From an uncultured Pelagibacteraceae bacterium (GTDB taxonomy: Bacteria > Pseudomonadota > Alphaproteobacteria > Pelagibacterales > Pelagibacteraceae): DNA of 64,000 bases. The DNA lies in contig CACJBX010000004.1 in the NCBI GenBank assembly GCA_902591755.1, forward strand, positions 1-64,000, in the 5' to 3' direction. This document shows positions 1 to 64,000 of this stretch, piece by piece. Both the position numbers and the translations under genes were made by a program. A model generated the notes under the pieces. The model was not told the DNA's origin, ran no database searches, and saw nothing but the letters and a program-made list of their open reading frames with translations. Numbering within the stretch: position 1 is the stretch's first letter; every line of letters starts with the position of its first letter.

Positions 1-1003
1 TTAAAGCTTCGAGGGGATTTTGACCTCCCTTGGGAACTAAGGAACCACCTAAAAAAACAACATTACTGATTTCGTAAAATGATTTACTTTCCCCATAACT
101 ATCTACTACATAAATATCACAGTCATTAAGGTTTTTTTTATTTTCACTGTGTTTTATGTATTTCAAACTTTTCTTCTTCAACATCTGAATAATTTCATCA
201 GTCCTCTCTACATGTCTTGGAATAATGATTGTAATTAATTTAGGGATCTTTTTTTTAAATTTAATGTGTAAATTAGCAAAAATTTCTTCTTCGTTTTGAT
301 GCGTACTAGCTGAACAAAAAACTACTTTATTTCTAAAATATTGTTTTTTGATATTTTTAACACTATTACTTTCATTGTTAATAAATTTAAGATTTCCTAA
401 AAATTTTAACTTTTTAACACCTAGTCGTTTAAGATATACAAAAGTTTCTTTGTTTTGTGGAAATATGTAATCGAACTTTTCTAAAATTTTTTTACCAAAG
501 AATCTTATAGAAGACCATCTTTTAAAAGATCTTTCGCTCATTCTGGCATTTGTTAACACAACTGTAATTTTTCTTCTTTTTAACTCAGAGATCATTTCTG
601 GCCATATCTCAGACTCTACAAAAATAGCAGTCGATGGACCCCAATGATCTAAAAAATTTTTTATTATTAATATATTATCTAAAGGATAAAACTGATGAAC
701 TGTCTTTTTAAATTTAAATTTTTCAAATATTTTTGATGAACTTAAAGTGGAAGTTGTAACTAATATTTGTTTGATAATTAATTTTTTTTCAAATGCCTGA
801 ATTAATGGAATTACACTTAATAATTCACCTACGCTAGAACAATGAAACCAAACTAGTTTTCCTTGATATCTCTTTTTTTTATTTATTGAAAATTTTTCTA
901 AAAATCTAATCGGATTTTCTTTTTTTTTAAATATTCTATAGACTATTATTAATGGGGACAAAATAATAACTATATAAACTAAAAAACTATAGATTGTTCT
1001 CAT
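1..1003 (-). CDS. waaA: 3-deoxy-D-manno-octulosonic acid (Kdo) transferase, 3' end cut by window
   Basis: Inner-membrane glycosyltransferase that adds Kdo to lipid IVA in LPS core synthesis. It is absent from the ORF track because it runs off the left edge; I translated it from the ATG at 1003-1001. The 334 visible residues show an N-terminal membrane anchor (FLVYIVIILSPLIIVY), the acceptor-domain motif WFHCSSVGE, VESEIWPE, and near the edge the family motif GGSLVPKGGQNPLEAL. The family is about 420 residues, so the last 80 or so are missing. The start overlaps the stop of msbA by one base (TAATG), implying translational coupling within an LPS operon. Identity is secure. Confidence 0.93.
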   Translation of the reverse strand, partial: MRTIYSFLVYIVIILSPLIIVYRIFKKKENPIRFLEKFSINKKKRYQGKLVWFHCSSVGELLSVIPLIQAFEKKLIIKQILVTTSTLSSSKIFEKFKFKKTVHQFYPLDNILIIKNFLDHWGPSTAIFVESEIWPEMISELKRRKITVVLTNARMSERSFKRWSSIRFFGKKILEKFDYIFPQNKETFVYLKRLGVKKLKFLGNLKFINNESNSVKNIKKQYFRNKVVFCSASTHQNEEEIFANLHIKFKKKIPKLITIIIPRHVERTDEIIQMLKKKSLKYIKHSENKKNLNDCDIYVVDSYGESKSFYEISNVVFLGGSLVPKGGQNPLEAL

Positions 1004-2742
1004 TAATTCTTTTGAATTTGTTTTTCGTAAAAATTCTTATAAATTTCTGAAGTTTTAATCAACTCATCATGTCTTCCATCTCCGATTACTTTGCCCCCAT
1101 CAATTACATAAATTTTATCTGAATTTAAAATTGTTGATAGCCTGTGAGCAATAACTAGAGTAGTTCTTCCCTTAGTTAAAAAATTTATTGCATCCTGAAT
1201 TTTTTGCTCTGTATCAGCATCTAAAGAAGACGTTGCCTCGTCCAATAGAATAATTTTACTTTTTTTCAAGATCGCTCTTGCAATCGAAAGCCTTTGCTTC
1301 TCACCCCCAGACAATCTAATTCCATTTTCTCCTATGAGGGTATCATATTTTTTTGGAAGCATATCAATGAATTCTTCTGAATGAGATAATTTTGCAGCCT
1401 CCTTTATTTGCTCATCAGTTGCGTCTAAATTTGCATATTTAATATTATTTAAAATTGTGTCATCAAACAAAGTTGTTTCCTGACTTACAAGTGAAATATT
1501 GTTTCTGAGGGATGATAATCTTTTCGAATAAATTGATTGGTTATCAATTAATACATCTCCATTTTGTGGGTCGTAAAATCGAGGTATCAAGTTTAATATT
1601 GTAGATTTTCCAGCTCCGCTATGGCCAACTAGGGACGTCATTTTCCCCCCTGAAATAATTAAATTTATATCCTGAAGAACAACCCTGTTCTCATGATCAT
1701 AGCTAAAATTTACTTTTTTAAATTCAATATTTCCATTGTTTATATTAATTTTTTCTAAACTTGTATCTTCAATAATTTTTTCTTTGAGATCTATTATAGG
1801 CAATATTCTTCTCGCACCAGCCAAACCTTGATTAATGGTAATGTTAAGTGTCGCAAGAGATCTTACAGGCTGATATGCCAACATCATTGCAGCTAAAAAT
1901 GAAAAAAAATTTCCAACACTCAACTCATCATTAACTATGAGTTTACCTGAATAAAAAATTAGTATTGCAATCATTATACCAGTTAGAACTTCCATTATCG
2001 GCGAAGATCTTGCATATATTAACTGTAATTTTATTCCTTTATTCATAAGTTCTTTTAAAGCTGTATCAGCTTTGGCTGTCTCATATGATTCTTTTTGAAA
2101 TATTTTCATTAATTTATGATTTTTAAAAATTTCAATCAAATAAGTATTAAGTATACCAGCTCTATCCATTGCCTCCGTTGTTATTTTTGTTATTCTTCTC
2201 CCCAAAATATTCGCAAAGAAACTCGCTAATGGGATCATCACTATTGCGACAAGTGATAACTTCCAATTTTGGTAAAACATTACAGTCAATAATCCAATCA
2301 AAGTTAAAGTATCTTTAAACAAATTTAGTATCGCTACACTTACTAAACCCGCCATGAAATTTACATCATTAGTAAGATTGGTTATTATTTTACCCGAATG
2401 TCTTTTATCAATAAAATTAGTGTCTGCTTTAATTAACGACTTCATCATATCGATTCGCAGAGCTTTTCTAATTTCTTCAGAGACTTTTATGATTATGGCT
2501 TTCGTACCATAAAGTGATGCCCCTTTAGCTGCAAACGCAATCATAATTAAGAAAGGAATTATTAAAATTAAACTTTGGTCCTTATTTAAAAAAATCTTTT
2601 CAATTGCTGGGTCAAGAAGGTAGGCAATAGATGAGGTGCTGCCAGCAAGAATTAACGAAAAAATTAAAGCAATAATAAATTTATCTAAAAACTTTCTTGT
2701 ATAATCTCTATACAATCGTTTAAGTATTTCAGAATTTTTCAT
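1003..2742 (-). CDS. msbA: Lipid A export ABC transporter, fused permease/ATPase (MsbA type)
   Basis: Half-transporter of the type that flips lipid A-core across the inner membrane as a homodimer. The N-terminal ~310 residues are a six-helix ABC exporter domain. The nucleotide-binding domain follows with Walker A (GHSGAGKS), the signature LSGGEKQR, Walker B (IILLDEATSSLD) and an H-loop (IAHRLST). At 579 residues the length is normal. It lies between ubiA (upstream, 1-nt overlap) and waaA (downstream, 1-nt overlap); the waaA neighbour favours lipid A over drug export. Substrate is inferred from family and context. Confidence 0.88.
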   Translation of the reverse strand: MKNSEILKRLYRDYTRKFLDKFIIALIFSLILAGSTSSIAYLLDPAIEKIFLNKDQSLILIIPFLIMIAFAAKGASLYGTKAIIIKVSEEIRKALRIDMMKSLIKADTNFIDKRHSGKIITNLTNDVNFMAGLVSVAILNLFKDTLTLIGLLTVMFYQNWKLSLVAIVMIPLASFFANILGRRITKITTEAMDRAGILNTYLIEIFKNHKLMKIFQKESYETAKADTALKELMNKGIKLQLIYARSSPIMEVLTGIMIAILIFYSGKLIVNDELSVGNFFSFLAAMMLAYQPVRSLATLNITINQGLAGARRILPIIDLKEKIIEDTSLEKININNGNIEFKKVNFSYDHENRVVLQDINLIISGGKMTSLVGHSGAGKSTILNLIPRFYDPQNGDVLIDNQSIYSKRLSSLRNNISLVSQETTLFDDTILNNIKYANLDATDEQIKEAAKLSHSEEFIDMLPKKYDTLIGENGIRLSGGEKQRLSIARAILKKSKIILLDEATSSLDADTEQKIQDAINFLTKGRTTLVIAHRLSTILNSDKIYVIDGGKVIGDGRHDELIKTSEIYKNFYEKQIQKN

Positions 2743-3608
2743 TAAAAATACCCACCTATCAAAATATTCAAAAAAACTAAAAATCCTAAAAAATTATTAC
2801 TTTTAAATTTTCTCAAACATACCTTTGGATTTGAAATATCCAAAGGTCTTATTTGAAAGACTATTAAATGAAAAAAAATTAAAACTGAGAATATAAAATA
2901 ATAAAAACTATAAGACATCAGTACTCCAATTAGAAAAATAGATAAATAAAAAATTAAATAACATAAAAGTAAAAATGATTTTGGACTTTTTTTGAACTTT
3001 ATTGATGTAGATTTTACTCCTATAATTTCGTCGTCTTTAATATCTTGAAATCCATATATAGTGTCGTAACCGAGTGTCCAAAATATGGCTCCAAAATAAA
3101 AAAAAAGTGGATAATAGCTGAATTCATTTGTTAAAGAAACCCATGCCATTAATAAACCATAGTTAAATGTGAGACCTAAAAACAGCTGTGGCCAATAAGT
3201 GAATCTCTTCATTAACGGATAAGAAAATGCAAAAGGCATAGAGGCCAATCCCAATAAAATTGTATTTTGATTAAATTGTATTAAAATTATAAAAGCTGAT
3301 AGGCATAAAAGAAAAACATAAATTAAACTTCTTTGTACAGAAATTTTTCCAGACGCAATGGGTCTATTTTTTGTTCTATCGACCATAGCATCAATTTTTC
3401 TATCAAGAATATCGTTCACAATACAACCTGCTGATCTCATCAATACAGCCCCACAAAAAAATAAAAAACAATGTTTTAAAAAGATGTAATTATTATTAGA
3501 AAACTGAAGTGCTAGAGCAAGACCCCAAAGACATGGCCAAAACAAAAGCATAAAGCCTATTGGTTTTTTGAGTCTTGTTAATTCTAAAAATATTTCAAAG
3601 TTTTTCAT
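2742..3608 (-). CDS. ubiA: 4-hydroxybenzoate polyprenyltransferase
   Basis: Membrane prenyltransferase that attaches the polyprenyl tail to 4-hydroxybenzoate in ubiquinone synthesis. The protein is a bundle of hydrophobic helices with both Asp-rich motifs of the family: NDILDRKIDAMVDRTKNRP near residue 65 and a second one, YDTIYGFQDIKDDEIIG, near 180. At 288 residues it has normal length. It is the first gene of the minus-strand ubiA-msbA-waaA run and is divergent from the DUF2721 gene across 53 bp. The ubiquinone formed would serve the bc1 complex encoded at 36.9-39.5 kb. Confidence 0.92.
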   Translation of the reverse strand: MKNFEIFLELTRLKKPIGFMLLFWPCLWGLALALQFSNNNYIFLKHCFLFFCGAVLMRSAGCIVNDILDRKIDAMVDRTKNRPIASGKISVQRSLIYVFLLCLSAFIILIQFNQNTILLGLASMPFAFSYPLMKRFTYWPQLFLGLTFNYGLLMAWVSLTNEFSYYPLFFYFGAIFWTLGYDTIYGFQDIKDDEIIGVKSTSIKFKKSPKSFLLLCYLIFYLSIFLIGVLMSYSFYYFIFSVLIFFHLIVFQIRPLDISNPKVCLRKFKSNNFLGFLVFLNILIGGYF

Positions 3609-3661
3609 GATAATTTACTTGTAAATAACAAAGCATCGTTTCATAATCAAATTGATTCGCT

Positions 3662-4069
3662 ATGGATATTGATTACACAGTTACAGCCCTAATGTTTCCT
3701 GCAATTCCACTCATTATGGGTGTTTATAGTAACAGATTTCATACATTAAGTAATTTGATAAGAAAAATTCATGATGAGCACGTTTTTGAAAAGCACACTC
3801 CACCTGAATGGAAAAACCAATTAATAAATCTAAATGACAGGATAAGCGTATTAAAGCTTACAATTATGTTTTCAGCATTTGGATTTTTATTCAATATGTT
3901 AACAGTGTTTGCGCTTTATTTAGATAAAATTTTAGTTGCTAGAATTATTTTCGGATCTTGTTGTCTATCAATGATGGTCTCTATAGTTTTTTTTATAAGA
4001 GAAATTCAGATTTCAACTAAAGCTCTAAAGTTACATATTTCAGATATGGATGTGCAGTTTAAGGAGTGA
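3662..4069 (+). CDS. DUF2721 family membrane protein, function unknown
   Basis: Small integral membrane protein of 135 residues. It has an N-terminal hydrophobic segment ending in the DUF2721-like stretch GVYSNRFHTLSNLIRKIH, a polar middle, and two further hydrophobic helices (residues ~65-85 and 90-112). No catalytic motif is visible. It is a lone plus-strand gene between two minus-strand groups; its last 11 nt overlap the 3' end of the quinone oxidoreductase gene on the other strand. The family assignment is by pattern recognition; the role is unknown. Confidence 0.7.
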   Translation: MDIDYTVTALMFPAIPLIMGVYSNRFHTLSNLIRKIHDEHVFEKHTPPEWKNQLINLNDRISVLKLTIMFSAFGFLFNMLTVFALYLDKILVARIIFGSCCLSMMVSIVFFIREIQISTKALKLHISDMDVQFKE

Positions 4070-5030
4070 TTATTGCGGGGCCTAAAATTTTTCTTCCTTC
4101 TAAATCTAGGTGAGCAATAGATGCATCTTTCAAAGCATATTTTTTAAATATCTCAACTTTTACAGCTCCAGATTTAACCATTTCAAAAAGTTTATTTGAT
4201 GCTTCATCTAACTCCGCCCTTGTAGAAGTATAGTGTGCAATACTTGGTCTTGTAAGATATAACCCTTTTGGTGCTATAAGTTTTCCAACATCAACTGGAT
4301 CTAATTTTCCTGATGCATTTCCAAATGAAACCATTGTTCCACGCATTTTTAAACACCCAAGTGAATTTTCAAGAGTATTTTTTCCCACCCCGTCATACAC
4401 TACTGGCAAACCTTCATTATTTGTTAATTCTAAAACTTTATCTTTAAAGTTTTCTTTATTGTAATTAATTACCTCATCACATCCAAATTTTTTTGCTAGC
4501 TTAATTTTTTCCTCTGATCCAACTGTTCCTATTACTTTGCAGCCTAAACTTTTAGCCCACTGGCAAAAAATTTGACCAACTCCACCAGCTGCAGCGTGGA
4601 ATAAAACTGTTTGACCTTTTTTAACTGGATACGTTTTGTGGAGAAGATAAAAAGTTGTTAAACCTTTGGTCATTAAACAAGCTACAATCTCAAGATCTAT
4701 TCCATCTGGTACTTTAACTAAATTTTTTGTTGGGTAAATTCTATGCGTCGAATATGAACCAAGTGGTGCAGCTGCGTATGCTACCTTATCACCTTCTTTA
4801 AAATCTTTTACACCTGGCCCAACTTTTTCTATTATTCCTGCTCCTTCAAGTCCAATACCTGATGGAAGTGGGACAGGATATAATCCTGACCTATGATATG
4901 TATCAATAAAGTTTAAACCTATAGCTGAATGCTTTATTAACACTTCATTCTCTTTAGGTTCAGATATAGACAATTTTTCGTATTTTAAAACCTCAGGACC
5001 CCCAGTTTTTGAAAAATTTATAGAATGCAT
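4059..5030 (-). CDS. qor: NADPH:quinone oxidoreductase, zinc-independent MDR family
   Basis: Medium-chain dehydrogenase/reductase of the quinone oxidoreductase subgroup (323 residues), probably cytosolic and NADPH-dependent. The N-terminal GroES-like domain contains GLNFIDTYHRSGLYPVPLP and GLEGAGIIEKVG. The Rossmann domain has HAAAGGVGQIFCQWAKSLG near residue 145. The zinc-ligand pattern of alcohol dehydrogenases is absent, as expected for Qor. It is transcribed after the pirin gene with no gap (5030/5031), consistent with a shared oxidative or quinone-related role. The physiological substrate cannot be told from sequence. Confidence 0.82.
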   Translation of the reverse strand: MHSINFSKTGGPEVLKYEKLSISEPKENEVLIKHSAIGLNFIDTYHRSGLYPVPLPSGIGLEGAGIIEKVGPGVKDFKEGDKVAYAAAPLGSYSTHRIYPTKNLVKVPDGIDLEIVACLMTKGLTTFYLLHKTYPVKKGQTVLFHAAAGGVGQIFCQWAKSLGCKVIGTVGSEEKIKLAKKFGCDEVINYNKENFKDKVLELTNNEGLPVVYDGVGKNTLENSLGCLKMRGTMVSFGNASGKLDPVDVGKLIAPKGLYLTRPSIAHYTSTRAELDEASNKLFEMVKSGAVKVEIFKKYALKDASIAHLDLEGRKILGPAIITP

Positions 5031-5873
5031 TTAATATTTTGCGAAAGTGCCGTTTTGGTAATCATTTATTGCCTCAATAATCTCAGCTTTCGTATTCATC
5101 ACGAATGGACCGCCTCTAGCTATTGGTTCTCCAATTGGTTTGCCTGCAATAAATAAAAATTCGCTTTCTTTTTCAGCTTTAATTTGAAGATTCTTTCCTT
5201 TTTTTAACAATATCAAATTTGAGTCGCTTGTTTTTTCATGATTTGACTTACCAACTTTAATTTGACCTTTAAGCAAATAAATAAATGAATTATGTCCTTC
5301 TGGAACCTCACAAGTAAATTCTTTTTCATTTTTTAAAACTATATGAAAGTAAATTGGTGCAACGTTATGATTTTTTTCAGGACCCTCAATATCTTTGAAC
5401 TTACCTGCAATCACCTTAACTACTTTTTCGTCATCACTAAAAGTTCCAAGCTCCTTATTTTTAATATAAATATATTCAGGTTTATTTTTTTTTAATTTTG
5501 CGGGCATATTTATCCACAATTGAAATCCAAGTAATTGACCATCAGACATTGCAGGCATTTCAGAATGTATTATTCCTCTTCCAGTTTTCATCCATTGCAC
5601 ATCTCCTGATGACATAATTCCTTTAGCACCAGTGCTATCCTCATGCTCAAATTTTCCTTTAAGCATGTAAGTAACTGTTTCAATACCTCTGTGAGGATGA
5701 GGTGGAAAACCTGCAACATAATCATCTTTATTTTCTGAACCAAATTCATCTAGCATTAAAAATGGATCAATATAATCTGCTTCCGGTGTTCCTATACTTC
5801 TTTTAAGTTTTACACCTGCACCATCAGATGTCTCAATAGATTTAACAATTTTTTTGATTTCAATATTTGACAT
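5031..5873 (-). CDS. Pirin family protein (bicupin)
   Basis: Two-domain cupin of 280 residues. The N-terminal cupin carries the metal-binding pattern of pirins: HPHRGIETVTYML near residue 58, then HEDSTGAKGIMSSGDVQWM and GRGIIHSE, which supply the His and Glu ligands. The C-terminal cupin ends with the typical ARGGPFVMNT stretch. Some bacterial pirins act as quercetin dioxygenases and others as regulators; the sequence does not decide between these. It lies upstream of and adjacent to qor, and 20 nt downstream of the HAD hydrolase, so the three probably form one unit. Confidence 0.85.
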   Translation of the reverse strand: MSNIEIKKIVKSIETSDGAGVKLKRSIGTPEADYIDPFLMLDEFGSENKDDYVAGFPPHPHRGIETVTYMLKGKFEHEDSTGAKGIMSSGDVQWMKTGRGIIHSEMPAMSDGQLLGFQLWINMPAKLKKNKPEYIYIKNKELGTFSDDEKVVKVIAGKFKDIEGPEKNHNVAPIYFHIVLKNEKEFTCEVPEGHNSFIYLLKGQIKVGKSNHEKTSDSNLILLKKGKNLQIKAEKESEFLFIAGKPIGEPIARGGPFVMNTKAEIIEAINDYQNGTFAKY

Positions 5874-5893
5874 GGCTTTAGTTTAATTATGTT

Positions 5894-6550
5894 TCAAACT
5901 ATTTCAAGTAGTCCTTTTAAATTTTTAATTTCTTTTTTTGGTTTATAATCAAGGTTATCAAAATGAGAGTTGTTACGGTTAACCCAGACAGCGTTGTAAC
6001 CAAAATTGCCACCACCTGATACATCCCAAGTATTAGCACTCAAAAAAACAACTTCTTCGGGTTGAATTTTATATTTATTAACTGGAAGATCGTAAACCCT
6101 TGAGTCAGGCTTGTAAATTTTCACCTCCTCAATTGAAAAAAGATCATCAAAAGCATCTAAATTGTTGGTGCTTACCAACTCATTAATTAAACCTGGAGTA
6201 CCGTTTGAAAGTATCGCGAGCTTAAGATTTTTCTTTTTTAAATTTGTTAAAACCTCTTTTACTTCAGGATAAGGGGATAAAACTTTATAAAGGTTAAGCA
6301 ATTCACTTTTCATGTTTTTATCTATATTAAAAATTTTCATAGATTTATCCAAACTATCTTCAGTTATTTGCCAGAAGTTTTTATGTCTTTTCATTAAACT
6401 TCTCAGCCAAGTATATTCAAGTTGTGTAGTTCGCCAAAAATTTGCAAAAGCTTCCCACTTATCTCCTATTTTATGTTTACATTTTTCTGCCGCCGAATTT
6501 ACGTCAAATAATGTTCCATAAGCATCAAATACTATTGCTTTAAAATCCAT
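5894..6550 (-). CDS. Haloacid dehalogenase type II-like HAD hydrolase
   Basis: HAD-superfamily hydrolase of 218 residues resembling L-2-haloacid dehalogenases. The nucleophile Asp9 lies in VFDAYGTLFDV. An Arg follows in WRTTQLEYTWLRSLM, then the Ser/Asn motif LSNGTPG (~115), a Lys in KIYKPDSRVY (~147) and SANTWDVSGGGNFGYNAVW near the C-terminus. This is the full residue set of type II haloacid dehalogenases, so hydrolytic dehalogenation of short 2-haloacids is plausible though unproven. It is first gene of the HAD-pirin-qor group and divergent from rsmE across a 35-bp promoter region. Confidence 0.8.
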   Translation of the reverse strand: MDFKAIVFDAYGTLFDVNSAAEKCKHKIGDKWEAFANFWRTTQLEYTWLRSLMKRHKNFWQITEDSLDKSMKIFNIDKNMKSELLNLYKVLSPYPEVKEVLTNLKKKNLKLAILSNGTPGLINELVSTNNLDAFDDLFSIEEVKIYKPDSRVYDLPVNKYKIQPEEVVFLSANTWDVSGGGNFGYNAVWVNRNNSHFDNLDYKPKKEIKNLKGLLEIV

Positions 6551-6585
6551 ACTTAAATTTAAGTTTTTATATTATAATATATTCT
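6551..6585. promoter_or_regulatory. Compact divergent promoter region, HAD hydrolase / rsmE
   Basis: The 35-bp gap holds a perfect 14-bp palindrome ACTTAAATTTAAGT (6551-6564) directly before the HAD start codon. It also holds TATTATAATA (6570-6579), whose TATAAT (6573-6578) is a perfect -10 toward rsmE and whose complement gives a -10 in the other direction. The rsmE ATG begins 8 nt after the -10, so an rsmE transcript would have virtually no leader. No clear -35 element is visible. Confidence 0.4.
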
Positions 6586-7293
6586 ATGAATATTAGATTA
6601 TATCACCCAAACAGTATAGTCGAAAATACAACCAAGTCCCTATCAAGGGAACATAGTCATTATGTAGCAAACGTAATGAGACTTAAATTAGGTTCCCGTA
6701 TAAATTTTTTTAATAAAGATGGAGAGTGGGAAGGTGAAATAATTTTTATTCAAAAAGATAAGGTTGAAGTAAAATTTATAAAAAAAATAAAAGAAGCAAA
6801 TAATTCATCCAAAATTGAACTTGCTATTTGTTTAGTCAAAAAAACCCCAATGGAAAATATTTTACAAAAGTCTACCGAACTAGGAGTGAGTAAAATAATT
6901 CCAATTGTTTCGGAGAGAACAGAAGTTAAAGACTTAAATTATGAAAGAGCAAAAAAAATAGTTATTGAAGCCACAGAACAATCCAATCAATTAAACCCTC
7001 CAGAAATTTCAGAAATCAAAAAACTTAAAGATTTTCTAAAAAACTTAGATAGTTCCTCCAAACTACTATTTGCCGATGTGAATTCTCAAAATATTTTAAA
7101 AGATGATAATATTAAAAAAGGAGCTTTAAGTGTTTTGATAGGACCGGAAGGTGATTTTTCACCAGCTGAACGCGAGTCGATTTTGAAAGTTCCTAATGTG
7201 AAATCTTTTACTATATCTAAAAATATTTTAAGGTCAGATACTGCCGTTATAACCGCTATTTCATTAGTGAATTTTGTCTATTTCAATTCGTAA
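6586..7293 (+). CDS. rsmE: 16S rRNA (uracil1498-N3)-methyltransferase
   Basis: SPOUT-class methyltransferase that methylates U1498 of 16S rRNA; 235 residues, normal length. It has an N-terminal PUA-like domain (REHSHYVANVMRLKLG), a central VKKTPMENILQKSTELGV stretch, and the C-terminal knot with the SAM-binding motifs LIGPEGDFSPAE and LRSDTAVITAIS. The start follows a close -10 box. It precedes the cytochrome oxidase operon by 58 nt, which contains a separate promoter candidate, so it is probably not part of the cox transcript. Confidence 0.92.
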   Translation: MNIRLYHPNSIVENTTKSLSREHSHYVANVMRLKLGSRINFFNKDGEWEGEIIFIQKDKVEVKFIKKIKEANNSSKIELAICLVKKTPMENILQKSTELGVSKIIPIVSERTEVKDLNYERAKKIVIEATEQSNQLNPPEISEIKKLKDFLKNLDSSSKLLFADVNSQNILKDDNIKKGALSVLIGPEGDFSPAERESILKVPNVKSFTISKNILRSDTAVITAISLVNFVYFNS

Positions 7294-7301
7294 TTGTCGC
7301 A

Positions 7302-7339
7302 TTAATTGAATTTGTTAATTGAATTAAAAACTGTATAAA
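7302..7339 (+). promoter_or_regulatory. Candidate cox operon promoter with an 11-bp direct repeat
   Basis: TTAATTGAATT occurs twice, at 7302-7312 and 7315-7325, a 13-bp period. A possible -35 TTGTTA (7312-7317) lies 16 nt from a -10-like TATAAA (7334-7339), 12 nt before the coxB start codon. The repeat straddles the -35 region and could be a tandem regulator site, though AT-rich repeats arise easily in this genome. Confidence 0.33.
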
Positions 7340-7351
7340 AACGAGATAAAA

Positions 7352-9803
<2,452 letters not shown>

Positions 9804-9816
9804 TTATTGGCATTAG

Positions 9817-10728
9817 ATGACAACTTATAATTCTAGAGCAAAAAGTATTTCACTATTTGATGCATCCATTTTCTTAGAATTGCTAAGACTGATGAAACCT
9901 AGAGTAATGTCATTGGTGATATTTACCTGTGCGGTTGGTTTATTAACTGCTCCGGGTGAAATCAGTTTTGTTAAATCAATAATAAACATTTTCTTTGTGA
10001 CACTTGGTGCTGGAGCAGCAGGGGCTCTTAATATGTGGTATGAGGCAGATTTAGATAAACTAATGAGCAGAACATGTTTAAGGCCTCTTCCAACAGGAAA
10101 ACTAAAAAAAAAACATGCACTTATTTTTGGGATAGTCCTTTCGGTAGTTTCAGTTGTAGGACTTTACTATTTTTCAAACCTGCTGTCTGCTTTAGTATTA
10201 CTCTTTACAATTAGTTTTTATTTATTTGTTTATACAATTTGGCTTAAAAGAAGAACACCACAAAACATAGTAATTGGTGGAGCATCTGGCGCGTTGCCCC
10301 CTGTAATTGGATGGACAATTGTTACTAATTCTTTAGGTTTGGAAGCGCTATCATTTTTCTTGATAATATTTTTTTGGACACCTTCACATTTTTGGGCTTT
10401 AAGCTTGTATAAAGTAGGTGACTACAAAAGAGCCAAAATTCCAATGTTACCAGTTACAAATGGTATAGAAAATACAAAAAAAAATATTTTTGTATACTCA
10501 CTTTTAATGCTTCCGACATTGGCGCTACCTTACATAATAGGTTTTGTTGGAGAATTATTTCTCATTAGCACCTTTGGCCTTACAATTTATTATATTTTAT
10601 TGTGTTTTGCTTTATTAAAAACAAAAAAGGACTCTTTTGATTTACAAAAAGCCAAAAAAGTTTTTGGGTATTCAATCTTTTACTTGTTTTTTATATTTGT
10701 ATTATTTTTAATTGATAAATTATTCTAA
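9817..10728 (+). CDS. ctaB: Protoheme IX farnesyltransferase (heme O synthase)
   Basis: Converts heme b to heme o, the first step to the heme a of the oxidase encoded alongside. It is a polytopic UbiA-superfamily protein (303 residues) with the first Asp-rich region NMWYEADLDKLMSRTCLRPLP near residue 70 and the family stretch TPSHFWALSLYKVGDYKRAKIPMLP near 188. The stop overlaps the start of the following 40-residue ORF by one base (TAATG). Confidence 0.94.
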   Translation: MTTYNSRAKSISLFDASIFLELLRLMKPRVMSLVIFTCAVGLLTAPGEISFVKSIINIFFVTLGAGAAGALNMWYEADLDKLMSRTCLRPLPTGKLKKKHALIFGIVLSVVSVVGLYYFSNLLSALVLLFTISFYLFVYTIWLKRRTPQNIVIGGASGALPPVIGWTIVTNSLGLEALSFFLIIFFWTPSHFWALSLYKVGDYKRAKIPMLPVTNGIENTKKNIFVYSLLMLPTLALPYIIGFVGELFLISTFGLTIYYILLCFALLKTKKDSFDLQKAKKVFGYSIFYLFFIFVLFLIDKLF

Positions 10729-10850
10729 TGGAAGTTGATAAAAAAATTAAAAAGAAAAATATATTTACTGCTATTGGACTTATAGTATTTATCTTATTAC
10801 TTTTTATATTTACACTTTACAATGTTGGAGTTTTTGAAAGAGCCATATGA
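10728..10850 (+). CDS. 40-residue single-helix membrane protein in cox operon (CoxF-like, tentative)
   Basis: Not in the ORF track because of its length. The frame reads MEVDKKIKKKNIFTAIGLIV and continues to end in YNVGVFERAI: a basic cytosolic N-terminus and one hydrophobic helix (residues ~12-32). Its ATG overlaps the ctaB stop (TAATG) and its TGA overlaps the ctaG start (ATGA), which is strong evidence of translation. Alphaproteobacterial cox operons often have a small ORF at this position, sometimes called CoxF; I assign that by position and size only. A role in oxidase assembly is inference. Confidence 0.8.
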   Translation: MEVDKKIKKKNIFTAIGLIVFILLLFIFTLYNVGVFERAI

Positions 10851-11392
10851 TTAGTAAAAAAAACCTAACGCCATTAATTTTATCTTTAATATTCTTTCTA
10901 ATGCTGGGATTATCATTTGCCGCTGTTCCACTATATGATTTATTCTGCCGTGTCACAGGATTTGGGGGCACTACTCAAATCTCAAAAGAAGCTCCAAAAA
11001 TAGTAATTGATGAACCTGTTAGAGTAAGATTTGACACAAATGTTCAAACAGACTTGGCTTGGAATTTTAAAGCTAATAAATCTTTATACGATATAAAACC
11101 AGGCAAGGTTTATAAAGTTGAGTTTGAGGTAGAAAACTTTGGAAAAGAACCATCAAGTGGAGTTGCAAGTTACAACGTATCCCCATCAACCTTTGGACAA
11201 TATTTTAATAAACTAGGATGTTTTTGTTTTGAAAAACAAACTCTTAAAAGTGGAGAAAAAATGAGTTATATTTTAACTTTCTATTTAGATCCTGAAATGG
11301 TAAATGATCCAAAAACTAAAAACATTGATGATATCACAATGTCATATACATTTTTTTCTTCTGACTATTATAAACAATCAAAGGTTAATTAA
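10847..11392 (+). CDS. ctaG: Cytochrome c oxidase assembly protein CtaG (Cox11)
   Basis: Copper chaperone that delivers CuB to subunit I; 181 residues. A single N-terminal membrane anchor (LILSLIFFLMLGLSFAAVPLYDLFCRV) is followed by a periplasmic immunoglobulin-like domain. The copper-binding motif CFCFEKQTL lies near residue 125. The conserved VPLYDLFCRVTGFGGTTQ stretch is present. The ATG overlaps the TGA of the small upstream ORF, and coxC begins two bases after the stop. Confidence 0.95.
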   Translation: MISKKNLTPLILSLIFFLMLGLSFAAVPLYDLFCRVTGFGGTTQISKEAPKIVIDEPVRVRFDTNVQTDLAWNFKANKSLYDIKPGKVYKVEFEVENFGKEPSSGVASYNVSPSTFGQYFNKLGCFCFEKQTLKSGEKMSYILTFYLDPEMVNDPKTKNIDDITMSYTFFSSDYYKQSKVN

Positions 11393-11394
11393 AT

Positions 11395-12186
11395 ATGAGC
11401 TCTAAAGATCAAAAACATGATTACCACTTGGTTGATCCAAGTCCGTGGCCAATCTATACATCTTTTGCTACCTTAATTACTGCTGTGGGATCAGTTTATT
11501 ATTTTCACTCAAAAGTCATGTGGGCTATGTTACTTGGTTTCGCTCTTTTAATTTATGGGGCATACATGTGGTTCAGAGATGTTGTTAATGAAGCTGAACA
11601 TCAAGGTCACCATACACCAGTTGTTCAGATACATCATCGTTATGGAATGACATTGTTTATAGCATCTGAAGTAATGTTTTTTGTTGCCTGGTTTTGGGCT
11701 TACTTTGATGCCAGTTTGTATCCAAGCGCTTTTGTTGGTGGAGTTTGGCCGCCAAAAGATATTGAAGTTTTTAATCCGTGGGACATTCCATTAATCAACA
11801 CTCTAGTTTTACTATTATCTGGAACAACTGTTACATGGGCTCACCACTCTTTGTTAGAAGATGATAGAAAAGGTTTTATTCAAGGCTTATGGGCAACAGT
11901 TCTACTAGGTTTCTTTTTTACTCTTCTTCAAATATATGAGTATCAACATGCGAGTTTTGATTTTTCAGGGCACATATACGGTGCAACATTTTATATGGCC
12001 ACAGGCTTTCATGGCTTTCACGTGGTAATTGGAACTATCTTTTTAGCTGTTTGTTTGTGGAGAGGAAAACTTGGTCATTTTAATAAGGATCATCATTTTG
12101 GATTTGAAGCTGCAGCATGGTACTGGCATTTTGTTGATGTAGTTTGGTTGTTTTTATTTGCAGCAATCTACGTTTGGGGAAGCTAA
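11395..12186 (+). CDS. coxC: Cytochrome c oxidase subunit III
   Basis: Seven-helix core subunit of the aa3 oxidase (263 residues), which stabilises subunit I and the proton uptake path. Family features include YHLVDPSPWPIYTSFATL at the N-terminus, MTLFIASEVMFFVAWFWAYF with the conserved membrane Glu, and GFHGFHVVIGTIFL and AAAWYWHFVDVVWLFLF toward the C-terminus. It lies between ctaG and the SURF1 gene with gaps of only a few bases. Confidence 0.96.
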   Translation: MSSKDQKHDYHLVDPSPWPIYTSFATLITAVGSVYYFHSKVMWAMLLGFALLIYGAYMWFRDVVNEAEHQGHHTPVVQIHHRYGMTLFIASEVMFFVAWFWAYFDASLYPSAFVGGVWPPKDIEVFNPWDIPLINTLVLLLSGTTVTWAHHSLLEDDRKGFIQGLWATVLLGFFFTLLQIYEYQHASFDFSGHIYGATFYMATGFHGFHVVIGTIFLAVCLWRGKLGHFNKDHHFGFEAAAWYWHFVDVVWLFLFAAIYVWGS

Positions 12187-12191
12187 TTTAA

Positions 12192-12848
12192 TTGAGATAT
12201 AAGTTTCTTTTCACAATATTTGTTTCTTTTTTTATTACCCTTTTTCTTGCTCTTGGATTCTGGCAATTGTACAGACTTAATTGGAAAAACAATCTAATTG
12301 AGGAAATTGACTCTTCTCTCATGAACAATCCGGTAAAATTTGAGGCTCAGAAAATAAAAAACTTTCAAAAAATTAAATTCAAAGGAAAAATAGATAATAA
12401 GAATTTAATTTATTTATATGGACTCAGTGATAATGGGGAACCGGGTTTTAATATAATTAAAGAAGTTGATATTGAAGGAGAAAACTTTTTAATTAATCAA
12501 GGATGGATACCAAGGGACTTGAAAGGTAATTCATTTGATCTAAAACAATCAGAATACTTTGGCATTACAAAGTTAAAATCAAGTAAAAATTATTTCAAAC
12601 CTAATAACGATTTAACAAAAAATTATTGGTTTAAACTTGATGATATAGATTTAAAAAAATATACTGGCAAAACATTTTCTCCTTTTATAATTTTTATTCA
12701 AAATGGAGAACAAACAAACTCTTTTCCAATACCAAAAAAAATTTCATCAGATCTGCCTAATAATCACCTTAAATACTCTTTAACATGGTTTTCAATAGCG
12801 ATATCAATTCTTTTGATATATCTATATTTTAGAAAAAAGAATTATTAA
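12192..12848 (+). CDS. SURF1 family cytochrome oxidase assembly protein
   Basis: Inner-membrane protein that helps insert heme a into subunit I. The 218 residues show the SURF1 plan: an N-terminal helix with LALGFWQLYRLNWK, a periplasmic domain containing NQGWIPRD, and a C-terminal helix (YSLTWFSIAISILLIYLYF). The start is a TTG at 12192; no ATG in frame lies before the first helix. The stop overlaps the thrC start by one base. Assignment rests on topology, the WQL motif and cox context. Confidence 0.88.
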   Translation: MRYKFLFTIFVSFFITLFLALGFWQLYRLNWKNNLIEEIDSSLMNNPVKFEAQKIKNFQKIKFKGKIDNKNLIYLYGLSDNGEPGFNIIKEVDIEGENFLINQGWIPRDLKGNSFDLKQSEYFGITKLKSSKNYFKPNNDLTKNYWFKLDDIDLKKYTGKTFSPFIIFIQNGEQTNSFPIPKKISSDLPNNHLKYSLTWFSIAISILLIYLYFRKKNY

Positions 12849-14218
12849 TGGAATATATAAGCACAAGAGGTGATAATAAGAAATTTTCCTTTAGCGAGGT
12901 ATTTCTCAAAGGTCTTGCTGATGATGGAGGACTTTTTATACCACTGAATATCAAAAAATTTGATGAAAGCAAAATGAACGCTTTAAAAAAATTAAATTAT
13001 ATAGATCTAGCTACCGAAATTATTTATTTATACATTGGTGATTTTTTAAACAAAAAAGAATTAAATGAAATTGTTAAAAAGTCGTATTCTAATTTTAGAG
13101 AAAAGGATGTAGTAAAAATAGTTGAATTAAATCAATTAAAAATCTTAGAATTGTTTCATGGACCCACTCTTGCTTTTAAAGATATTGCAATGCAGTTAAT
13201 TGGAAATATGTATCAGCATCTCTTAAAATCAAATAACAAAACTATTAATATTGTTGTTGCAACATCTGGTGACACTGGTGCAGCAGCCATTGATGCAATT
13301 AAAGGAAAATCTAATTTAAATATATTTGTTTTACACCCAAATAATAGAATTTCCACTGTTCAAAGAAAAATTATGACTACAGTAGAGGAAAAAAACGTTT
13401 TCAATATTGCAATTGATGGAAACTTTGATGATTGCCAAAATATTGTAAAACAGATGTTTTCTGATCTCGAGTTCTCAAAATCTATAAATATGTCTGGTGT
13501 AAACTCAATAAATTGGGCAAGAATAATTGCTCAAGCGGTATATTATTTTTATGCACATTTCAAATTAGGAAAAGACAATATCTCTTTCTCAGTTCCTACA
13601 GGAAATTTTGGAGATGTCTTTGCAGGGTATCTTGCAAAAAAAATGGGATTACCAATTAATAAATTAATTGTTGCAACAAATGATAATGATATTTTGCACA
13701 GAGCCATTACAAAAGGAGATTATACTTCAAAAGAAGTCACAGAAACATTATCACCAAGTATGGATATCCAATTAGCAAGTAACTTTGAAAGATTAATTTA
13801 CTATGTAAATAATTCTAATTCTAAAAAAACTGCAGAAATAATGAAAAAAGTTAAGCTGAATTCTTATCAAATTGAAAAGAGCAATTTAGATATAATCCAA
13901 AAGGATTTTTTATCGCAAAGTTGTAATGAGACAGAAACTCTAGGAATAATTAAGAAAAATTATGAAGAAAACCATATGGTTTTAGATCCACATACCGCCA
14001 TTGGAGTAGGCGCAGCACAAAAATTATCTTTGCATGATTGTGTAGTTTTATCGACTGCACACCCATGTAAATTTCCAGATGCTACAAACAACGCAATTAA
14101 TAAACATGAAAAATTGCCGAAAGAACTTCAGCACGTACTTAATAAAAATGAGAATTTTCAAGTACTAAAGAATAGTACGGATGAAGTAAAAAAATTTATT
14201 AAAAGTAAAATTCTATAA
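12848..14218 (+). CDS. thrC: Threonine synthase
   Basis: PLP enzyme converting O-phosphohomoserine to threonine (456 residues, the longer proteobacterial form). The N-terminus has the family start YISTRGDNKKFSFSEVFLKGLADDGGLFIP. The PLP lysine is in FHGPTLAFKDIAMQ near residue 112, followed by VATSGDTGAAAIDA and later SVPTGNFGDVFAGYLAKKMG. It is the last gene of the cox run, and its end overlaps rnhA on the other strand by 6 nt. Homoserine kinase (thrB), the preceding step, lies just beyond on the opposite strand. Confidence 0.95.
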   Translation: MEYISTRGDNKKFSFSEVFLKGLADDGGLFIPLNIKKFDESKMNALKKLNYIDLATEIIYLYIGDFLNKKELNEIVKKSYSNFREKDVVKIVELNQLKILELFHGPTLAFKDIAMQLIGNMYQHLLKSNNKTINIVVATSGDTGAAAIDAIKGKSNLNIFVLHPNNRISTVQRKIMTTVEEKNVFNIAIDGNFDDCQNIVKQMFSDLEFSKSINMSGVNSINWARIIAQAVYYFYAHFKLGKDNISFSVPTGNFGDVFAGYLAKKMGLPINKLIVATNDNDILHRAITKGDYTSKEVTETLSPSMDIQLASNFERLIYYVNNSNSKKTAEIMKKVKLNSYQIEKSNLDIIQKDFLSQSCNETETLGIIKKNYEENHMVLDPHTAIGVGAAQKLSLHDCVVLSTAHPCKFPDATNNAINKHEKLPKELQHVLNKNENFQVLKNSTDEVKKFIKSKIL

Positions 14219-14635
14219 GTTTGCAGCTTCTTTGGCGATTAAATCAACTTCATTGTTAAACTTGTCTGTAGAGTGCGCCTTTACCCAATTCCAACTTATT
14301 TCAAATTCATTGGCTAAAATATCCAGCTCTGTCCAAAGATTTTTATTTTTAACTTCTTGTTTGTTCGCGGTTTTCCATCCATTTTTTTTCCAGTTATAAA
14401 TCCATTCTGTTATTCCTGACTTAACATACTTAGAGTCTGTAAAAATTTGAACTTTACTTCCTTTGGGAATTTTTTTTAATGCTTCAATTGGAGCGAGTAA
14501 CTCCATTTGATTATTAGTAGTATTCTTTTTACTTCCCTTAATCTTAGTTTTTTGTCCATTGTTAATAATTATTGCCGCCCATCCACCATTACCAGGATTT
14601 TCTAAACAGGATCCGTCAGTATAAATTTTAATCAT
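14213..14635 (-). CDS. rnhA: Ribonuclease HI
   Basis: Degrades the RNA strand of RNA-DNA hybrids. At 140 residues it is slightly short but complete, with all four carboxylates: Asp in IYTDGSCLENPG, Glu in NNQMELLAPI, Asp in IFTDSKYV and Asp in NNEVDLIAKEA. The ATG overlaps the thrB stop region by 4 nt, so it is probably translated from the ispH-thrB-rnhA transcript, an order shared with other alphaproteobacteria. Confidence 0.95.
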   Translation of the reverse strand: MIKIYTDGSCLENPGNGGWAAIIINNGQKTKIKGSKKNTTNNQMELLAPIEALKKIPKGSKVQIFTDSKYVKSGITEWIYNWKKNGWKTANKQEVKNKNLWTELDILANEFEISWNWVKAHSTDKFNNEVDLIAKEAANL

Positions 14636-15600
14636 TGTAAGTATTCCTCAAATTTTTCTATAGAGTCATGAAACCTAAGTTTTTGTATATATTCTGATGG
14701 ATCTTTTTTTTTAATTAGAATATTTTTAGGAGTATTTAAGTAATCATAAACTCTTGTAGCCAGATATCTTAAGGCAGATCCTTTACAAAGAATTTTCATA
14801 CTCTTTTTTTCCCATGGTTTAAGTTTTCTTATACTTTCATAACCCTTGAAAAGCTTAGAAGCTTTTTTCTTATTAAACTTAAATTTATTTTTTGTTTTAT
14901 TAAAACAAAGAGAATTTATACAAATAGCAAGTTCATAAGCTTGAAAATCATAAGCTGAAAAATAAAAATCAATAAACCCTCCAAATTTTCCCTTGTGAAA
15001 AAAAATATTGTCAATGAACAAGTCCCCATGAATTACACTACTCGGTATTTTTTTTGGCCATTTTTTGCTGATATCACGAAAACTTTCCTTCATTTCTTCT
15101 TTAAGATTCTTAGGTAATTTCGAATTTTTTAATTTAATTTTATTTATAAGACCACTCATTTTAAGAGGTGAAAAGCTGTTTTTTCTTTTTAGTTTTATCT
15201 TTGTTAATTTTTTATGCATTAAACCAATTTTTTTACCAATGATTAATAAATCTTTTTCCAAAAGTTTTTTTTTATCGTTTCCCTCTAAGAAGGAAACTAA
15301 ACAAGCTTTTTTTCTTTTTAAATTAAATATATATTTTCCATATTTATTTTTAATTGGAGATGGGCATTTAATACCTTTTTTTGAAAGTGCATCCATTAAC
15401 TTCATGAAGTAGGGCAAATCCTTATTATTAACTCTTCTTTCAAAAATCGTTAAGACATATTTTTTATTCTTCGTATTGACAATATAATTTGTATTCTCTA
15501 TTCCTTTTTTAATACCCTTAAAGCTTTTAATTTTTTTAAATCCATAAATATTTTGGACATAAGAAATTTCAGCTTGATTTAACTTTGTAAATACAGCCAT
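14632..15600 (-). CDS. thrB: Homoserine kinase (ThrB, APH-fold type)
   Basis: Phosphorylates homoserine for threonine synthesis. This is the aminoglycoside-phosphotransferase-fold homoserine kinase of alphaproteobacteria, not the GHMP type. The N-lobe has GIENTNYIV and KYVLTIFERR. The catalytic loop is SSVIHGDLFIDNIFFHKG near residue 190, followed by GFIDFYFSAYDFQAYELAICIN. It is 322 residues long, overlaps ispH by one base upstream and rnhA by four downstream, and complements thrC encoded on the other strand. Confidence 0.9.
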   Translation of the reverse strand: MAVFTKLNQAEISYVQNIYGFKKIKSFKGIKKGIENTNYIVNTKNKKYVLTIFERRVNNKDLPYFMKLMDALSKKGIKCPSPIKNKYGKYIFNLKRKKACLVSFLEGNDKKKLLEKDLLIIGKKIGLMHKKLTKIKLKRKNSFSPLKMSGLINKIKLKNSKLPKNLKEEMKESFRDISKKWPKKIPSSVIHGDLFIDNIFFHKGKFGGFIDFYFSAYDFQAYELAICINSLCFNKTKNKFKFNKKKASKLFKGYESIRKLKPWEKKSMKILCKGSALRYLATRVYDYLNTPKNILIKKKDPSEYIQKLRFHDSIEKFEEYLQ

Positions 15601-16544
15601 TAATTGAGTTTTCCTGGAACTTTAAAAGTTACGTTTTCTTTTACTATTTCGACTTCTTGAATTTCGACATTAAATTTTTCTTTAATTTTTTCTATAAAAT
15701 TCTGAACTAAAATTTCAGGTGCTGATGCACCTGATGAAATACCAATACTATCACACTTAGAAATTTTTTCCAAAGGAACTGAACTTTCAGAATGTATTAA
15801 CTCTGAATAATCACATCCTGCCTTGTTGGCTACCTCCACGAGTCTTTTTGAATTAGAAGAATTCCTACTTCCAATCACAAAGAACATATCACACTTTGAT
15901 GCAATCTGTTTAACGGCTGCTTGTCTATTAGTCGTGGCATAACAGATATCTTCTTTATTTGGCTCTTCAATTTGTGGAAATTTTTTTTTTAAAGCATCAA
16001 TAATATCTTTTGTATCATCAACAGAAAGAGTTGTTTGAGTTACAAAAGCTAATTTTTTGCTTGATGGAATATTTAGATTTTTAACATCATCAATCGTTTC
16101 AACTAATTCTATTGACCCTTCTGGTATTTGACCCATAGTGCCAACTACTTCAGGATGATTTTTGTGACCAATTAAAAAAATATGGAAACCCGCTTTATTT
16201 AAATTTTCAGCTTCTCTATGTACTTTAGAAACCAAAGGACAAGTAGCATCTATATATTCCATTTTTAAGTCTTGAGCTTCTTTTGGAACTTTTTTTGGCA
16301 CTCCATGAGCTGAAAAAATTACTGGTCTAGTTTTGTCTTTAATTTCACTTAGTTCTTCTACAAATATTGCCCCAATTTTTTTTAAATTTTCTACTACATG
16401 CTTATTATGTACTATCTCATGTCGCACATAAACAGGCGCCCCAAATTTATTTATACTTTTTTTAACAATTTCTATTGCTCTATCAACTCCAGCACAAAAT
16501 CCTCTAGGAGCAGCTAAATATATTTTTAAATCTTTATTTTTCAT
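15600..16544 (-). CDS. ispH: 4-hydroxy-3-methylbut-2-enyl diphosphate reductase
   Basis: Iron-sulfur enzyme giving IPP and DMAPP in the last step of the MEP pathway (314 residues). The three cluster cysteines lie in APRGFCAGVDRAI (N-terminus), DATCPLVSKVHREA (~100) and EDICYATTNRQ (~200). The TQTTLSVDD and SRNSSNSKRL stretches are typical. It follows blh with an 11-nt overlap, so the isoprenoid supply gene is directly tied to the carotenoid/retinal genes. ispE, an earlier step, is at 32.9 kb. Confidence 0.96.
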   Translation of the reverse strand: MKNKDLKIYLAAPRGFCAGVDRAIEIVKKSINKFGAPVYVRHEIVHNKHVVENLKKIGAIFVEELSEIKDKTRPVIFSAHGVPKKVPKEAQDLKMEYIDATCPLVSKVHREAENLNKAGFHIFLIGHKNHPEVVGTMGQIPEGSIELVETIDDVKNLNIPSSKKLAFVTQTTLSVDDTKDIIDALKKKFPQIEEPNKEDICYATTNRQAAVKQIASKCDMFFVIGSRNSSNSKRLVEVANKAGCDYSELIHSESSVPLEKISKCDSIGISSGASAPEILVQNFIEKIKEKFNVEIQEVEIVKENVTFKVPGKLN

Positions 16545-17448
16545 TTTTTTCTAAAAGATACTCTAATAATATATGCGGAAAGGTTAAAGACGCCAAACCT
16601 ATAAATATTACTTTTAAAATCGCGTCATCAAAAGCATAATAATTAGCTAAAAAATAAAGACTTATTATAAATAGCAATAAAGTCATTAATGTAAGCGGTA
16701 ATGCTTTTCTTAAAAACTTATAAAAACCAACTTTAAAATCATTACTATCAATTTCATATATTAGAGAAAGAGAATGTCTTACAGAGTGTAAAAAACAAAA
16801 ATAAATTGTGAAAGCAATTAATGGAGAAAGGAACACATTAAGCAATATAATATTTGTCCAATCTGCAATTAAGAATCCACCATTGTTCGATTGGACTGTT
16901 ATAATAATGTTTGCGATAAAACTTATAAATATCATTAATATTAAAAATTTACTGCTTAGAAAACCCAAGTCTAAGTTTAAGATTTGAAAAATTTCATTGG
17001 TCTTTTCATTATGAAATAGAAGGGGTGCAATAATGATTACACTTCCTTTAAATAAATATAGAAAATCGTAAACTAAACTTTTTGTGTTTTGTTCTACGCA
17101 ACTATCCTCTTTACCAAAATGATATGAAGCAACCATTAAGAATATTATTAAAACAATTTTTGGAACTATCACCCAAGTAAAAATTACTATCAATGAGACA
17201 GTTATATAAGCTAAGTAAAAGTATGACTTATTTTCCACTTTATAGATTTTCATTAATTTATAACCCTTTAGGTGATCGAGAGCTCCATGAGAAACACCTA
17301 TGATAGATATTAAAAAGAAACAGATGATAGTTTGATATTGAAATTCTATTTGCTTATTTTCAAAATATTTTGAAATTGAAATTAAAAAAATAATATTAAA
17401 TAGAAGTAAAAAAAACGAATATTTTTTATTTATTTTATATAAATCCAT
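16534..17448 (-). CDS. blh: Beta-carotene 15,15'-dioxygenase, Brp/Blh family
   Basis: Membrane enzyme that cleaves beta-carotene into two retinals, the chromophore of proteorhodopsin. The 304 residues form a multi-helix protein with the histidine clusters expected of the iron site: SHGALDH (53-59), SYHFGKED (~108-115), FLHSVRH (His221, His225) and FPHILLEYL near the C-terminus. It lies directly downstream of crtY (1-nt overlap), completing a lycopene to retinal path. No rhodopsin gene is within the window. Confidence 0.92.
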   Translation of the reverse strand: MDLYKINKKYSFFLLLFNIIFLISISKYFENKQIEFQYQTIICFFLISIIGVSHGALDHLKGYKLMKIYKVENKSYFYLAYITVSLIVIFTWVIVPKIVLIIFLMVASYHFGKEDSCVEQNTKSLVYDFLYLFKGSVIIIAPLLFHNEKTNEIFQILNLDLGFLSSKFLILMIFISFIANIIITVQSNNGGFLIADWTNIILLNVFLSPLIAFTIYFCFLHSVRHSLSLIYEIDSNDFKVGFYKFLRKALPLTLMTLLLFIISLYFLANYYAFDDAILKVIFIGLASLTFPHILLEYLLEKNEK

Positions 17449-18506
17449 TAATTAAACAAAGCCTTTATAAAAGGCCACTTTGGCATTTTTGATATTATTG
17501 ATAAGTCTTGAAAAATATTGCTTTTATTTGAGAGAAATTTTATACTTGTTTCCGAGCTAGAATTAAAGATGTCAAAAAAAATATTTGGCATTCTTTTAGC
17601 ATTCCTTTTCAACACTTTTAGAAATATTTTATCAAGAATTTCATATTTTTTTCCGATATTATAAGTTTTTAAACTATCTAAATTTTTAACAATATATTTA
17701 CAATGTTCTTGAATATTTAAAAAAGTGTATCCAGTACTTAATCTCGTCATTTTACCTGCAGTTCCGATATTAATTTTCTTTTCACCGTTTAAATTTGTAG
17801 GATAAAATAATGGAATTTGTCCTTTTTCTTTATAAATAATTTTGTAATTCTTAATCTTAAGAATATTTTCAATATATTCCTTAATCTGAAAATCATAGTC
17901 TTTTTCTGATGGATCTTTCATATTTGATAACCAAGTTGTTTCAATTAAAGCTTTGTTTTTTGAAAACGGAAGAGTGTAAAAAAAATGAACACTATTTTTT
18001 TGGTCACAATCAAAATCCATTAAATTGATTATAGAATCATCAAATATATTCTTATCCGTTTCAATTTCATAACCTCCAAAATGTTGCCAAAGATCATTTT
18101 CATTTGAATTTATTTTAGGAACGCTATTAAATACGTATGAATTTTCTGTATTTACATCTTTCTTATTTCTGAAAAAATGAATATTTTTATTTGCTTTAAG
18201 TCTGTTTAAAGTTTTTTTGTAAAATAGACCACTGTCAATAGATTGATACGGTAGACTATCACATTCAATCTGCTTTGATTTATTGGGAATATTAATTGAA
18301 AAAGAATCCCAACTTTTAATCACACAATCTTCAAAATTATGTGGAAATGTTTTCCAAAAAGACCATGTTTTATCTCGTTGGTATTCAGTTCTAGGCTCAA
18401 TAATAGCTAAGGTTTTATCACTTAACTTGTTATTAATTTCAAGCTCATAAGCTAAGGAGAGGCCAGCGCAACCGCCACCAATTATTGTATAATCAAATTC
18501 TTTCAT
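17448..18506 (-). CDS. crtY: Lycopene beta-cyclase
   Basis: Flavin-dependent cyclase forming the beta-ionone rings of beta-carotene. The N-terminal dinucleotide-binding motif is YTIIGGGCAGLSLAYELE; KTWSFW (~48) and the C-terminal GTAGKMTRLSTGYTFLNIQ are typical of bacterial CrtY. It has 352 residues. Its start lies 14 nt inside the crtB reading frame and its stop overlaps the blh start by 1 nt, so the genes are tightly coupled. Confidence 0.9.
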   Translation of the reverse strand: MKEFDYTIIGGGCAGLSLAYELEINNKLSDKTLAIIEPRTEYQRDKTWSFWKTFPHNFEDCVIKSWDSFSINIPNKSKQIECDSLPYQSIDSGLFYKKTLNRLKANKNIHFFRNKKDVNTENSYVFNSVPKINSNENDLWQHFGGYEIETDKNIFDDSIINLMDFDCDQKNSVHFFYTLPFSKNKALIETTWLSNMKDPSEKDYDFQIKEYIENILKIKNYKIIYKEKGQIPLFYPTNLNGEKKINIGTAGKMTRLSTGYTFLNIQEHCKYIVKNLDSLKTYNIGKKYEILDKIFLKVLKRNAKRMPNIFFDIFNSSSETSIKFLSNKSNIFQDLSIISKMPKWPFIKALFN

Positions 18507-19341
18507 CTATATTAATTTCCAAATTAATTTCATTATGCTCTTCATTTCTGTAATAATTATCTGATTGAATAAATAATAATCTAAAAAAATCAAAAATACT
18601 TAAAATAGTTTGAATGATCTTGCCAGATTTAGTAACATAAATTTTTCCAGATTGATTATATTCCTCAATGTCTCTTTTTTTAATGATTTTATAACCAATC
18701 TCTCTATAAACTCTGCGAGCGACTAATATAGCGAAACGGCACCTCATTGGTATTTCTCTAATTGAATTAAAACAACTATTATAAAACAAATCCGCAGTGG
18801 TAATTGTATTTTTTATATTTGAAAGATCATGCTTAATATATTCTCTGTTTTTCCCTCTATCTTCTACTACATCTCTAGAAATATTTGTAAGCTGCATCGC
18901 TATCCCTAAATCAATTGCAGATTTAAGAGCTGTTTTAGATTTTACCCTAAGAATTTTCGCCATCATCAAACCTACTGTTCCAGCTACTCTATAAGAATAT
19001 ACTAGTAGCTCTCTTTTAGATTTAAATTCTATTTTTTCTTTTAAATCAGACTCAATGCCATCAAAAAGGTCGAGAACAATTTTTTCTGATACATCGAAGT
19101 TTTTAATAATGCGATGTATCTTTTTGATACTATCGTTTTCGAAGTTGTGGTTAATAAAATCATTTTTATAGTTAAGGAATTTCTTCTTTTTAATCTCTAA
19201 AGATATTTCTTCATCAGCAATATCGTCTAATATTCTACAAAAATCATATAGGTCAGATCCATTTTTATAAACATCGCTAGGCAAGAAAAATCCAGCCCAG
19301 CTAAAAGTCTTTGCATGAATTGATAAAAGATTATTTACCAT
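18493..19341 (-). CDS. crtB: Phytoene synthase
   Basis: Condenses two geranylgeranyl diphosphates to phytoene (282 residues). Both Asp-rich substrate-Mg motifs are present: DDIADE near residue 38 and NISRDVVEDRG near 153, with the family stretch YRVAGTVGLMMAKIL between them. The start overlaps the crtI stop by one base. The prenyl-diphosphate synthase (crtE) that would make the substrate is not in this cluster or elsewhere in the window. Confidence 0.93.
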   Translation of the reverse strand: MVNNLLSIHAKTFSWAGFFLPSDVYKNGSDLYDFCRILDDIADEEISLEIKKKKFLNYKNDFINHNFENDSIKKIHRIIKNFDVSEKIVLDLFDGIESDLKEKIEFKSKRELLVYSYRVAGTVGLMMAKILRVKSKTALKSAIDLGIAMQLTNISRDVVEDRGKNREYIKHDLSNIKNTITTADLFYNSCFNSIREIPMRCRFAILVARRVYREIGYKIIKKRDIEEYNQSGKIYVTKSGKIIQTILSIFDFFRLLFIQSDNYYRNEEHNEINLEINIDERI

Positions 19342-20798
19342 TAAAGAATTTTATCTAAAACTTTTGCCGATGATAAAACTCCAGGCACACCAGCACCAGG
19401 ATGTGTTCCAGCACCAACAAAATATAATCCATCATAAATTTCAGACTTATTGTGAAATCTAAAATAAGCAGATTGAGTAAATTTTGGTTGAATTGAAAAG
19501 CCTGATCCAAATTTTGTGTTAAGATCTTTTTCAAAGTAGTCTGGCGTTAAGTAGAAATCCTCTATTATGTTTTCTCTTAAATTTGGAAGCAAATCCTTTT
19601 CCATTTTATCAATTACTAAATTTTTAATTTTTTCACCACTCACCGACCAATTTATATTTGACTGATTATTAGGGACTGGGACTAGAACATAAAAACAGTC
19701 ACATCCATCTGGTGCCATTGAATTATCTGTTGCTGTAGGTCGATGCAAATAATAGCTAATATCATCGTTAAGTTTTTTTTTATCAAAAATATCATCCAAA
19801 TGTTCTTTATATTTGTTACCAAATTTAATTGTGTGGTGAGCGACATCCTTATAAACTTTTTTAGTTCCAAAATAATAAACAAATAAACCCATTGAATAAT
19901 CCATTCTTTTTCTCTTAAAGTTGAAAAAAAAATTCAGATCTTTTTTATTTAATAATCTCTCATAAACATCGGGTGGATCAGCATTACAAACTACATTATT
20001 TGCAGAAATTTCATCACCATTTGCTAATCGAATACCTTTTATTGTTTTTCCATTTGAAATAATTTTGTTTACTTCAAATCCTTTTTTTATCTTTATATTT
20101 TCCTCATTCATTAAAGTTTCAAGACCCTTAATTATATTTCCAGTCCCCCCCATCGAGTAGTGAATTCCCCATTTCTTTTCTAAATATAATATCAAGCCAT
20201 AAATCGAAGTTGTTGTGAAAGGATTGCCACCCACAAGAAGAGGATGCATACTAAGAATTCTTCTTAGTTTTTCGTTTTTAACATACGAGGACACAAGAGA
20301 ATAAACTGATTTATAACTTTTTAACTTTAATAATGATGGAATTTGTTTCATCATGAAAAATGGTTTCGTAAAGGGGACATCTGAAAGTTCTAAATACCCT
20401 TTCTCAAAAATTTTTTTAGTGAAATTTACTAATTTAACATAACCTTCCAAATCATCTGGAGAAACTGCAGATATTTGTTTTTTCATTTCTTCGTCATTAC
20501 CGGAGTAATTGAATTTTGTGCCATCTTCAAAAACAAATTGATACCAAATATCCAAAGGTTTAATGTTTAGATAGTTTTTTGGATCTTTTCCAAATAGTTC
20601 GAACAACTCATATATCAAGTAAGGTGCGGTAATTACTGTAGGTCCAGCATCAAATGAAAACCCATTCTTTCTAAAAATTCTTGCTCTACCTCCTAAATCA
20701 TTTTGTTTTTCAATTAAGGTTACCTCGTGGCCTTTTGCTCTAAGCCTAAGAGCTGCAGATATACCACCAAAACCTGAACCTATGACTATGGATTTCAT
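19341..20798 (-). CDS. crtI: Phytoene desaturase
   Basis: FAD-dependent desaturase converting phytoene to lycopene, likely membrane-associated (485 residues). The N-terminal Rossmann motif reads IGSGFGGISAALRLRAKGHEVTLIE followed by NDLGGRAR. The C-terminus carries the CrtI signature YFVGAGTHPGAGVPGVLSSAK. It is first of the crtI-crtB-crtY-blh series and begins 43 nt after the ATP synthase b subunit gene on the same strand. Confidence 0.95.
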   Translation of the reverse strand: MKSIVIGSGFGGISAALRLRAKGHEVTLIEKQNDLGGRARIFRKNGFSFDAGPTVITAPYLIYELFELFGKDPKNYLNIKPLDIWYQFVFEDGTKFNYSGNDEEMKKQISAVSPDDLEGYVKLVNFTKKIFEKGYLELSDVPFTKPFFMMKQIPSLLKLKSYKSVYSLVSSYVKNEKLRRILSMHPLLVGGNPFTTTSIYGLILYLEKKWGIHYSMGGTGNIIKGLETLMNEENIKIKKGFEVNKIISNGKTIKGIRLANGDEISANNVVCNADPPDVYERLLNKKDLNFFFNFKRKRMDYSMGLFVYYFGTKKVYKDVAHHTIKFGNKYKEHLDDIFDKKKLNDDISYYLHRPTATDNSMAPDGCDCFYVLVPVPNNQSNINWSVSGEKIKNLVIDKMEKDLLPNLRENIIEDFYLTPDYFEKDLNTKFGSGFSIQPKFTQSAYFRFHNKSEIYDGLYFVGAGTHPGAGVPGVLSSAKVLDKIL

Positions 20799-20841
20799 AA
20801 CAATAATTTATATTTTTTTTCTTAAAATGTAAGAATTTATT
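20799..20841 (-). promoter_or_regulatory. Short atpF-crtI spacer with a 6-bp inverted repeat
   Basis: This 43-nt gap contains TTCTTA-AAATG-TAAGAA (20819-20835 on plus). On the transcribed minus strand the stem is followed by a run of A rather than T, so it is not a standard terminator for atpF. A weak TATAAA lies downstream of the stem toward crtI. The spacer may hold a crt promoter, or there may be read-through from the F0 operon; sequence does not decide. Confidence 0.22.
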
Positions 20842-21342
20842 TTAATTTGTGCCAGCTTTTTTCAAAGCATCTTTAGCATCTTCTAAATTTTTTTGAAATA
20901 AATTGTCGAGCTTTAATTTTTCAATTGAATTTTTAATTAAATTTTCCGAGGCAGAGAATGCAACATCAACTGAAGTATTTTTAATTTCTCGTACAGCTTC
21001 ATCCTTCATTTGTTTAATTTTGCTTAAAGATAGTTCTTTTTTGATTTTGGCCGAGTTCTCAAACTTAAGCTCTAAATCTCTCACCATTTTTTCAGAGTCA
21101 CTTTTTGCTTGATCTATAATTTTTTTACTTTCCTTGACGGCTGAGCTCAATTTTGATTGAGAGTCTTCTAATAATTTTTTTGTTTCTATTCTTAACTTTT
21201 CACTTTCATCTAATTCATTTTTTATTTCAGAGATCTTTGTGTCTAAAGCCTCATTTATTTTTCTTGGGATCTTAAAATATATTAGAACTCCAAAAAAAAT
21301 AACAAAAGATATAGCTACCCAAAAAGTTGAGTCAAATTCCAT
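20842..21342 (-). CDS. atpF: ATP synthase F0 subunit b
   Basis: Peripheral-stalk subunit (166 residues) with one N-terminal membrane helix (STFWVAISFVIFFGVLIYF) and a long charged, Lys/Glu-rich coiled coil. Two b-type genes lie side by side, as in alphaproteobacteria that use a b/b' heterodimer; this one, second in order, is the b copy. It overlaps the upstream b' gene by 11 nt and is the last F0 gene before crtI. Confidence 0.9.
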   Translation of the reverse strand: MEFDSTFWVAISFVIFFGVLIYFKIPRKINEALDTKISEIKNELDESEKLRIETKKLLEDSQSKLSSAVKESKKIIDQAKSDSEKMVRDLELKFENSAKIKKELSLSKIKQMKDEAVREIKNTSVDVAFSASENLIKNSIEKLKLDNLFQKNLEDAKDALKKAGTN

Positions 21343-21919
21343 TTGTGCCTCTGCTCAATTTTTTAAGTTCTTGTTCAACTAAAGCAGAAACTCTGCTTTC
21401 ATTTACTTCAGTTCCAATTAACCTTTTTATGACTTCGTTAGTTAAATTAGAAGCAATAAAGTTTATCTTTTTTGGTGAAGATAATTTTAACTCGATAATT
21501 TCTTTTTCAACATTTTGAATTTCTGAAGTTAAGTCCTCATCAAGTTTCATTTTTTTTTTGGTTATTTCAGAGACAACCTTTTCTCTCGCAGCCAACATTA
21601 CTTCTGTAGCTTTGTTTTTACTTTTCAAAATTATCTCATCAAATTCTTTGAGATTTTTTTCACTTTGTTCTCTTTGCTTTTCAGCCGTCTCAATATTTTC
21701 TAAAATTTGCAATCTTCTCTTTTCTAGGTTTTGACTTATTCTAGGTAAGATAAATTTAGAAAGGACTAAAAAAAGGGTACCGAAAGTTATGGTTAACCAA
21801 AAAATCTGCGATACCCAAAATTCAGGATCCAATTGGGGCATTCCTCCTTTTTCCGCACTTTTCACTGCCACAGTACAGAATGAGAAATAAAAAATATTAA
21901 GTAAAATAATTTTTTTCAC
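21332..21919 (-). CDS. atpF2: ATP synthase F0 subunit b'
   Basis: Second peripheral-stalk subunit (195 residues). It has an extra hydrophobic N-terminal stretch, then MPQLDPEFWVSQIFWLTITFGTLFLVLSKFILPRI, the typical b' membrane segment, and a coiled coil. It lies between atpE (6-nt gap) and atpF (11-nt overlap). The gene is also called atpG in some alphaproteobacteria. Confidence 0.9.
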   Translation of the reverse strand: MKKIILLNIFYFSFCTVAVKSAEKGGMPQLDPEFWVSQIFWLTITFGTLFLVLSKFILPRISQNLEKRRLQILENIETAEKQREQSEKNLKEFDEIILKSKNKATEVMLAAREKVVSEITKKKMKLDEDLTSEIQNVEKEIIELKLSSPKKINFIASNLTNEVIKRLIGTEVNESRVSALVEQELKKLSRGTNGI

Positions 21920-21925
21920 AATAAT

Positions 21926-22153
21926 TTAAAAAGCAAATAAAATTATCAAGGCTACAACAAGTCCAAACAACCCAGTGGCCTCAGCTAATGCGAAACCCAA
22001 AAGTAAATTCGGAAATTGTTTTTGAGCTGCAGATGGATTTCTCATAGCGCCAGATAGATAGTTACCAAAAATAATACCTATTCCTACTCCTGCTCCTGCT
22101 AGAGCAATTGCCGCTAATCCTGCTCCAATCATTTTTGCTGCTTCTAACTCCAT
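21926..22153 (-). CDS. atpE: ATP synthase F0 subunit c
   Basis: Proton-carrying proteolipid of the rotor ring (75 residues). It forms a two-helix hairpin with glycine-rich helix 1 (AGLAAIALAGAGVGIGIIFG), the polar loop AMRNPSA, and helix 2 with the ion-binding Glu in GFALAEATGLFGL. I see no Q in helix 1 of the sort found in sodium-type rings, so protons are the likely ion. An unusually strong Shine-Dalgarno sequence precedes the start, fitting the high copy number of this subunit. Confidence 0.96.
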   Translation of the reverse strand: MELEAAKMIGAGLAAIALAGAGVGIGIIFGNYLSGAMRNPSAAQKQFPNLLLGFALAEATGLFGLVVALIILFAF

Positions 22154-22157
22154 ATTA

Positions 22158-22165
22158 TCCTCCTT
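22158..22165 (-). promoter_or_regulatory. Strong Shine-Dalgarno sequence of atpE
   Basis: The minus strand reads AAGGAGGA-TAAT-ATG before atpE, an extended match to the 16S anti-SD sequence with a short spacer. The other starts I inspected in this window have little or no such match, so it stands out. It fits the need for many c subunits per ATP synthase. Confidence 0.8.
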
Positions 22166-22169
22166 ATGA

Positions 22170-22904
22170 TTAATGGTGTAAATTTAATGCATCATTTAAA
22201 TAAATGCATGTTAAAATTGCAAAAACATAAGCTTGAAGAAAAGCAACTAATATCTCCAAACCTGTTAATGCAACTGAAAAACTCAGTGGAAGCCATCCAC
22301 CGACAATTCCAAGACTTACTACAAAGCCTCCGAATACTTTCATCATTGTATGTCCTGCCATCATATTTGCAAACAATCTTACAGATAAACTGATGGGCCT
22401 ACTTAAATAAGAAATAATTTCTATAACTACTATTAGTGGTAACAAGACAACTGGCACCCCACTTGGTACAAAAAGTTTTAAATAGCCAAATCCATGTTTA
22501 ATAAATCCAATAATTGTTACCCCAATGAAAATAAATGCTGCTAAAACAAATGTCACAATTATGTGGCTCGTTACTGTAAAAGAGTAGGGGATCATACCGA
22601 ACATGTTACAAAAAAGAACAAACATAAAAAGTGAAAATATAAATGAAAAATATGGTTTTGCTTTCGAACCAGCTGTATCACTTATCATTTTAGACACAAA
22701 TGTATAACTAAGTTCTGAGAGCAATTGTATTTTATCAGGAATTATATTCTTCTTTTGTGCACCTAAATTAAAAATTATTAATATTGCTAATGAGCTTATG
22801 ACCATAAATAAACTTGCATTAGTAAAGGATAAATCTATTTCACCTATTTTTATTTCTGGACCAATTCTATAAACATTAAATTGGTACATTGGATTTGCTG
22901 CCAT
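22170..22904 (-). CDS. atpB: ATP synthase F0 subunit a
   Basis: Membrane subunit forming the proton half-channels (244 residues, five or six helices). The essential Arg is in SLSVRLFANMMAGHTMM near residue 172, and the C-terminal helix reads EILVAFLQAYVFAILTCIYLNDA. It starts 4 nt after atpI and is 16 nt from atpE. The F1 genes are elsewhere, as in most alphaproteobacteria. Confidence 0.96.
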   Translation of the reverse strand: MAANPMYQFNVYRIGPEIKIGEIDLSFTNASLFMVISSLAILIIFNLGAQKKNIIPDKIQLLSELSYTFVSKMISDTAGSKAKPYFSFIFSLFMFVLFCNMFGMIPYSFTVTSHIIVTFVLAAFIFIGVTIIGFIKHGFGYLKLFVPSGVPVVLLPLIVVIEIISYLSRPISLSVRLFANMMAGHTMMKVFGGFVVSLGIVGGWLPLSFSVALTGLEILVAFLQAYVFAILTCIYLNDALNLHH

Positions 22905-22908
22905 AAAA

Positions 22909-23175
22909 TCAATTCTGTAGTTTTTTTGCTGACCTAATTACATTTAATATACCCGCAATTACACCAACAAAAAAAAATATTATTATTAACCATGGTTTAG
23001 TATCAAACCAACTATCTAAAATAAACCCTATAATTGTCCCTACTAATACAGCCGCCACTAACTCAGTGCTCAATTTGAAAGCTTGTCCAAAATTAGATGT
23101 TTGTGGATTTTCTTTTTCTATTTTTAACTTTTTACGTGCATTTTTAAGGCGGTCTTTAAGCTGTTCTTTACCCAT
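22909..23175 (-). CDS. atpI: ATP synthase assembly protein AtpI
   Basis: Small two-helix membrane protein (88 residues) involved in c-ring assembly or Mg2+ handling. A charged, basic N-terminus (KDRLKNARKKLKIEKENP) precedes FKLSTELVAAVLVGTIIGFILDSWFDTKPWLIII and a second helix. It is first of the F0 genes; its ATG is directly adjacent to the smc stop codon with no intervening base, suggesting transcription continues from smc. Confidence 0.88.
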   Translation of the reverse strand: MGKEQLKDRLKNARKKLKIEKENPQTSNFGQAFKLSTELVAAVLVGTIIGFILDSWFDTKPWLIIIFFFVGVIAGILNVIRSAKKLQN

Positions 23176-25572
23176 CTAGGCAACCATGCTCTCAGCTTTT
23201 TCAAGGTCAACTGAAACTAGCTGGCTTATGCCTTTCTCTGGCATGGTTACACCATAAAGTCTATTCATTTTTGACATGGTAAGTGCGTGATGGGTAACAA
23301 TAATAAATTTTGTTTTAGTAATTTTTATGAGTTCATCCAAAAGATTACAAAAACGAGTAACGTTTGCGTCATCTAAAGGTGCATCAACTTCATCAAGAAC
23401 ACATATTGGTGAAGGGTTAGTTAAGAAAACTGCAAAGATTAAAGATAAAGCAGTCAGCGCTTGCTCTCCACCTGAAAGAAGAGTTATTGACTGAAGTCTT
23501 TTTCCTGGAGGACTTACCAACATTTCTAAACCTGCATCAAGTGGATCATCAGAGTCGACCAATTCTAGTTTCGCACTACCACCGTTAAATAATTTTGTAT
23601 AAACTTCATTAAACTTTCTATTAACCTTTTCAAAAGCTTCAAGGAGTCTTTCTCGACCTCTTTGATTGAGTTCATTAATACTTTCCTTAAGTTTAACAAT
23701 AGCTGTAACTAAATCTGATCGATCTTTTTCCATTTTTTTAATTTCAATCTCATATTTACTTGTTTCTTCATCTGCTCTTAGATTTACTGATCCTAGTTTG
23801 TCTCTCTCTCTTTTCTTTTCATCAAGCAATTCCTCTTGCGTTAGTGCATCCGGGAGATCACTTTGATCTTTCAAGTTTGAGAATTCGAAAACATCTTTTT
23901 CTGCAAGATTTAACTCATTTTCAATTCTCTCTAACAAATCAATTCTTCTTTTTGACAGACCATCAATTGTTGCTGTTGAACTCGCTTTTCTTTCTCTGAT
24001 TTCTATAGAATTTTCTCTGATCTCTGAAAGCTCAAGATTTAAGGTGTTTGATTTTTTATCTGATATTTCAATTAATTTTTCATTTTCTTCTTTCTCAATT
24101 TCAGAAAGTCTTAAATTTTCAGTTAGCTGTCCTTTTTTTTCTGCTTGAGTGTTTGGTTTATTTTCTAAAAGATTTAACTGACTAGATGATTTTTGTCTTC
24201 TTTCATTAAGTTGTTTTATTGATTTGTCGGAGTTTTCAAGTAGATTTTTCCAACTTTCAATTTCAGTATCAATAATTTTTATTCTTTCTTTTCTTTTAAT
24301 TGAATCGTTTTTTATGTTTTGGTTTTTGCTATAGCTTTCGGCATATTCTTCAATAATGTTTTTACATTCTTCAACAGCTTTTATAGCATCATCATTTTGG
24401 TTCTGACTAATTAAAGTCTTTACGTTTTCAAGATTGTTTTTAAGTTTATCTTTAACGGAAAAAAGATCATCATTTGATTTTTTTTCAGTATCGTAATATT
24501 TTGTATCAATATTGATTAAATCATTTTTTTCCTCTTTTAACCTTTTTTCATTTGAATTAGCATCAATCGTAATACTTTTTTCTCTATCCAAATCATTATC
24601 TATTTCAACAAGACTATTTTTAAAATTTTCAATCTCTTTTTGAATTCTATCATTTTCTTCATCCAAACTTTTGAGTTCTAAGTTTAATCTTTGGATTTTA
24701 GAAAGTATTTCAAAATTTTTTTCTTTAATTGGGGTGTTTGTTGCACTTTCACTTTCTATATTTTTTTCAATTTCATTAATTTTATTTGTAATATTTTCAA
24801 ATTCTTGATCAGAGTCTTTATTAATTTCTTTTTCTAAGGTAATCTCTTTATCTATCTCCTGCAATTTTAAAAAATATAAACCTGCTTCAATTTTCTTTAT
24901 TTCTTCCGAGATCATCTTGTATTTTCCAGCTTCTTCTGCTTGTTTTTGTAAATTTGCTAATTGTTTCTCTTGTTGTCTTCTTAATTCATCTGCTCTTTTT
25001 AAGTTATTTTCTGCAGCGTTTAATCTTACTTCAGCTTCATGTCTTCTAGCATGTAAACCAGAAATTCCCGCCGCTTCCTCAAGAATTGCCCGTCTATCAC
25101 TCGGTTTTGCAGTAACCAATGATCCTATTCTACCTTGGCTTATCAATGATGGAGAGTGAGCTCCAGTTGAAAGGTCAGCAAAAAACATTTGAGCATCTTT
25201 TGCCCTTACTTCTTTTCCATTTATATGAAACTTTGATCCTTTATCTTTTTCAATCTTTCTTCTAATTTCTATTTCGGGAATATGTTTATAATTGTGTGAT
25301 CCTAGACTTCCATCGTTTGAAAGGTTTACAATTACCTCAGCTATATTTTTGGAAGGTTTGTTTGAAGTGCCAGAGAAAATTACATCTTCCATACCTGAGC
25401 CTCTCATACTTTTTGCTGATGTTTCACCCATACACCATCTTAAAGATTCAACGATATTTGATTTACCGCAACCGTTTGGACCAACTATTCCAGTTAGACC
25501 GTCCTCAATAAGTAAACTTGTTTTATCTGCGAAAGATTTAAAACCGTTTAGTTGAATTTTTTTAAATTCCAT
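23176..25572 (-). CDS. smc: SMC chromosome segregation ATPase, short form lacking a hinge domain
   Basis: Chromosome-organising ATPase. The N-terminal head has FKSFADKT and Walker A GPNGCGKSN (31-39), then the Q-loop region SLISQGRIGSLVTAKPSDRRAILEEAAGI (~143-170). The C-terminal head has the signature LLSGGEQALTALSLIFA (~698-714), Walker B ICVLDEVDAPLDD (~723-735) and IIVTHHALTM. Between the heads lies only charged coiled coil; there is no glycine from residue 232 to 480, so the globular hinge seen in ordinary ~1150-residue SMC is missing. The frame is open throughout. It starts 7 nt after the dsbA-like gene. ScpA and ScpB are not in the window. Confidence 0.93.
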   Translation of the reverse strand: MEFKKIQLNGFKSFADKTSLLIEDGLTGIVGPNGCGKSNIVESLRWCMGETSAKSMRGSGMEDVIFSGTSNKPSKNIAEVIVNLSNDGSLGSHNYKHIPEIEIRRKIEKDKGSKFHINGKEVRAKDAQMFFADLSTGAHSPSLISQGRIGSLVTAKPSDRRAILEEAAGISGLHARRHEAEVRLNAAENNLKRADELRRQQEKQLANLQKQAEEAGKYKMISEEIKKIEAGLYFLKLQEIDKEITLEKEINKDSDQEFENITNKINEIEKNIESESATNTPIKEKNFEILSKIQRLNLELKSLDEENDRIQKEIENFKNSLVEIDNDLDREKSITIDANSNEKRLKEEKNDLINIDTKYYDTEKKSNDDLFSVKDKLKNNLENVKTLISQNQNDDAIKAVEECKNIIEEYAESYSKNQNIKNDSIKRKERIKIIDTEIESWKNLLENSDKSIKQLNERRQKSSSQLNLLENKPNTQAEKKGQLTENLRLSEIEKEENEKLIEISDKKSNTLNLELSEIRENSIEIRERKASSTATIDGLSKRRIDLLERIENELNLAEKDVFEFSNLKDQSDLPDALTQEELLDEKKRERDKLGSVNLRADEETSKYEIEIKKMEKDRSDLVTAIVKLKESINELNQRGRERLLEAFEKVNRKFNEVYTKLFNGGSAKLELVDSDDPLDAGLEMLVSPPGKRLQSITLLSGGEQALTALSLIFAVFLTNPSPICVLDEVDAPLDDANVTRFCNLLDELIKITKTKFIIVTHHALTMSKMNRLYGVTMPEKGISQLVSVDLEKAESMVA

Positions 25573-25579
25573 TAAGGAA

Positions 25580-26158
25580 TTATAACAGTTTTTCTATGGC
25601 TTTTTTTAAATTTTTAAACGATAGCGTTTTTTCAAACTTTTGGTCGTTTAAAATAAGTGTAGGGGTTGAATTTATATCAAATTCTTTTACACCCTCGATT
25701 CGTTCGTTTAAGATAAACGCCTCTAACTCAGCATTAGAAAAACACTTTTCTTCATCTAAAGGTTTTTCAAATAATTTTATAACTGAAGACAAATTTGAAT
25801 TAAGTTCTTCAATCGTTGATCCTTTGGCCCACTTTTTTTGGTTGGAATATAAAAAATGTAGTAAGTCTGATTTGCCATCATTGTTACAGTGAACCAGTTT
25901 AGATGCATTTAATGCCGCCATGTCTAATGGGAAATTTCTAAATTCAATATTGATAATACCAGTATCAATAAATTCTTTTTTTAACTCAGGGTAAACTTTA
26001 TTATGAAAATCTGCACAGAATGAACAAGTAAGAGACTCGTAAATTATTAGTTTAATTTTTGCATCTTCTCTCCCCTCAATTATTGGTTTGAATGCAGATG
26101 CGTTAATATTTGTCTGAAATAGAACAAAAATTATTAGTACAAAAATTTTCTTAATCAT
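25580..26158 (-). CDS. Periplasmic thioredoxin-fold disulfide oxidoreductase (DsbA-like)
   Basis: Exported thiol-disulfide oxidoreductase. I start at the ATG at 26158 rather than the track start at 26182, because this gives a clean signal peptide (MIKKIFVLIIFVLFQTNINASA). The active site is CSFC in YESLTCSFCADFHN, followed by IEFRNFPLDMAALNASKLV and the cis-Pro region INSTPTLILN. The mature protein is about 170 residues. Probable role is disulfide formation in exported proteins. It overlaps dciA by 8 nt upstream; the mutY-dciA-dsbA-smc order is common in alphaproteobacteria. Confidence 0.85.
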   Translation of the reverse strand: MIKKIFVLIIFVLFQTNINASAFKPIIEGREDAKIKLIIYESLTCSFCADFHNKVYPELKKEFIDTGIINIEFRNFPLDMAALNASKLVHCNNDGKSDLLHFLYSNQKKWAKGSTIEELNSNLSSVIKLFEKPLDEEKCFSNAELEAFILNERIEGVKEFDINSTPTLILNDQKFEKTLSFKNLKKAIEKLL

Positions 26159-26618
26159 TTTTTTCTCTATACACTTTAGCAAATTCTTTTAAAGAATTTT
26201 CAATTTTTTTATTTTTAATTTCCCCTAAATTAATTTTGGAATTACTTTTTTTAACACTTTTTAGTTTTTCATCCTTCCTGTCAAAGGTATACACTTTTAA
26301 TGTTGAAATTAAATCATATCCAAAAAAAGAATTGATCTTATCTATTATATTTTTTTTCGAATACTCTAACTCGACTTCGTGACCTCTTTTAACCATTACT
26401 TCCAACACGGATTTTCTAAATTTATTAGAACTCAAATATTTTTTTGGATAACTTAAAGAAAATAGCTCATCACCAACAAACATTCTCCAATTTTCTATAA
26501 GTTCAGAATAAACCTCTCCTTTTTGTTTCAATAACTTTTTTACCTTTGTGGGCAAAGTGTCTTTAAAAGATCTTAATCCTTGAATGACTTTAAATCTCTG
26601 ATTAGAATTAAATTTCAT
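26151..26618 (-). CDS. dciA: DUF721/DciA-like protein
   Basis: A 155-residue basic protein. The central region (residues ~30-95; GEVYSELIENWRMFVGDELF and FRKSVLEVMVKRGHEVELEY) matches the DUF721 pattern. DciA-type DUF721 proteins help load the replicative helicase in bacteria without DnaC or DnaT. The C-terminal third is a charged, probably flexible tail. Position between mutY and the dsbA-like gene supports the call. The start codon shares two bases with that of divergent mutY. Confidence 0.68.
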   Translation of the reverse strand: MKFNSNQRFKVIQGLRSFKDTLPTKVKKLLKQKGEVYSELIENWRMFVGDELFSLSYPKKYLSSNKFRKSVLEVMVKRGHEVELEYSKKNIIDKINSFFGYDLISTLKVYTFDRKDEKLKSVKKSNSKINLGEIKNKKIENSLKEFAKVYREKND

Positions 26619-27606
26619 GAGTAGATCAATTATATCAAAAAAAATTTTATTTTGGTACGATAATAATAAGAGAATTCTCCCATGGAGAAAAAATACTTCT
26701 AAGGAACAAAAACTTTATTTCACGTTGGTTAGCGAGTTTATGTTGCAACAAACTCAAGTTTCAACTGTAATTCCTTATTTTAAAAGATTTGTACAAAAAA
26801 TTCCAAACTTTAAAAAGTTGTCTAAAGCAAATGACGAAACACTAATGAAGTTGTGGGAAGGACTGGGTTACTACTCTAGAGCAAGAAATTTAAAAAAATC
26901 TGCAATAATGATTAATTGTAAATTTGGTGGAATTTTACCATCTAATTTTGAGGATTTAAAATCTTTGCCTGGAGTCGGTGATTATACGTCTACTGCAATA
27001 ATGGCTATTGCTTTCAATCAAAAATTTATTCCTCTGGATGGAAATGTTGAAAGAATTCTTAAAAGAGTTTTATTTCTTAGAAGCGATGGGGATATATCAA
27101 AAGAAAATATGCAAATTTCAAAAAATTTTTTTGGTTTGTCAGAAAGGGCAAGTGATTATGCACAAGCAATTATGGAATTAGGTGCTTTAGTATGCAGGCC
27201 TACCTCTCCATTATGTGAGAAGTGTCCAATAAGTATAAATTGTATTTCATATAAACGAAAAGATTTTTCTTTAATAAAAAAAACAAAAAAAAACAAAATC
27301 AAATATTTTGAAGCAAATATTTATATGAATGAAAATAAAATATTGTTGGTTAGAAATAATAAATTCAACTTTCTTAAAAATTTATTAATCTTTCCGATGG
27401 AAGAAATAGATAAGTCAAAATTTAACTCTTCGTCAAAAGTAAAAACGAAAATTAAGATATCTAATATAGATATGAATATTGTAATTAATAAAAATAAAAT
27501 TAAATCAACAAATAAAGGTGTAATTTTAAACCAAAAAAAAATAGCAAGTGAAGTAATACCATCTTTTACAAAAAAATTATTTAGAGTAGCCTCGAGTAAT
27601 GTATGA
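26617..27606 (+). CDS. mutY: A/G-specific adenine glycosylase
   Basis: Base-excision enzyme removing A mispaired with 8-oxoG (329 residues). It shows WRKN and the catalytic Glu in SEFMLQQTQVSTVIPYFKRF, LWEGLGYYSRARNL, the helix-hairpin-helix LPGVGDYTSTAIMAIAF with the catalytic Asp in IPLDGNVERIL, and the [4Fe-4S] cysteines in CRPTSPLCEKCPISINC. The C-terminal NUDIX-like domain is short and divergent. The ATG at 26617 overlaps the opposite dciA start; the next gene follows with an ATGA overlap. Confidence 0.95.
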   Translation: MSRSIISKKILFWYDNNKRILPWRKNTSKEQKLYFTLVSEFMLQQTQVSTVIPYFKRFVQKIPNFKKLSKANDETLMKLWEGLGYYSRARNLKKSAIMINCKFGGILPSNFEDLKSLPGVGDYTSTAIMAIAFNQKFIPLDGNVERILKRVLFLRSDGDISKENMQISKNFFGLSERASDYAQAIMELGALVCRPTSPLCEKCPISINCISYKRKDFSLIKKTKKNKIKYFEANIYMNENKILLVRNNKFNFLKNLLIFPMEEIDKSKFNSSSKVKTKIKISNIDMNIVINKNKIKSTNKGVILNQKKIASEVIPSFTKKLFRVASSNV

Positions 27607-28745
27607 AAAAAATTGGAATTATCGGAGCAGGGATATCAGGATTATACATAGCTAATCTTTTTAAAAAAAATCCTAAATATCAAGTATCAATTTTTGATAA
27701 AAAAAACTCTCTTAATCTAGATGAGGGATACGGTATACAATTATCTACAAACAGCGTCAAATTTTTAAATGAAATTGGATTTAACAAATTAGAAAAAAAC
27801 GAAAAATTTAATCCAGAAAAAATAAATTTTTATTCAAAAAAAGATGAAAATAAAATATGTGAATTAGATATATCTAAATTTAACTCAAGTGATTGTAAGT
27901 ATACTACTTTGAAAAGATCTACTTTGATCAATTTCCTAAAAAAAGATTTAGAGGATTTGATCAAAACAAATTTTAATGTGTCGAAAATTGATAAAGAGCA
28001 AGAAAAAATAATACTTACTTTTGAAAATGAAGAAACTCACGAATGTGATTGTCTAATTATTTCTGAAGGGGTTTTTTCAAAAAGTAGAAATCTTGTTTCA
28101 AATAAACAAGTTCAACCAAAATATAACAATACTTTAGCTATAAGGGGAATGATACCCGCAAATTCAAATATAATTGATAAAAAGAATATTTTGTTATTTT
28201 TGGGCTCTGATTTTCATCATGTAATTTATCCTATTTCTCCAGGTGGAGATTTAAACTTAATTGCTATAATGAAATATAAACTTTCAGCAGACGAACAGAA
28301 AAATTACTCATTGTTTGATGATGAATTATTTAAACAAAAAATTTTGGAAAATATTCCCCAAGAGAACAAAGAATTTTTTAATAATCTTAAAGAATTAAAA
28401 ATATTTCCTGTGTTTGTTAGTGATAATTTTTTTGAAGTAAAAATTAAGAACATTTATTTAATTGGAGATGCTTTTTTTGCTTTTCCACCATCATTTGCTC
28501 AAGGCGCATCTCAGTCTATAGAGGGGGCACATGAACTATTTGCTAGTATAGAAAATAATTCTATTGCTAATTTTTTTAAAAATAGGGTTAATAAAACAAA
28601 AATAGTAAATAATAGATCAAAATTGAATCAGTTTGCTTTTCATTTATCAAATCCTTTAACTGTATATCTTAGAAATATTTTTTTAAAAAAATTAGTAAAA
28701 AATAAAAAGTTTTTAGAAAGTTATTTGGGAAAAATTTATAGATAA
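27603..28745 (+). CDS. FAD-dependent monooxygenase (PHBH fold), substrate unknown
   Basis: Flavoprotein hydroxylase of 380 residues. The N-terminal FAD motif is GIIGAGISGLYIANLF, followed by GYGIQLSTNSVKFLNEIGF; the DG motif region is DCLIISEGVFSKSR, and the second FAD motif is YLIGDAFFAFPPSFAQGASQSIEGA. This plan is shared by UbiH-type ubiquinone hydroxylases and salicylate-type hydroxylases. An aromatic or quinone-precursor substrate is inferred. It follows mutY with a 4-nt overlap and ends 10 nt inside the 3' end of ccrM on the other strand. Confidence 0.75.
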   Translation: MKKIGIIGAGISGLYIANLFKKNPKYQVSIFDKKNSLNLDEGYGIQLSTNSVKFLNEIGFNKLEKNEKFNPEKINFYSKKDENKICELDISKFNSSDCKYTTLKRSTLINFLKKDLEDLIKTNFNVSKIDKEQEKIILTFENEETHECDCLIISEGVFSKSRNLVSNKQVQPKYNNTLAIRGMIPANSNIIDKKNILLFLGSDFHHVIYPISPGGDLNLIAIMKYKLSADEQKNYSLFDDELFKQKILENIPQENKEFFNNLKELKIFPVFVSDNFFEVKIKNIYLIGDAFFAFPPSFAQGASQSIEGAHELFASIENNSIANFFKNRVNKTKIVNNRSKLNQFAFHLSNPLTVYLRNIFLKKLVKNKKFLESYLGKIYR

Positions 28746-29815
28746 CTTTTTGACAAGAATTTTTGTCTTAAATTATCTATTGGCACGAAAGTATTTCCTA
28801 ATTCACAATGCCAATAAGTCCATCCATTACAGCTTTCAGCTCCTAAAATTGTAGCTGCAACTTTATGAATTGAACCTTCGGTTTGAGCATGTTTGATACT
28901 CCCATCAACCATAATTTTTGCACTGATTTTCTTCTTATTATCAAAAATAATGGTGCCAGGCTTAATTATTCCCAACTCAACCAATGAACCAAAAGGTATT
29001 CTTGGTTTGGATTTATTGTTTTTAAGCGTATCTAAATAATGATCTTCTATTGGTTTTGTATTCTTTAATCTTTTCTCGGCAACCTTGAAATAGACTTTTT
29101 CTTTTTCTATACCATAATAATTTCTACTCAATTTTTTTGCAACCGTTGCAGTTGTGCCTGATCCTAAAAATGGATCAAGAATTAAATCATCTTTATTTGA
29201 AGTTGCTAATAAAATTCTATGAAGCAAGGCTTCTGGTTTTTGTGTAGAATGAACTTTCTTTCCATTTTTTTTTAAACGTTCTGCTCCGTTGCAAATGGGG
29301 AGATCCCAATTAGATCTCATTTGTAAATCATCATTCAAACATTTTAATGATTGGTAATTAAAAGTATATTTTGAATTCTCTGATTTTGAAGCCCAAATTA
29401 AAGTTTCATGAGCATTCGTAAACCTTGTTCCTCTAAAATTTGGCATTGGATTTTTTTTGTTCCAAATTACATCATTTAAAATCCAAAACCCTAAATTTTG
29501 AATAGCTGTGCCAACTCTAAATATATTATGATAACTTCCTATAACCCAGATTGCTCCATTTTTTTTTAAAATTCTCTTACACTCACTTAACCATGCGTAT
29601 GTGAATTCGTCATATTTCTTAAAACTTTCAAATTGATCCCATTTATCACTTACTGCATTTACTTTTGATCTATCTGGTCTAGTTAGTTTATTTTTTAGTT
29701 GAAGGTTGTATGGCGGATCTGCAAAAACTAAATCGAAAGTCTCATCTGGAATTTTTTTCAATTCTTTAAGACTGTCTCCGTTAATAATTTTGTTTTTTAA
29801 GTTTAACTCTCTCAT
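28736..29815 (-). CDS. ccrM: Cell-cycle-type adenine DNA methyltransferase (GANTC), CcrM
   Basis: N6-adenine methyltransferase of the beta class (359 residues). Motif IV DPPYNLQL lies near residue 33, the FxGxG-type SAM motif is DPFLGSGTTATVAKKLSRNYYG near 215, and the target-recognition stretch DVIWNKKNPMPNFRGTRFTNAHETLIWA is typical of CcrM/HinfI. The C-terminal ~90 residues form the extra DNA-binding domain of CcrM (IPFGSLVELGIIKPG ... SCNGWTYWHCE). No restriction gene is nearby, so it is an orphan methylase. Its leader carries two GANTC sites. Confidence 0.93.
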   Translation of the reverse strand: MRELNLKNKIINGDSLKELKKIPDETFDLVFADPPYNLQLKNKLTRPDRSKVNAVSDKWDQFESFKKYDEFTYAWLSECKRILKKNGAIWVIGSYHNIFRVGTAIQNLGFWILNDVIWNKKNPMPNFRGTRFTNAHETLIWASKSENSKYTFNYQSLKCLNDDLQMRSNWDLPICNGAERLKKNGKKVHSTQKPEALLHRILLATSNKDDLILDPFLGSGTTATVAKKLSRNYYGIEKEKVYFKVAEKRLKNTKPIEDHYLDTLKNNKSKPRIPFGSLVELGIIKPGTIIFDNKKKISAKIMVDGSIKHAQTEGSIHKVAATILGAESCNGWTYWHCELGNTFVPIDNLRQKFLSKSYL

Positions 29816-29895
29816 TTTAAAAGAAACAATTAGACTCTAGGTCAGAGTCCAGGTCAACTCATGATTGAATTAATTTTGATTAATTGTGTCTTCGA
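29816..29895 (-). promoter_or_regulatory. ccrM leader/promoter with two GANTC sites
   Basis: This 80-bp gap between rnhB and ccrM contains GACTC (29833-29837) and GAGTC (29845-29849), both methylation targets of the enzyme encoded downstream. Methylation state could feed back on ccrM expression, as is known for Caulobacter ccrM. An AT-rich dyad TTAATTTTGATTAA (29870-29883) further upstream may be part of the promoter. No clear -35/-10 pair is visible. Confidence 0.5.
29833..29849. repeat. Perfect inverted repeat GACTCT-AGGTC-AGAGTC
   Basis: A 17-bp dyad with 6-bp arms and a 5-nt loop; each arm contains one GANTC site. It begins 18 bp upstream of the ccrM start codon, so in RNA it would form a small hairpin near the ribosome-binding region, and in DNA it could be an operator. 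Confidence 0.8.
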
Positions 29896-30480
29896 TTATT
29901 TGGGACTCAATATATTGTGTATTGGTTTAAATGTTTTTCTATGATGTTTTGTAATTCCAAATTTTTTAATTGCTGAAAGATGATCTCTAGTTCCATAGCC
30001 AACATTTTTATCCCACAAATAAGCTTTGAATTTTTTTGACATTTTTTTAATTAATCGGTCTCTTGATACTTTTGCTAAAATAGATGCTGCAGAAATTTCT
30101 GGAATTTTCTGGTCACCTCTAACAACTGATTTTATATTTAGGTTATTAATATTAGGTTTTTTATTTCCATCAACTTTTACTATTTTAGGTTTGAATTTTA
30201 ATTTTAAAATTGATCTTTTCATTGCCAAAAGAGATGCGTTTAAAATATTAATTTTCTCAATTTCTTTCTTTGAGGCAGTCCCAATAGCCCAATAAGAATT
30301 TTTTTTTATATAGTTTTCCAAAAATTCTCTTTTCTTAGGAGATAATTTTTTTGAGTCTTTTACTTTCTTTTTATCAAAACCTTTTTTAAAGACTACAGTC
30401 GCGGCATATACAGGCCCAATAAGACTACCTCTACCGACCTCATCTACTCCAGCTACATTTTTTTGAGATTTATATTCCAA
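29896..30480 (-). CDS. rnhB: Ribonuclease HII
   Basis: Removes ribonucleotides and RNA primers from DNA (194 residues). The N-terminal catalytic motif is VAGVDEVGRGSLIGPVYAA with the Asp-Glu pair; further carboxylates lie in VKVDGNKKP (~102) and ISAASILAKVSRD (~130). The C-terminal YGTRDHLSAIKKFGITKHHRKTF is characteristic. It starts 11 nt inside the end of the UDG gene. The neighbouring rnhB-ccrM order is common in alphaproteobacteria. Confidence 0.95.
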   Translation of the reverse strand: MEYKSQKNVAGVDEVGRGSLIGPVYAATVVFKKGFDKKKVKDSKKLSPKKREFLENYIKKNSYWAIGTASKKEIEKINILNASLLAMKRSILKLKFKPKIVKVDGNKKPNINNLNIKSVVRGDQKIPEISAASILAKVSRDRLIKKMSKKFKAYLWDKNVGYGTRDHLSAIKKFGITKHHRKTFKPIHNILSPK

Positions 30481-31126
30481 TTTTCAATTCTTTAATTTTA
30501 TTCTTTATTTCTTTTAAATCTGCCCAAGAAAATTTTTTTTGATCAGGCTGTCTTAACAAATAAGCAGGGTGAAAAGTAATCATAGTTAAGTAAGTTTTGT
30601 TATTAACAATTAGTTCTTTCCAAACTCCTCTTGATTTAGAAATTTTCTCCTTATTTCCGAAAAAAGCCTCCATAGCAGTGCTTCCTAATAATATTATTAA
30701 CTTGGGGTTTATTATTGAAATATGTTTTTTTATAAAAGGAGCATAAGTATTAATCTCAACTTCATTAGGTTTTCTATTTTCGGGTGGTCTGTAATTTACT
30801 ATATTTGTTACATAAACTTTATTTCGTTTAATATTTATCGCTGCTAACATTTTGTTCAAAAGTAAGCCTGCGTCGCCTACAAATGGTTTTCCCTGCTCAT
30901 CTTCTTTTTGACCAGGGCCTTCACCTATCAGCATAATGCCACTGTCATGATCACCATCAGCAAAAACTAGATTGTTTGAACTATTTTTTAAATTACAATT
31001 TTCAATATTAGAGATCTCGACCTTAAGTTTTTTAAGCAAATCCTCCTTTTTTTCGATTTTAACAAATCTTTTAATAGGAGCATTTGAGAAGTTAAAAGTA
31101 GATTTGATAAAATTGTATTTTTGCAT
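30470..31126 (-). CDS. Uracil-DNA glycosylase family 4/5-like, lacking Fe-S cysteines
   Basis: UDG-superfamily repair enzyme of 218 residues. It has the active-site motif MLIGEGPGQKEDEQGKPFVG (~65-84), the YVTNIVNYRPPENRKP stretch (~105-120) and the motif TFHPAYLLR near 187. Ordinary family 4 enzymes have four cysteines that bind a [4Fe-4S] cluster; here Cys44 is the only cysteine in the protein and the CRPP position reads YRPP, so no such cluster can form. Uracil removal is still likely. It is upstream of rnhB and divergent from the TPR gene. Confidence 0.85.
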   Translation of the reverse strand: MQKYNFIKSTFNFSNAPIKRFVKIEKKEDLLKKLKVEISNIENCNLKNSSNNLVFADGDHDSGIMLIGEGPGQKEDEQGKPFVGDAGLLLNKMLAAINIKRNKVYVTNIVNYRPPENRKPNEVEINTYAPFIKKHISIINPKLIILLGSTAMEAFFGNKEKISKSRGVWKELIVNNKTYLTMITFHPAYLLRQPDQKKFSWADLKEIKNKIKELKIGI

Positions 31127-31168
31127 TTTATTTCTTTTATTTAAAAAAAAAAATCATATTCTTTAAAT

Positions 31169-32842
31169 ATGAAAAAAATCTGTTTTTTTTTAATAATTTT
31201 TTTATATCAAAATTTTTCCTACTCTAAAACAATTGAAAATATTGAATTCAACCACAAGTATTTATCAAATTATTTTTCAGCAATATTATCTATCAATAAC
31301 CAAGACGATAAGGACTCTTTAAAATACTTAAATAATACAAAGGGTTTAGTCAAAACTCATGAGAGTTATTTGGAAAATTATCTCATCTCGTTAGTCTTAA
31401 ACAATAAAATTGATATCGCTTTTAATAAAGCTATTCAATTAAAGGCTAACGAGTTAAATTTTTTTGAGGCTAAAGTACTTTTAGCTCTAAATTCCATAAA
31501 TAAAAAAGATTTTTCAAATGCGATGTTAACCTTGGAGCAAATGGATGAAGTTCCGCTAGATACTCTTGAGCTTATTATTAAAGAAACATTAAAAGATTAT
31601 CTAGATACAATTAAATTTAAAAAGATGGATAAAAACGAAGATGTCCAGTTCGGTGAAATAGATAAAATAAAAAAGATTTTTCAGTCTTGTTACTTAGGCA
31701 AAGAAAACACAGATCTACTATTTGAAGAGCTTGTAATTAAAGATACTGAAGATTTTTCAAGGTATATTTTTTTCTACATTAATTATTTAGCACAAATCAA
31801 AGATTTTGATAAAATTAACGAGTTACAAAATACTATTGATTATACGAATAGCAGCATTTTAATTGCTCAAGCAAAACAGTGGATTGAAAATAAAAGATAC
31901 GACAAAATTACTTCTACGTTTTCATGTAAAAATGAAAATCATATTATATCTGAGTTTTTGTTTTTGATTTCTAACTTATATTCTTCACAGGAACTTTATA
32001 AAAAGTCAAATTTCTATATTCATTTATCAAATTATCTAAATCCTGAATTTAATTTTAATAATAGTTTATTAGCTGAAAATTATATAAGTAATAAAAAATT
32101 CGATTTAGCTTTAAAATCTTTGAATTCTATTTCAGAGGAAGATCTTATTTTTAACTGGTATAAAAATAAAAAAAAATCTTCAATTATCAAAAAACAGGAA
32201 AATGGAACAGCAGCACTCAATTTTTTAGAAAAAAAATTTGATGGATTAAAAACTAATAATATAAAAATTTTATATGATATGGGTGGAATTTACAAAAGTT
32301 TTGAAAAATATGACGAGGCGATAAAAATTTACTCTAAATTGTTAGACATGCTTGACAACAGATCAAAAGCTTATGCTGATATTTTATACAGGCGGGGAGG
32401 CAGCTTTGAAAGGATTGGAGATTACGAAACTGCTGATAAAGATTTATTAGAGTCTTTAAATATTACTCGAGAAAATCCTTACGTATTAAATTACCTTGCA
32501 TATAGTTGGTTGGAGAGAAACTATAAAATTGAACTTTCAATGGAAATGTTAAAAGAAGCATATGATTTAAGAAAGAATGATCCTTATATAACCGACTCTT
32601 TGGGATGGGGATATTATTTAATAAACGATTTTGAAAATGCAGAAAAATATTTAAAGAAAGCTGTAGAATTAATGCCATTTGATCCGATAGTGAATGATCA
32701 TTACGGGGACATACTTTGGATGTTAAATAGAAAAATACAAGCAAGATATTTTTGGAACAATGTATTAAATTTAGATGAAACAGACGATGAAATGAAAATT
32801 GATGTTAAAAAAAAGATTATTTATGGTATAGAAAAAACCTAA
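31169..32842 (+). CDS. Exported tetratricopeptide-repeat protein
   Basis: A 557-residue protein with an N-terminal hydrophobic signal (MKKICFFLIIFLYQNFSYS) and helical repeats. Clear TPR units lie in the C-terminal half (e.g. YDMGGIYKSFEKYDEAIKIY ~370, DSLGWGYYLINDFENAEKYLKKAVEL ~478, VNDHYGDILWMLN ~505). Similar proteins precede ispE in other alphaproteobacteria. No catalytic motif is visible; a scaffold role in the periplasm or at the envelope is inference. ispE follows 7 nt downstream. Confidence 0.82.
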   Translation: MKKICFFLIIFLYQNFSYSKTIENIEFNHKYLSNYFSAILSINNQDDKDSLKYLNNTKGLVKTHESYLENYLISLVLNNKIDIAFNKAIQLKANELNFFEAKVLLALNSINKKDFSNAMLTLEQMDEVPLDTLELIIKETLKDYLDTIKFKKMDKNEDVQFGEIDKIKKIFQSCYLGKENTDLLFEELVIKDTEDFSRYIFFYINYLAQIKDFDKINELQNTIDYTNSSILIAQAKQWIENKRYDKITSTFSCKNENHIISEFLFLISNLYSSQELYKKSNFYIHLSNYLNPEFNFNNSLLAENYISNKKFDLALKSLNSISEEDLIFNWYKNKKKSSIIKKQENGTAALNFLEKKFDGLKTNNIKILYDMGGIYKSFEKYDEAIKIYSKLLDMLDNRSKAYADILYRRGGSFERIGDYETADKDLLESLNITRENPYVLNYLAYSWLERNYKIELSMEMLKEAYDLRKNDPYITDSLGWGYYLINDFENAEKYLKKAVELMPFDPIVNDHYGDILWMLNRKIQARYFWNNVLNLDETDDEMKIDVKKKIIYGIEKT

Positions 32843-32849
32843 ATTTCAC

Positions 32850-33680
32850 ATGCACAGAAAAGTAATAAAGTCTTTTGCAAAAATTAATCTTTTTTTAAAT
32901 GTAGTTTCAAAAAAAAAAAAATTGCATAGAGTTCAGTCTCTTTTTAGCTTTATTGACCTACATGATAGAATAGAAATATCGACAATTAATCGTAAAAAAC
33001 ATTTTATAAAATTTGATGGAAAATTCTCTAAAGGAATAAGTAAAAAAAATTCTATTTCGACTTTACTAAAAATTTTAGACCACAAAGGACTAATTAAAAA
33101 AAAATACTATATTAAAGTTACAAAAAATATTCCTCAAAAGTCAGGTATGGGAGGGGGCTCTATGAATGCTGCCTCAATTCTAAATTTTTTTTTAAAAAGG
33201 AAAATTGTAACTTTAAATAAAAAAAGAATTTTAGAGATTTGTGAGTTGGTAGGTAACGATGTAAAAATAGGGTTATATAAGGGTCCAATTTTTTTGAACT
33301 CAAACAATTCAATTCAATCATTAAAAAAAGGATTGAGTTATCATTTGCTTATATTTAAACCAAAAATTGGATGTTCTACAAAATATATTTTTTCAAAATT
33401 TAAAAATTTTTCAAAGAAAATATCATCAAATAAAAAAAATTTGCTTAAATTAAATAACAAACAGAATGATTTGGAACCAATTGTATTAAAAAAATTTAAA
33501 AATATTAGCAAACCAGTATTTTTTTTGAAAAGCTTAAAAGGGATAGAATTTGTAAGAATGACAGGGTCTGGTTCTAGCTTTGTTGCCTATTTTAAGTCTA
33601 AAAAAAACTTACTAAATGCGTCTAAATTATTCACCAATAAATACAAAAAATATTGGTCTGTAATGTCTAAAACTATATAA
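32850..33680 (+). CDS. ispE: 4-diphosphocytidyl-2-C-methyl-D-erythritol kinase
   Basis: GHMP kinase of the MEP isoprenoid pathway (276 residues). It has the N-terminal SFAKINLFLNVV motif, the ATP-binding GHMP loop PQKSGMGGGSMNAASILN near residue 92, and the C-terminal VRMTGSGSSFVAYF. Family length is 280-300, so it is compact but complete. With ispH at 16 kb it shows the MEP route is used to make the prenyl units needed for ubiquinone, heme a and carotenoids. Confidence 0.94.
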   Translation: MHRKVIKSFAKINLFLNVVSKKKKLHRVQSLFSFIDLHDRIEISTINRKKHFIKFDGKFSKGISKKNSISTLLKILDHKGLIKKKYYIKVTKNIPQKSGMGGGSMNAASILNFFLKRKIVTLNKKRILEICELVGNDVKIGLYKGPIFLNSNNSIQSLKKGLSYHLLIFKPKIGCSTKYIFSKFKNFSKKISSNKKNLLKLNNKQNDLEPIVLKKFKNISKPVFFLKSLKGIEFVRMTGSGSSFVAYFKSKKNLLNASKLFTNKYKKYWSVMSKTI

Positions 33681-33713
33681 TTTTTGATTAGTTGTGTTAT
33701 AAGAATTTAATTT

Positions 33714-33788
33714 TGGGGCGTAGCCAAGTGGTAAGGCAGCGGTTTTTGGTACCGCCATTCCTAGGTTCGAATCCTAGCGCCCCAGCCA
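33714..33788 (+). tRNA. tRNA-Gln (anticodon TTG)
   Basis: A cloverleaf folds from TGGGGCG...CGCCCCA (acceptor), a D arm around GCCAAGTGGTAAGGC, an anticodon arm GCGGT-TTTTGGT-ACCGC with anticodon TTG, and the T arm CTAGGTTCGAATCCTAG. Discriminator G and an encoded CCA (33786-33788) complete 75 nt. It is the only RNA gene I find in the window. It sits 33 nt after ispE and only 3 nt before the start codon of the CCA-adding enzyme. Confidence 0.97.
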
Positions 33789-33791
33789 GTT

Positions 33792-35063
33792 ATGTTTAAA
33801 CTAATTAATAACTTTTTTAACTACAGTAAAAACGATTTATTTAAAAAGAATACATTGGATATTCAGAAAAATTTTCCAGTAAAAAAAATTTTTGATGCAA
33901 TTAAGTCTTTTTCAGATGAAAGCGATGTTTATTATGTAGGAGGATGTGTTAGGAAGATTTTTTGTCATGAGTTAGTGGATGATATTGATTTAGCAACAAA
34001 CATAAATCCTGACGAAGTTATACTGACGTTAAAGAAAAATAATATTTCCTTTTATGAAACTGGGAAAAATCATGGAACAATAACCGCAATTATTGATGAC
34101 AAGAAATTTGAAATTACATCTTTAAGGAAGGACATATCTACCGACGGAAGGCACGCGAAAGTATTATTTTCAAAAGATTGGAGAGAAGATGCGGAAAGAA
34201 GAGACTTTACTTTTAACTCAATCTACTCGAATATTTATGGTGAGGTGTTTGATCCCTTTAATGGAAGAAAAGATTTAGAAAATGGTTGTGTCACGTTTAT
34301 TGGAGATCCGTCGAAACGCATCAAAGAAGATTACCTTAGAATACTCAGATATATAAGATTTTTCTTAAACTATTCAAAAAAAGACCACGAGCCAAAAATA
34401 AAAAAAATTATCAAACAAAATTTAGATGGCTTGCTTAAAATCTCTAAAGAAAGATTAATAGATGAATTAAAAAAGATCATTTTTTCCAAAGGGTTCATAA
34501 ACCTAAAAAAGGACGATTTTTCAAAAGAAATTCTTGAACTTGTTTTCCCAAGTTTAAACAATACTTCATTTTTAAATGATAAAAACAAACTTCTTATTGA
34601 GGATATACAATTAAACAAGAATTTCATTGTATTGTTAAGCGCCATGATGATCAAAGATTTAAATAGTATTAATTATATACTTTATAAGTTCAATTTTTCT
34701 AACCAAGATAAGCAGAGACTTCTTTATATTCACGATAATTATCAAATGAGTTTAGAAAAAAGTTTTTTTGATAGAGAGTTAAAAAAAAGAATATATTTTG
34801 GAGAAAAAGAAAGTCTTTTAGATCTTATAACTTTGCAATTATTAATTTTTCATAAAAATGAAAAGGCACTTAATGATCTGATTAAAATCACAAAAAAAAC
34901 AGATTTGCCGAAATTTCCTTATAACGCTGATTTTTTAATTAAAAATTTTGATTATAAACCTGGAAAAAAAATGGGAAAAAAACTTAAAGAACTTGAGACA
35001 CTTTGGGTTGATAATGATTTTAAAATCTCTAAAGAAGAAATTAAGAAAATTATTCTTAATTAA
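33792..35063 (+). CDS. cca: CCA tRNA nucleotidyltransferase / poly(A) polymerase family
   Basis: Class II nucleotidyltransferase that builds or repairs the tRNA 3' CCA (423 residues). The head domain shows [28 protein letters not shown] near residue 50, [21 protein letters not shown], and [27 protein letters not shown]; the [17 protein letters not shown] stretch follows. The alphaproteobacterial CCA enzyme and poly(A) polymerase are hard to separate by eye. The ATG lies 3 nt after the tRNA-Gln CCA; there is no in-frame ATG nearby that would give a normal leader. Confidence 0.88.
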
Positions 35064-35533
35064 AGATATTTGACATCTTCAATTTCAAAATTTTTTTCAC
35101 CAGAGGGAGTTTTTATTTCAACTAAATCATTTTTATTTTTTCCTATTAAACCCTTTCCTATTGGTGATTGAAAAAAAATTAGGTTTTCTTTAAGATCAGC
35201 CTCGTCTTTGCCAACAATTTTATATGTTAATTTTTCATTAGAATCTAAATCTTTCAGGTAAACAGTTGAGCCAAATATTACCTTTCCAAGATTTTCGATT
35301 TTAGTTACATCGATAACATTAGCTCTTGCAATAATATCCTCAATTTGCTGAATACGACCCTCGTTATGTGACTGCTGCTCTTTAGCTGCATGATATTCAG
35401 CATTTTCTTTTAAATCGCCATGTGATCTAGCTTCCGAAATAGCAGATACTATTTCTGGCCTCTTTTTTTCTTTTAAAAAAACTAATTCTTCTTTTAGTTT
35501 AGTTAATCCGTTAACTGTTATCGGTTCTTTCAT
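35060..35533 (-). CDS. greA: Transcription elongation factor GreA
   Basis: Stimulates cleavage of backtracked RNA by RNA polymerase (157 residues). The N-terminal coiled coil reads [46 protein letters not shown] with the acidic tip (DLKENAEY). The C-terminal FKBP-like domain ends [23 protein letters not shown]. It is transcribed after hemF (8-nt gap) and its 3' end overlaps cca by 4 nt on the other strand. Confidence 0.97.
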
Positions 35534-35541
35534 AAATTATT

Positions 35542-36369
35542 TTATTCCCAATTAGCTGTAGGAGGTAAAGACATCAAAATAGCTTCCACGTTTCCTCCAG
35601 TTTGTAATCCAAACTTAGTGCCTCTGTCATAAAGCAAATTAAATTCAACATACCTCCCTCTTTTTTTATTTTGAATTAGTTTGTCCTTTTTTTTCCATCT
35701 TTTTTTAATTTTTTTTGCAATTATTTCTTTAAATAAATATGAAAAAACTATACCCACATCTCTTACAAAAGCGAAATCTTTGTCCCAATTTTGCTTCTTA
35801 TAATCGAAAAATATCCCCCCAATTCCTCTTGGTTCATTTCTGTGATGTAAATAAAAATAATCATCACACCATTTTTTATATTTTTTATAATAGTTTTTAC
35901 CGTGTTTATTGCACATCATTTTTAATTTTTTCTCAACAATTCTTTCAAGCGCAGAGTCTTTAAAGCACGGTGTAAAATCCATCCCTCCACCAAACCACCC
36001 ATGATCAGTAATTATGTATCTTGTATTGAAATGCATTGCTGGGATATGGGGATTTCTCATATGCATAACAATTGATATTCCTGATGCCCAAAAATTTTTA
36101 CTGTTGTTAAATCTAGGTATTTTTTTTTTAAAATCATTTGAAAAATTTCCATATACTTCAGAAAAATTTACTCCAACTTTTTCAAAAATATTTCCGTTTT
36201 TAAGAAGCTTTGATTTTCCACCACCCTCATCTTTTGTTTCGCTTCTAGACCAAACTTTCGTCTTAAAATAAGAGGATCCATTTTCAATACTCTCAATCTC
36301 GTGACAAATTAATTCTTGAATGGTTAAAAACCAATTTCGTGCTAATTTTTTTTTAATATTCTCTTCCAT
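35542..36369 (-). CDS. hemF: Oxygen-dependent coproporphyrinogen III oxidase
   Basis: Converts coproporphyrinogen III to protoporphyrinogen IX using O2 (275 residues). It shows EDGGG-like DEGGGKSKLLKNGNIFEKVGVNFS, IVMHMRNPHIPAMHFNTRY, WFGGGMDFTPCF, HHRNEPRGIGGIFFDY and GLQTGGNVEAILMSLPPTANWE at the very end. The C-terminus stops about 10-20 residues earlier than many homologues, but all catalytic blocks are present. It lies between trmL and greA and fits an aerobic, heme-using cell. Confidence 0.95.
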   Translation of the reverse strand: MEENIKKKLARNWFLTIQELICHEIESIENGSSYFKTKVWSRSETKDEGGGKSKLLKNGNIFEKVGVNFSEVYGNFSNDFKKKIPRFNNSKNFWASGISIVMHMRNPHIPAMHFNTRYIITDHGWFGGGMDFTPCFKDSALERIVEKKLKMMCNKHGKNYYKKYKKWCDDYFYLHHRNEPRGIGGIFFDYKKQNWDKDFAFVRDVGIVFSYLFKEIIAKKIKKRWKKKDKLIQNKKRGRYVEFNLLYDRGTKFGLQTGGNVEAILMSLPPTANWE

Positions 36370-36381
36370 AGATTAATTTGA

Positions 36382-36840
36382 TTACAATATTAATTTGGAC
36401 AACACCATTGATACAGTGGTCGATAAATTTAACGATCTTTTTTTTTTAAGAATAGGTATTTTTATTCTTTTGTCTACTTCATGATGAATATTCCTCGGCA
36501 CACCTGCACTTTCTCTACCAAATAAAAAAGTATCATCTTTTTTTATTTTAAATGATTTGAACGAATCTTTAGCTTTTGTAGTCATAAGTACTACTCTTGA
36601 GTTTTTCTTTGCTTCAAAAAATTGATGTGAGTTCTCATAAATTTTAATCATTTTTACATCTAAATAGTCCATTACTACTCTTCTAAAACGCTTGTCATGA
36701 AAAGTGAAGCCACATGGTTCAATAATCTCCAATTTTACGCCCAAACATGAGCAAGTCCTTATTATGGATGCAGTATTTTGAGGAATGTCAGGCTGATAGA
36801 GAGCAATTTTAGCTGTTAATTTTGGGTTATAATGTGTCAT
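36382..36840 (-). CDS. trmL: tRNA (cytidine/uridine-34-2'-O)-methyltransferase
   Basis: Small SPOUT methyltransferase acting on the wobble base of leucine tRNAs (152 residues). It has IALYQPDIPQNTASIIRTCSCLGVKLEIIEPCGF at the N-terminus, LFGRESAGVPRNIHHEVD near residue 110, and SLNLSTTVSMVLSKL at the end, which form the SAM knot. It is first gene of the trmL-hemF-greA group, divergent from petA. Confidence 0.93.
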   Translation of the reverse strand: MTHYNPKLTAKIALYQPDIPQNTASIIRTCSCLGVKLEIIEPCGFTFHDKRFRRVVMDYLDVKMIKIYENSHQFFEAKKNSRVVLMTTKAKDSFKSFKIKKDDTFLFGRESAGVPRNIHHEVDKRIKIPILKKKRSLNLSTTVSMVLSKLIL

Positions 36841-36867
36841 TCTTGCTATAGAAAAATTCCACTTTTA

Positions 36868-36889
36868 TATTATATGAAATCATATAATA
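36868..36889. promoter_or_regulatory. 22-bp palindrome with face-to-face -10 boxes, trmL/petA
   Basis: TATTATATG-AAAT-CATATAATA has perfect 9-bp arms around a 4-nt spacer. The right arm holds TATAAT toward petA (36883-36888), about 17 nt from its start codon; the left arm holds TATAAT in the opposite direction toward trmL. It could be two overlapping divergent promoters, an operator, or both. No convincing -35 boxes are visible. Confidence 0.5.
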
Positions 36890-36905
36890 AATAAATTAAG
36901 TATTA

Positions 36906-37418
36906 ATGTCAGACAAAAAAAAACCTAATAGAAGAGACTTTATTTTCACAGCTACCGCTGCTGTAGGAGCAGTTGGAGCGGGAGCTGCCGCGTGGCCTTT
37001 AATTGATCAAATGAATCCTGATGCCTCGGTTAAGGCTCTTGCTAGCACAGAAGTAGATGTAAGTAGTTTGCAGCCAGGTCAGTCAATTACTGTTTTATGG
37101 AGAGGGAAACCAGTATTTATAAAGAGAAGAACAGAAAATGAAATTAGCGAAGCAAGAAACGTAAAAATTTCTGATTTGAAACATCCTGAAAAAGATGAGG
37201 ACAGAGCGCAAAATCCGGAGTGGTTAGTTATGTTAGGGGTTTGCACTCACTTAGGATGTGTACCATTAGCTGATAAAGGGGAATATGGTGGTTGGTTTTG
37301 CCCATGTCATGGTTCTCATTATGATACAGCAGGAAGAATAAGAAAAGGTCCGGCACCAACCAATTTAGAAATTCCAAAGTACGAATTTGTAAATAGTAAC
37401 ACAATTAAGATAGGTTAA
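36906..37418 (+). CDS. petA: Ubiquinol-cytochrome c reductase iron-sulfur (Rieske) subunit
   Basis: Rieske protein of the bc1 complex (170 residues). A twin-arginine-type N-terminus ([23 protein letters not shown]) forms the membrane anchor. The [2Fe-2S] site comprises CTHLGCVP and CPCHGSHYD (residues ~118-142), and the C-terminus has [14 protein letters not shown]. It is the first gene of petABC; petB follows one base after the stop. Confidence 0.97.
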
Positions 37419-37419
37419 A

Positions 37420-38688
37420 ATGAGCGATCACAATTACACTCCTTCATCAAAATTTGGAAAATGGTTTAATGATAGATTACCTTTGCTTACACTAGCAAAT
37501 CACTTAACAGATTATCCGACGCCTAAAAATTTAAACTATTGGTGGACGTTTGGAGGTATTTTAACATTTTGTCTAATTACTCAAATTATAACAGGTCTTG
37601 TTTTGGCTATGCATTACATAGCTCATGCAGACTTAGCTTTTAGTAGCGTTGAACACATTATGAGAGACGTAAACTATGGATGGCTCATAAGATATATTCA
37701 TGCAAACGGAGCTTCAATGTTTTTCCTAGCAGTTTACATTCACATATTTAGATCTTTGTTTTATGGATCTTATAAAGCCCCAAGAGAAATTATATGGATT
37801 TTGGGAATTATGATTTACTTATTAATGATGGCTGCAGCCTTTATGGGTTATGTATTACCTTGGGGACAAATGAGTTTTTGGGGAGCTACAGTTATAACTA
37901 ATTTGTTTAGTGCCATCCCCTTAGTGGGCGAAAGTATAACTACATGGTTATGGGGTGGTTACTCAGTTGACAATCCAACGTTAACAAGATTTTTTACACT
38001 ACACTATCTTATACCTTTTTTGATTTTGGGTCTGGTTGTTTTACACATATGGGCACTTCATGTTCCAGGTAATAATAATCCAATAGGTATAGATATTCAA
38101 AAGCCCTCTAAAGATACTGTGCCTTTCCATCCTTACATTGTAATAAAAGATTTATTTGCATTACTATTATTTATGATTGTATTTGCCTTTTTTGTATTTT
38201 ACTCCCCAAACATCCTTGGACATGCAGATAATTATATAGAAGCGAACCCGTTAGTAACCCCAGCTCATATTGTACCAGAGTGGTATTTGTTACCATTTTA
38301 TGCAATCCTAAGATCAATTCCTGATAAGCTTTTAGGAGTTGTTGCAATGTTATCAGCGATATTTATTTTAGCAGCTTTACCGTGGTTAGATACTTCAAAA
38401 GTAAGATCAGCAGTTTTTAGACCGTTATATAAACAATTTTACTGGATACTTGTGATCGATGTTTTAATATTAGGTTATGTAGGGGCAATGCCTGCTGAGG
38501 GATTATATTTATTAATTGCAAGAGTAGCTACAGCATATTATTTTTTACACTTTTTACTGATACTTCCGATTTTGGGTAAAATTGAAAAAACAACACCTTT
38601 ACCTTTAAGTATAACTAGTCCAGTATTAGGAGGATCAGCGGATCTCGCAATGGCAAAAAATACAGATGTAAGAAAAGAGAAGTTATAG
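37420..38688 (+). CDS. petB: Cytochrome b of the bc1 complex
   Basis: Di-heme membrane subunit with eight helices (422 residues). Heme His pairs lie in [13 protein letters not shown].. and [19 protein letters not shown] (helix B) and [20 protein letters not shown] (helix D). The Qo-site motif [16 protein letters not shown] is present. The length fits the complete bacterial cytochrome b, not the split b6/subunit IV form. Its TAG overlaps the GTG start of petC. Confidence 0.97.
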
Positions 38689-39470
38689 TGCAAAGAATAT
38701 TTAAAATTCTTTTTTTGCTTTTAATTCTGAACACTAATTTTGCAAATTCAATATCTGCAGAAAACGCAAGCAAATTATTAACGACTGACTGGTCTTTCAA
38801 AGGTCCATTCGGTAAATTCGATAGAGCTTCACTTCAAAGAGGTTATCAAGTTTACAATGAAGTCTGTGCTTCTTGTCACTCTTTAAAGTATGTTTCATAT
38901 AGAAACTTATCTGAGAAAGGTGGGCCAGAATTTTCTGTAAAAGAAGCAAAAGCCATTGCTGCAAGCTTTGAAATTACTGATGGTCCAAATCAAGACGGTG
39001 AAATGTTTACAAGACCAGCTAAACTTTCTGATAAATTTGTGATGCCATACAGTAATGAAGAGGAAGCTAAATCAGCTAATGGAGGTGCCTATCCACCAGA
39101 TATGTCTGTTTTGGTGAAGGCAAGAGCAGGCGGAGCAGATTATATATATTCAGTTTTACTAGGTTATGTGGACCCGCCAGAAAATATAAAACTAGATGAT
39201 GGGGTTTATTACAATAAGTATATGTATGGAAATAAAATCAAGATGCCCAAGCAACTTTCTGATGGTCTTGTAGAATATTCTGATGGGACAAATGCTACCG
39301 AAGAACAAATGGCAAAAGATGTTGTAAGTTTTCTTATGTGGACTGCAGAACCTCATTTAGAGCAAAGGCATAAAACAGGATTTAGGGCAATTGTTTATTT
39401 GATTATACTTACTGTGCTAGTCTATTTTAGTATGAAAAAAATATGGTCAAGAGTTGAAACGAATGTTTAA
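38688..39470 (+). CDS. petC: Cytochrome c1 of the bc1 complex
   Basis: Periplasmic c-type cytochrome anchored by a C-terminal helix (260 residues). The start is a GTG at 38688 overlapping the petB stop (TAGTG). A signal peptide (MQRIFKILFLLLILNTNFANS) is followed by heme motif CASCH in YNEVCASCHSLKYVSYRNL near residue 60, and MPYSNEEEAKSANGGAYPPDMS, a region carrying the axial Met. The anchor is IVYLIILTVLVYFSM. The last 24 nt overlap ychF on the other strand. Confidence 0.96.
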   Translation: MQRIFKILFLLLILNTNFANSISAENASKLLTTDWSFKGPFGKFDRASLQRGYQVYNEVCASCHSLKYVSYRNLSEKGGPEFSVKEAKAIAASFEITDGPNQDGEMFTRPAKLSDKFVMPYSNEEEAKSANGGAYPPDMSVLVKARAGGADYIYSVLLGYVDPPENIKLDDGVYYNKYMYGNKIKMPKQLSDGLVEYSDGTNATEEQMAKDVVSFLMWTAEPHLEQRHKTGFRAIVYLIILTVLVYFSMKKIWSRVETNV

Positions 39471-40520
39471 AATATCACCGTCTTTTACAATATAATCCTT
39501 TCCTTCTAACCTCATTTTACCACTATTTTTAGAATTGGCCCAACCATCATTATGTAAAAAATCATCATACGAAATAGTTTCTGCTCTAATAAAACCTTTT
39601 TCAAAATCTGTATGAATTTTTCCTGCAGCAGTGGGCGCTAAACTATTTTTTTCAATTGTCCAAGCTCTACTTTCTTCAGGACCTGACGTAAAAAAAGTAT
39701 TTAATTCTAACAATTTATAACCTTTATTAATTAGGTTATTTAAACCTGTTGTTTTTATTCCCATAACTTTCATAAAATTTTCTTTTTCATCATTATTTAA
39801 TTGATTAATTTGGTTTTCGATATCAGCTGATATAATTAAAACATTTTCTATATTTACAGTTTTTTTTACTTGTTCAGTATATTTATTACCATTTTGTATA
39901 CTGTCTTCATCAACATTGCATACGTATAACTTTGGTTTCAATGAGAGAAGACCAGAAGAGGATATTTCATTTTTATCGAAATTCTGCTTTAAGTTATCAA
40001 TTGGCTTATCATTATTAATTAATTCTAATGCTTGATTAAGTAATTCAAATTCTTTTTCATTTAAATTTTTTTTATTTTTTTTATCAATTCTTTTTTGAAT
40101 TGACTCTAAATCTGCTAATTTCATCTCAGTCTCTATAATTTCTAAATCTCTAATTGGATCAACATTAGGATTAACGTTTTGAATGTCAGTGGAGTCGAAA
40201 CATCTTAAAAGATGAATAATCGCATCAACTTCTCTTATATGGGATAAAAATTTATTTCCTAAACCTTCACCTTTCGAGGCTCCTTTTACAAGTCCTGCGA
40301 TGTCAACAAAAGTAATACTTGTATAAATTTTTTTTTTGGATTTTGAAATCTTAACAAGTTCATCAAGCCTTGAATCAACAACAGGTACCATGCCTACATT
40401 AGGTTCAATTGTGCAAAAAGGAAAATTACCAGAAAGTGCTTTGGTAGAATTTGTTAATGCATTAAATAAAGTTGATTTTCCAACATTAGGCAAACCTACG
40501 ATACCACATTTAAAACCCAT
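39447..40520 (-). CDS. ychF: Redox-regulated P-loop ATPase/GTPase YchF
   Basis: Obg-family translation-associated NTPase that prefers ATP (357 residues). It shows G1 GLPNVGKSTLFNALTN, G3 DIAGLVKGASKGEGLGNKFL, a central coiled coil, and the C-terminal TGS domain RAWTIEKNSLAPTAAGKIHTDFEKGFIRAE. It is followed by nothing on its strand before petC and lies downstream of pth (4-nt gap), part of the ychF-pth-rplY-prs cluster. Confidence 0.97.
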   Translation of the reverse strand: MGFKCGIVGLPNVGKSTLFNALTNSTKALSGNFPFCTIEPNVGMVPVVDSRLDELVKISKSKKKIYTSITFVDIAGLVKGASKGEGLGNKFLSHIREVDAIIHLLRCFDSTDIQNVNPNVDPIRDLEIIETEMKLADLESIQKRIDKKNKKNLNEKEFELLNQALELINNDKPIDNLKQNFDKNEISSSGLLSLKPKLYVCNVDEDSIQNGNKYTEQVKKTVNIENVLIISADIENQINQLNNDEKENFMKVMGIKTTGLNNLINKGYKLLELNTFFTSGPEESRAWTIEKNSLAPTAAGKIHTDFEKGFIRAETISYDDFLHNDGWANSKNSGKMRLEGKDYIVKDGDILNIRFNS

Positions 40521-40524
40521 TTAG

Positions 40525-41085
40525 TTATTTATTGTTTACGGTACTTGAAAATAAGTCCAGTTTTTTTTCAATTAGAATTGACAAATTATCTGTGATATTT
40601 TCTTTTATTGATTCAAGTTCTGTTTTCTCATCTTCGTCAAAATCTTTAAGAACATGGTCATTCACTGCTATGTTATTTTTTGGTTTGCCAATACCAATTC
40701 GAACTCTTGAATATTCTTTTCCTATAAACTTATCAATTGAGGCAATGCCATTATGTCCTGCATCTGAGCCCCCAAACTTTGCTTTAACTTTCCCAAAATC
40801 AATATCTAAATCATCATGGAAAACAATTACATCCTCTGCATCAATTTTAAAGTACTCCATTAATTCTCTGATACATATTCCTGAATTATTCATAAAGGTT
40901 AGAGGTTTTATTGCATAAACTTTTTTATTATTGATGTTTCCGGTTGTAAGAAGTCCTTTAAATTTTGGTTTTTGTTTTGATAACTTGAATTTATTATTTA
41001 TTGCGTCAATAATTTTAAAACCGATGTTGTGTCTATTATTTTCAGAATTCGGTGTAGGATTTCCTAGGCCAACAAAAAGTAACAT
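40525..41085 (-). CDS. pth: Peptidyl-tRNA hydrolase
   Basis: Recycles peptidyl-tRNA released from stalled ribosomes (186 residues). It shows FVGLGNPTPNSENNRHNIGFKIID with the catalytic His, KPLTFMNNSG, VFHDDLDIDFGKVKAKFGGSDAGHNG and the later RVRIGIGKP. It is downstream of rplY (27-nt gap) and upstream of ychF. Confidence 0.97.
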   Translation of the reverse strand: MLLFVGLGNPTPNSENNRHNIGFKIIDAINNKFKLSKQKPKFKGLLTTGNINNKKVYAIKPLTFMNNSGICIRELMEYFKIDAEDVIVFHDDLDIDFGKVKAKFGGSDAGHNGIASIDKFIGKEYSRVRIGIGKPKNNIAVNDHVLKDFDEDEKTELESIKENITDNLSILIEKKLDLFSSTVNNK

Positions 41086-41112
41086 TATTTAATTAAATTC
41101 TTCAATTGTAAA

Positions 41113-41853
41113 TTATTTTTTTTCTGGCTGACCTTTTTTTGGGTCCTCTTTTTTGTCAGCTTCTTTTTTCTCACCCTCAGCACCTTTAGCATCTTTTGCA
41201 TCAGCAGTTTCTGAAGCTCCTTCACCAGTTGCAGTAGCTGCTTCAGCACCTTCTGCTCCTTCTTCTGTCTCTGCTGGTTTTTCTGGTTCTTTAATAACTG
41301 TTGGTGCTGCCACAGTTGCGATCACAAAGTCTCTTCCACGAATAGTTGGTTCAACATTTTCAGGAAGTTTAATTGAAGAAATTTTAAAAGAATGTCCTAT
41401 ATCAACTCCGTCTAAATCAACAACCAGTTCACTTGGAATGTTTTCAGATGGACATTTTAGTTCTACTTTCCTACGAACTATATTTAGTACACCACCTCTT
41501 TTCAAACCAGGAGATTTTTCTGTGTTGATAAAATTTACTGGTATTTCAATTATAACACTTGAACCTTTTACAATTCTTAAAAAGTCAATATGAATTGGAT
41601 CGTCAGTTAAGATATCGTAAGAAATTTCTTTAGGTAGAACATTTTCATCCTTACCGTCAATTTTTAAATTTAATATACTTGATAAAAAGTTCTCTTTCTC
41701 AATTAAATTTTTTAATAATTTTTTTGATATAGATATTTTTTGAGTTTCAGATTTTCCACCATAGACTATACCAGGAACATTACCCTCAGATCTTAGTTTA
41801 TTTACTTCACCAGAAGTTTTAGTATTTCTTAAACTCGCATCAATCGTATTCAT
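41113..41853 (-). CDS. rplY: 50S ribosomal protein L25 (CTC form) with an acidic-basic tail
   Basis: 5S rRNA-binding ribosomal protein of the long general-stress (CTC) type (246 residues). The N-terminal L25 domain has GEVNKLRSEGNVPGIVYGG; the C-terminal domain has IHIDFLRIVKGSSVIIEIPVNFI and IPSELVVDLDGVDIGHSFKIS. After residue ~195 comes a low-complexity Ala/Glu/Lys/Gly tail (EEGAEGAEAATATGEGASE ...) that is likely disordered and visibly richer in G and C than its surroundings. Confidence 0.95.
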   Translation of the reverse strand: MNTIDASLRNTKTSGEVNKLRSEGNVPGIVYGGKSETQKISISKKLLKNLIEKENFLSSILNLKIDGKDENVLPKEISYDILTDDPIHIDFLRIVKGSSVIIEIPVNFINTEKSPGLKRGGVLNIVRRKVELKCPSENIPSELVVDLDGVDIGHSFKISSIKLPENVEPTIRGRDFVIATVAAPTVIKEPEKPAETEEGAEGAEAATATGEGASETADAKDAKGAEGEKKEADKKEDPKKGQPEKK

Positions 41854-41898
41854 AAAGAAAAAGCGTTTTAACTCAAGTTAGTTAATAAAACAAGTAAA

Positions 41899-42831
41899 TT
41901 ATTTAAACAAAAATGAAACAGATGTAGAATTTGATATTCTTCTAATTGCTTCACCCATTAAGTTAGAAATTGACAAAATTTCAATATTTTTAGCGGATCT
42001 TACTTTATTCTCATTATTAATTGTGTCTGTAATAACAAGTTTTTTAATTGGAGAATTTTTAATAGCTTTCACAGCATCTCCACTTAAAACTCCGTGAGTA
42101 ATATAAACATAAACGTCTTTTGCACCTCTTTGTTTAAGAGCCTTAGCAGCATTTATAATTGTTCCACCAGAGTCAATTATGTCATCATTTATTATGCAAG
42201 TTTTTCCTTTTACATCTCCAATTACATTCATGACTTGAGATTGGCCAGGCTTTGGTCTTCTCTTGTCAATAATTGCAAGCCCTACATTTAAATTTCTTCC
42301 TAGAGCTCTTGTTCGCTCAACTCCTCCGACATCAGGCGCAACACAAATTATATTTTTACTTTTAATTTTTTTCTTAATATGTCTTGCAAATAACGGTGTT
42401 GTAAAAAGGTTATCTACCGGAATATCAAAAAAACCTTGAATTTGACCAGCGTGTAAATCTACAGTAACAACTCTGTCTGCTCCTGCTTTTGTAATTAAAT
42501 TTGAAACTAGTTTTGCAGAAATAGAAGTTCTAGGAACCACTTTTCTATCTTGTCTTGCGTAACCAAAATAAGGAATTACTGCTGTGATATTTTTAGCAGA
42601 TGATCTTTTGAGAGCATCTATACAAAGTAACATTTCCATTAAATTGTCATTTGCTGGGGAAGAAACTGACTGAATGAAAAAAATGTTATTACCTCTTATA
42701 TTTTCGTTTATCTCCACATAAATTTCACCGTCTTTAAATTTTCTTATATTAGAATTTACAAGTTTTTCTTTTAAATATTTCGATATTTTTAAACTGAGAT
42801 TTTTATTGCTGTTTCCTGTGAGAAGTTTCAT
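41899..42831 (-). CDS. prs: Ribose-phosphate pyrophosphokinase
   Basis: Makes PRPP for nucleotide, His and Trp synthesis (310 residues). Motifs are FKDGEIYVEINENIRG, YFGYARQDRKVVPRTSISAKLV, DLHAGQIQGFFDIPVDNLF, and the PRPP loop CIINDDIIDSGGTIINAAKAL near residue 215. The length matches class I enzymes. It lies between pgeF and rplY. PRPP also feeds the pyrimidine route that includes carA/carB. Confidence 0.97.
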   Translation of the reverse strand: MKLLTGNSNKNLSLKISKYLKEKLVNSNIRKFKDGEIYVEINENIRGNNIFFIQSVSSPANDNLMEMLLCIDALKRSSAKNITAVIPYFGYARQDRKVVPRTSISAKLVSNLITKAGADRVVTVDLHAGQIQGFFDIPVDNLFTTPLFARHIKKKIKSKNIICVAPDVGGVERTRALGRNLNVGLAIIDKRRPKPGQSQVMNVIGDVKGKTCIINDDIIDSGGTIINAAKALKQRGAKDVYVYITHGVLSGDAVKAIKNSPIKKLVITDTINNENKVRSAKNIEILSISNLMGEAIRRISNSTSVSFLFK

Positions 42832-42844
42832 TTTTTAGAAAAAG

Positions 42845-43600
42845 TTATTTAAGCATAATTATAGATATATTTCTACCATAATCATTCTCTTTATTTTTTA
42901 AAGCTCTCCTTGCACTAAAGAATTCAGTCCTATTTTTGAAAGTATCTTTGTTAATTATATCTATATTATTAATCTTTAATGATCTTAATTGAGATTTGAT
43001 AAATTCTTTTAAATTAAAAAAAATTCTACTTTTTTTAAAGTAAAAAAATTTATGATTTCGACTATTAAGGTTTAAAAATTTTTTCATAAAATTCCTCTTT
43101 ACCTCGTAATTTTCTCCAAATATTGATGGACCTATGACTACAGATATATTTTGGTTTTTAGAGCCTTTTTTAATCATAAATTTTATACACTTTTTTAGAA
43201 TATTTTTAAAAGCGCCCTTCCAGCCAACATGGATAGCTGCAATCATTGGCAATTTTTTGTCATAAATAAGAACTGGTGCACAATCAGCAGTTAAAATACC
43301 TAAAGCTAAATTTTTCTTTGTTGTAATCAAGCCATCGCCGACAAGCTTTTTTGAGGGTCTTTTCAAAATAAAGTGACATTTGTTACTATGTATTTGTTTA
43401 AGCAATATTAAGTTTTTTGGAGAAACTTTAAACTTTTTCGAGATAATCTTTAAATTTTTTTTAACATTAGAAATTTTATCATTAGAACCGGGTCCACAAT
43501 TTAAGGCACTATAAATTCCATTTGATACCCCACCTTTTTTTCCAAAAAAACCATGTGAAATATTTTTAAACTTTATTAATTTTTTAGATTTTAATGTCAT
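42845..43600 (-). CDS. pgeF: Peptidoglycan editing factor / LACC1-like purine nucleosidase family (YfiH)
   Basis: YfiH/DUF152 family protein (251 residues). It carries the Zn-site pattern LTADCAPVLIYD with Cys, AAIHVGWKGAFKNIL with His, and the upstream QIHSNKCHFI. Family members have been described as polyphenol oxidases, purine nucleoside phosphorylases and peptidoglycan editing factors; sequence cannot choose between them. It overlaps midA by 17 nt and belongs to the lgt-midA-pgeF group. Confidence 0.88.
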   Translation of the reverse strand: MTLKSKKLIKFKNISHGFFGKKGGVSNGIYSALNCGPGSNDKISNVKKNLKIISKKFKVSPKNLILLKQIHSNKCHFILKRPSKKLVGDGLITTKKNLALGILTADCAPVLIYDKKLPMIAAIHVGWKGAFKNILKKCIKFMIKKGSKNQNISVVIGPSIFGENYEVKRNFMKKFLNLNSRNHKFFYFKKSRIFFNLKEFIKSQLRSLKINNIDIINKDTFKNRTEFFSARRALKNKENDYGRNISIIMLK

Positions 43601-44633
43601 TAAACCCTGTCTTAAAATTGTTGTCCTTCGTGGTTACAAACATTACTTTAAACAATTCACCCATCTCATCTTTGTGTGTTAGCCTTCTTATTCTTGTATA
43701 AAGATCTGTTTTTTTTAGGAAACTCATTTTTTTCGATACTATTTCAGCTCTTAAATCTATTCCCATGTTTTTTAAAAAACTTCCTTGATTAGTAATACCA
43801 CCAACTTTCAATCCATTTAAATTAACAATTTGTTTGATAAAGTTAAAATTTATATGATGAGTTATATCAATATTTTGGTAGTCATCAAAAATATTTACTT
43901 TTTTATGATTTTTAATCCCTTGTAAACTATCATACATTTTTTTGTCAGAGGTACCATAATCAATTAATAAAATTCCCCCCGCAGAAGATTTGATTTTTTT
44001 ACAAATACTTTTTAGATATTTGACCATTAAAGGTGAAAATTCTATAAAACTTTGATTTTCGTCGATTCCTTGATTAAAAATTTTCTCCATATTTTTTTTA
44101 GTAACTTTTTTCTTCTCAAGAGAGAATTTTCCACTTTTGTTTAATAATACAAAATTTTCATACCATTCCTCATTTATTTTAATAAACTGCTTTATTGGCA
44201 AAGCATCAAAAAATTCGTTAGCCAAAAATATAGTTGGAGAATTTGGTAATTCATCAAAATTATCCAACCACTTGACACTTTTAAAAAATTTTTTTTTTTG
44301 TAATTTCTTAAGAGACATGCTCTTTTCAAAAATAAAAAATTTAAATTTATCTTTTACAATTTCTAATTTATTCAATGTATTAATTAAGACCTCTATGAGT
44401 TCACCATTTCCTGCACCCAATTCTACTAAATTGATTTTTTCTGGTTTATTTAAATTTTCCCAAAATGATACAACCCAAATAGCAATCATTTCAGAAAAAA
44501 GTTTTGAAATTCCTGGAGATGTAATAAAATCTCCTCTTCGACCAAATTCTATTTTTTTTTGATAATAGCCTCTATTTTTTTCATAAAGAGATTTATCAAT
44601 AAAATTATCTAGTGATTGAGACTTAGCGATCAT
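43584..44633 (-). CDS. Class I SAM-dependent methyltransferase, MidA/NDUFAF7 family
   Basis: Methyltransferase of 349 residues. The N-terminus has YYQKKIEFGRRGDFITSPGISKLFSEMIAIW; the SAM loop is LVELGAGNGELIEVLI near residue 72; IFLANEFFDALPIKQF and LLIDYGTSD follow. The mitochondrial homologue methylates a complex I subunit; by analogy the bacterial one could act on NuoD, which is inference. It overlaps lgt (ATGA, 4 nt) and pgeF (17 nt). Confidence 0.87.
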   Translation of the reverse strand: MIAKSQSLDNFIDKSLYEKNRGYYQKKIEFGRRGDFITSPGISKLFSEMIAIWVVSFWENLNKPEKINLVELGAGNGELIEVLINTLNKLEIVKDKFKFFIFEKSMSLKKLQKKKFFKSVKWLDNFDELPNSPTIFLANEFFDALPIKQFIKINEEWYENFVLLNKSGKFSLEKKKVTKKNMEKIFNQGIDENQSFIEFSPLMVKYLKSICKKIKSSAGGILLIDYGTSDKKMYDSLQGIKNHKKVNIFDDYQNIDITHHINFNFIKQIVNLNGLKVGGITNQGSFLKNMGIDLRAEIVSKKMSFLKKTDLYTRIRRLTHKDEMGELFKVMFVTTKDNNFKTGFNDIKI

Positions 44634-45394
44634 TTTTTTACTAATTTAAAAAGTATTACTCCAGAAATAAAAAATGCAATTGATAACATTTGTCCGTATG
44701 TAAAAATATCCATTAAGATACCTAGATGCGCATCTGGCTCCCTTGTAAACTCAATTATAAATCTGAAAAGAGAATAAAAAATTAAAAATAGTGACGATAT
44801 TACTCCAGGTACTTCTGAAAATTTTTTCCAAAGGAAATTTAGAATTATGAACAAAACAATACCTTCAAAAAAACTTTCGTATAATTGCGAAGGATGTCTA
44901 AAAAGATTATCTACCTTATTAAAATTAACTGAAAAAATAAAATCAGTTTCTCTGCCGTAAAGTTCAGAATTTATAAAATTTGCAACCCTACCTAAAAAAA
45001 TTCCTATCGGTGCTGTAAGGGACACCAAATCTGTATATCTGAAAAAGTTTAAATTATATTTTTGAGTAAACACATAAGTGGCTAAGCAAACACCCAGCAA
45101 GCCACCATGAAAAGACATACCACCTTGCCAAATAAAAAATATTTCAAAAGGATGACTTAAATAATAAAAAAAATTATAAAAAACTACGTAGCCTAGTCTT
45201 CCACCAATAATCACCCCTAAAATCAGATAAGTAATAAAATCGTCAACTAAAGTTTTTTCCCTCAAATCTTTAATTAAGAAATTTTTGATATAAAACCAAC
45301 CTATCAAAAAACCAAAAATATATGCTAATGAATACCACCTTATTTGAAAGGACAAAAATTCAAACGCGACAGGATCTAGATTATTTACAAACAT
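44630..45394 (-). CDS. lgt: Prolipoprotein diacylglyceryl transferase
   Basis: Inner-membrane enzyme that adds diacylglycerol to the lipobox Cys (254 residues, seven helices). It shows IRWYSLAYIFGFLIGWFY, GGRLGYVVFYN, QGGMSFHGGLLGV, the Lgt signature FLGRVANFINSELYGRETD near residue 135, and RHPSQLYES. It opens the lgt-midA-pgeF group and is divergent from ubiK across 44 bp. Confidence 0.96.
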   Translation of the reverse strand: MFVNNLDPVAFEFLSFQIRWYSLAYIFGFLIGWFYIKNFLIKDLREKTLVDDFITYLILGVIIGGRLGYVVFYNFFYYLSHPFEIFFIWQGGMSFHGGLLGVCLATYVFTQKYNLNFFRYTDLVSLTAPIGIFLGRVANFINSELYGRETDFIFSVNFNKVDNLFRHPSQLYESFFEGIVLFIILNFLWKKFSEVPGVISSLFLIFYSLFRFIIEFTREPDAHLGILMDIFTYGQMLSIAFFISGVILFKLVKK

Positions 45395-45438
45395 TATAAA
45401 AATGAAATATAAGATATACTATCGTAAAAAAAAAAAAT

Positions 45439-45681
45439 ATGTCAAAGTCTAAATTTATCATTGAAAAATTTGCAAAATTATTTGAACAAGGAATTATATC
45501 TTATAAAGATTTAAGCGAAGAAATCGTTAATATCATAAGATCTCAAAGGGATGAAATTGTTTTAAGAATGAAGATTTCTACAAAAGAGGAGACTGAGGTA
45601 TTAAAGAAACGAATAGAAAAACTAGAAAAGGAAATTAAAACTTTAAAGTCTAAAAAAATTAAAAAGGCAAAGAGATCTTAA
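45439..45681 (+). CDS. ubiK: UbiK/BMFP family accessory factor (ubiquinone synthesis)
   Basis: Small 80-residue protein: an N-terminal amphipathic segment (FIIEKFAKLFEQGI), then LRMKISTKEETEVLKKRIEKLEKEIKTLK, a C-terminal coiled coil typical of the BMFP/YqiC family, which trimerises and aids ubiquinone synthesis. Its position divergent from lgt is shared by other alphaproteobacteria. The last 23 nt overlap the histidine kinase gene on the other strand. The call rests on pattern and context. Confidence 0.75.
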   Translation: MSKSKFIIEKFAKLFEQGIISYKDLSEEIVNIIRSQRDEIVLRMKISTKEETEVLKKRIEKLEKEIKTLKSKKIKKAKRS

Positions 45682-46972
45682 CCCTCAAACCGCCAAGATT
45701 AGATTTATCTAATGTAATACTACCCCCGTGGGATCTCACTACATCTGATGAGATTGATAAACCCAAGCCAACACTGGACTTAGAGTCACCTCTTCCTTTA
45801 TTTATTTTGTAAAATGGTTTAAAAACGTTTTCATATTCACTCTCAGCTATTCCAGGACCGTCATCATCAACAGTAATTATCAAATTTTTATGAATCTTTT
45901 TTAAATTTACCAAAACTTTATTTGAGTATTTAAGGGAATTATTAATTAAGTTATCTATGCACCTATTTATTAAACTTTTTCTTCCATTAAAAAAAATCTC
46001 TTTCTCTATATTAGAAGTAATATTGTTATTCTCATATTTAATAATTGAATGATTTAGTAATTTTGAAATATCAAAAAGTTCAGTTTTTTCAGATGATGTA
46101 GAGCTAGTAAATTGAAGGTATTCATTTAACATTTTTTCCATATCTTCCACATCTTCAGATAATTTACGTGAAATCTTTTCGTCTTTTATTAGAGCAAGTT
46201 GAAGTTTAATTCTAGTCAGTGGAGTTCTCAAGTCATGGCTTATACCTGAAAGCATTTCAGATCTTTGGTTTAAGTGTCTCAATATTCTCTTTCTCATTCT
46301 TTCAAACTCAAAACCAGCTTGCCTTATCTCCAGAGCACCCGAGGGTCTAAACTCCTCAACATCCTCACCTCTGCCAAATTTTTCTGATGCTTTTGCTAAA
46401 TTTATTATTGGACGAGTTTGATTTTTTAAGAAGATTAGAGCGATTGTAATTAACAAAAATGCTGGGAATGTTATCCATAACGCAAATAATCTGGCCGATG
46501 TATTGGTGACTCTATTCTTTGGAATTAAAAATTCAAAATATCCATTGAGATATTCAATCTTCAACTCAATTAATTCTTTATACGTAGTTGTATCAAACCA
46601 ATAATTATTAAATTTATTTTTCAATTCTCTTCTCAGAGTTCTATCCATGGGACTAAACCATCTTTCCACATCTGTTTCTGGAATATCCCCAAATGTCTGA
46701 AACTTCACATTAAAATTATGATGTTCTTTAAATAGTTTAATCAAATTATCTTTTTCATATTCCTCATTTTCGTACGCATCTATAAAAAATTTAATTTCAC
46801 CCACTAAAGCCCTGGTCATTCCTTTATTAGTTTTTATCCAGAGGCTATCAAAAAAAACAATCGATATAATAATTTGCAATATTATTACTGGTGTAGCTAC
46901 AATTAGTAATGCTCTATAAAAAAGTCTTTTTGGAAGTAACTTTTTGATATAACTACTCAACCCAGAGAACAT
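45659..46972 (-). CDS. EnvZ-like sensor histidine kinase
   Basis: Membrane histidine kinase, about 437 residues from the ATG at 46972, preferred over the track start at 47026 because MFSGLSSYIKKLLPKRLFYRALLI is the usual N-terminus. Two helices flank a ~120-residue periplasmic domain, followed by HAMP (NLAKASEKFGRGEDVEEF), the H-box GISHDLRTPLTRIKLQLALI, N-box NNSLKYS, and G-boxes DDGPGIAESE and SVGLGLSISSDVVRSHGG. It overlaps the upstream response regulator gene by 20 nt. Confidence 0.92.
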   Translation of the reverse strand: MFSGLSSYIKKLLPKRLFYRALLIVATPVIILQIIISIVFFDSLWIKTNKGMTRALVGEIKFFIDAYENEEYEKDNLIKLFKEHHNFNVKFQTFGDIPETDVERWFSPMDRTLRRELKNKFNNYWFDTTTYKELIELKIEYLNGYFEFLIPKNRVTNTSARLFALWITFPAFLLITIALIFLKNQTRPIINLAKASEKFGRGEDVEEFRPSGALEIRQAGFEFERMRKRILRHLNQRSEMLSGISHDLRTPLTRIKLQLALIKDEKISRKLSEDVEDMEKMLNEYLQFTSSTSSEKTELFDISKLLNHSIIKYENNNITSNIEKEIFFNGRKSLINRCIDNLINNSLKYSNKVLVNLKKIHKNLIITVDDDGPGIAESEYENVFKPFYKINKGRGDSKSSVGLGLSISSDVVRSHGGSITLDKSNLGGLRVKISLPF

Positions 46973-47630
46973 AGCCCGAACCTCTAATTGTTTGTAAGTA
47001 TTTTGGATTTTTTGGATTTGTCTCAATTTTTTTTCTGAGCCTAGTAATAATTACATCAATTGATCTTTCTTTATCGATTTTAATTAAATTACCAATATCA
47101 ATTCTTGAAAATACTTTACCAGGATTATTTATCATTTTTTCTAAAATAGTTTTTTCAGTATTGTTAATTTTAAAATTACTATTTTGATTGGTAATCATCA
47201 ACTTATTTAAATCTATTTTAATTGAGCCGAATTCAAGGACATGTTTAAGATTTACTTTTTTGGTTTTTTTTAAGATATTATTAATCCTTAATAAAAGTTC
47301 CTTAGGCTCAAAAGGTTTGGGCAAATAATCATCTGCACCTGTTTCTAACCCTTCAACTCTTTCACTCGCTTCTCCTTTAGCTGTAAGTAAAATGATTGGC
47401 ACATTTAAATTATTTTTATTTTCAGAAATAAATTCTAAACCACTTTTACCAGGCATCATTATATCCAAAACTAAAAGATCAAATTTTATTGTTGAAATCT
47501 TTTCTTTCGCTTCTAATGCATTTGAAGCTGTATTTACTAAATACCCATTTTCATTTAAAAATTGTTTAAGTAATGACCTTATTCCTTCATCATCATCAAT
47601 TACTAAAATATGAGATTTAAAACTTTCCAT
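46953..47630 (-). CDS. OmpR-family response regulator
   Basis: Two-domain transcription factor (225 residues). The receiver has the acidic pair DDDEG, phospho-acceptor Asp in LLVLDIMMPGKSG (~54), LLTAKGEA and DDYLPKPFEPKELL with the conserved Lys. The winged helix ends ITRLRKKIETNPKNPKYLQTIRGSGYVLW. It is cotranscribed with the MarR-type gene (14-nt overlap) and the kinase. The MarR-OmpR pair recalls petP-petR of Rhodobacter, which lie by the bc1 genes there; here petABC is 8 kb away. Confidence 0.93.
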   Translation of the reverse strand: MESFKSHILVIDDDEGIRSLLKQFLNENGYLVNTASNALEAKEKISTIKFDLLVLDIMMPGKSGLEFISENKNNLNVPIILLTAKGEASERVEGLETGADDYLPKPFEPKELLLRINNILKKTKKVNLKHVLEFGSIKIDLNKLMITNQNSNFKINNTEKTILEKMINNPGKVFSRIDIGNLIKIDKERSIDVIITRLRKKIETNPKNPKYLQTIRGSGYVLWVE

Positions 47631-48060
47631 CGATTATTCTTTTTAAAACTATTTCAAAATTTATCACTTCTTTCGAACTTGAGTTAAGTAATGCTTTATA
47701 AATTCTTTTTTTTTGGGATAAAAAAATTTCGTCAAATATTTTCTTACCTTTATCATTTAAAAAAATATGTTTTACTCTTGTGTCCTTTGTATCTTTTTTA
47801 AATTCTAGATAATTTAATTTTTTTAAATCATTTATAACTCTATTTAAACTTTGTTTTGTTACGTTTAGCTTGTTAAGTAATTGAGTAATAGTGATTCCAT
47901 CATAAAATGATATCAAATGCATAGCTTTATGATGAGCCGTTCCTAAATTGTATTTTTTAAGTACTTTTTTTGAATCATTAAATGTTTCCCTGTACCCCAC
48001 AAATATTTTTTCAATAAAACCTTTTAATTGTTCATCTTTTAAGTAAAGAAGATTTTTCAT
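47617..48060 (-). CDS. MarR-family transcriptional regulator
   Basis: Winged-helix regulator of 147 residues. The HTH region is DGITITQLLNKLNVTKQSLNRVINDLKKLNYLEF, followed by the wing KDTKDTRVKHIFLNDKGKKIFDEI. It is first of a MarR-response regulator-kinase group and divergent from ilvE over 65 bp, which probably holds its own operator. A PetP-like role is possible from the gene order only. Confidence 0.88.
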   Translation of the reverse strand: MKNLLYLKDEQLKGFIEKIFVGYRETFNDSKKVLKKYNLGTAHHKAMHLISFYDGITITQLLNKLNVTKQSLNRVINDLKKLNYLEFKKDTKDTRVKHIFLNDKGKKIFDEIFLSQKKRIYKALLNSSSKEVINFEIVLKRIIDGKF

Positions 48061-48075
48061 AATTGGTAAGTTATA

Positions 48076-48104
48076 TTGACATATTATATATAGGAATATA
48101 TTTT
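48076..48104 (+). promoter_or_regulatory. Candidate ilvE promoter, overlapping marR control region
   Basis: TTGACA (48076-48081) is a perfect -35; 17 nt later comes TATTTT (48099-48104), a partial -10, 21 nt before the ilvE ATG. On the other strand TATAAT (48088-48083) is a perfect -10 toward the MarR gene, between the ilvE -35 and -10. The two promoters therefore interleave, and a regulator binding here could affect both. Confidence 0.5.
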
Positions 48105-48125
48105 TTATAAATAAATCTTTTTAAT

Positions 48126-49007
48126 ATGATTCCTTACGATAAAAGAGATGGTAAAATATGGTACAATTCAGACTTAGTTGATTGGTCTGATGTAAAGCTA
48201 CATGTGTTAAGTCATGGTTTACACTATGGAAGTTGTGTATTTGAAGGTGAAAGAGTTTATGATGGAAATATTTTTAAACTTGAGGAACATACTTCAAGAT
48301 TTTTTTATTCAGCAAAAAGAATGGGTTTTGAAATTCCTTATTCTGAGAGCGACATAAATATCGCAACAAAAAAAATTGTATCAGCTCAAAATGTAAAAAA
48401 TGGTTATGTAAGACCTGTAGCTTGGAGAGGAAGTGAGATGATGGCAATCTCGGCTCAACAAACAAAAATTCATGTGGCCATCGCAACTTGGGAGTGGGGA
48501 TCTTATTTTGATCCTAAACTTAAAACTGATGGTATTAAGTTAAATATATCAAATTGGAGAAGACCTTCTCCTGACTCTATACCATGGGATACAAAAGCTT
48601 CAGGACTTTACATGATTTGCACTTTGTCAAAACACGAAGCAGAGAGACAAGGCTATACAGATTCTCTAATGTTAGATCACGAGGGAAATGTTGCAGAAGC
48701 AACTGGTGCAAATATTTTTTTCAAGGACACTAAAGGGGAACTGCATACTCCAGTACCAGACTCATTCTTAGATGGAATTACTAGAAGAACTGTGATTGAA
48801 ATTGCAAAATCTAAAAATATCAAAGTTATTGAGAGAAAAATCTCACCTAACGAATTAAATGATTTTGTTGGATGCTTCTTAACAGGTACTGCAGCAGAGG
48901 TAACCCCTGTTTCGAAAATATCAAATTATTCTTTTAAAGTTTGCAAAACAATAATGGATTTATCAGATAGTTATCAATCTTTTGTTAGAAAAAAAATTGC
49001 AGCTTAA
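48126..49007 (+). CDS. ilvE: Branched-chain amino acid aminotransferase
   Basis: Class IV PLP aminotransferase for Ile, Leu and Val (293 residues). It shows LSHGLHYGSCVFEGERVYDG, RPVAWRG, the PLP lysine in WDTKASGLYMICTLSKHEA (~158), EGNVAEATGANIFF and CFLTGTAAEVTPV. It is a single-gene plus-strand unit; its stop is directly followed by the stop of pgsA on the other strand with no base between. Confidence 0.94.
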   Translation: MIPYDKRDGKIWYNSDLVDWSDVKLHVLSHGLHYGSCVFEGERVYDGNIFKLEEHTSRFFYSAKRMGFEIPYSESDINIATKKIVSAQNVKNGYVRPVAWRGSEMMAISAQQTKIHVAIATWEWGSYFDPKLKTDGIKLNISNWRRPSPDSIPWDTKASGLYMICTLSKHEAERQGYTDSLMLDHEGNVAEATGANIFFKDTKGELHTPVPDSFLDGITRRTVIEIAKSKNIKVIERKISPNELNDFVGCFLTGTAAEVTPVSKISNYSFKVCKTIMDLSDSYQSFVRKKIAA

Positions 49008-49589
49008 TTATTTGTTGTCTTCTGATATTGCATGATCAATGCCTTTTCTCAGATAATCGTAAGCTGTATATAAGGTGATAAAAGCTGAAAGCCATAACAA
49101 TATAATACCAATAGTTTGTGCGTTGTAGTCTTGAAAATTAATTATTTTATTTCCAGTTTCACCAGTTAAAAGTAATGATATTGAAAACATCTGTAAGAAA
49201 GTTTTTAATTTAGCTAATCCTGATACTGGCAAATTCACTTTTCCTTTTGCTAAAAATTCTCTCAGGCCTGAAATTAAAATTTCACGAGTTAAAATAATTA
49301 TTGCTGCAATTACCTCATAATTTTTTATTGTTCCATCCATCACGAGCAAAATAAGTGCTGTTGCTACAATAATTTTGTCTGCTATAGGATCTAAGAGTTC
49401 TCCGAGTTTAGACTCCTCTTTGTATAATCGTGCAAGTAGTCCATCCAAAAAATCAGTAAAAGATGCAATAACAAATAACGTAAATGGAATTATATCTCCG
49501 TAAAACCCAGGTAAGTAATATGTTAAAACAAAAACTGGGACTATTATAATTCGTCCGATCGTTAGGTAATTAGGAAATTTTATTTTCAT
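49008..49589 (-). CDS. pgsA: CDP-diacylglycerol-glycerol-3-phosphate 3-phosphatidyltransferase
   Basis: Membrane enzyme of phosphatidylglycerol synthesis (193 residues). The CDP-alcohol phosphatidyltransferase signature is [29 protein letters not shown] near residues 45-72, with all conserved Asp. About five hydrophobic helices are visible. It follows uvrC with an ATGA overlap, the order found in many proteobacteria. Confidence 0.94.
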
Positions 49590-51421
49590 TCGTGGAAGAA
49601 ATTATATATCTTTTTTGCAACTTTTTCTTCAACTCCTTCCACTGACTTAATCTCATCCAAACTAGCAGACTCCACTGCTCTTGCTGAACCAAAATGGTTA
49701 AGCAAAGCTCTTTTTCTAATTGATCCTATACCTTCTATTTGATCCAATAAAGATTTACTAATACCTTTTTTTCTTCGAGCTCTGTGAGCGCTAATTGCAA
49801 ACCTGTGGGATTCATCTCTAATTCTTTGAAGAAAAAACAAAGTAGGGTCATTTTTTGAAAACTTGTATTCTTTTCCATTATGAAAAAAAGTTTCATTACC
49901 ACTATTTCTAAACTTCCCTTTAGCAATCGCTATTAGCGGAATATCATGAAGTCCAAAATCATTTAATGTCTCTCTTGCTACTGAATATTGACCTTTTCCT
50001 CCATCAACAAAAATAAGATCAGGAAATGAAAGATGACCTTCTTTTTCTTGCACCGCTTTTTTGAATCTTCTTGTAAGTACTTCTTTCATCATACCATAAT
50101 CGTCTTGTTCATTTTTCTTCATTTTTATATTGAATTTCCTATATCTTTTTTTAATAAATCCCTCATCTCCATAAGAAATTAATGCTCCAACACTATTTGT
50201 ACCTTGAATATGACTATTGTCGTAAACTTCAATAAGATTAATATTAGTTTCCAAATCAAATTTTGCGACAACCGATTCAAATAGCTCTCTGTTATTTTGA
50301 GTTTCATGAAGCTTTCTATTCAAACTATCTTTAGCATTTTTAATTGCTTGATTAATTACTTTTAACTTTGAACCTTTTTTTGCAACTGAAATATTCACTT
50401 GCTTACCTTCTTTTTGTGAAAGCGTCTGTTCTATCAAAATTTTCTCTTTAATTTCTTGGGATAGAATAATTGAGGATGGAACACTTTTATTTTCATAAAA
50501 TTGCGAAACAAAAGAATTTAAAATATTTTCTAAATTTTCATCAGGATCATGTTTTGGAAAAAAAGCTTGATTACCCCAATTTTGTTTAGATCGGTAAAAA
50601 AATACTTGAATACAAGTTTGTCCAGATTCTTTATATGCCGCAATAACATCAGCTTCAACTAAGTTTGCTTCATTTATCCTTTGAGATGATTGAATTATGT
50701 TAAGCGATTTTATTCTATCTCTTAGAATTCCTGCTTTCTCAAAATCAAGACTCTCGCTAGCTTTTTCCATTTGATCGGATAAATTTTTTTGTATCTTTCT
50801 CGATTTACCTGAGACAAATTCAATAGCATCATCAACGGTTCTTTTGTATTCGCTTTCATCGATATAACCAACACAAGGACCTGAGCATCTTTTGATCTGA
50901 TATAAAATACAAGGTCTTTCTCTATTTTTAAAAACAGTGTCATCACAAACTCTAAGATGGAATATTTTTTGGATCATTTTTATAGTCCAGTTAGCAGATC
51001 CGGCAGATGCAAAAGGACCAAAATAAAAACCTTCCTTAGTTTTTTTACCCCTATGTCTTTTTATTTGAGACCACTTGTCTTTATTACCGATAAAAATAAA
51101 TGGAAAAGATTTGTCGTCTCTTAGTAAGATATTAAACTTTGGTTTGTGTTTTTTAATAAGATTAGCTTCAAGAAGAAGTGCCTCACTTTCATTTGATGTA
51201 GTTGTAATCTCAATTTTTCGTGTTTGAGATAGCATTCTCTCAGTCCTAATAATATGATTTTTTTCCGATACATAACTTTTGAGTCTGTTAGGCAGGTTTT
51301 TTGCTTTACCAACATAAAGAATTTGATCTTTATCACCCAGCATCTTGTAAACACCTGGAAGCTTTGGAATTAAAGGCAACTCTTTTTTTATGATTTCTTT
51401 TCCAATTTCAGAACTAATCAT
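49586..51421 (-). CDS. uvrC: UvrABC nuclease subunit C
   Basis: Dual-incision nuclease of nucleotide excision repair (about 611 residues from the ATG at 51421, preferred over the track start at 51451, since it gives an 8-nt overlap with folB). It has the GIY-YIG domain [25 protein letters not shown], the Cys patch [19 protein letters not shown], a UVR motif ([21 protein letters not shown]), the RNase H-like domain with [16 protein letters not shown] and FVDGGKGQ, and C-terminal helix-hairpin-helix motifs. Confidence 0.95.
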
Positions 51422-51833
51422 GACTTCTTTTTTTTGAGATTTGTATCCCAACAGAAGAGCAATCTCTCATTATCTCGAGTTTTTCTATTTGAAGGCTTAT
51501 CTTATCTATTCTTTTATCTTTAAAAAGTTCATCAAAAACATCTTCTGCTAATGTTTCAAGAAAATTGTAATGTTTTTTTTTAACAAGTTTTTTAATTAAT
51601 CTTACAACTTTTGCGTAATTTACAATTGATTTAATGTCCTTATCACTTGATGGTTTTTTGTCTACATAATCTATTTCAAGTGAAAATTTTACTTTTTGTT
51701 TTTTTTCTTTTTCAAAGTCAAAATATCCAATTTTAAGATCTAGAAGTAATTCTTTTATAAGAACTTTTTTTTCATAATTAAAAAGCCTTTTAGATTTACT
51801 AATTTTTACGATTTTTAAATTACTTCTTTTCAT
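51414..51833 (-). CDS. folB: Dihydroneopterin aldolase family protein
   Basis: Folate-pathway aldolase/epimerase family (139 residues). An N-terminal extension of ~25 residues precedes the FolB core: [66 protein letters not shown] with the conserved Glu, and [21 protein letters not shown]. It lies between a pteridine-reductase-like SDR (ATGA overlap) and uvrC, so two folate-type genes sit together. Confidence 0.85.
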
Positions 51834-52585
51834 TCCTTACCCTTCAAGACATCTGGTGTTTGCCAGTTTAAGCTTTGACCACTATCGATTGAAATAACTT
51901 GTCCTGTAATAGATCTATTTTTGATAAAAAAGTCAACAGCTCTACATATTTCTTCCACGTCTACTTGTTTTTTTAAAAGGGTTGAGAGATATTGCCTTCT
52001 AAAGTGACCTTTTGATTGCCTTTTATTTTTAATCGTTGGTCCAGGTGCTATTCCATTAACTCTTACACGAGGTGCAAGACTCATGGCACTAGTTTTTGTC
52101 AAAGTATAAAGACCTGTTTTACTTAAAGTATATGAAAAAAAAAAGGGGGTAAGTTTAAAAACTCTTTGATCAATTATGTTTATAATATTGTTATTTTTTC
52201 CTTTTATATTTTTTCCAAATTCTCTCGATAATATTGCTGGAGCTTTAAGATTAATAGATAAATGTTTTTCCCAACTACTTGAATTGAAATTATCTAGTTT
52301 ATCGTTCTCAAAAATTGATGCATTATTTATTAAACAATCGAAGTATTTTAGTTTCGATTTTGCAAATTTTACTATCTTATTTACATCTTTTTCTTTTCCT
52401 AAATCACCCTTGACAAGATAGACCTTTGATCCTGTTTTTATCAATTCTTTTTTTAAATTTTCAGCTTTCGATTTTGATTTATTATAATGTATGACTATGT
52501 CTTTATTAATTCCAGATAAACTCCTAGCGATTGCAGCACCTATTCTAGTTGCTCCCCCAGTTATTATTATTTTTTGTGCTTCCAC
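51830..52585 (-). CDS. SDR family pteridine reductase-like protein (FolM/PTR1 type)
   Basis: Short-chain dehydrogenase of 251 residues. The cofactor loop TGGATRIG (9-16) has the Arg of the pteridine-reductase TGxxxRxG pattern. The usual catalytic Ser is replaced by Asp139, 13 residues before Tyr152 in SYTLSK (Tyr152, Lys156), the same spacing as in PTR1. NNAS and [10 protein letters not shown] are standard SDR blocks. With folB beside it, reduction of dihydrobiopterin, dihydromonapterin or dihydrofolate is likely; the precise substrate is inferred. It overlaps uvrB by 19 nt. Confidence 0.82.
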
Positions 52586-54741
52586 TTTTTATCTCTTTTT
52601 TTAGTTACTTTAGTTCCTGGCATTCCCAGAGTGGATCTACCTTTAGGATAAAGCTTATTTTTTACATCATATTGTCTTATTTTAGGATTTAAAGTAATTT
52701 CAAGTTCTGTACTTTCCAACTTTCTAATCTCATCTCTTAATTTAGCTGCTTCTTCAAACTCTAGATTAGACGCAGCATCTTTCATTTTTTTATTTAAACC
52801 CTTCAAGTGTTTTTTTAAATTGCCACCTATATTTGATCCCTCACTAATTTTTACGTAATCTTTTTCGTAAACACTTTCTAAAATATCGCTTATTTCTTTT
52901 TTAATTGATTTAGCATCAATTTTATTTTTTTTGTTATAATCTAATTGAATTTCCCTTCTTCTTTTTGTTTCCTGTATTGCTTTTTTAATACTTTTTGTTT
53001 CTTTATCTGCATATAAGATTACTTTTCCTTCGACATTTCTTGCAGCTCTTCCGATTGTTTGAATTAAAGATGTTTCAGACCTTAAAAAACCTTCTTTATC
53101 CGCATCTAAAATACCAACTAATGCACATTCAGGTATATCAAGCCCTTCTCTTAATAAGTTAATTCCAACTAAAACATCAAAAACACCCATACGAAGATCC
53201 CGCATAATTTCTATCCTTTCAAGTGTGTCGATATCCGAGTGAAGATACCTAACTTTAATTCCATTTTCATGGAGGTACTCAGTCAAATCTTCTGCCATTT
53301 TTTTCGTTAGGGTGGTAACTAGTACTCTATAATTCTTTTCGACAACCTTTTTACATTCGTGCATTAAATCATCCACTTGATTTTTTGCTGGTCTAACCTC
53401 TACCTCTGGATCAATTAATCCAGTGGGTCTAATAACTTGATCGATGTATTTACCTTTTGTTTGCTCTAGTTCCCATGGTCCTGGGGTTGCTGAAACAAAG
53501 ATTGTTTGTGTTCTCATTAAATCCCATTCTTCAAATTTTAATGGCCTATTATCCATGCATGAAGGTAACCTGAATCCATATTCAGCAAGTGTACTTTTTC
53601 TTGATCTATCTCCTTTATACATCCCATTTAATTGGGGAACGGTTACATGAGACTCGTCAACAAATATAATTGCATTATCCGGAAAGTACTCGAATAGAGT
53701 TGGTGGAGGTTCACCTGGTTTTCTACCAGATAAAAATCTTGAATAGTTCTCAATTCCCGCGCAAGATCCAGTAGCCTCTATCATTTCTAAGTCAAACTTT
53801 GTTCTCTCCTCTAGTCTTTGGGCTTCTAACAACTTATTTTCAGATTTATGTTTTTTAAGAGTAAGTTCTAATTCTTTTCGGATATTTATGACTGCCTGCT
53901 CTACAGTAGGCTTTGGTGTAATGTAGTGACTGTTTGCATAAACTTTTATTAAGTTTAGATCTCTGACCTTATCACCGGTCAAAGGATCAAACTCTTCTAT
54001 TTGTTCAAGTTTATTTCCAAAGAGACTTATTCTCCATGCTCTATCTTCTAAATGTGAGGGAAAAATTTCAAGATTTTCACCTCTTACTCTAAAAGTGCCC
54101 CTATAAAAGTTTTGATCATTCCTTTTGTACTGTAAAGCAACAAAAGATTTAATTATTTGTTCCCTGTTATATTCATAATTTTTTTGGAGTGTTAGTGTCA
54201 TTTTACTATAAGCTTCTACGGAACCTAATCCGTAAATACACGACACACTTGCAACAATAAGTACGTCATCTCTTTCTAGCAAAGATCTTGTTGCTGAGTG
54301 ACGCATTCTATCAATCTGTTCATTTATTGAAGCTTCTTTTTCGATATATGTATCTGACCTTGGTACGTATGCTTCAGGAGTATAGTAGTCATAATATGAA
54401 ACAAAATACTCCACAGCATTTTCAGGAAAAAAAGTTTTCATTTCGCCGTAAAGTTGAGCGGCTAATGTTTTGTTTGGGGCTAATATTAAAGCTGGTCTGT
54501 TCGTAGCTTCAATAACTTTTGCCATTGTGAAAGTTTTACCTGATCCCGTAACCCCTAATAAAACCTGATTGAATTGTTCTTTATTAGCCCCAGAAACCAG
54601 TTTTTTAATTGCTTCTGGTTGATCACCTGCGGGTGTAAAATTTGAAATTATTTTAAACTTCTTTCCTCCCTCAAGTTTTCCACTGATTTGTGGTTTTTTT
54701 CCCTCTAAATCGGTAATTAAATCTTGATATGTATTTTGCAT
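52567..54741 (-). CDS. uvrB: UvrABC helicase subunit B
   Basis: Damage-verifying helicase of nucleotide excision repair (724 residues). It has Walker [16 protein letters not shown] (~63), [16 protein letters not shown], the beta-hairpin region [35 protein letters not shown], the C-terminal helicase motifs ([22 protein letters not shown]) and a UVR domain ([20 protein letters not shown]). It starts the uvrB-SDR-folB-uvrC-pgsA series, so both excision genes share one transcript with folate genes. Confidence 0.97.
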
Positions 54742-54765
54742 ATATTAAACAAAGTAATAAAATAA

Positions 54766-55977
<1,212 letters not shown>

Positions 55978-55980
55978 AAT

Positions 55981-56925
55981 CTAACCTGCTAGATATTTCT
56001 CTGCCTCTAAGGCAGCCATACATCCCATACCTGCCGCTGTAACAGCTTGTCTAAAAATTTTGTCTTTAACATCTCCGGCTGCAAATATTCCTGGAACGTT
56101 TGTTTCTGTGGAGTCTGGCTTGGTAATCAAATAGCCTTCCTTATCCATTTTTAATTGATCTTTAAACAGTTGAGTTGCAGGATCATGGCCTATCGCAATA
56201 AATAGTCCATCGATTTTCAAATCACTTGTTTTGTTATTCTTTACATTCTTGATTTTTAAACCTTTAACATTTTTAGGATCATCATCTCCAATAATTTCCT
56301 CAACGACTGAATCCCAAATAATCTCAATTTTTTTATTATCCATTAGCTTTTTTTGCAACATTTTTTCTGCTCGTAACTTATCTCTTCTATGTATTAGTTT
56401 TACCTTTGAAGCAAATTTTGTGAGAAACATTGCTTCTTCTACTGCAGCATTTCCACCACCAACTACTGCAACAGTTTTTTCTTTAAAAAAGAAACCATCA
56501 CATGTAGCACATGCAGAAACCCCAAAACCCCTAAATTTTTTTTCAGACTCAAGGTTTAGCCATCTTGCCTGAGCGCCTGTAGAAATGATAATTGAGTCTG
56601 CAGTATATTTTTTACCACTTTCACCCACAGCTTCAAAAGGCTTGGACTTAAAATTAACAGATGAGATATGATCTTCAATCATTTCAGTTCCAACGGCTTT
56701 AGCTTGATCTTTCATTTGGTCCATTAGCCAAGGCCCTTGAATTACTTTTGCAAATCCAGGATAATTTTCCACATCAGTAGTTGTAGTTAACTGTCCACCA
56801 GGTTCCATTCCATGAACTAAAATTGGATTTAACATAGCTCTTGCAGCATAAACTGCCGCTGTATATCCGGCTGGGCCAGACCCAATTATTAACACTTTTG
56901 TGTGTTTAGTTGGATTTTGATTCAT
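55981..56925 (-). CDS. trxB: Thioredoxin-disulfide reductase
   Basis: NADPH flavoenzyme reducing thioredoxin (314 residues). It has the FAD motif VLIIGSGPAGYTAAVYAARA, the redox pair CATC in SACATCDGFFFKEK (~137), the NADPH loop VVGGGNAAVEEAMFL and the C-terminal GIFAAGDVKDKIFRQAVTAAGMGCMAA. It is a lone minus-strand gene between aspC and the ELM1-like gene. In some SAR11 genomes, as I recall, a trxB lies near proteorhodopsin; that is not so here. Confidence 0.95.
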   Translation of the reverse strand: MNQNPTKHTKVLIIGSGPAGYTAAVYAARAMLNPILVHGMEPGGQLTTTTDVENYPGFAKVIQGPWLMDQMKDQAKAVGTEMIEDHISSVNFKSKPFEAVGESGKKYTADSIIISTGAQARWLNLESEKKFRGFGVSACATCDGFFFKEKTVAVVGGGNAAVEEAMFLTKFASKVKLIHRRDKLRAEKMLQKKLMDNKKIEIIWDSVVEEIIGDDDPKNVKGLKIKNVKNNKTSDLKIDGLFIAIGHDPATQLFKDQLKMDKEGYLITKPDSTETNVPGIFAAGDVKDKIFRQAVTAAGMGCMAALEAEKYLAG

Positions 56926-56946
56926 ATCAAAGCTATATAGTAATTT

Positions 56947-57882
56947 ATGTCTAAATTAAAAGGGTTATTATTAACAGAGGGAATGCATGGCATGATAAGT
57001 CAAGTCGAGGGTTTGGCTAAAGCATTAGACATTGATTACACTCACCAAAAAGTTGAAATAAACATGTTTGCAAAACTTTTTCCCCCAAAAATAACTCCTA
57101 TTTCAAATTTATTTTTTAAAAAATTCACAGTACCAGAAATTGATTTGATTATTTCATGTGGAAGAAAAAGTGTCATACCTTCACTATATCTAAAAAAAAA
57201 TTCAACTAAAAAAATTGTGAATATTCATATTCAGAATCCTAAAGTTTCATTATCAAATTTTGATTATGTCATTGTACCTGAGCATGATGGATTGAATGGT
57301 AAAAACATTATTAGCTCCAAAGGTGCTTTACACTATCTTACCTTAACAGAAATTGAAAAGAACCATAATTACTTAGTTGATAAAATTAATAAAAACAAAC
57401 AACAAATACTTCTAGTTTTAGGGGGTCCCAATAAATATTATAATTACGATAAAAAAAACTTGAGTAAAATTTTTGAAAATATTAAAAATTTAGCTAAAAA
57501 AAATAATCTTCAAATTATTATTATTCCCTCCATGAGAACTCCAGCGGAAACCATTGGTTATGCGAATAAGTTCTTTGGAAATGAAAATCTTGTTATTCAA
57601 AATGTTGACAAAAAAGCTTATTTAAGCGGCCTATCGATTGCTAAATTTTTAGTAATTACTTGCGACTCGACGTCAATGATTTCTGAAGCTGCTTTAACTG
57701 GAAAACCAATATATGTAGCTCAAATACCACCAAAAAGGGATGACCACAGGTTTAGACAATTTAGGGACTTGTTTAGTAAATTAAATATTATAAAAAATTT
57801 AGAAAATAGTTTAGATATATGGAAATATGAAAAACTTGATGAAACTAATAGAATTGCAAATTTAATTAAACAGAAATTGTAA
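56947..57882 (+). CDS. ELM1-like protein (DUF1022), function unknown in bacteria
   Basis: A 311-residue protein resembling the family named after plant mitochondrial fission factor ELM1. It begins with KGLLLTEGMHGMISQVEGLAKAL; ISCGRKSVIPSLYLKK, NIHIQNPKVSLSNFDYVIVPEHDGLNGKNI and LLVLGGPNKYY follow, and the C-terminal part has VITCDSTSMISEAALTGKPIYVAQ, which looks like the nucleotide-sugar site of GT-B glycosyltransferases. A glycosyltransferase-like fold is inferred. The next gene starts within its stop codon. Confidence 0.75.
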   Translation: MSKLKGLLLTEGMHGMISQVEGLAKALDIDYTHQKVEINMFAKLFPPKITPISNLFFKKFTVPEIDLIISCGRKSVIPSLYLKKNSTKKIVNIHIQNPKVSLSNFDYVIVPEHDGLNGKNIISSKGALHYLTLTEIEKNHNYLVDKINKNKQQILLVLGGPNKYYNYDKKNLSKIFENIKNLAKKNNLQIIIIPSMRTPAETIGYANKFFGNENLVIQNVDKKAYLSGLSIAKFLVITCDSTSMISEAALTGKPIYVAQIPPKRDDHRFRQFRDLFSKLNIIKNLENSLDIWKYEKLDETNRIANLIKQKL

Positions 57883-58544
57883 TGTCATTTTTAAATTCTT
57901 TACAAAATAAATCAAAGAAGTTTGACGATCCATTTTTGCATTGGGAATTAGACAAACCTCTTACCGAAGAACAAATAAACGAAATTGTAAAAGCTGATAT
58001 TGCAAATCCTATTGAACATGATTTGAATTATGATGGGACGAGAGCTATTGATGGCGGAGCTCCAGAATTTAGAAAAGGGTTATCTCATGGCGGAAAGGCT
58101 CTTAAGTTTAGATGTTTTATAACAAAAGATAATTCAAATGAATTCCCAAAATTAATGAAGTTGATTAAAGAGCTTCAGAGCAAGGAAACTCATGAAGAAG
58201 TTTCTAAACTTGTTGGTAAAGATTTGTCAAATTCTTATGTAAGAGTTGAAGTCATATGTGATAGGAAAGGTTTTTGGTTAAAACCTCATTGTGATATTGA
58301 GGAAAAATTAATGTCGTGTTTGCTATTTGTTAATAAAACAAATGAAAGTGAAGACTTAGGAACTGACTTTTATAATAACGACCTGAAAAAAGTTAAGACA
58401 ATGCCTTATAAAGACAATTATGGTTATTTTTTCACTAGTGGCCCAGGTACATGGCATGGTATGGAAAAAAAAGAAATTCGTAAAGAGAGAAGATGCCTGC
58501 AAGTGAACTACGTAACATTTAAAACTGACTGGAAAGTAGACTAG
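57882..58544 (+). CDS. 2-oxoglutarate/Fe(II)-type oxygenase-like protein
   Basis: A 220-residue protein with a putative iron site: HCD in [21 protein letters not shown] (His-x-Asp) and a distal His in [28 protein letters not shown], followed by Arg residues that could hold 2-oxoglutarate. This is the cupin-like pattern of prolyl-hydroxylase-type dioxygenases. The substrate is unknown. It is coupled to the ELM1-like gene by a 1-nt overlap and its end overlaps carB by 4 nt on the other strand. Confidence 0.68.
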
Positions 58545-61500
58545 ATATCCTGAATAGATTTAACGCCTAACTTTTTAGTTTTCAGAGATTTTATAGCGTC
58601 TAAAAAAGAATAAGCAGTTGACATGTTTGTGCAATAGGGGATTTTGTTTGCCAATGCCCCTCTTCTTAAAGCTTTTGCATCATTAATTCTATGTTCACTG
58701 TTTCCGCCTCCAGTATTAATTACCAAAGAAATTTTCTTCGAATTTAAAATATCAACGATATGTGGTCGACCACTACTTACCTTGTTAATCGTTTTGCATT
58801 TTATACCATTATTATTTAAAACTTTTGAAGTTCCTTTTGTTCCTGAAATAGTGAAACCGAATTTTTTTAGTCTTTGTGCCACCCCTATGATTTCTTGTTT
58901 ATGCGAGTCTTTTACAGATAGAAATGCCATACCCCCAATCGGTAAAGAATTAGATGCAGCTATTTGACTCTTTGCTACTGCCATCCCAAAATCCTCATCA
59001 AAGCCCATAACCTCTCCGGTCGATTTCATTTCAGGACCAAGCAAGACATCACTATCCGGAAACTTATTAAATGGAAAGACAGCTTCTTTAACAGCATATC
59101 TTTTGTTTTTTTTATATTTTAAATTGTATTTTGAAAGTTTTTCACCTGCCATTATTCTTGATGCAATCTTTGCTAATGGAATACCGTTAGCTTTTGAAAC
59201 AAATGGAACAGTTCTGCTCGCTCGTGGGTTCACTTCTATAACAAAAATTTCATCTTTTTTAATTGCAAATTGAATATTTAAAAAACCTTTAACATTCATA
59301 GCCAAAGCTAATTTTCTTGTTTGAACCTTTATCTCTTTTATTATGTTCTCTTTAATCGATACTGGCGGCAAACAGCAAGCAGAGTCTCCAGAATGTATTC
59401 CTGCTTCTTCTATATGTTGCATAATACCTGCGACGTAAACATCTTTTCCATCTGCAATCGCATCAACATCAACTTCCATTGCATTATCAATAAACTTATC
59501 AATTAAAATTGGATTATTTTCAGACGCATCAAAAGCCTGTTTAATAAACTTTTTTAATTGATCCTCATCGTGAACTATTTCCATGGCTCTCCCACCCAAG
59601 ACGTATGAGGGACGTACGACTACTGGAAGACCAATTTTACGAGCTATTTTAATTGCAGAGTTAAAACTTTTAGCAATTCCACTTTCTGCTTGTTTTAAAT
59701 TTAATTTAATCAATAAATCTCTAAATCTGTCTCTATCTTCTGCAAGATCAATTGATGAATATTGAGTTCCGAGAATTGGCAACTTATTTTCATTAAGAAA
59801 TTTTGCGAGTTTAATTGGAGTTTGTCCTCCAAATTGTGCAATTATACCTAATAGATTACCTTTTGATTTTTCTTTTAAAATTATATTTTCCACATATTCA
59901 TCTATTAAAGGCTCAAAATAAAGTCTGTCGCTTGTGTCATAATCGGTAGAAACTGTCTCGGGATTACAGTTTATCATTATTGTTTCAAATCCTGCATCTT
60001 TAAGTGAAAAACTAGCTTGACAACAACAATAGTCAAATTCAATACCTTGCCCAATTCTGTTTGGACCTCCACCTAATATAATGATCTTTTTTTTATTACT
60101 TGGATCAGCTTCACATTCAGAGTTTAGAGCAAAATTTCTTTGGTATGTCGAATACATATATGGAGTAAATGATTTAAATTCCGCTGCACATGTGTCAACT
60201 TTTTTGAAAACTGGAACCACTCTTAAAACTTTCCTTTTTCTTTTAACAACTTCTTCTTTTAATTTTGTAAGTTTAGATAACCTTTTATCCGAAAATCCAC
60301 ATGATTTAATTCTATTAAATTCAGTATGGTTTTTTGGTAAACCATTAATTATAATTTTATTTTCGTCATCTACTATTTCTTTTATTTGATTTAAAAACCA
60401 AGGATCAATCTTTGATAACTTATAAATTTTATCTATAGAAACTTTCTTTCTAAAAGCCTCCGCAATCAGTAACAATTTGTTAGGTATACTCTCTCTTAAT
60501 TTTTTAATTATTTCCTTTTTTGAATAATTAAAAATGTCATCTAGTCCGCTCAAACCTATCTCAAGAGATACAAGTGCTTTTTGAAACGACTCTTTGAAAT
60601 TTCTGCCTATAGCCATTGCTTCCCCAACTGATCTCATTGAGGTGCCTAAAATTGCTTTAGTATCTTGAAACTTTTCAAAAGTAAATCTTGGTATTTTTGT
60701 GACTATATAATCTATAGTTGGTTCAAATGATGCTGGAGTAACTTTTGTAATTTCATTTTGAAGTTCGTCTAAGGTGTATCCAACAGCAAGTTTTGCTGCG
60801 ACTTTTGCAATTGGAAAACCTGTTGCCTTTGATGCTAAAGCAGATGATCGAGACACTCGAGGATTCATCTCTATAATTACCATTCTTCCATTTTTTGGAT
60901 TAATTGCGAACTGAACATTTGAACCTCCAGTTTCAACACCAATTTTTCTTAAACATGCAATCGAAGCATTTCTCATCACTTGATATTCCTTATCTGTTAG
61001 TGTTAACGCAGGAGCTATTGTAACGGAGTCACCTGTATGTATTCCCATTGGATCTATATTTTCAATTGAGCAAACTATTATACAATTATCATTTTTATCT
61101 CTAACGACCTCCATTTCAAATTCTTTCCAACCATCAAGGCATTCTTCCACGAGTACTTGGTTTTGAGGAGACTCGTGAAGCCCACCCTTTACAATCTTAA
61201 AAAAGTCTTTCTTGGTTCTTGCTATTCCACCTCCAAGTCCACCCAAGGTGAATGAAGGTCTTATGATCGCTGGTAATCCAATTTTTTTTAAACACTTTGA
61301 TGCATTTTTAAAATTATTTAGTATCTCAGATTTTGGAAGATCAATACCAATATCTGACATATTTTTTCTAAATCTTTTTCTATCCTCTGCGTTAGCAATT
61401 GCCTTAGAATTTGCTCCAATTAACTCAATCTTATATTTTTTTAACAATCCTTTTTTTTCTGCTTTCAAAGCTAGATTCAATGCTGTTTGACCACCCATTG

Positions 61501-61765
61501 TAGGTAGAATAGCATTAGGTTTTTCTTTCTTGATTATTTCTTCGAGGACTTCTATGGATATTGGTTCAATGTATGTTTGATCTGCAACTTCAGGATCTGT
61601 CATTATTGTTGCAGGATTTGAATTGACTAAAACAACTTTATAACCTTCATCTTTAAGTGCTTTACATGCTTGAGTTCCAGAGTAATCGAACTCACATGCT
61701 TGACCTATAATGATTGGACCTGCACCAATTACCAAAATTTTTTTAATGTCTTTTCTTTTTGGCAT
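58541..61765 (-). CDS. carB: Carbamoyl-phosphate synthase large subunit
   Basis: Makes carbamoyl phosphate for arginine and pyrimidines (1074 residues, normal length). It has two ATP-grasp halves: the first with [23 protein letters not shown] and [13 protein letters not shown], the second with [22 protein letters not shown] and [13 protein letters not shown]. The C-terminal methylglyoxal-synthase-like allosteric domain (~940-1074) includes [24 protein letters not shown]. It starts 23 nt inside carA. Confidence 0.98.
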
Positions 61766-62936
61766 ATTTTTTTACTTCCATAATAAAGTTATTAAATAAA
61801 TAGTGACTGTCTTGAGGTCCAGGGTTTGACTCAGGGTGGTACTGTACTGAAAAAACTGGTTTATTTTTTAACTTAATACCTTCAATACTATTATCAAATA
61901 AAGATCTGTGTGTGATTTCAATTTTAGAAGGCAAGTTATTTTTGGTCACTTCAAATCCATGATTTTGACTAGTTATTTCAACTTTATTATCTTTAAGATT
62001 TTTAACAGGATGATTTGCGCCCCTATGTCCAAGCTTCATTTTTTTTGTTTTACCACCTAGAGCAAGAGCTAATAATTGATGCCCAAGACAAATTCCAAAA
62101 ATTGGCAAACCTTCTTTTATAAGATTTTTTATAATTTTAATTGCATATTTGCCTGTCGCAGCAGGATCACCAGGCCCGTTTGACAAAAAAATTCCACTTG
62201 GTTTAAGTGTCATGATATATTCAGCTGAAGCATCACACGGCACAACTATTACATCACAATAAAAATTTGAAAAATATCTTAAAATGTTTGTTTTAATTCC
62301 ATAATCAATTGCAACCACTCTAAATTTCTTTTTTTTAATCTTTGTAAAACCGTCTTCTTTTGTCCACGTCTTAAGACCTTTCCATGTAAATTTATCTTTA
62401 GTAGACACAGTCTTTGCCAAATCTAGTCCGTTTAAACCCGGCCATTTAAGAGTTGTATTAATAAGTTTTTTTAATGGGAAAACCCCATTTTTTTTGTGAG
62501 AAATAGTTCCTTTTGGTGCGCCTTTATCTCTTATAAAATTTGTTAAGCTTCTAGTGTCTAAACCAGTTAAACCAACAATTTTATTTTTTTTAAGCCACAA
62601 ATCTAACTCAATTAATGATCTGTAGTTTGAGGGATTAGTTATTTCTGAATTGAAAATCACACCTCTAGTCCAGACTTTTTCAGATTCATTATCCTGCTTA
62701 TTGGTTCCAACATTACCAATGTGGGGAAAGGTAAAATTAATAATTTGTCCCGCATAAGAGGGATCTGAAATTATTTCTTGGTAACCGGTTATTGAAGTAT
62801 TAAAACAAACCTCTCCTGTAGCAGTACCTTCATAACCAATACCAATTCCATTAAAAATTGATTTATTTTCAAGAACTAAAATACCCGGGCTAAAATTTGA
62901 TTTTTTTTTTGAGTTTACTTTTTGTTTTTTGTTCAA
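61743..62936 (-). CDS. carA: Carbamoyl-phosphate synthase small (glutaminase) subunit
   Basis: Hydrolyses glutamine and passes ammonia to CarB (397 residues). The N-terminal domain has [31 protein letters not shown]; the class I amidotransferase has nucleophile Cys in [15 protein letters not shown] and [15 protein letters not shown]. The start is a TTG at 62936, directly after an in-frame TAA, and no ATG lies before the conserved domain. A four-codon ORF ends on this TTG. carB overlaps by 23 nt. Confidence 0.95.
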
Positions 62937-63061
62937 TTACAACTCATAAGTTAAAGGTTAATACAATAAAAGCTTGAGTTAAGCAACTGAACTAATACAA
63001 AATTTAAAAAAAAAAACAATTTTTCTTTTAAGAAAAAATCTTTAAGTTAAATTAAATATAA
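62937..63061. promoter_or_regulatory. Divergent carA / yqeY intergenic region (largest gap in the window)
   Basis: 125 bp of very AT-rich DNA with an 11-A run, a weak hairpin TTTTTCTT-TT-AAGAAAAA (63020-63037), and on the minus strand a mini ORF ATG AGT TGT AAT TGA (62947-62933) whose TGA overlaps the TTG start of carA. It must contain promoters for both genes, but no convincing -35/-10 pairs are visible. I see no known riboswitch. Confidence 0.3.
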
Positions 63062-63526
63062 ATGTCCATTAAAGAAAAAATTAACGAAGAGTATAAAACT
63101 GCTCTAAAATCTAAAGATAAAAACAAGATATCAACTTATAGGTTAATTCTGTCTGGGATAAAAGATTTGGATATATCAAATAGATCAGGACCAAATAAGA
63201 AAGAGACAGATGATGAGGATATTAAAAAACTTTTAAAAAAAATGATTAAACAAAGAAACGAATCAGTTGAAATTTACAAAAAAAATAAGAGAGAAGATTT
63301 ATTAAAAATAGAACAAGGGGAGATAGATTTGTTATCAACATACTTACCTAAACAACTAAGTGAAGAGGAGACTAAAAAAATATGTTCAGAAATTATTTCA
63401 AAAGTTGGAGCTCAAAGTATTAAGGACATGGGCAAAGTAATGGGTGAGTTAAAAAAGAATTATTCTGATAGCATAGATTTTTCTAAAGCCGGATCAATGT
63501 TGAAGGAACTGTTAAATAAACAATGA
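63062..63526 (+). CDS. yqeY: GatB/YqeY domain protein
   Basis: A 154-residue protein of the YqeY family, related to the tail domain of the GatB amidotransferase subunit, possibly tRNA-binding. It shows IKEKINEEYKTALKSKDKNKISTYRLILSGIKDLDI, LLKKMIKQRNESVEIYKKNKREDLLKIEQGEIDLLSTYLPKQLSEEE and the C-terminal GKVMGELKKNY. It lies upstream of dnaG with an ATGA overlap, the usual yqeY-dnaG order. Confidence 0.92.
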   Translation: MSIKEKINEEYKTALKSKDKNKISTYRLILSGIKDLDISNRSGPNKKETDDEDIKKLLKKMIKQRNESVEIYKKNKREDLLKIEQGEIDLLSTYLPKQLSEEETKKICSEIISKVGAQSIKDMGKVMGELKKNYSDSIDFSKAGSMLKELLNKQ

Positions 63527-64000
63527 AATATCCAAAAGAGTATCTTGATGAAATTAAAATTAGACTAAAAGTTTCCACAGTTGTCTCAAAACACGTATCA
63601 TTAAAAAAAAGAGGAAAAGAGTTTGTAGGACTGTCACCTTTTAAAAATGAAAAAACCCCCTCCTTTACAGTAAATGATGAAAAAGGTTTTTATCACTGTT
63701 TTAGCACTTCAGAACATGGAAATATTTTTGATTTTGTAATGAAAATGCAAAATTTTAAATTTGGAGAAGCAGTAAAATTTTTAGCTAACTTAGCTGGAAT
63801 TGCACCCTATAGATTTTCTAAAGTAGATGAGCAAAGAGAAAAAGAGTGGGACGAATACTCAAACATACATTTAGAGTATAGTAATCATTATCAGAATGAA
63901 TTACTAAACAATCCTAACTCAAGGATTGCTTTAGATTATTTAAAAAAAAGAAAAATCAACAACTCAATTATTGAAGAATTTAAAATTGGATTTGTTAACT
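63523..64000 (+). CDS. dnaG: DNA primase, 5' part only (cut by window edge)
   Basis: Primase that makes RNA primers for replication; it is absent from the ORF track because it runs off the right edge. The first 159 codons are present: MKYPKEYLDEIKIRLKVSTV, LKKRGKEFVGLSPFKNEKTPSFTV, GFYHCFSTSEHGNIFDFVM. These match the N-terminal zinc-ribbon region, but the CPFH and CFGC pairs of typical DnaG read SPFK (38-41) and CFST (59-62), so most zinc ligands are missing. The ATG overlaps the yqeY stop by 4 nt. Confidence 0.93.
   Translation, partial: MKYPKEYLDEIKIRLKVSTVVSKHVSLKKRGKEFVGLSPFKNEKTPSFTVNDEKGFYHCFSTSEHGNIFDFVMKMQNFKFGEAVKFLANLAGIAPYRFSKVDEQREKEWDEYSNIHLEYSNHYQNELLNNPNSRIALDYLKKRKINNSIIEEFKIGFVN

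Follow-up and report, generated by a model that had tools for sequence, protein, structure and literature searches.

Background

The closest described counterparts of the locus considered here come from Caulobacter, whose ccrM gene likewise carries GANTC near its start, the sites being situated in the leader, and for which methylation-dependent timing has been reported. A second set comprises the Caulobacter sigma70 promoters controlled by GcrA and CcrM (ctrA P1, mipZ, ftsN and podJ P2), which have GANTC in the -35/-10 region. In Caulobacter, a class of cell-cycle promoters active at 40–60 min is distinguished by GANTC between -10 and -35 (PMC4287350); the GcrA footprint on fully methylated ctrA P1 extends from -35 to -10, and GcrA binding varies with methylation state (PMC3667746). 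At ftsN, 14% of activity is left after mutation of GANTC (PMC3885167).

Beyond Caulobacter, ccrM has already been predicted to be a likely core GcrA target across the Alphaproteobacteria, in a study that scored YGAKTCK within -200 to +100 and ignored position in the promoter; few high-probability GcrA targets were assigned to Ca. P. ubique, and YGAKTCK itself is the proposed preference of Caulobacter GcrA, one that B. subvibrioides GcrA does not show (PMC7987155). GANTC is under-represented overall and over-represented in the intergenic DNA of Alphaproteobacteria, and CcrM in SAR11 has also been published (PMC3973325). Genome-wide methylation of GANTC, with lower values near the origin, has been described for related Pelagibacter (PMC9516812). 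Caulobacter ccrM is activated by CtrA, whereas Pelagibacter reportedly lacks this regulator (PMC2877005; PMC7987155). In the literature searched, with partial coverage of journals, we found no account of GANTC at fixed positions within the ccrM promoter, nor of such positions being conserved in SAR11.

The ccrM promoter of the window

The window, the whole 64-kb stretch of Pelagibacteraceae DNA that was analysed, encodes on its minus strand (28736–29815) a protein of 359 aa that homology and domains identify as CcrM, the GANTC-specific adenine methyltransferase. The product combines an N6_N4_Mtase domain with a C-terminal RAMA domain, as expected of a CcrM, and scores 457.7 bits against the solved Caulobacter CcrM (6pbd); it falls under the NCBIfam cut-off for the Caulobacter equivalog, with 572 of 830 bits. 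rnhB and a gene for a family-4 uracil-DNA glycosylase precede ccrM in the same direction (29896–31126), rnhB being separated from ccrM by 80 bp.

Judged by its conservation, the feature within this gap is the sigma70-type core promoter of ccrM, with a TTGAC -35 element, a 17-bp spacer and a -10 element, all on the minus strand. The -35 element TTGACC occupies 29852–29857, position 0 of the promoter being 29857, and the -10-like TCTAAT lies at 29829–29834. Between them, GANTC site 1 (GACTC, 29845–29849) sits in the spacer at offset 8, and site 2 (GAGTC, 29833–29837) starts at offset 20 and overlaps the -10. The position of the -10 places the predicted transcription start region at 29821–29822, so that in Pelagibacter transcription should begin 6–7 nt before the ATG and the mRNA would be nearly leaderless. 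At -11, TCTAAT does not have the A normally found there, and its exact register is therefore less certain than that of the -10 in other families; this deviation would fit a promoter that requires help to melt. The preliminary description had put the sites in the ccrM leader, with a possible RNA hairpin near the start codon. They belong instead to the -35/-10 region, as in a GcrA-dependent methylated sigma70 promoter. This ccrM thus carries its GANTC sites in the core promoter, in contrast to the leader position in Caulobacter.

The same description had drawn attention to a perfect inverted repeat, GACTCT-AGGTC-AGAGTC, with a GANTC in each arm. The repeat is indeed present: GACTCTAGGTCAGAGTC is located at 29833–29849, both of its arms contain GANTC, and the distance to the ccrM ATG (29815, minus strand) is 17 nt rather than the 18 bp first given. 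The window holds about half as many GANTC sites as expected (94 against 179.7); within it, the pair upstream of ccrM is the sole case of two sites spaced within 14 bp, and ccrM is alone among the 67 called genes in having at least two GANTC in the 60 bp upstream, which answers the concern that such sites might be equally common in unrelated intergenic regions. In the 1.01-Mb assembly searched, the exact dyad pattern occurs once. GANTC-N7-GANTC is not enriched genome-wide (6 occurrences, 5 for the reversed control), which argues that the location of the pair counts and not its spacing alone, and GANTCTAAT likewise shows no enrichment in this genome. A GcrA regulon of the same strict design was considered and rejected, TTGAC-GANTC-TANNNT being found at 6 distinct places in the genome, below the reversed control.

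Conservation within Pelagibacter

Together with 80 related loci, the window provides 81 Pelagibacter ccrM upstream regions. In all 81, TTGAC is followed by 18 bases, TCTAAT and, after a further 12–14 nt, ATG, an invariance that is partly built in as regards TTGAC and TCTAAT, since the pattern TTGAC-N18-TCTAAT was used to locate the promoters for tabulation; the layout is nevertheless directly visible in the unfiltered listing for 79 loci and was seen separately in L081. With TTGAC set to 0, 78 of the 81 sequences have site 1, which starts at offset 8 in 11 of them and at offset 9 in 67, and 79 have site 2, starting at offset 20. Both sites are intact in 76/81 and at least one in every sequence, three having lost site 1, two site 2 and none both. 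Site 1 may read GAATC, GACTC or GAGTC, its N and its register varying while GANTC is retained. Matches to the TTGAC-GANTC motif number 87 in the 80 SAR11 loci (526 kb), about one per locus.

The 6-bp dyad fares quite differently, being found in only four of the 81 sequences (the window, L005, L065 and L067). By this comparison it is the methylation sites that are under conservation and not the dyad, and the proposal that the dyad would prove conserved across SAR11 ccrM upstream regions fails. The broader proposal of methylation control at ccrM stands in its GANTC part, the sites being strongly conserved upstream of the gene, and falls in its dyad and hairpin part. Given that conservation, it is very likely that ccrM remains under methylation-linked control in SAR11, much as had been suggested.

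Comparison across the order and class

The design reaches beyond Pelagibacter. In a sister family (f2), a GANTC stands at 19 in 20/20 sequences and at 8 in 15/20, with a -10 CATATT in 19/20 and the TTGAC -35 also in place; this and other families have in addition a GANTC, often GATTC, at about -14/-15. Genera g2 and g4 mostly combine GATTC at 9 with a lower GAATC that overlaps the -10, and genus g5 has one GANTC site in the ccrM promoter. Most sequences of genera g12 and g9 lack GANTC there, though GcrA is present. Within the order, all four bases are represented at the N of GANTC. In L159–L166 (g2, g4), the second GANTC is at offset 25 and overlaps a -10-like TTGAAT about 6 nt from the ATG, which suggests that their ccrM mRNA may be leaderless.

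For the class, we sampled 80 alphaproteobacterial genomes, one from each of 80 other families. TTGAC-N2-6-GANTC-N3-8-GANTC was found in 25/80 and one or both sites in 45/80; among 100 dinucleotide shuffles the pair was found 0 times and either single site at most 3 times, and on the opposite strand of the class sample the pair gave 0 and each single site 1. Site positions cluster at 7–10 and 19, both of which were part of the search, and a third site at -15/-14, outside the selection, is present in 18 of the 45 promoters. In columns that were likewise unselected, every class promoter with a site at 19 has A at 24 (A-11) and T at 28 (T-7) (27/27), and this invariance identifies 23–28 as a -10 element CANNNT, whose C is the final base of GANTC site 2, behind a 17-bp spacer. 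On this comparative evidence, the promoter arrangement is conserved and very likely functional, and selection is shown to act in it on GANTC as such.

Candidate readers

GcrA (PF07750) is encoded in the window's own genome (G000:C1:58798-59229, 6.4e-39) and was detected in 128/147 family genomes. The 166-aa protein matches both the DNA-binding and the sigma-binding domain of solved Caulobacter GcrA. The locus excerpt L120 (G000:C1:57000-61000) holds gcrA at 1799–2299. No GANTC lies within about 160 bp upstream of SAR11 gcrA, whereas the promoter region of Agrobacterium gcrA contains six sites in 250 bp (PMC11514494). Neither site 1 (GGACTCT) nor site 2 (AGAGTCT) of the window fully matches YGAKTCK, as no Y precedes either of them and the N of site 1 is C.

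Across the 80 class genomes, GcrA presence shows no association with sites in the ccrM promoter (34/61 with GcrA, 11/19 without; Fisher p = 1). The 11 GcrA-negative loci with GANTC are L208, L217, L240, L241, L242, L252, L258, L265, L266, L269 and L271, several of which have the full pair. The first-pass search may miss divergent GcrA; two further searches of the negatives again put none above the family cut-off, and G222 gave only a weak C-terminal match. Since 11 of the 19 genomes keep their sites, another reader or a direct effect of methylation may be involved.

Mechanism and alternatives

Methylation-controlled, GcrA-assisted autoregulation of ccrM is, in our judgement, the best reading of this promoter and probably the correct one, albeit held with some reserve. 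RNA polymerase with sigma70 would bind TTGACC and the weak -10, with two CcrM targets separated by about one helical turn in the spacer, of which the second is joined to the -10. Both GANTC sites would be methylated by CcrM and rendered hemimethylated by replication, and GcrA, a sigma70 cofactor, would read the methylation state and thereby set promoter opening. As the marks that GcrA reads would be made by CcrM and hemimethylated by replication, CcrM would couple its own production to replication. We favour a positive sign, GcrA activating the promoter when its sites are methylated and perhaps preferentially when they are hemimethylated, and a possible shut-off once both are fully methylated. 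Methylation of both sites in this strain, GcrA as their reader and the sign of the regulation are points that we infer. The locus would resemble the Caulobacter promoters ctrA P1, mipZ, ftsN and podJ P2 in the place of its GANTC and in the presence of both GcrA and CcrM in the genome, and would differ from them in having two sites one turn apart with the second joined to the -10, in having ccrM itself as the target and in that the role of GcrA is here a predicted one.

How much of this scheme requires a dedicated reader? The presence of m6A in the spacer and beside the -10 could itself alter promoter melting or sigma contact, yielding a simple negative feedback of CcrM, an explanation to which we give a minor though appreciable chance. 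It draws on the overlap or adjacency of site 2 and the -10 across the class, on the sites kept in genomes where GcrA was not detected, on a modelling paper in which Caulobacter ccrM is transcribed from hemimethylated DNA only (PMC2217572) and on the proposal that full methylation limits sigma recruitment at Agrobacterium gcrA (PMC11514494); however, nearly all SAR11 genomes encode GcrA, which elsewhere reads such sites, and its absence from the 19 class genomes may reflect detection failure or incomplete assembly. Competition by a MucR-type repressor that shields the sites from methylation, as at some Caulobacter GANTC, is highly improbable: MucR binds some unmethylated Caulobacter sites, according to work relayed in PMC7987155, and 42 unmethylated GANTC sites are on record for a Pelagibacter MAG (PMC9516812), but a search of 31 Pelagibacterales genomes returned no ROS_MUCR protein while the Caulobacter control was positive. 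There is just as slim a chance that the core promoter alone is conserved and GANTC incidental to it. Site 2 does overlap the -10 in part; the spacer site, however, differs in position by one base from clade to clade and is variable at its N, yet stays GANTC, all four N bases are found within the order, and other families have a third site, at -15/-14, that played no part in the selection.

Slimmer still is the chance that the dyad matters in itself, as the operator of a dimeric protein or as an RNA hairpin or terminator between rnhB and ccrM. Its 6-bp arms (GACTCT-N5-AGAGTC, with no strand of its own) are perfect, a scan reports a terminator-like match at 29851–29831 and the predicted fold has z = -2.0. 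Yet outside the four sequences that share it the arms are broken with GANTC retained, and transcription is predicted to start downstream of the element. The 81 Pelagibacter sequences exclude a conserved operator, and position together with non-conservation, the stem included, led us to reject the hairpin and the rnhB terminator. With a predicted leader of 6–7 nt the dyad would lie upstream of the main mRNA, which makes an RNA hairpin unlikely; it could be transcribed solely by read-through from rnhB.

GcrA-assisted autoregulation, the preferred reading, would give a very abundant bacterial group, reportedly without CtrA, a precise promoter design for self-control of its cell-cycle methylase. 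The comparison singles out the part of the predicted GcrA–ccrM link that the class has kept, and highlights the genomes with sites and no detected GcrA as places in which to ask about the reader. A bolder idea, which we regard as doubtful, is that the ccrM promoter with GANTC at +8/+19 (and -15) is an ancestral, class-wide autoregulatory methylation switch, with RNA polymerase itself or an unknown protein replacing GcrA, in some families, as the sensor of methylation where the sites border the -10.

Upstream of the -35, Pelagibacter has TTCAATC (29863–29869 on the minus strand of the window) at the same place in 79/81 sequences, about where other families carry the third GANTC, and from its letters it may perhaps be a former CcrM site with part of the sequence retained. 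A further GANTC is found at the end of rnhB (29904–29908, minus strand; -51 of the -35), and 45 of the 81 Pelagibacter sequences have one at most 50 bp upstream of the -35.
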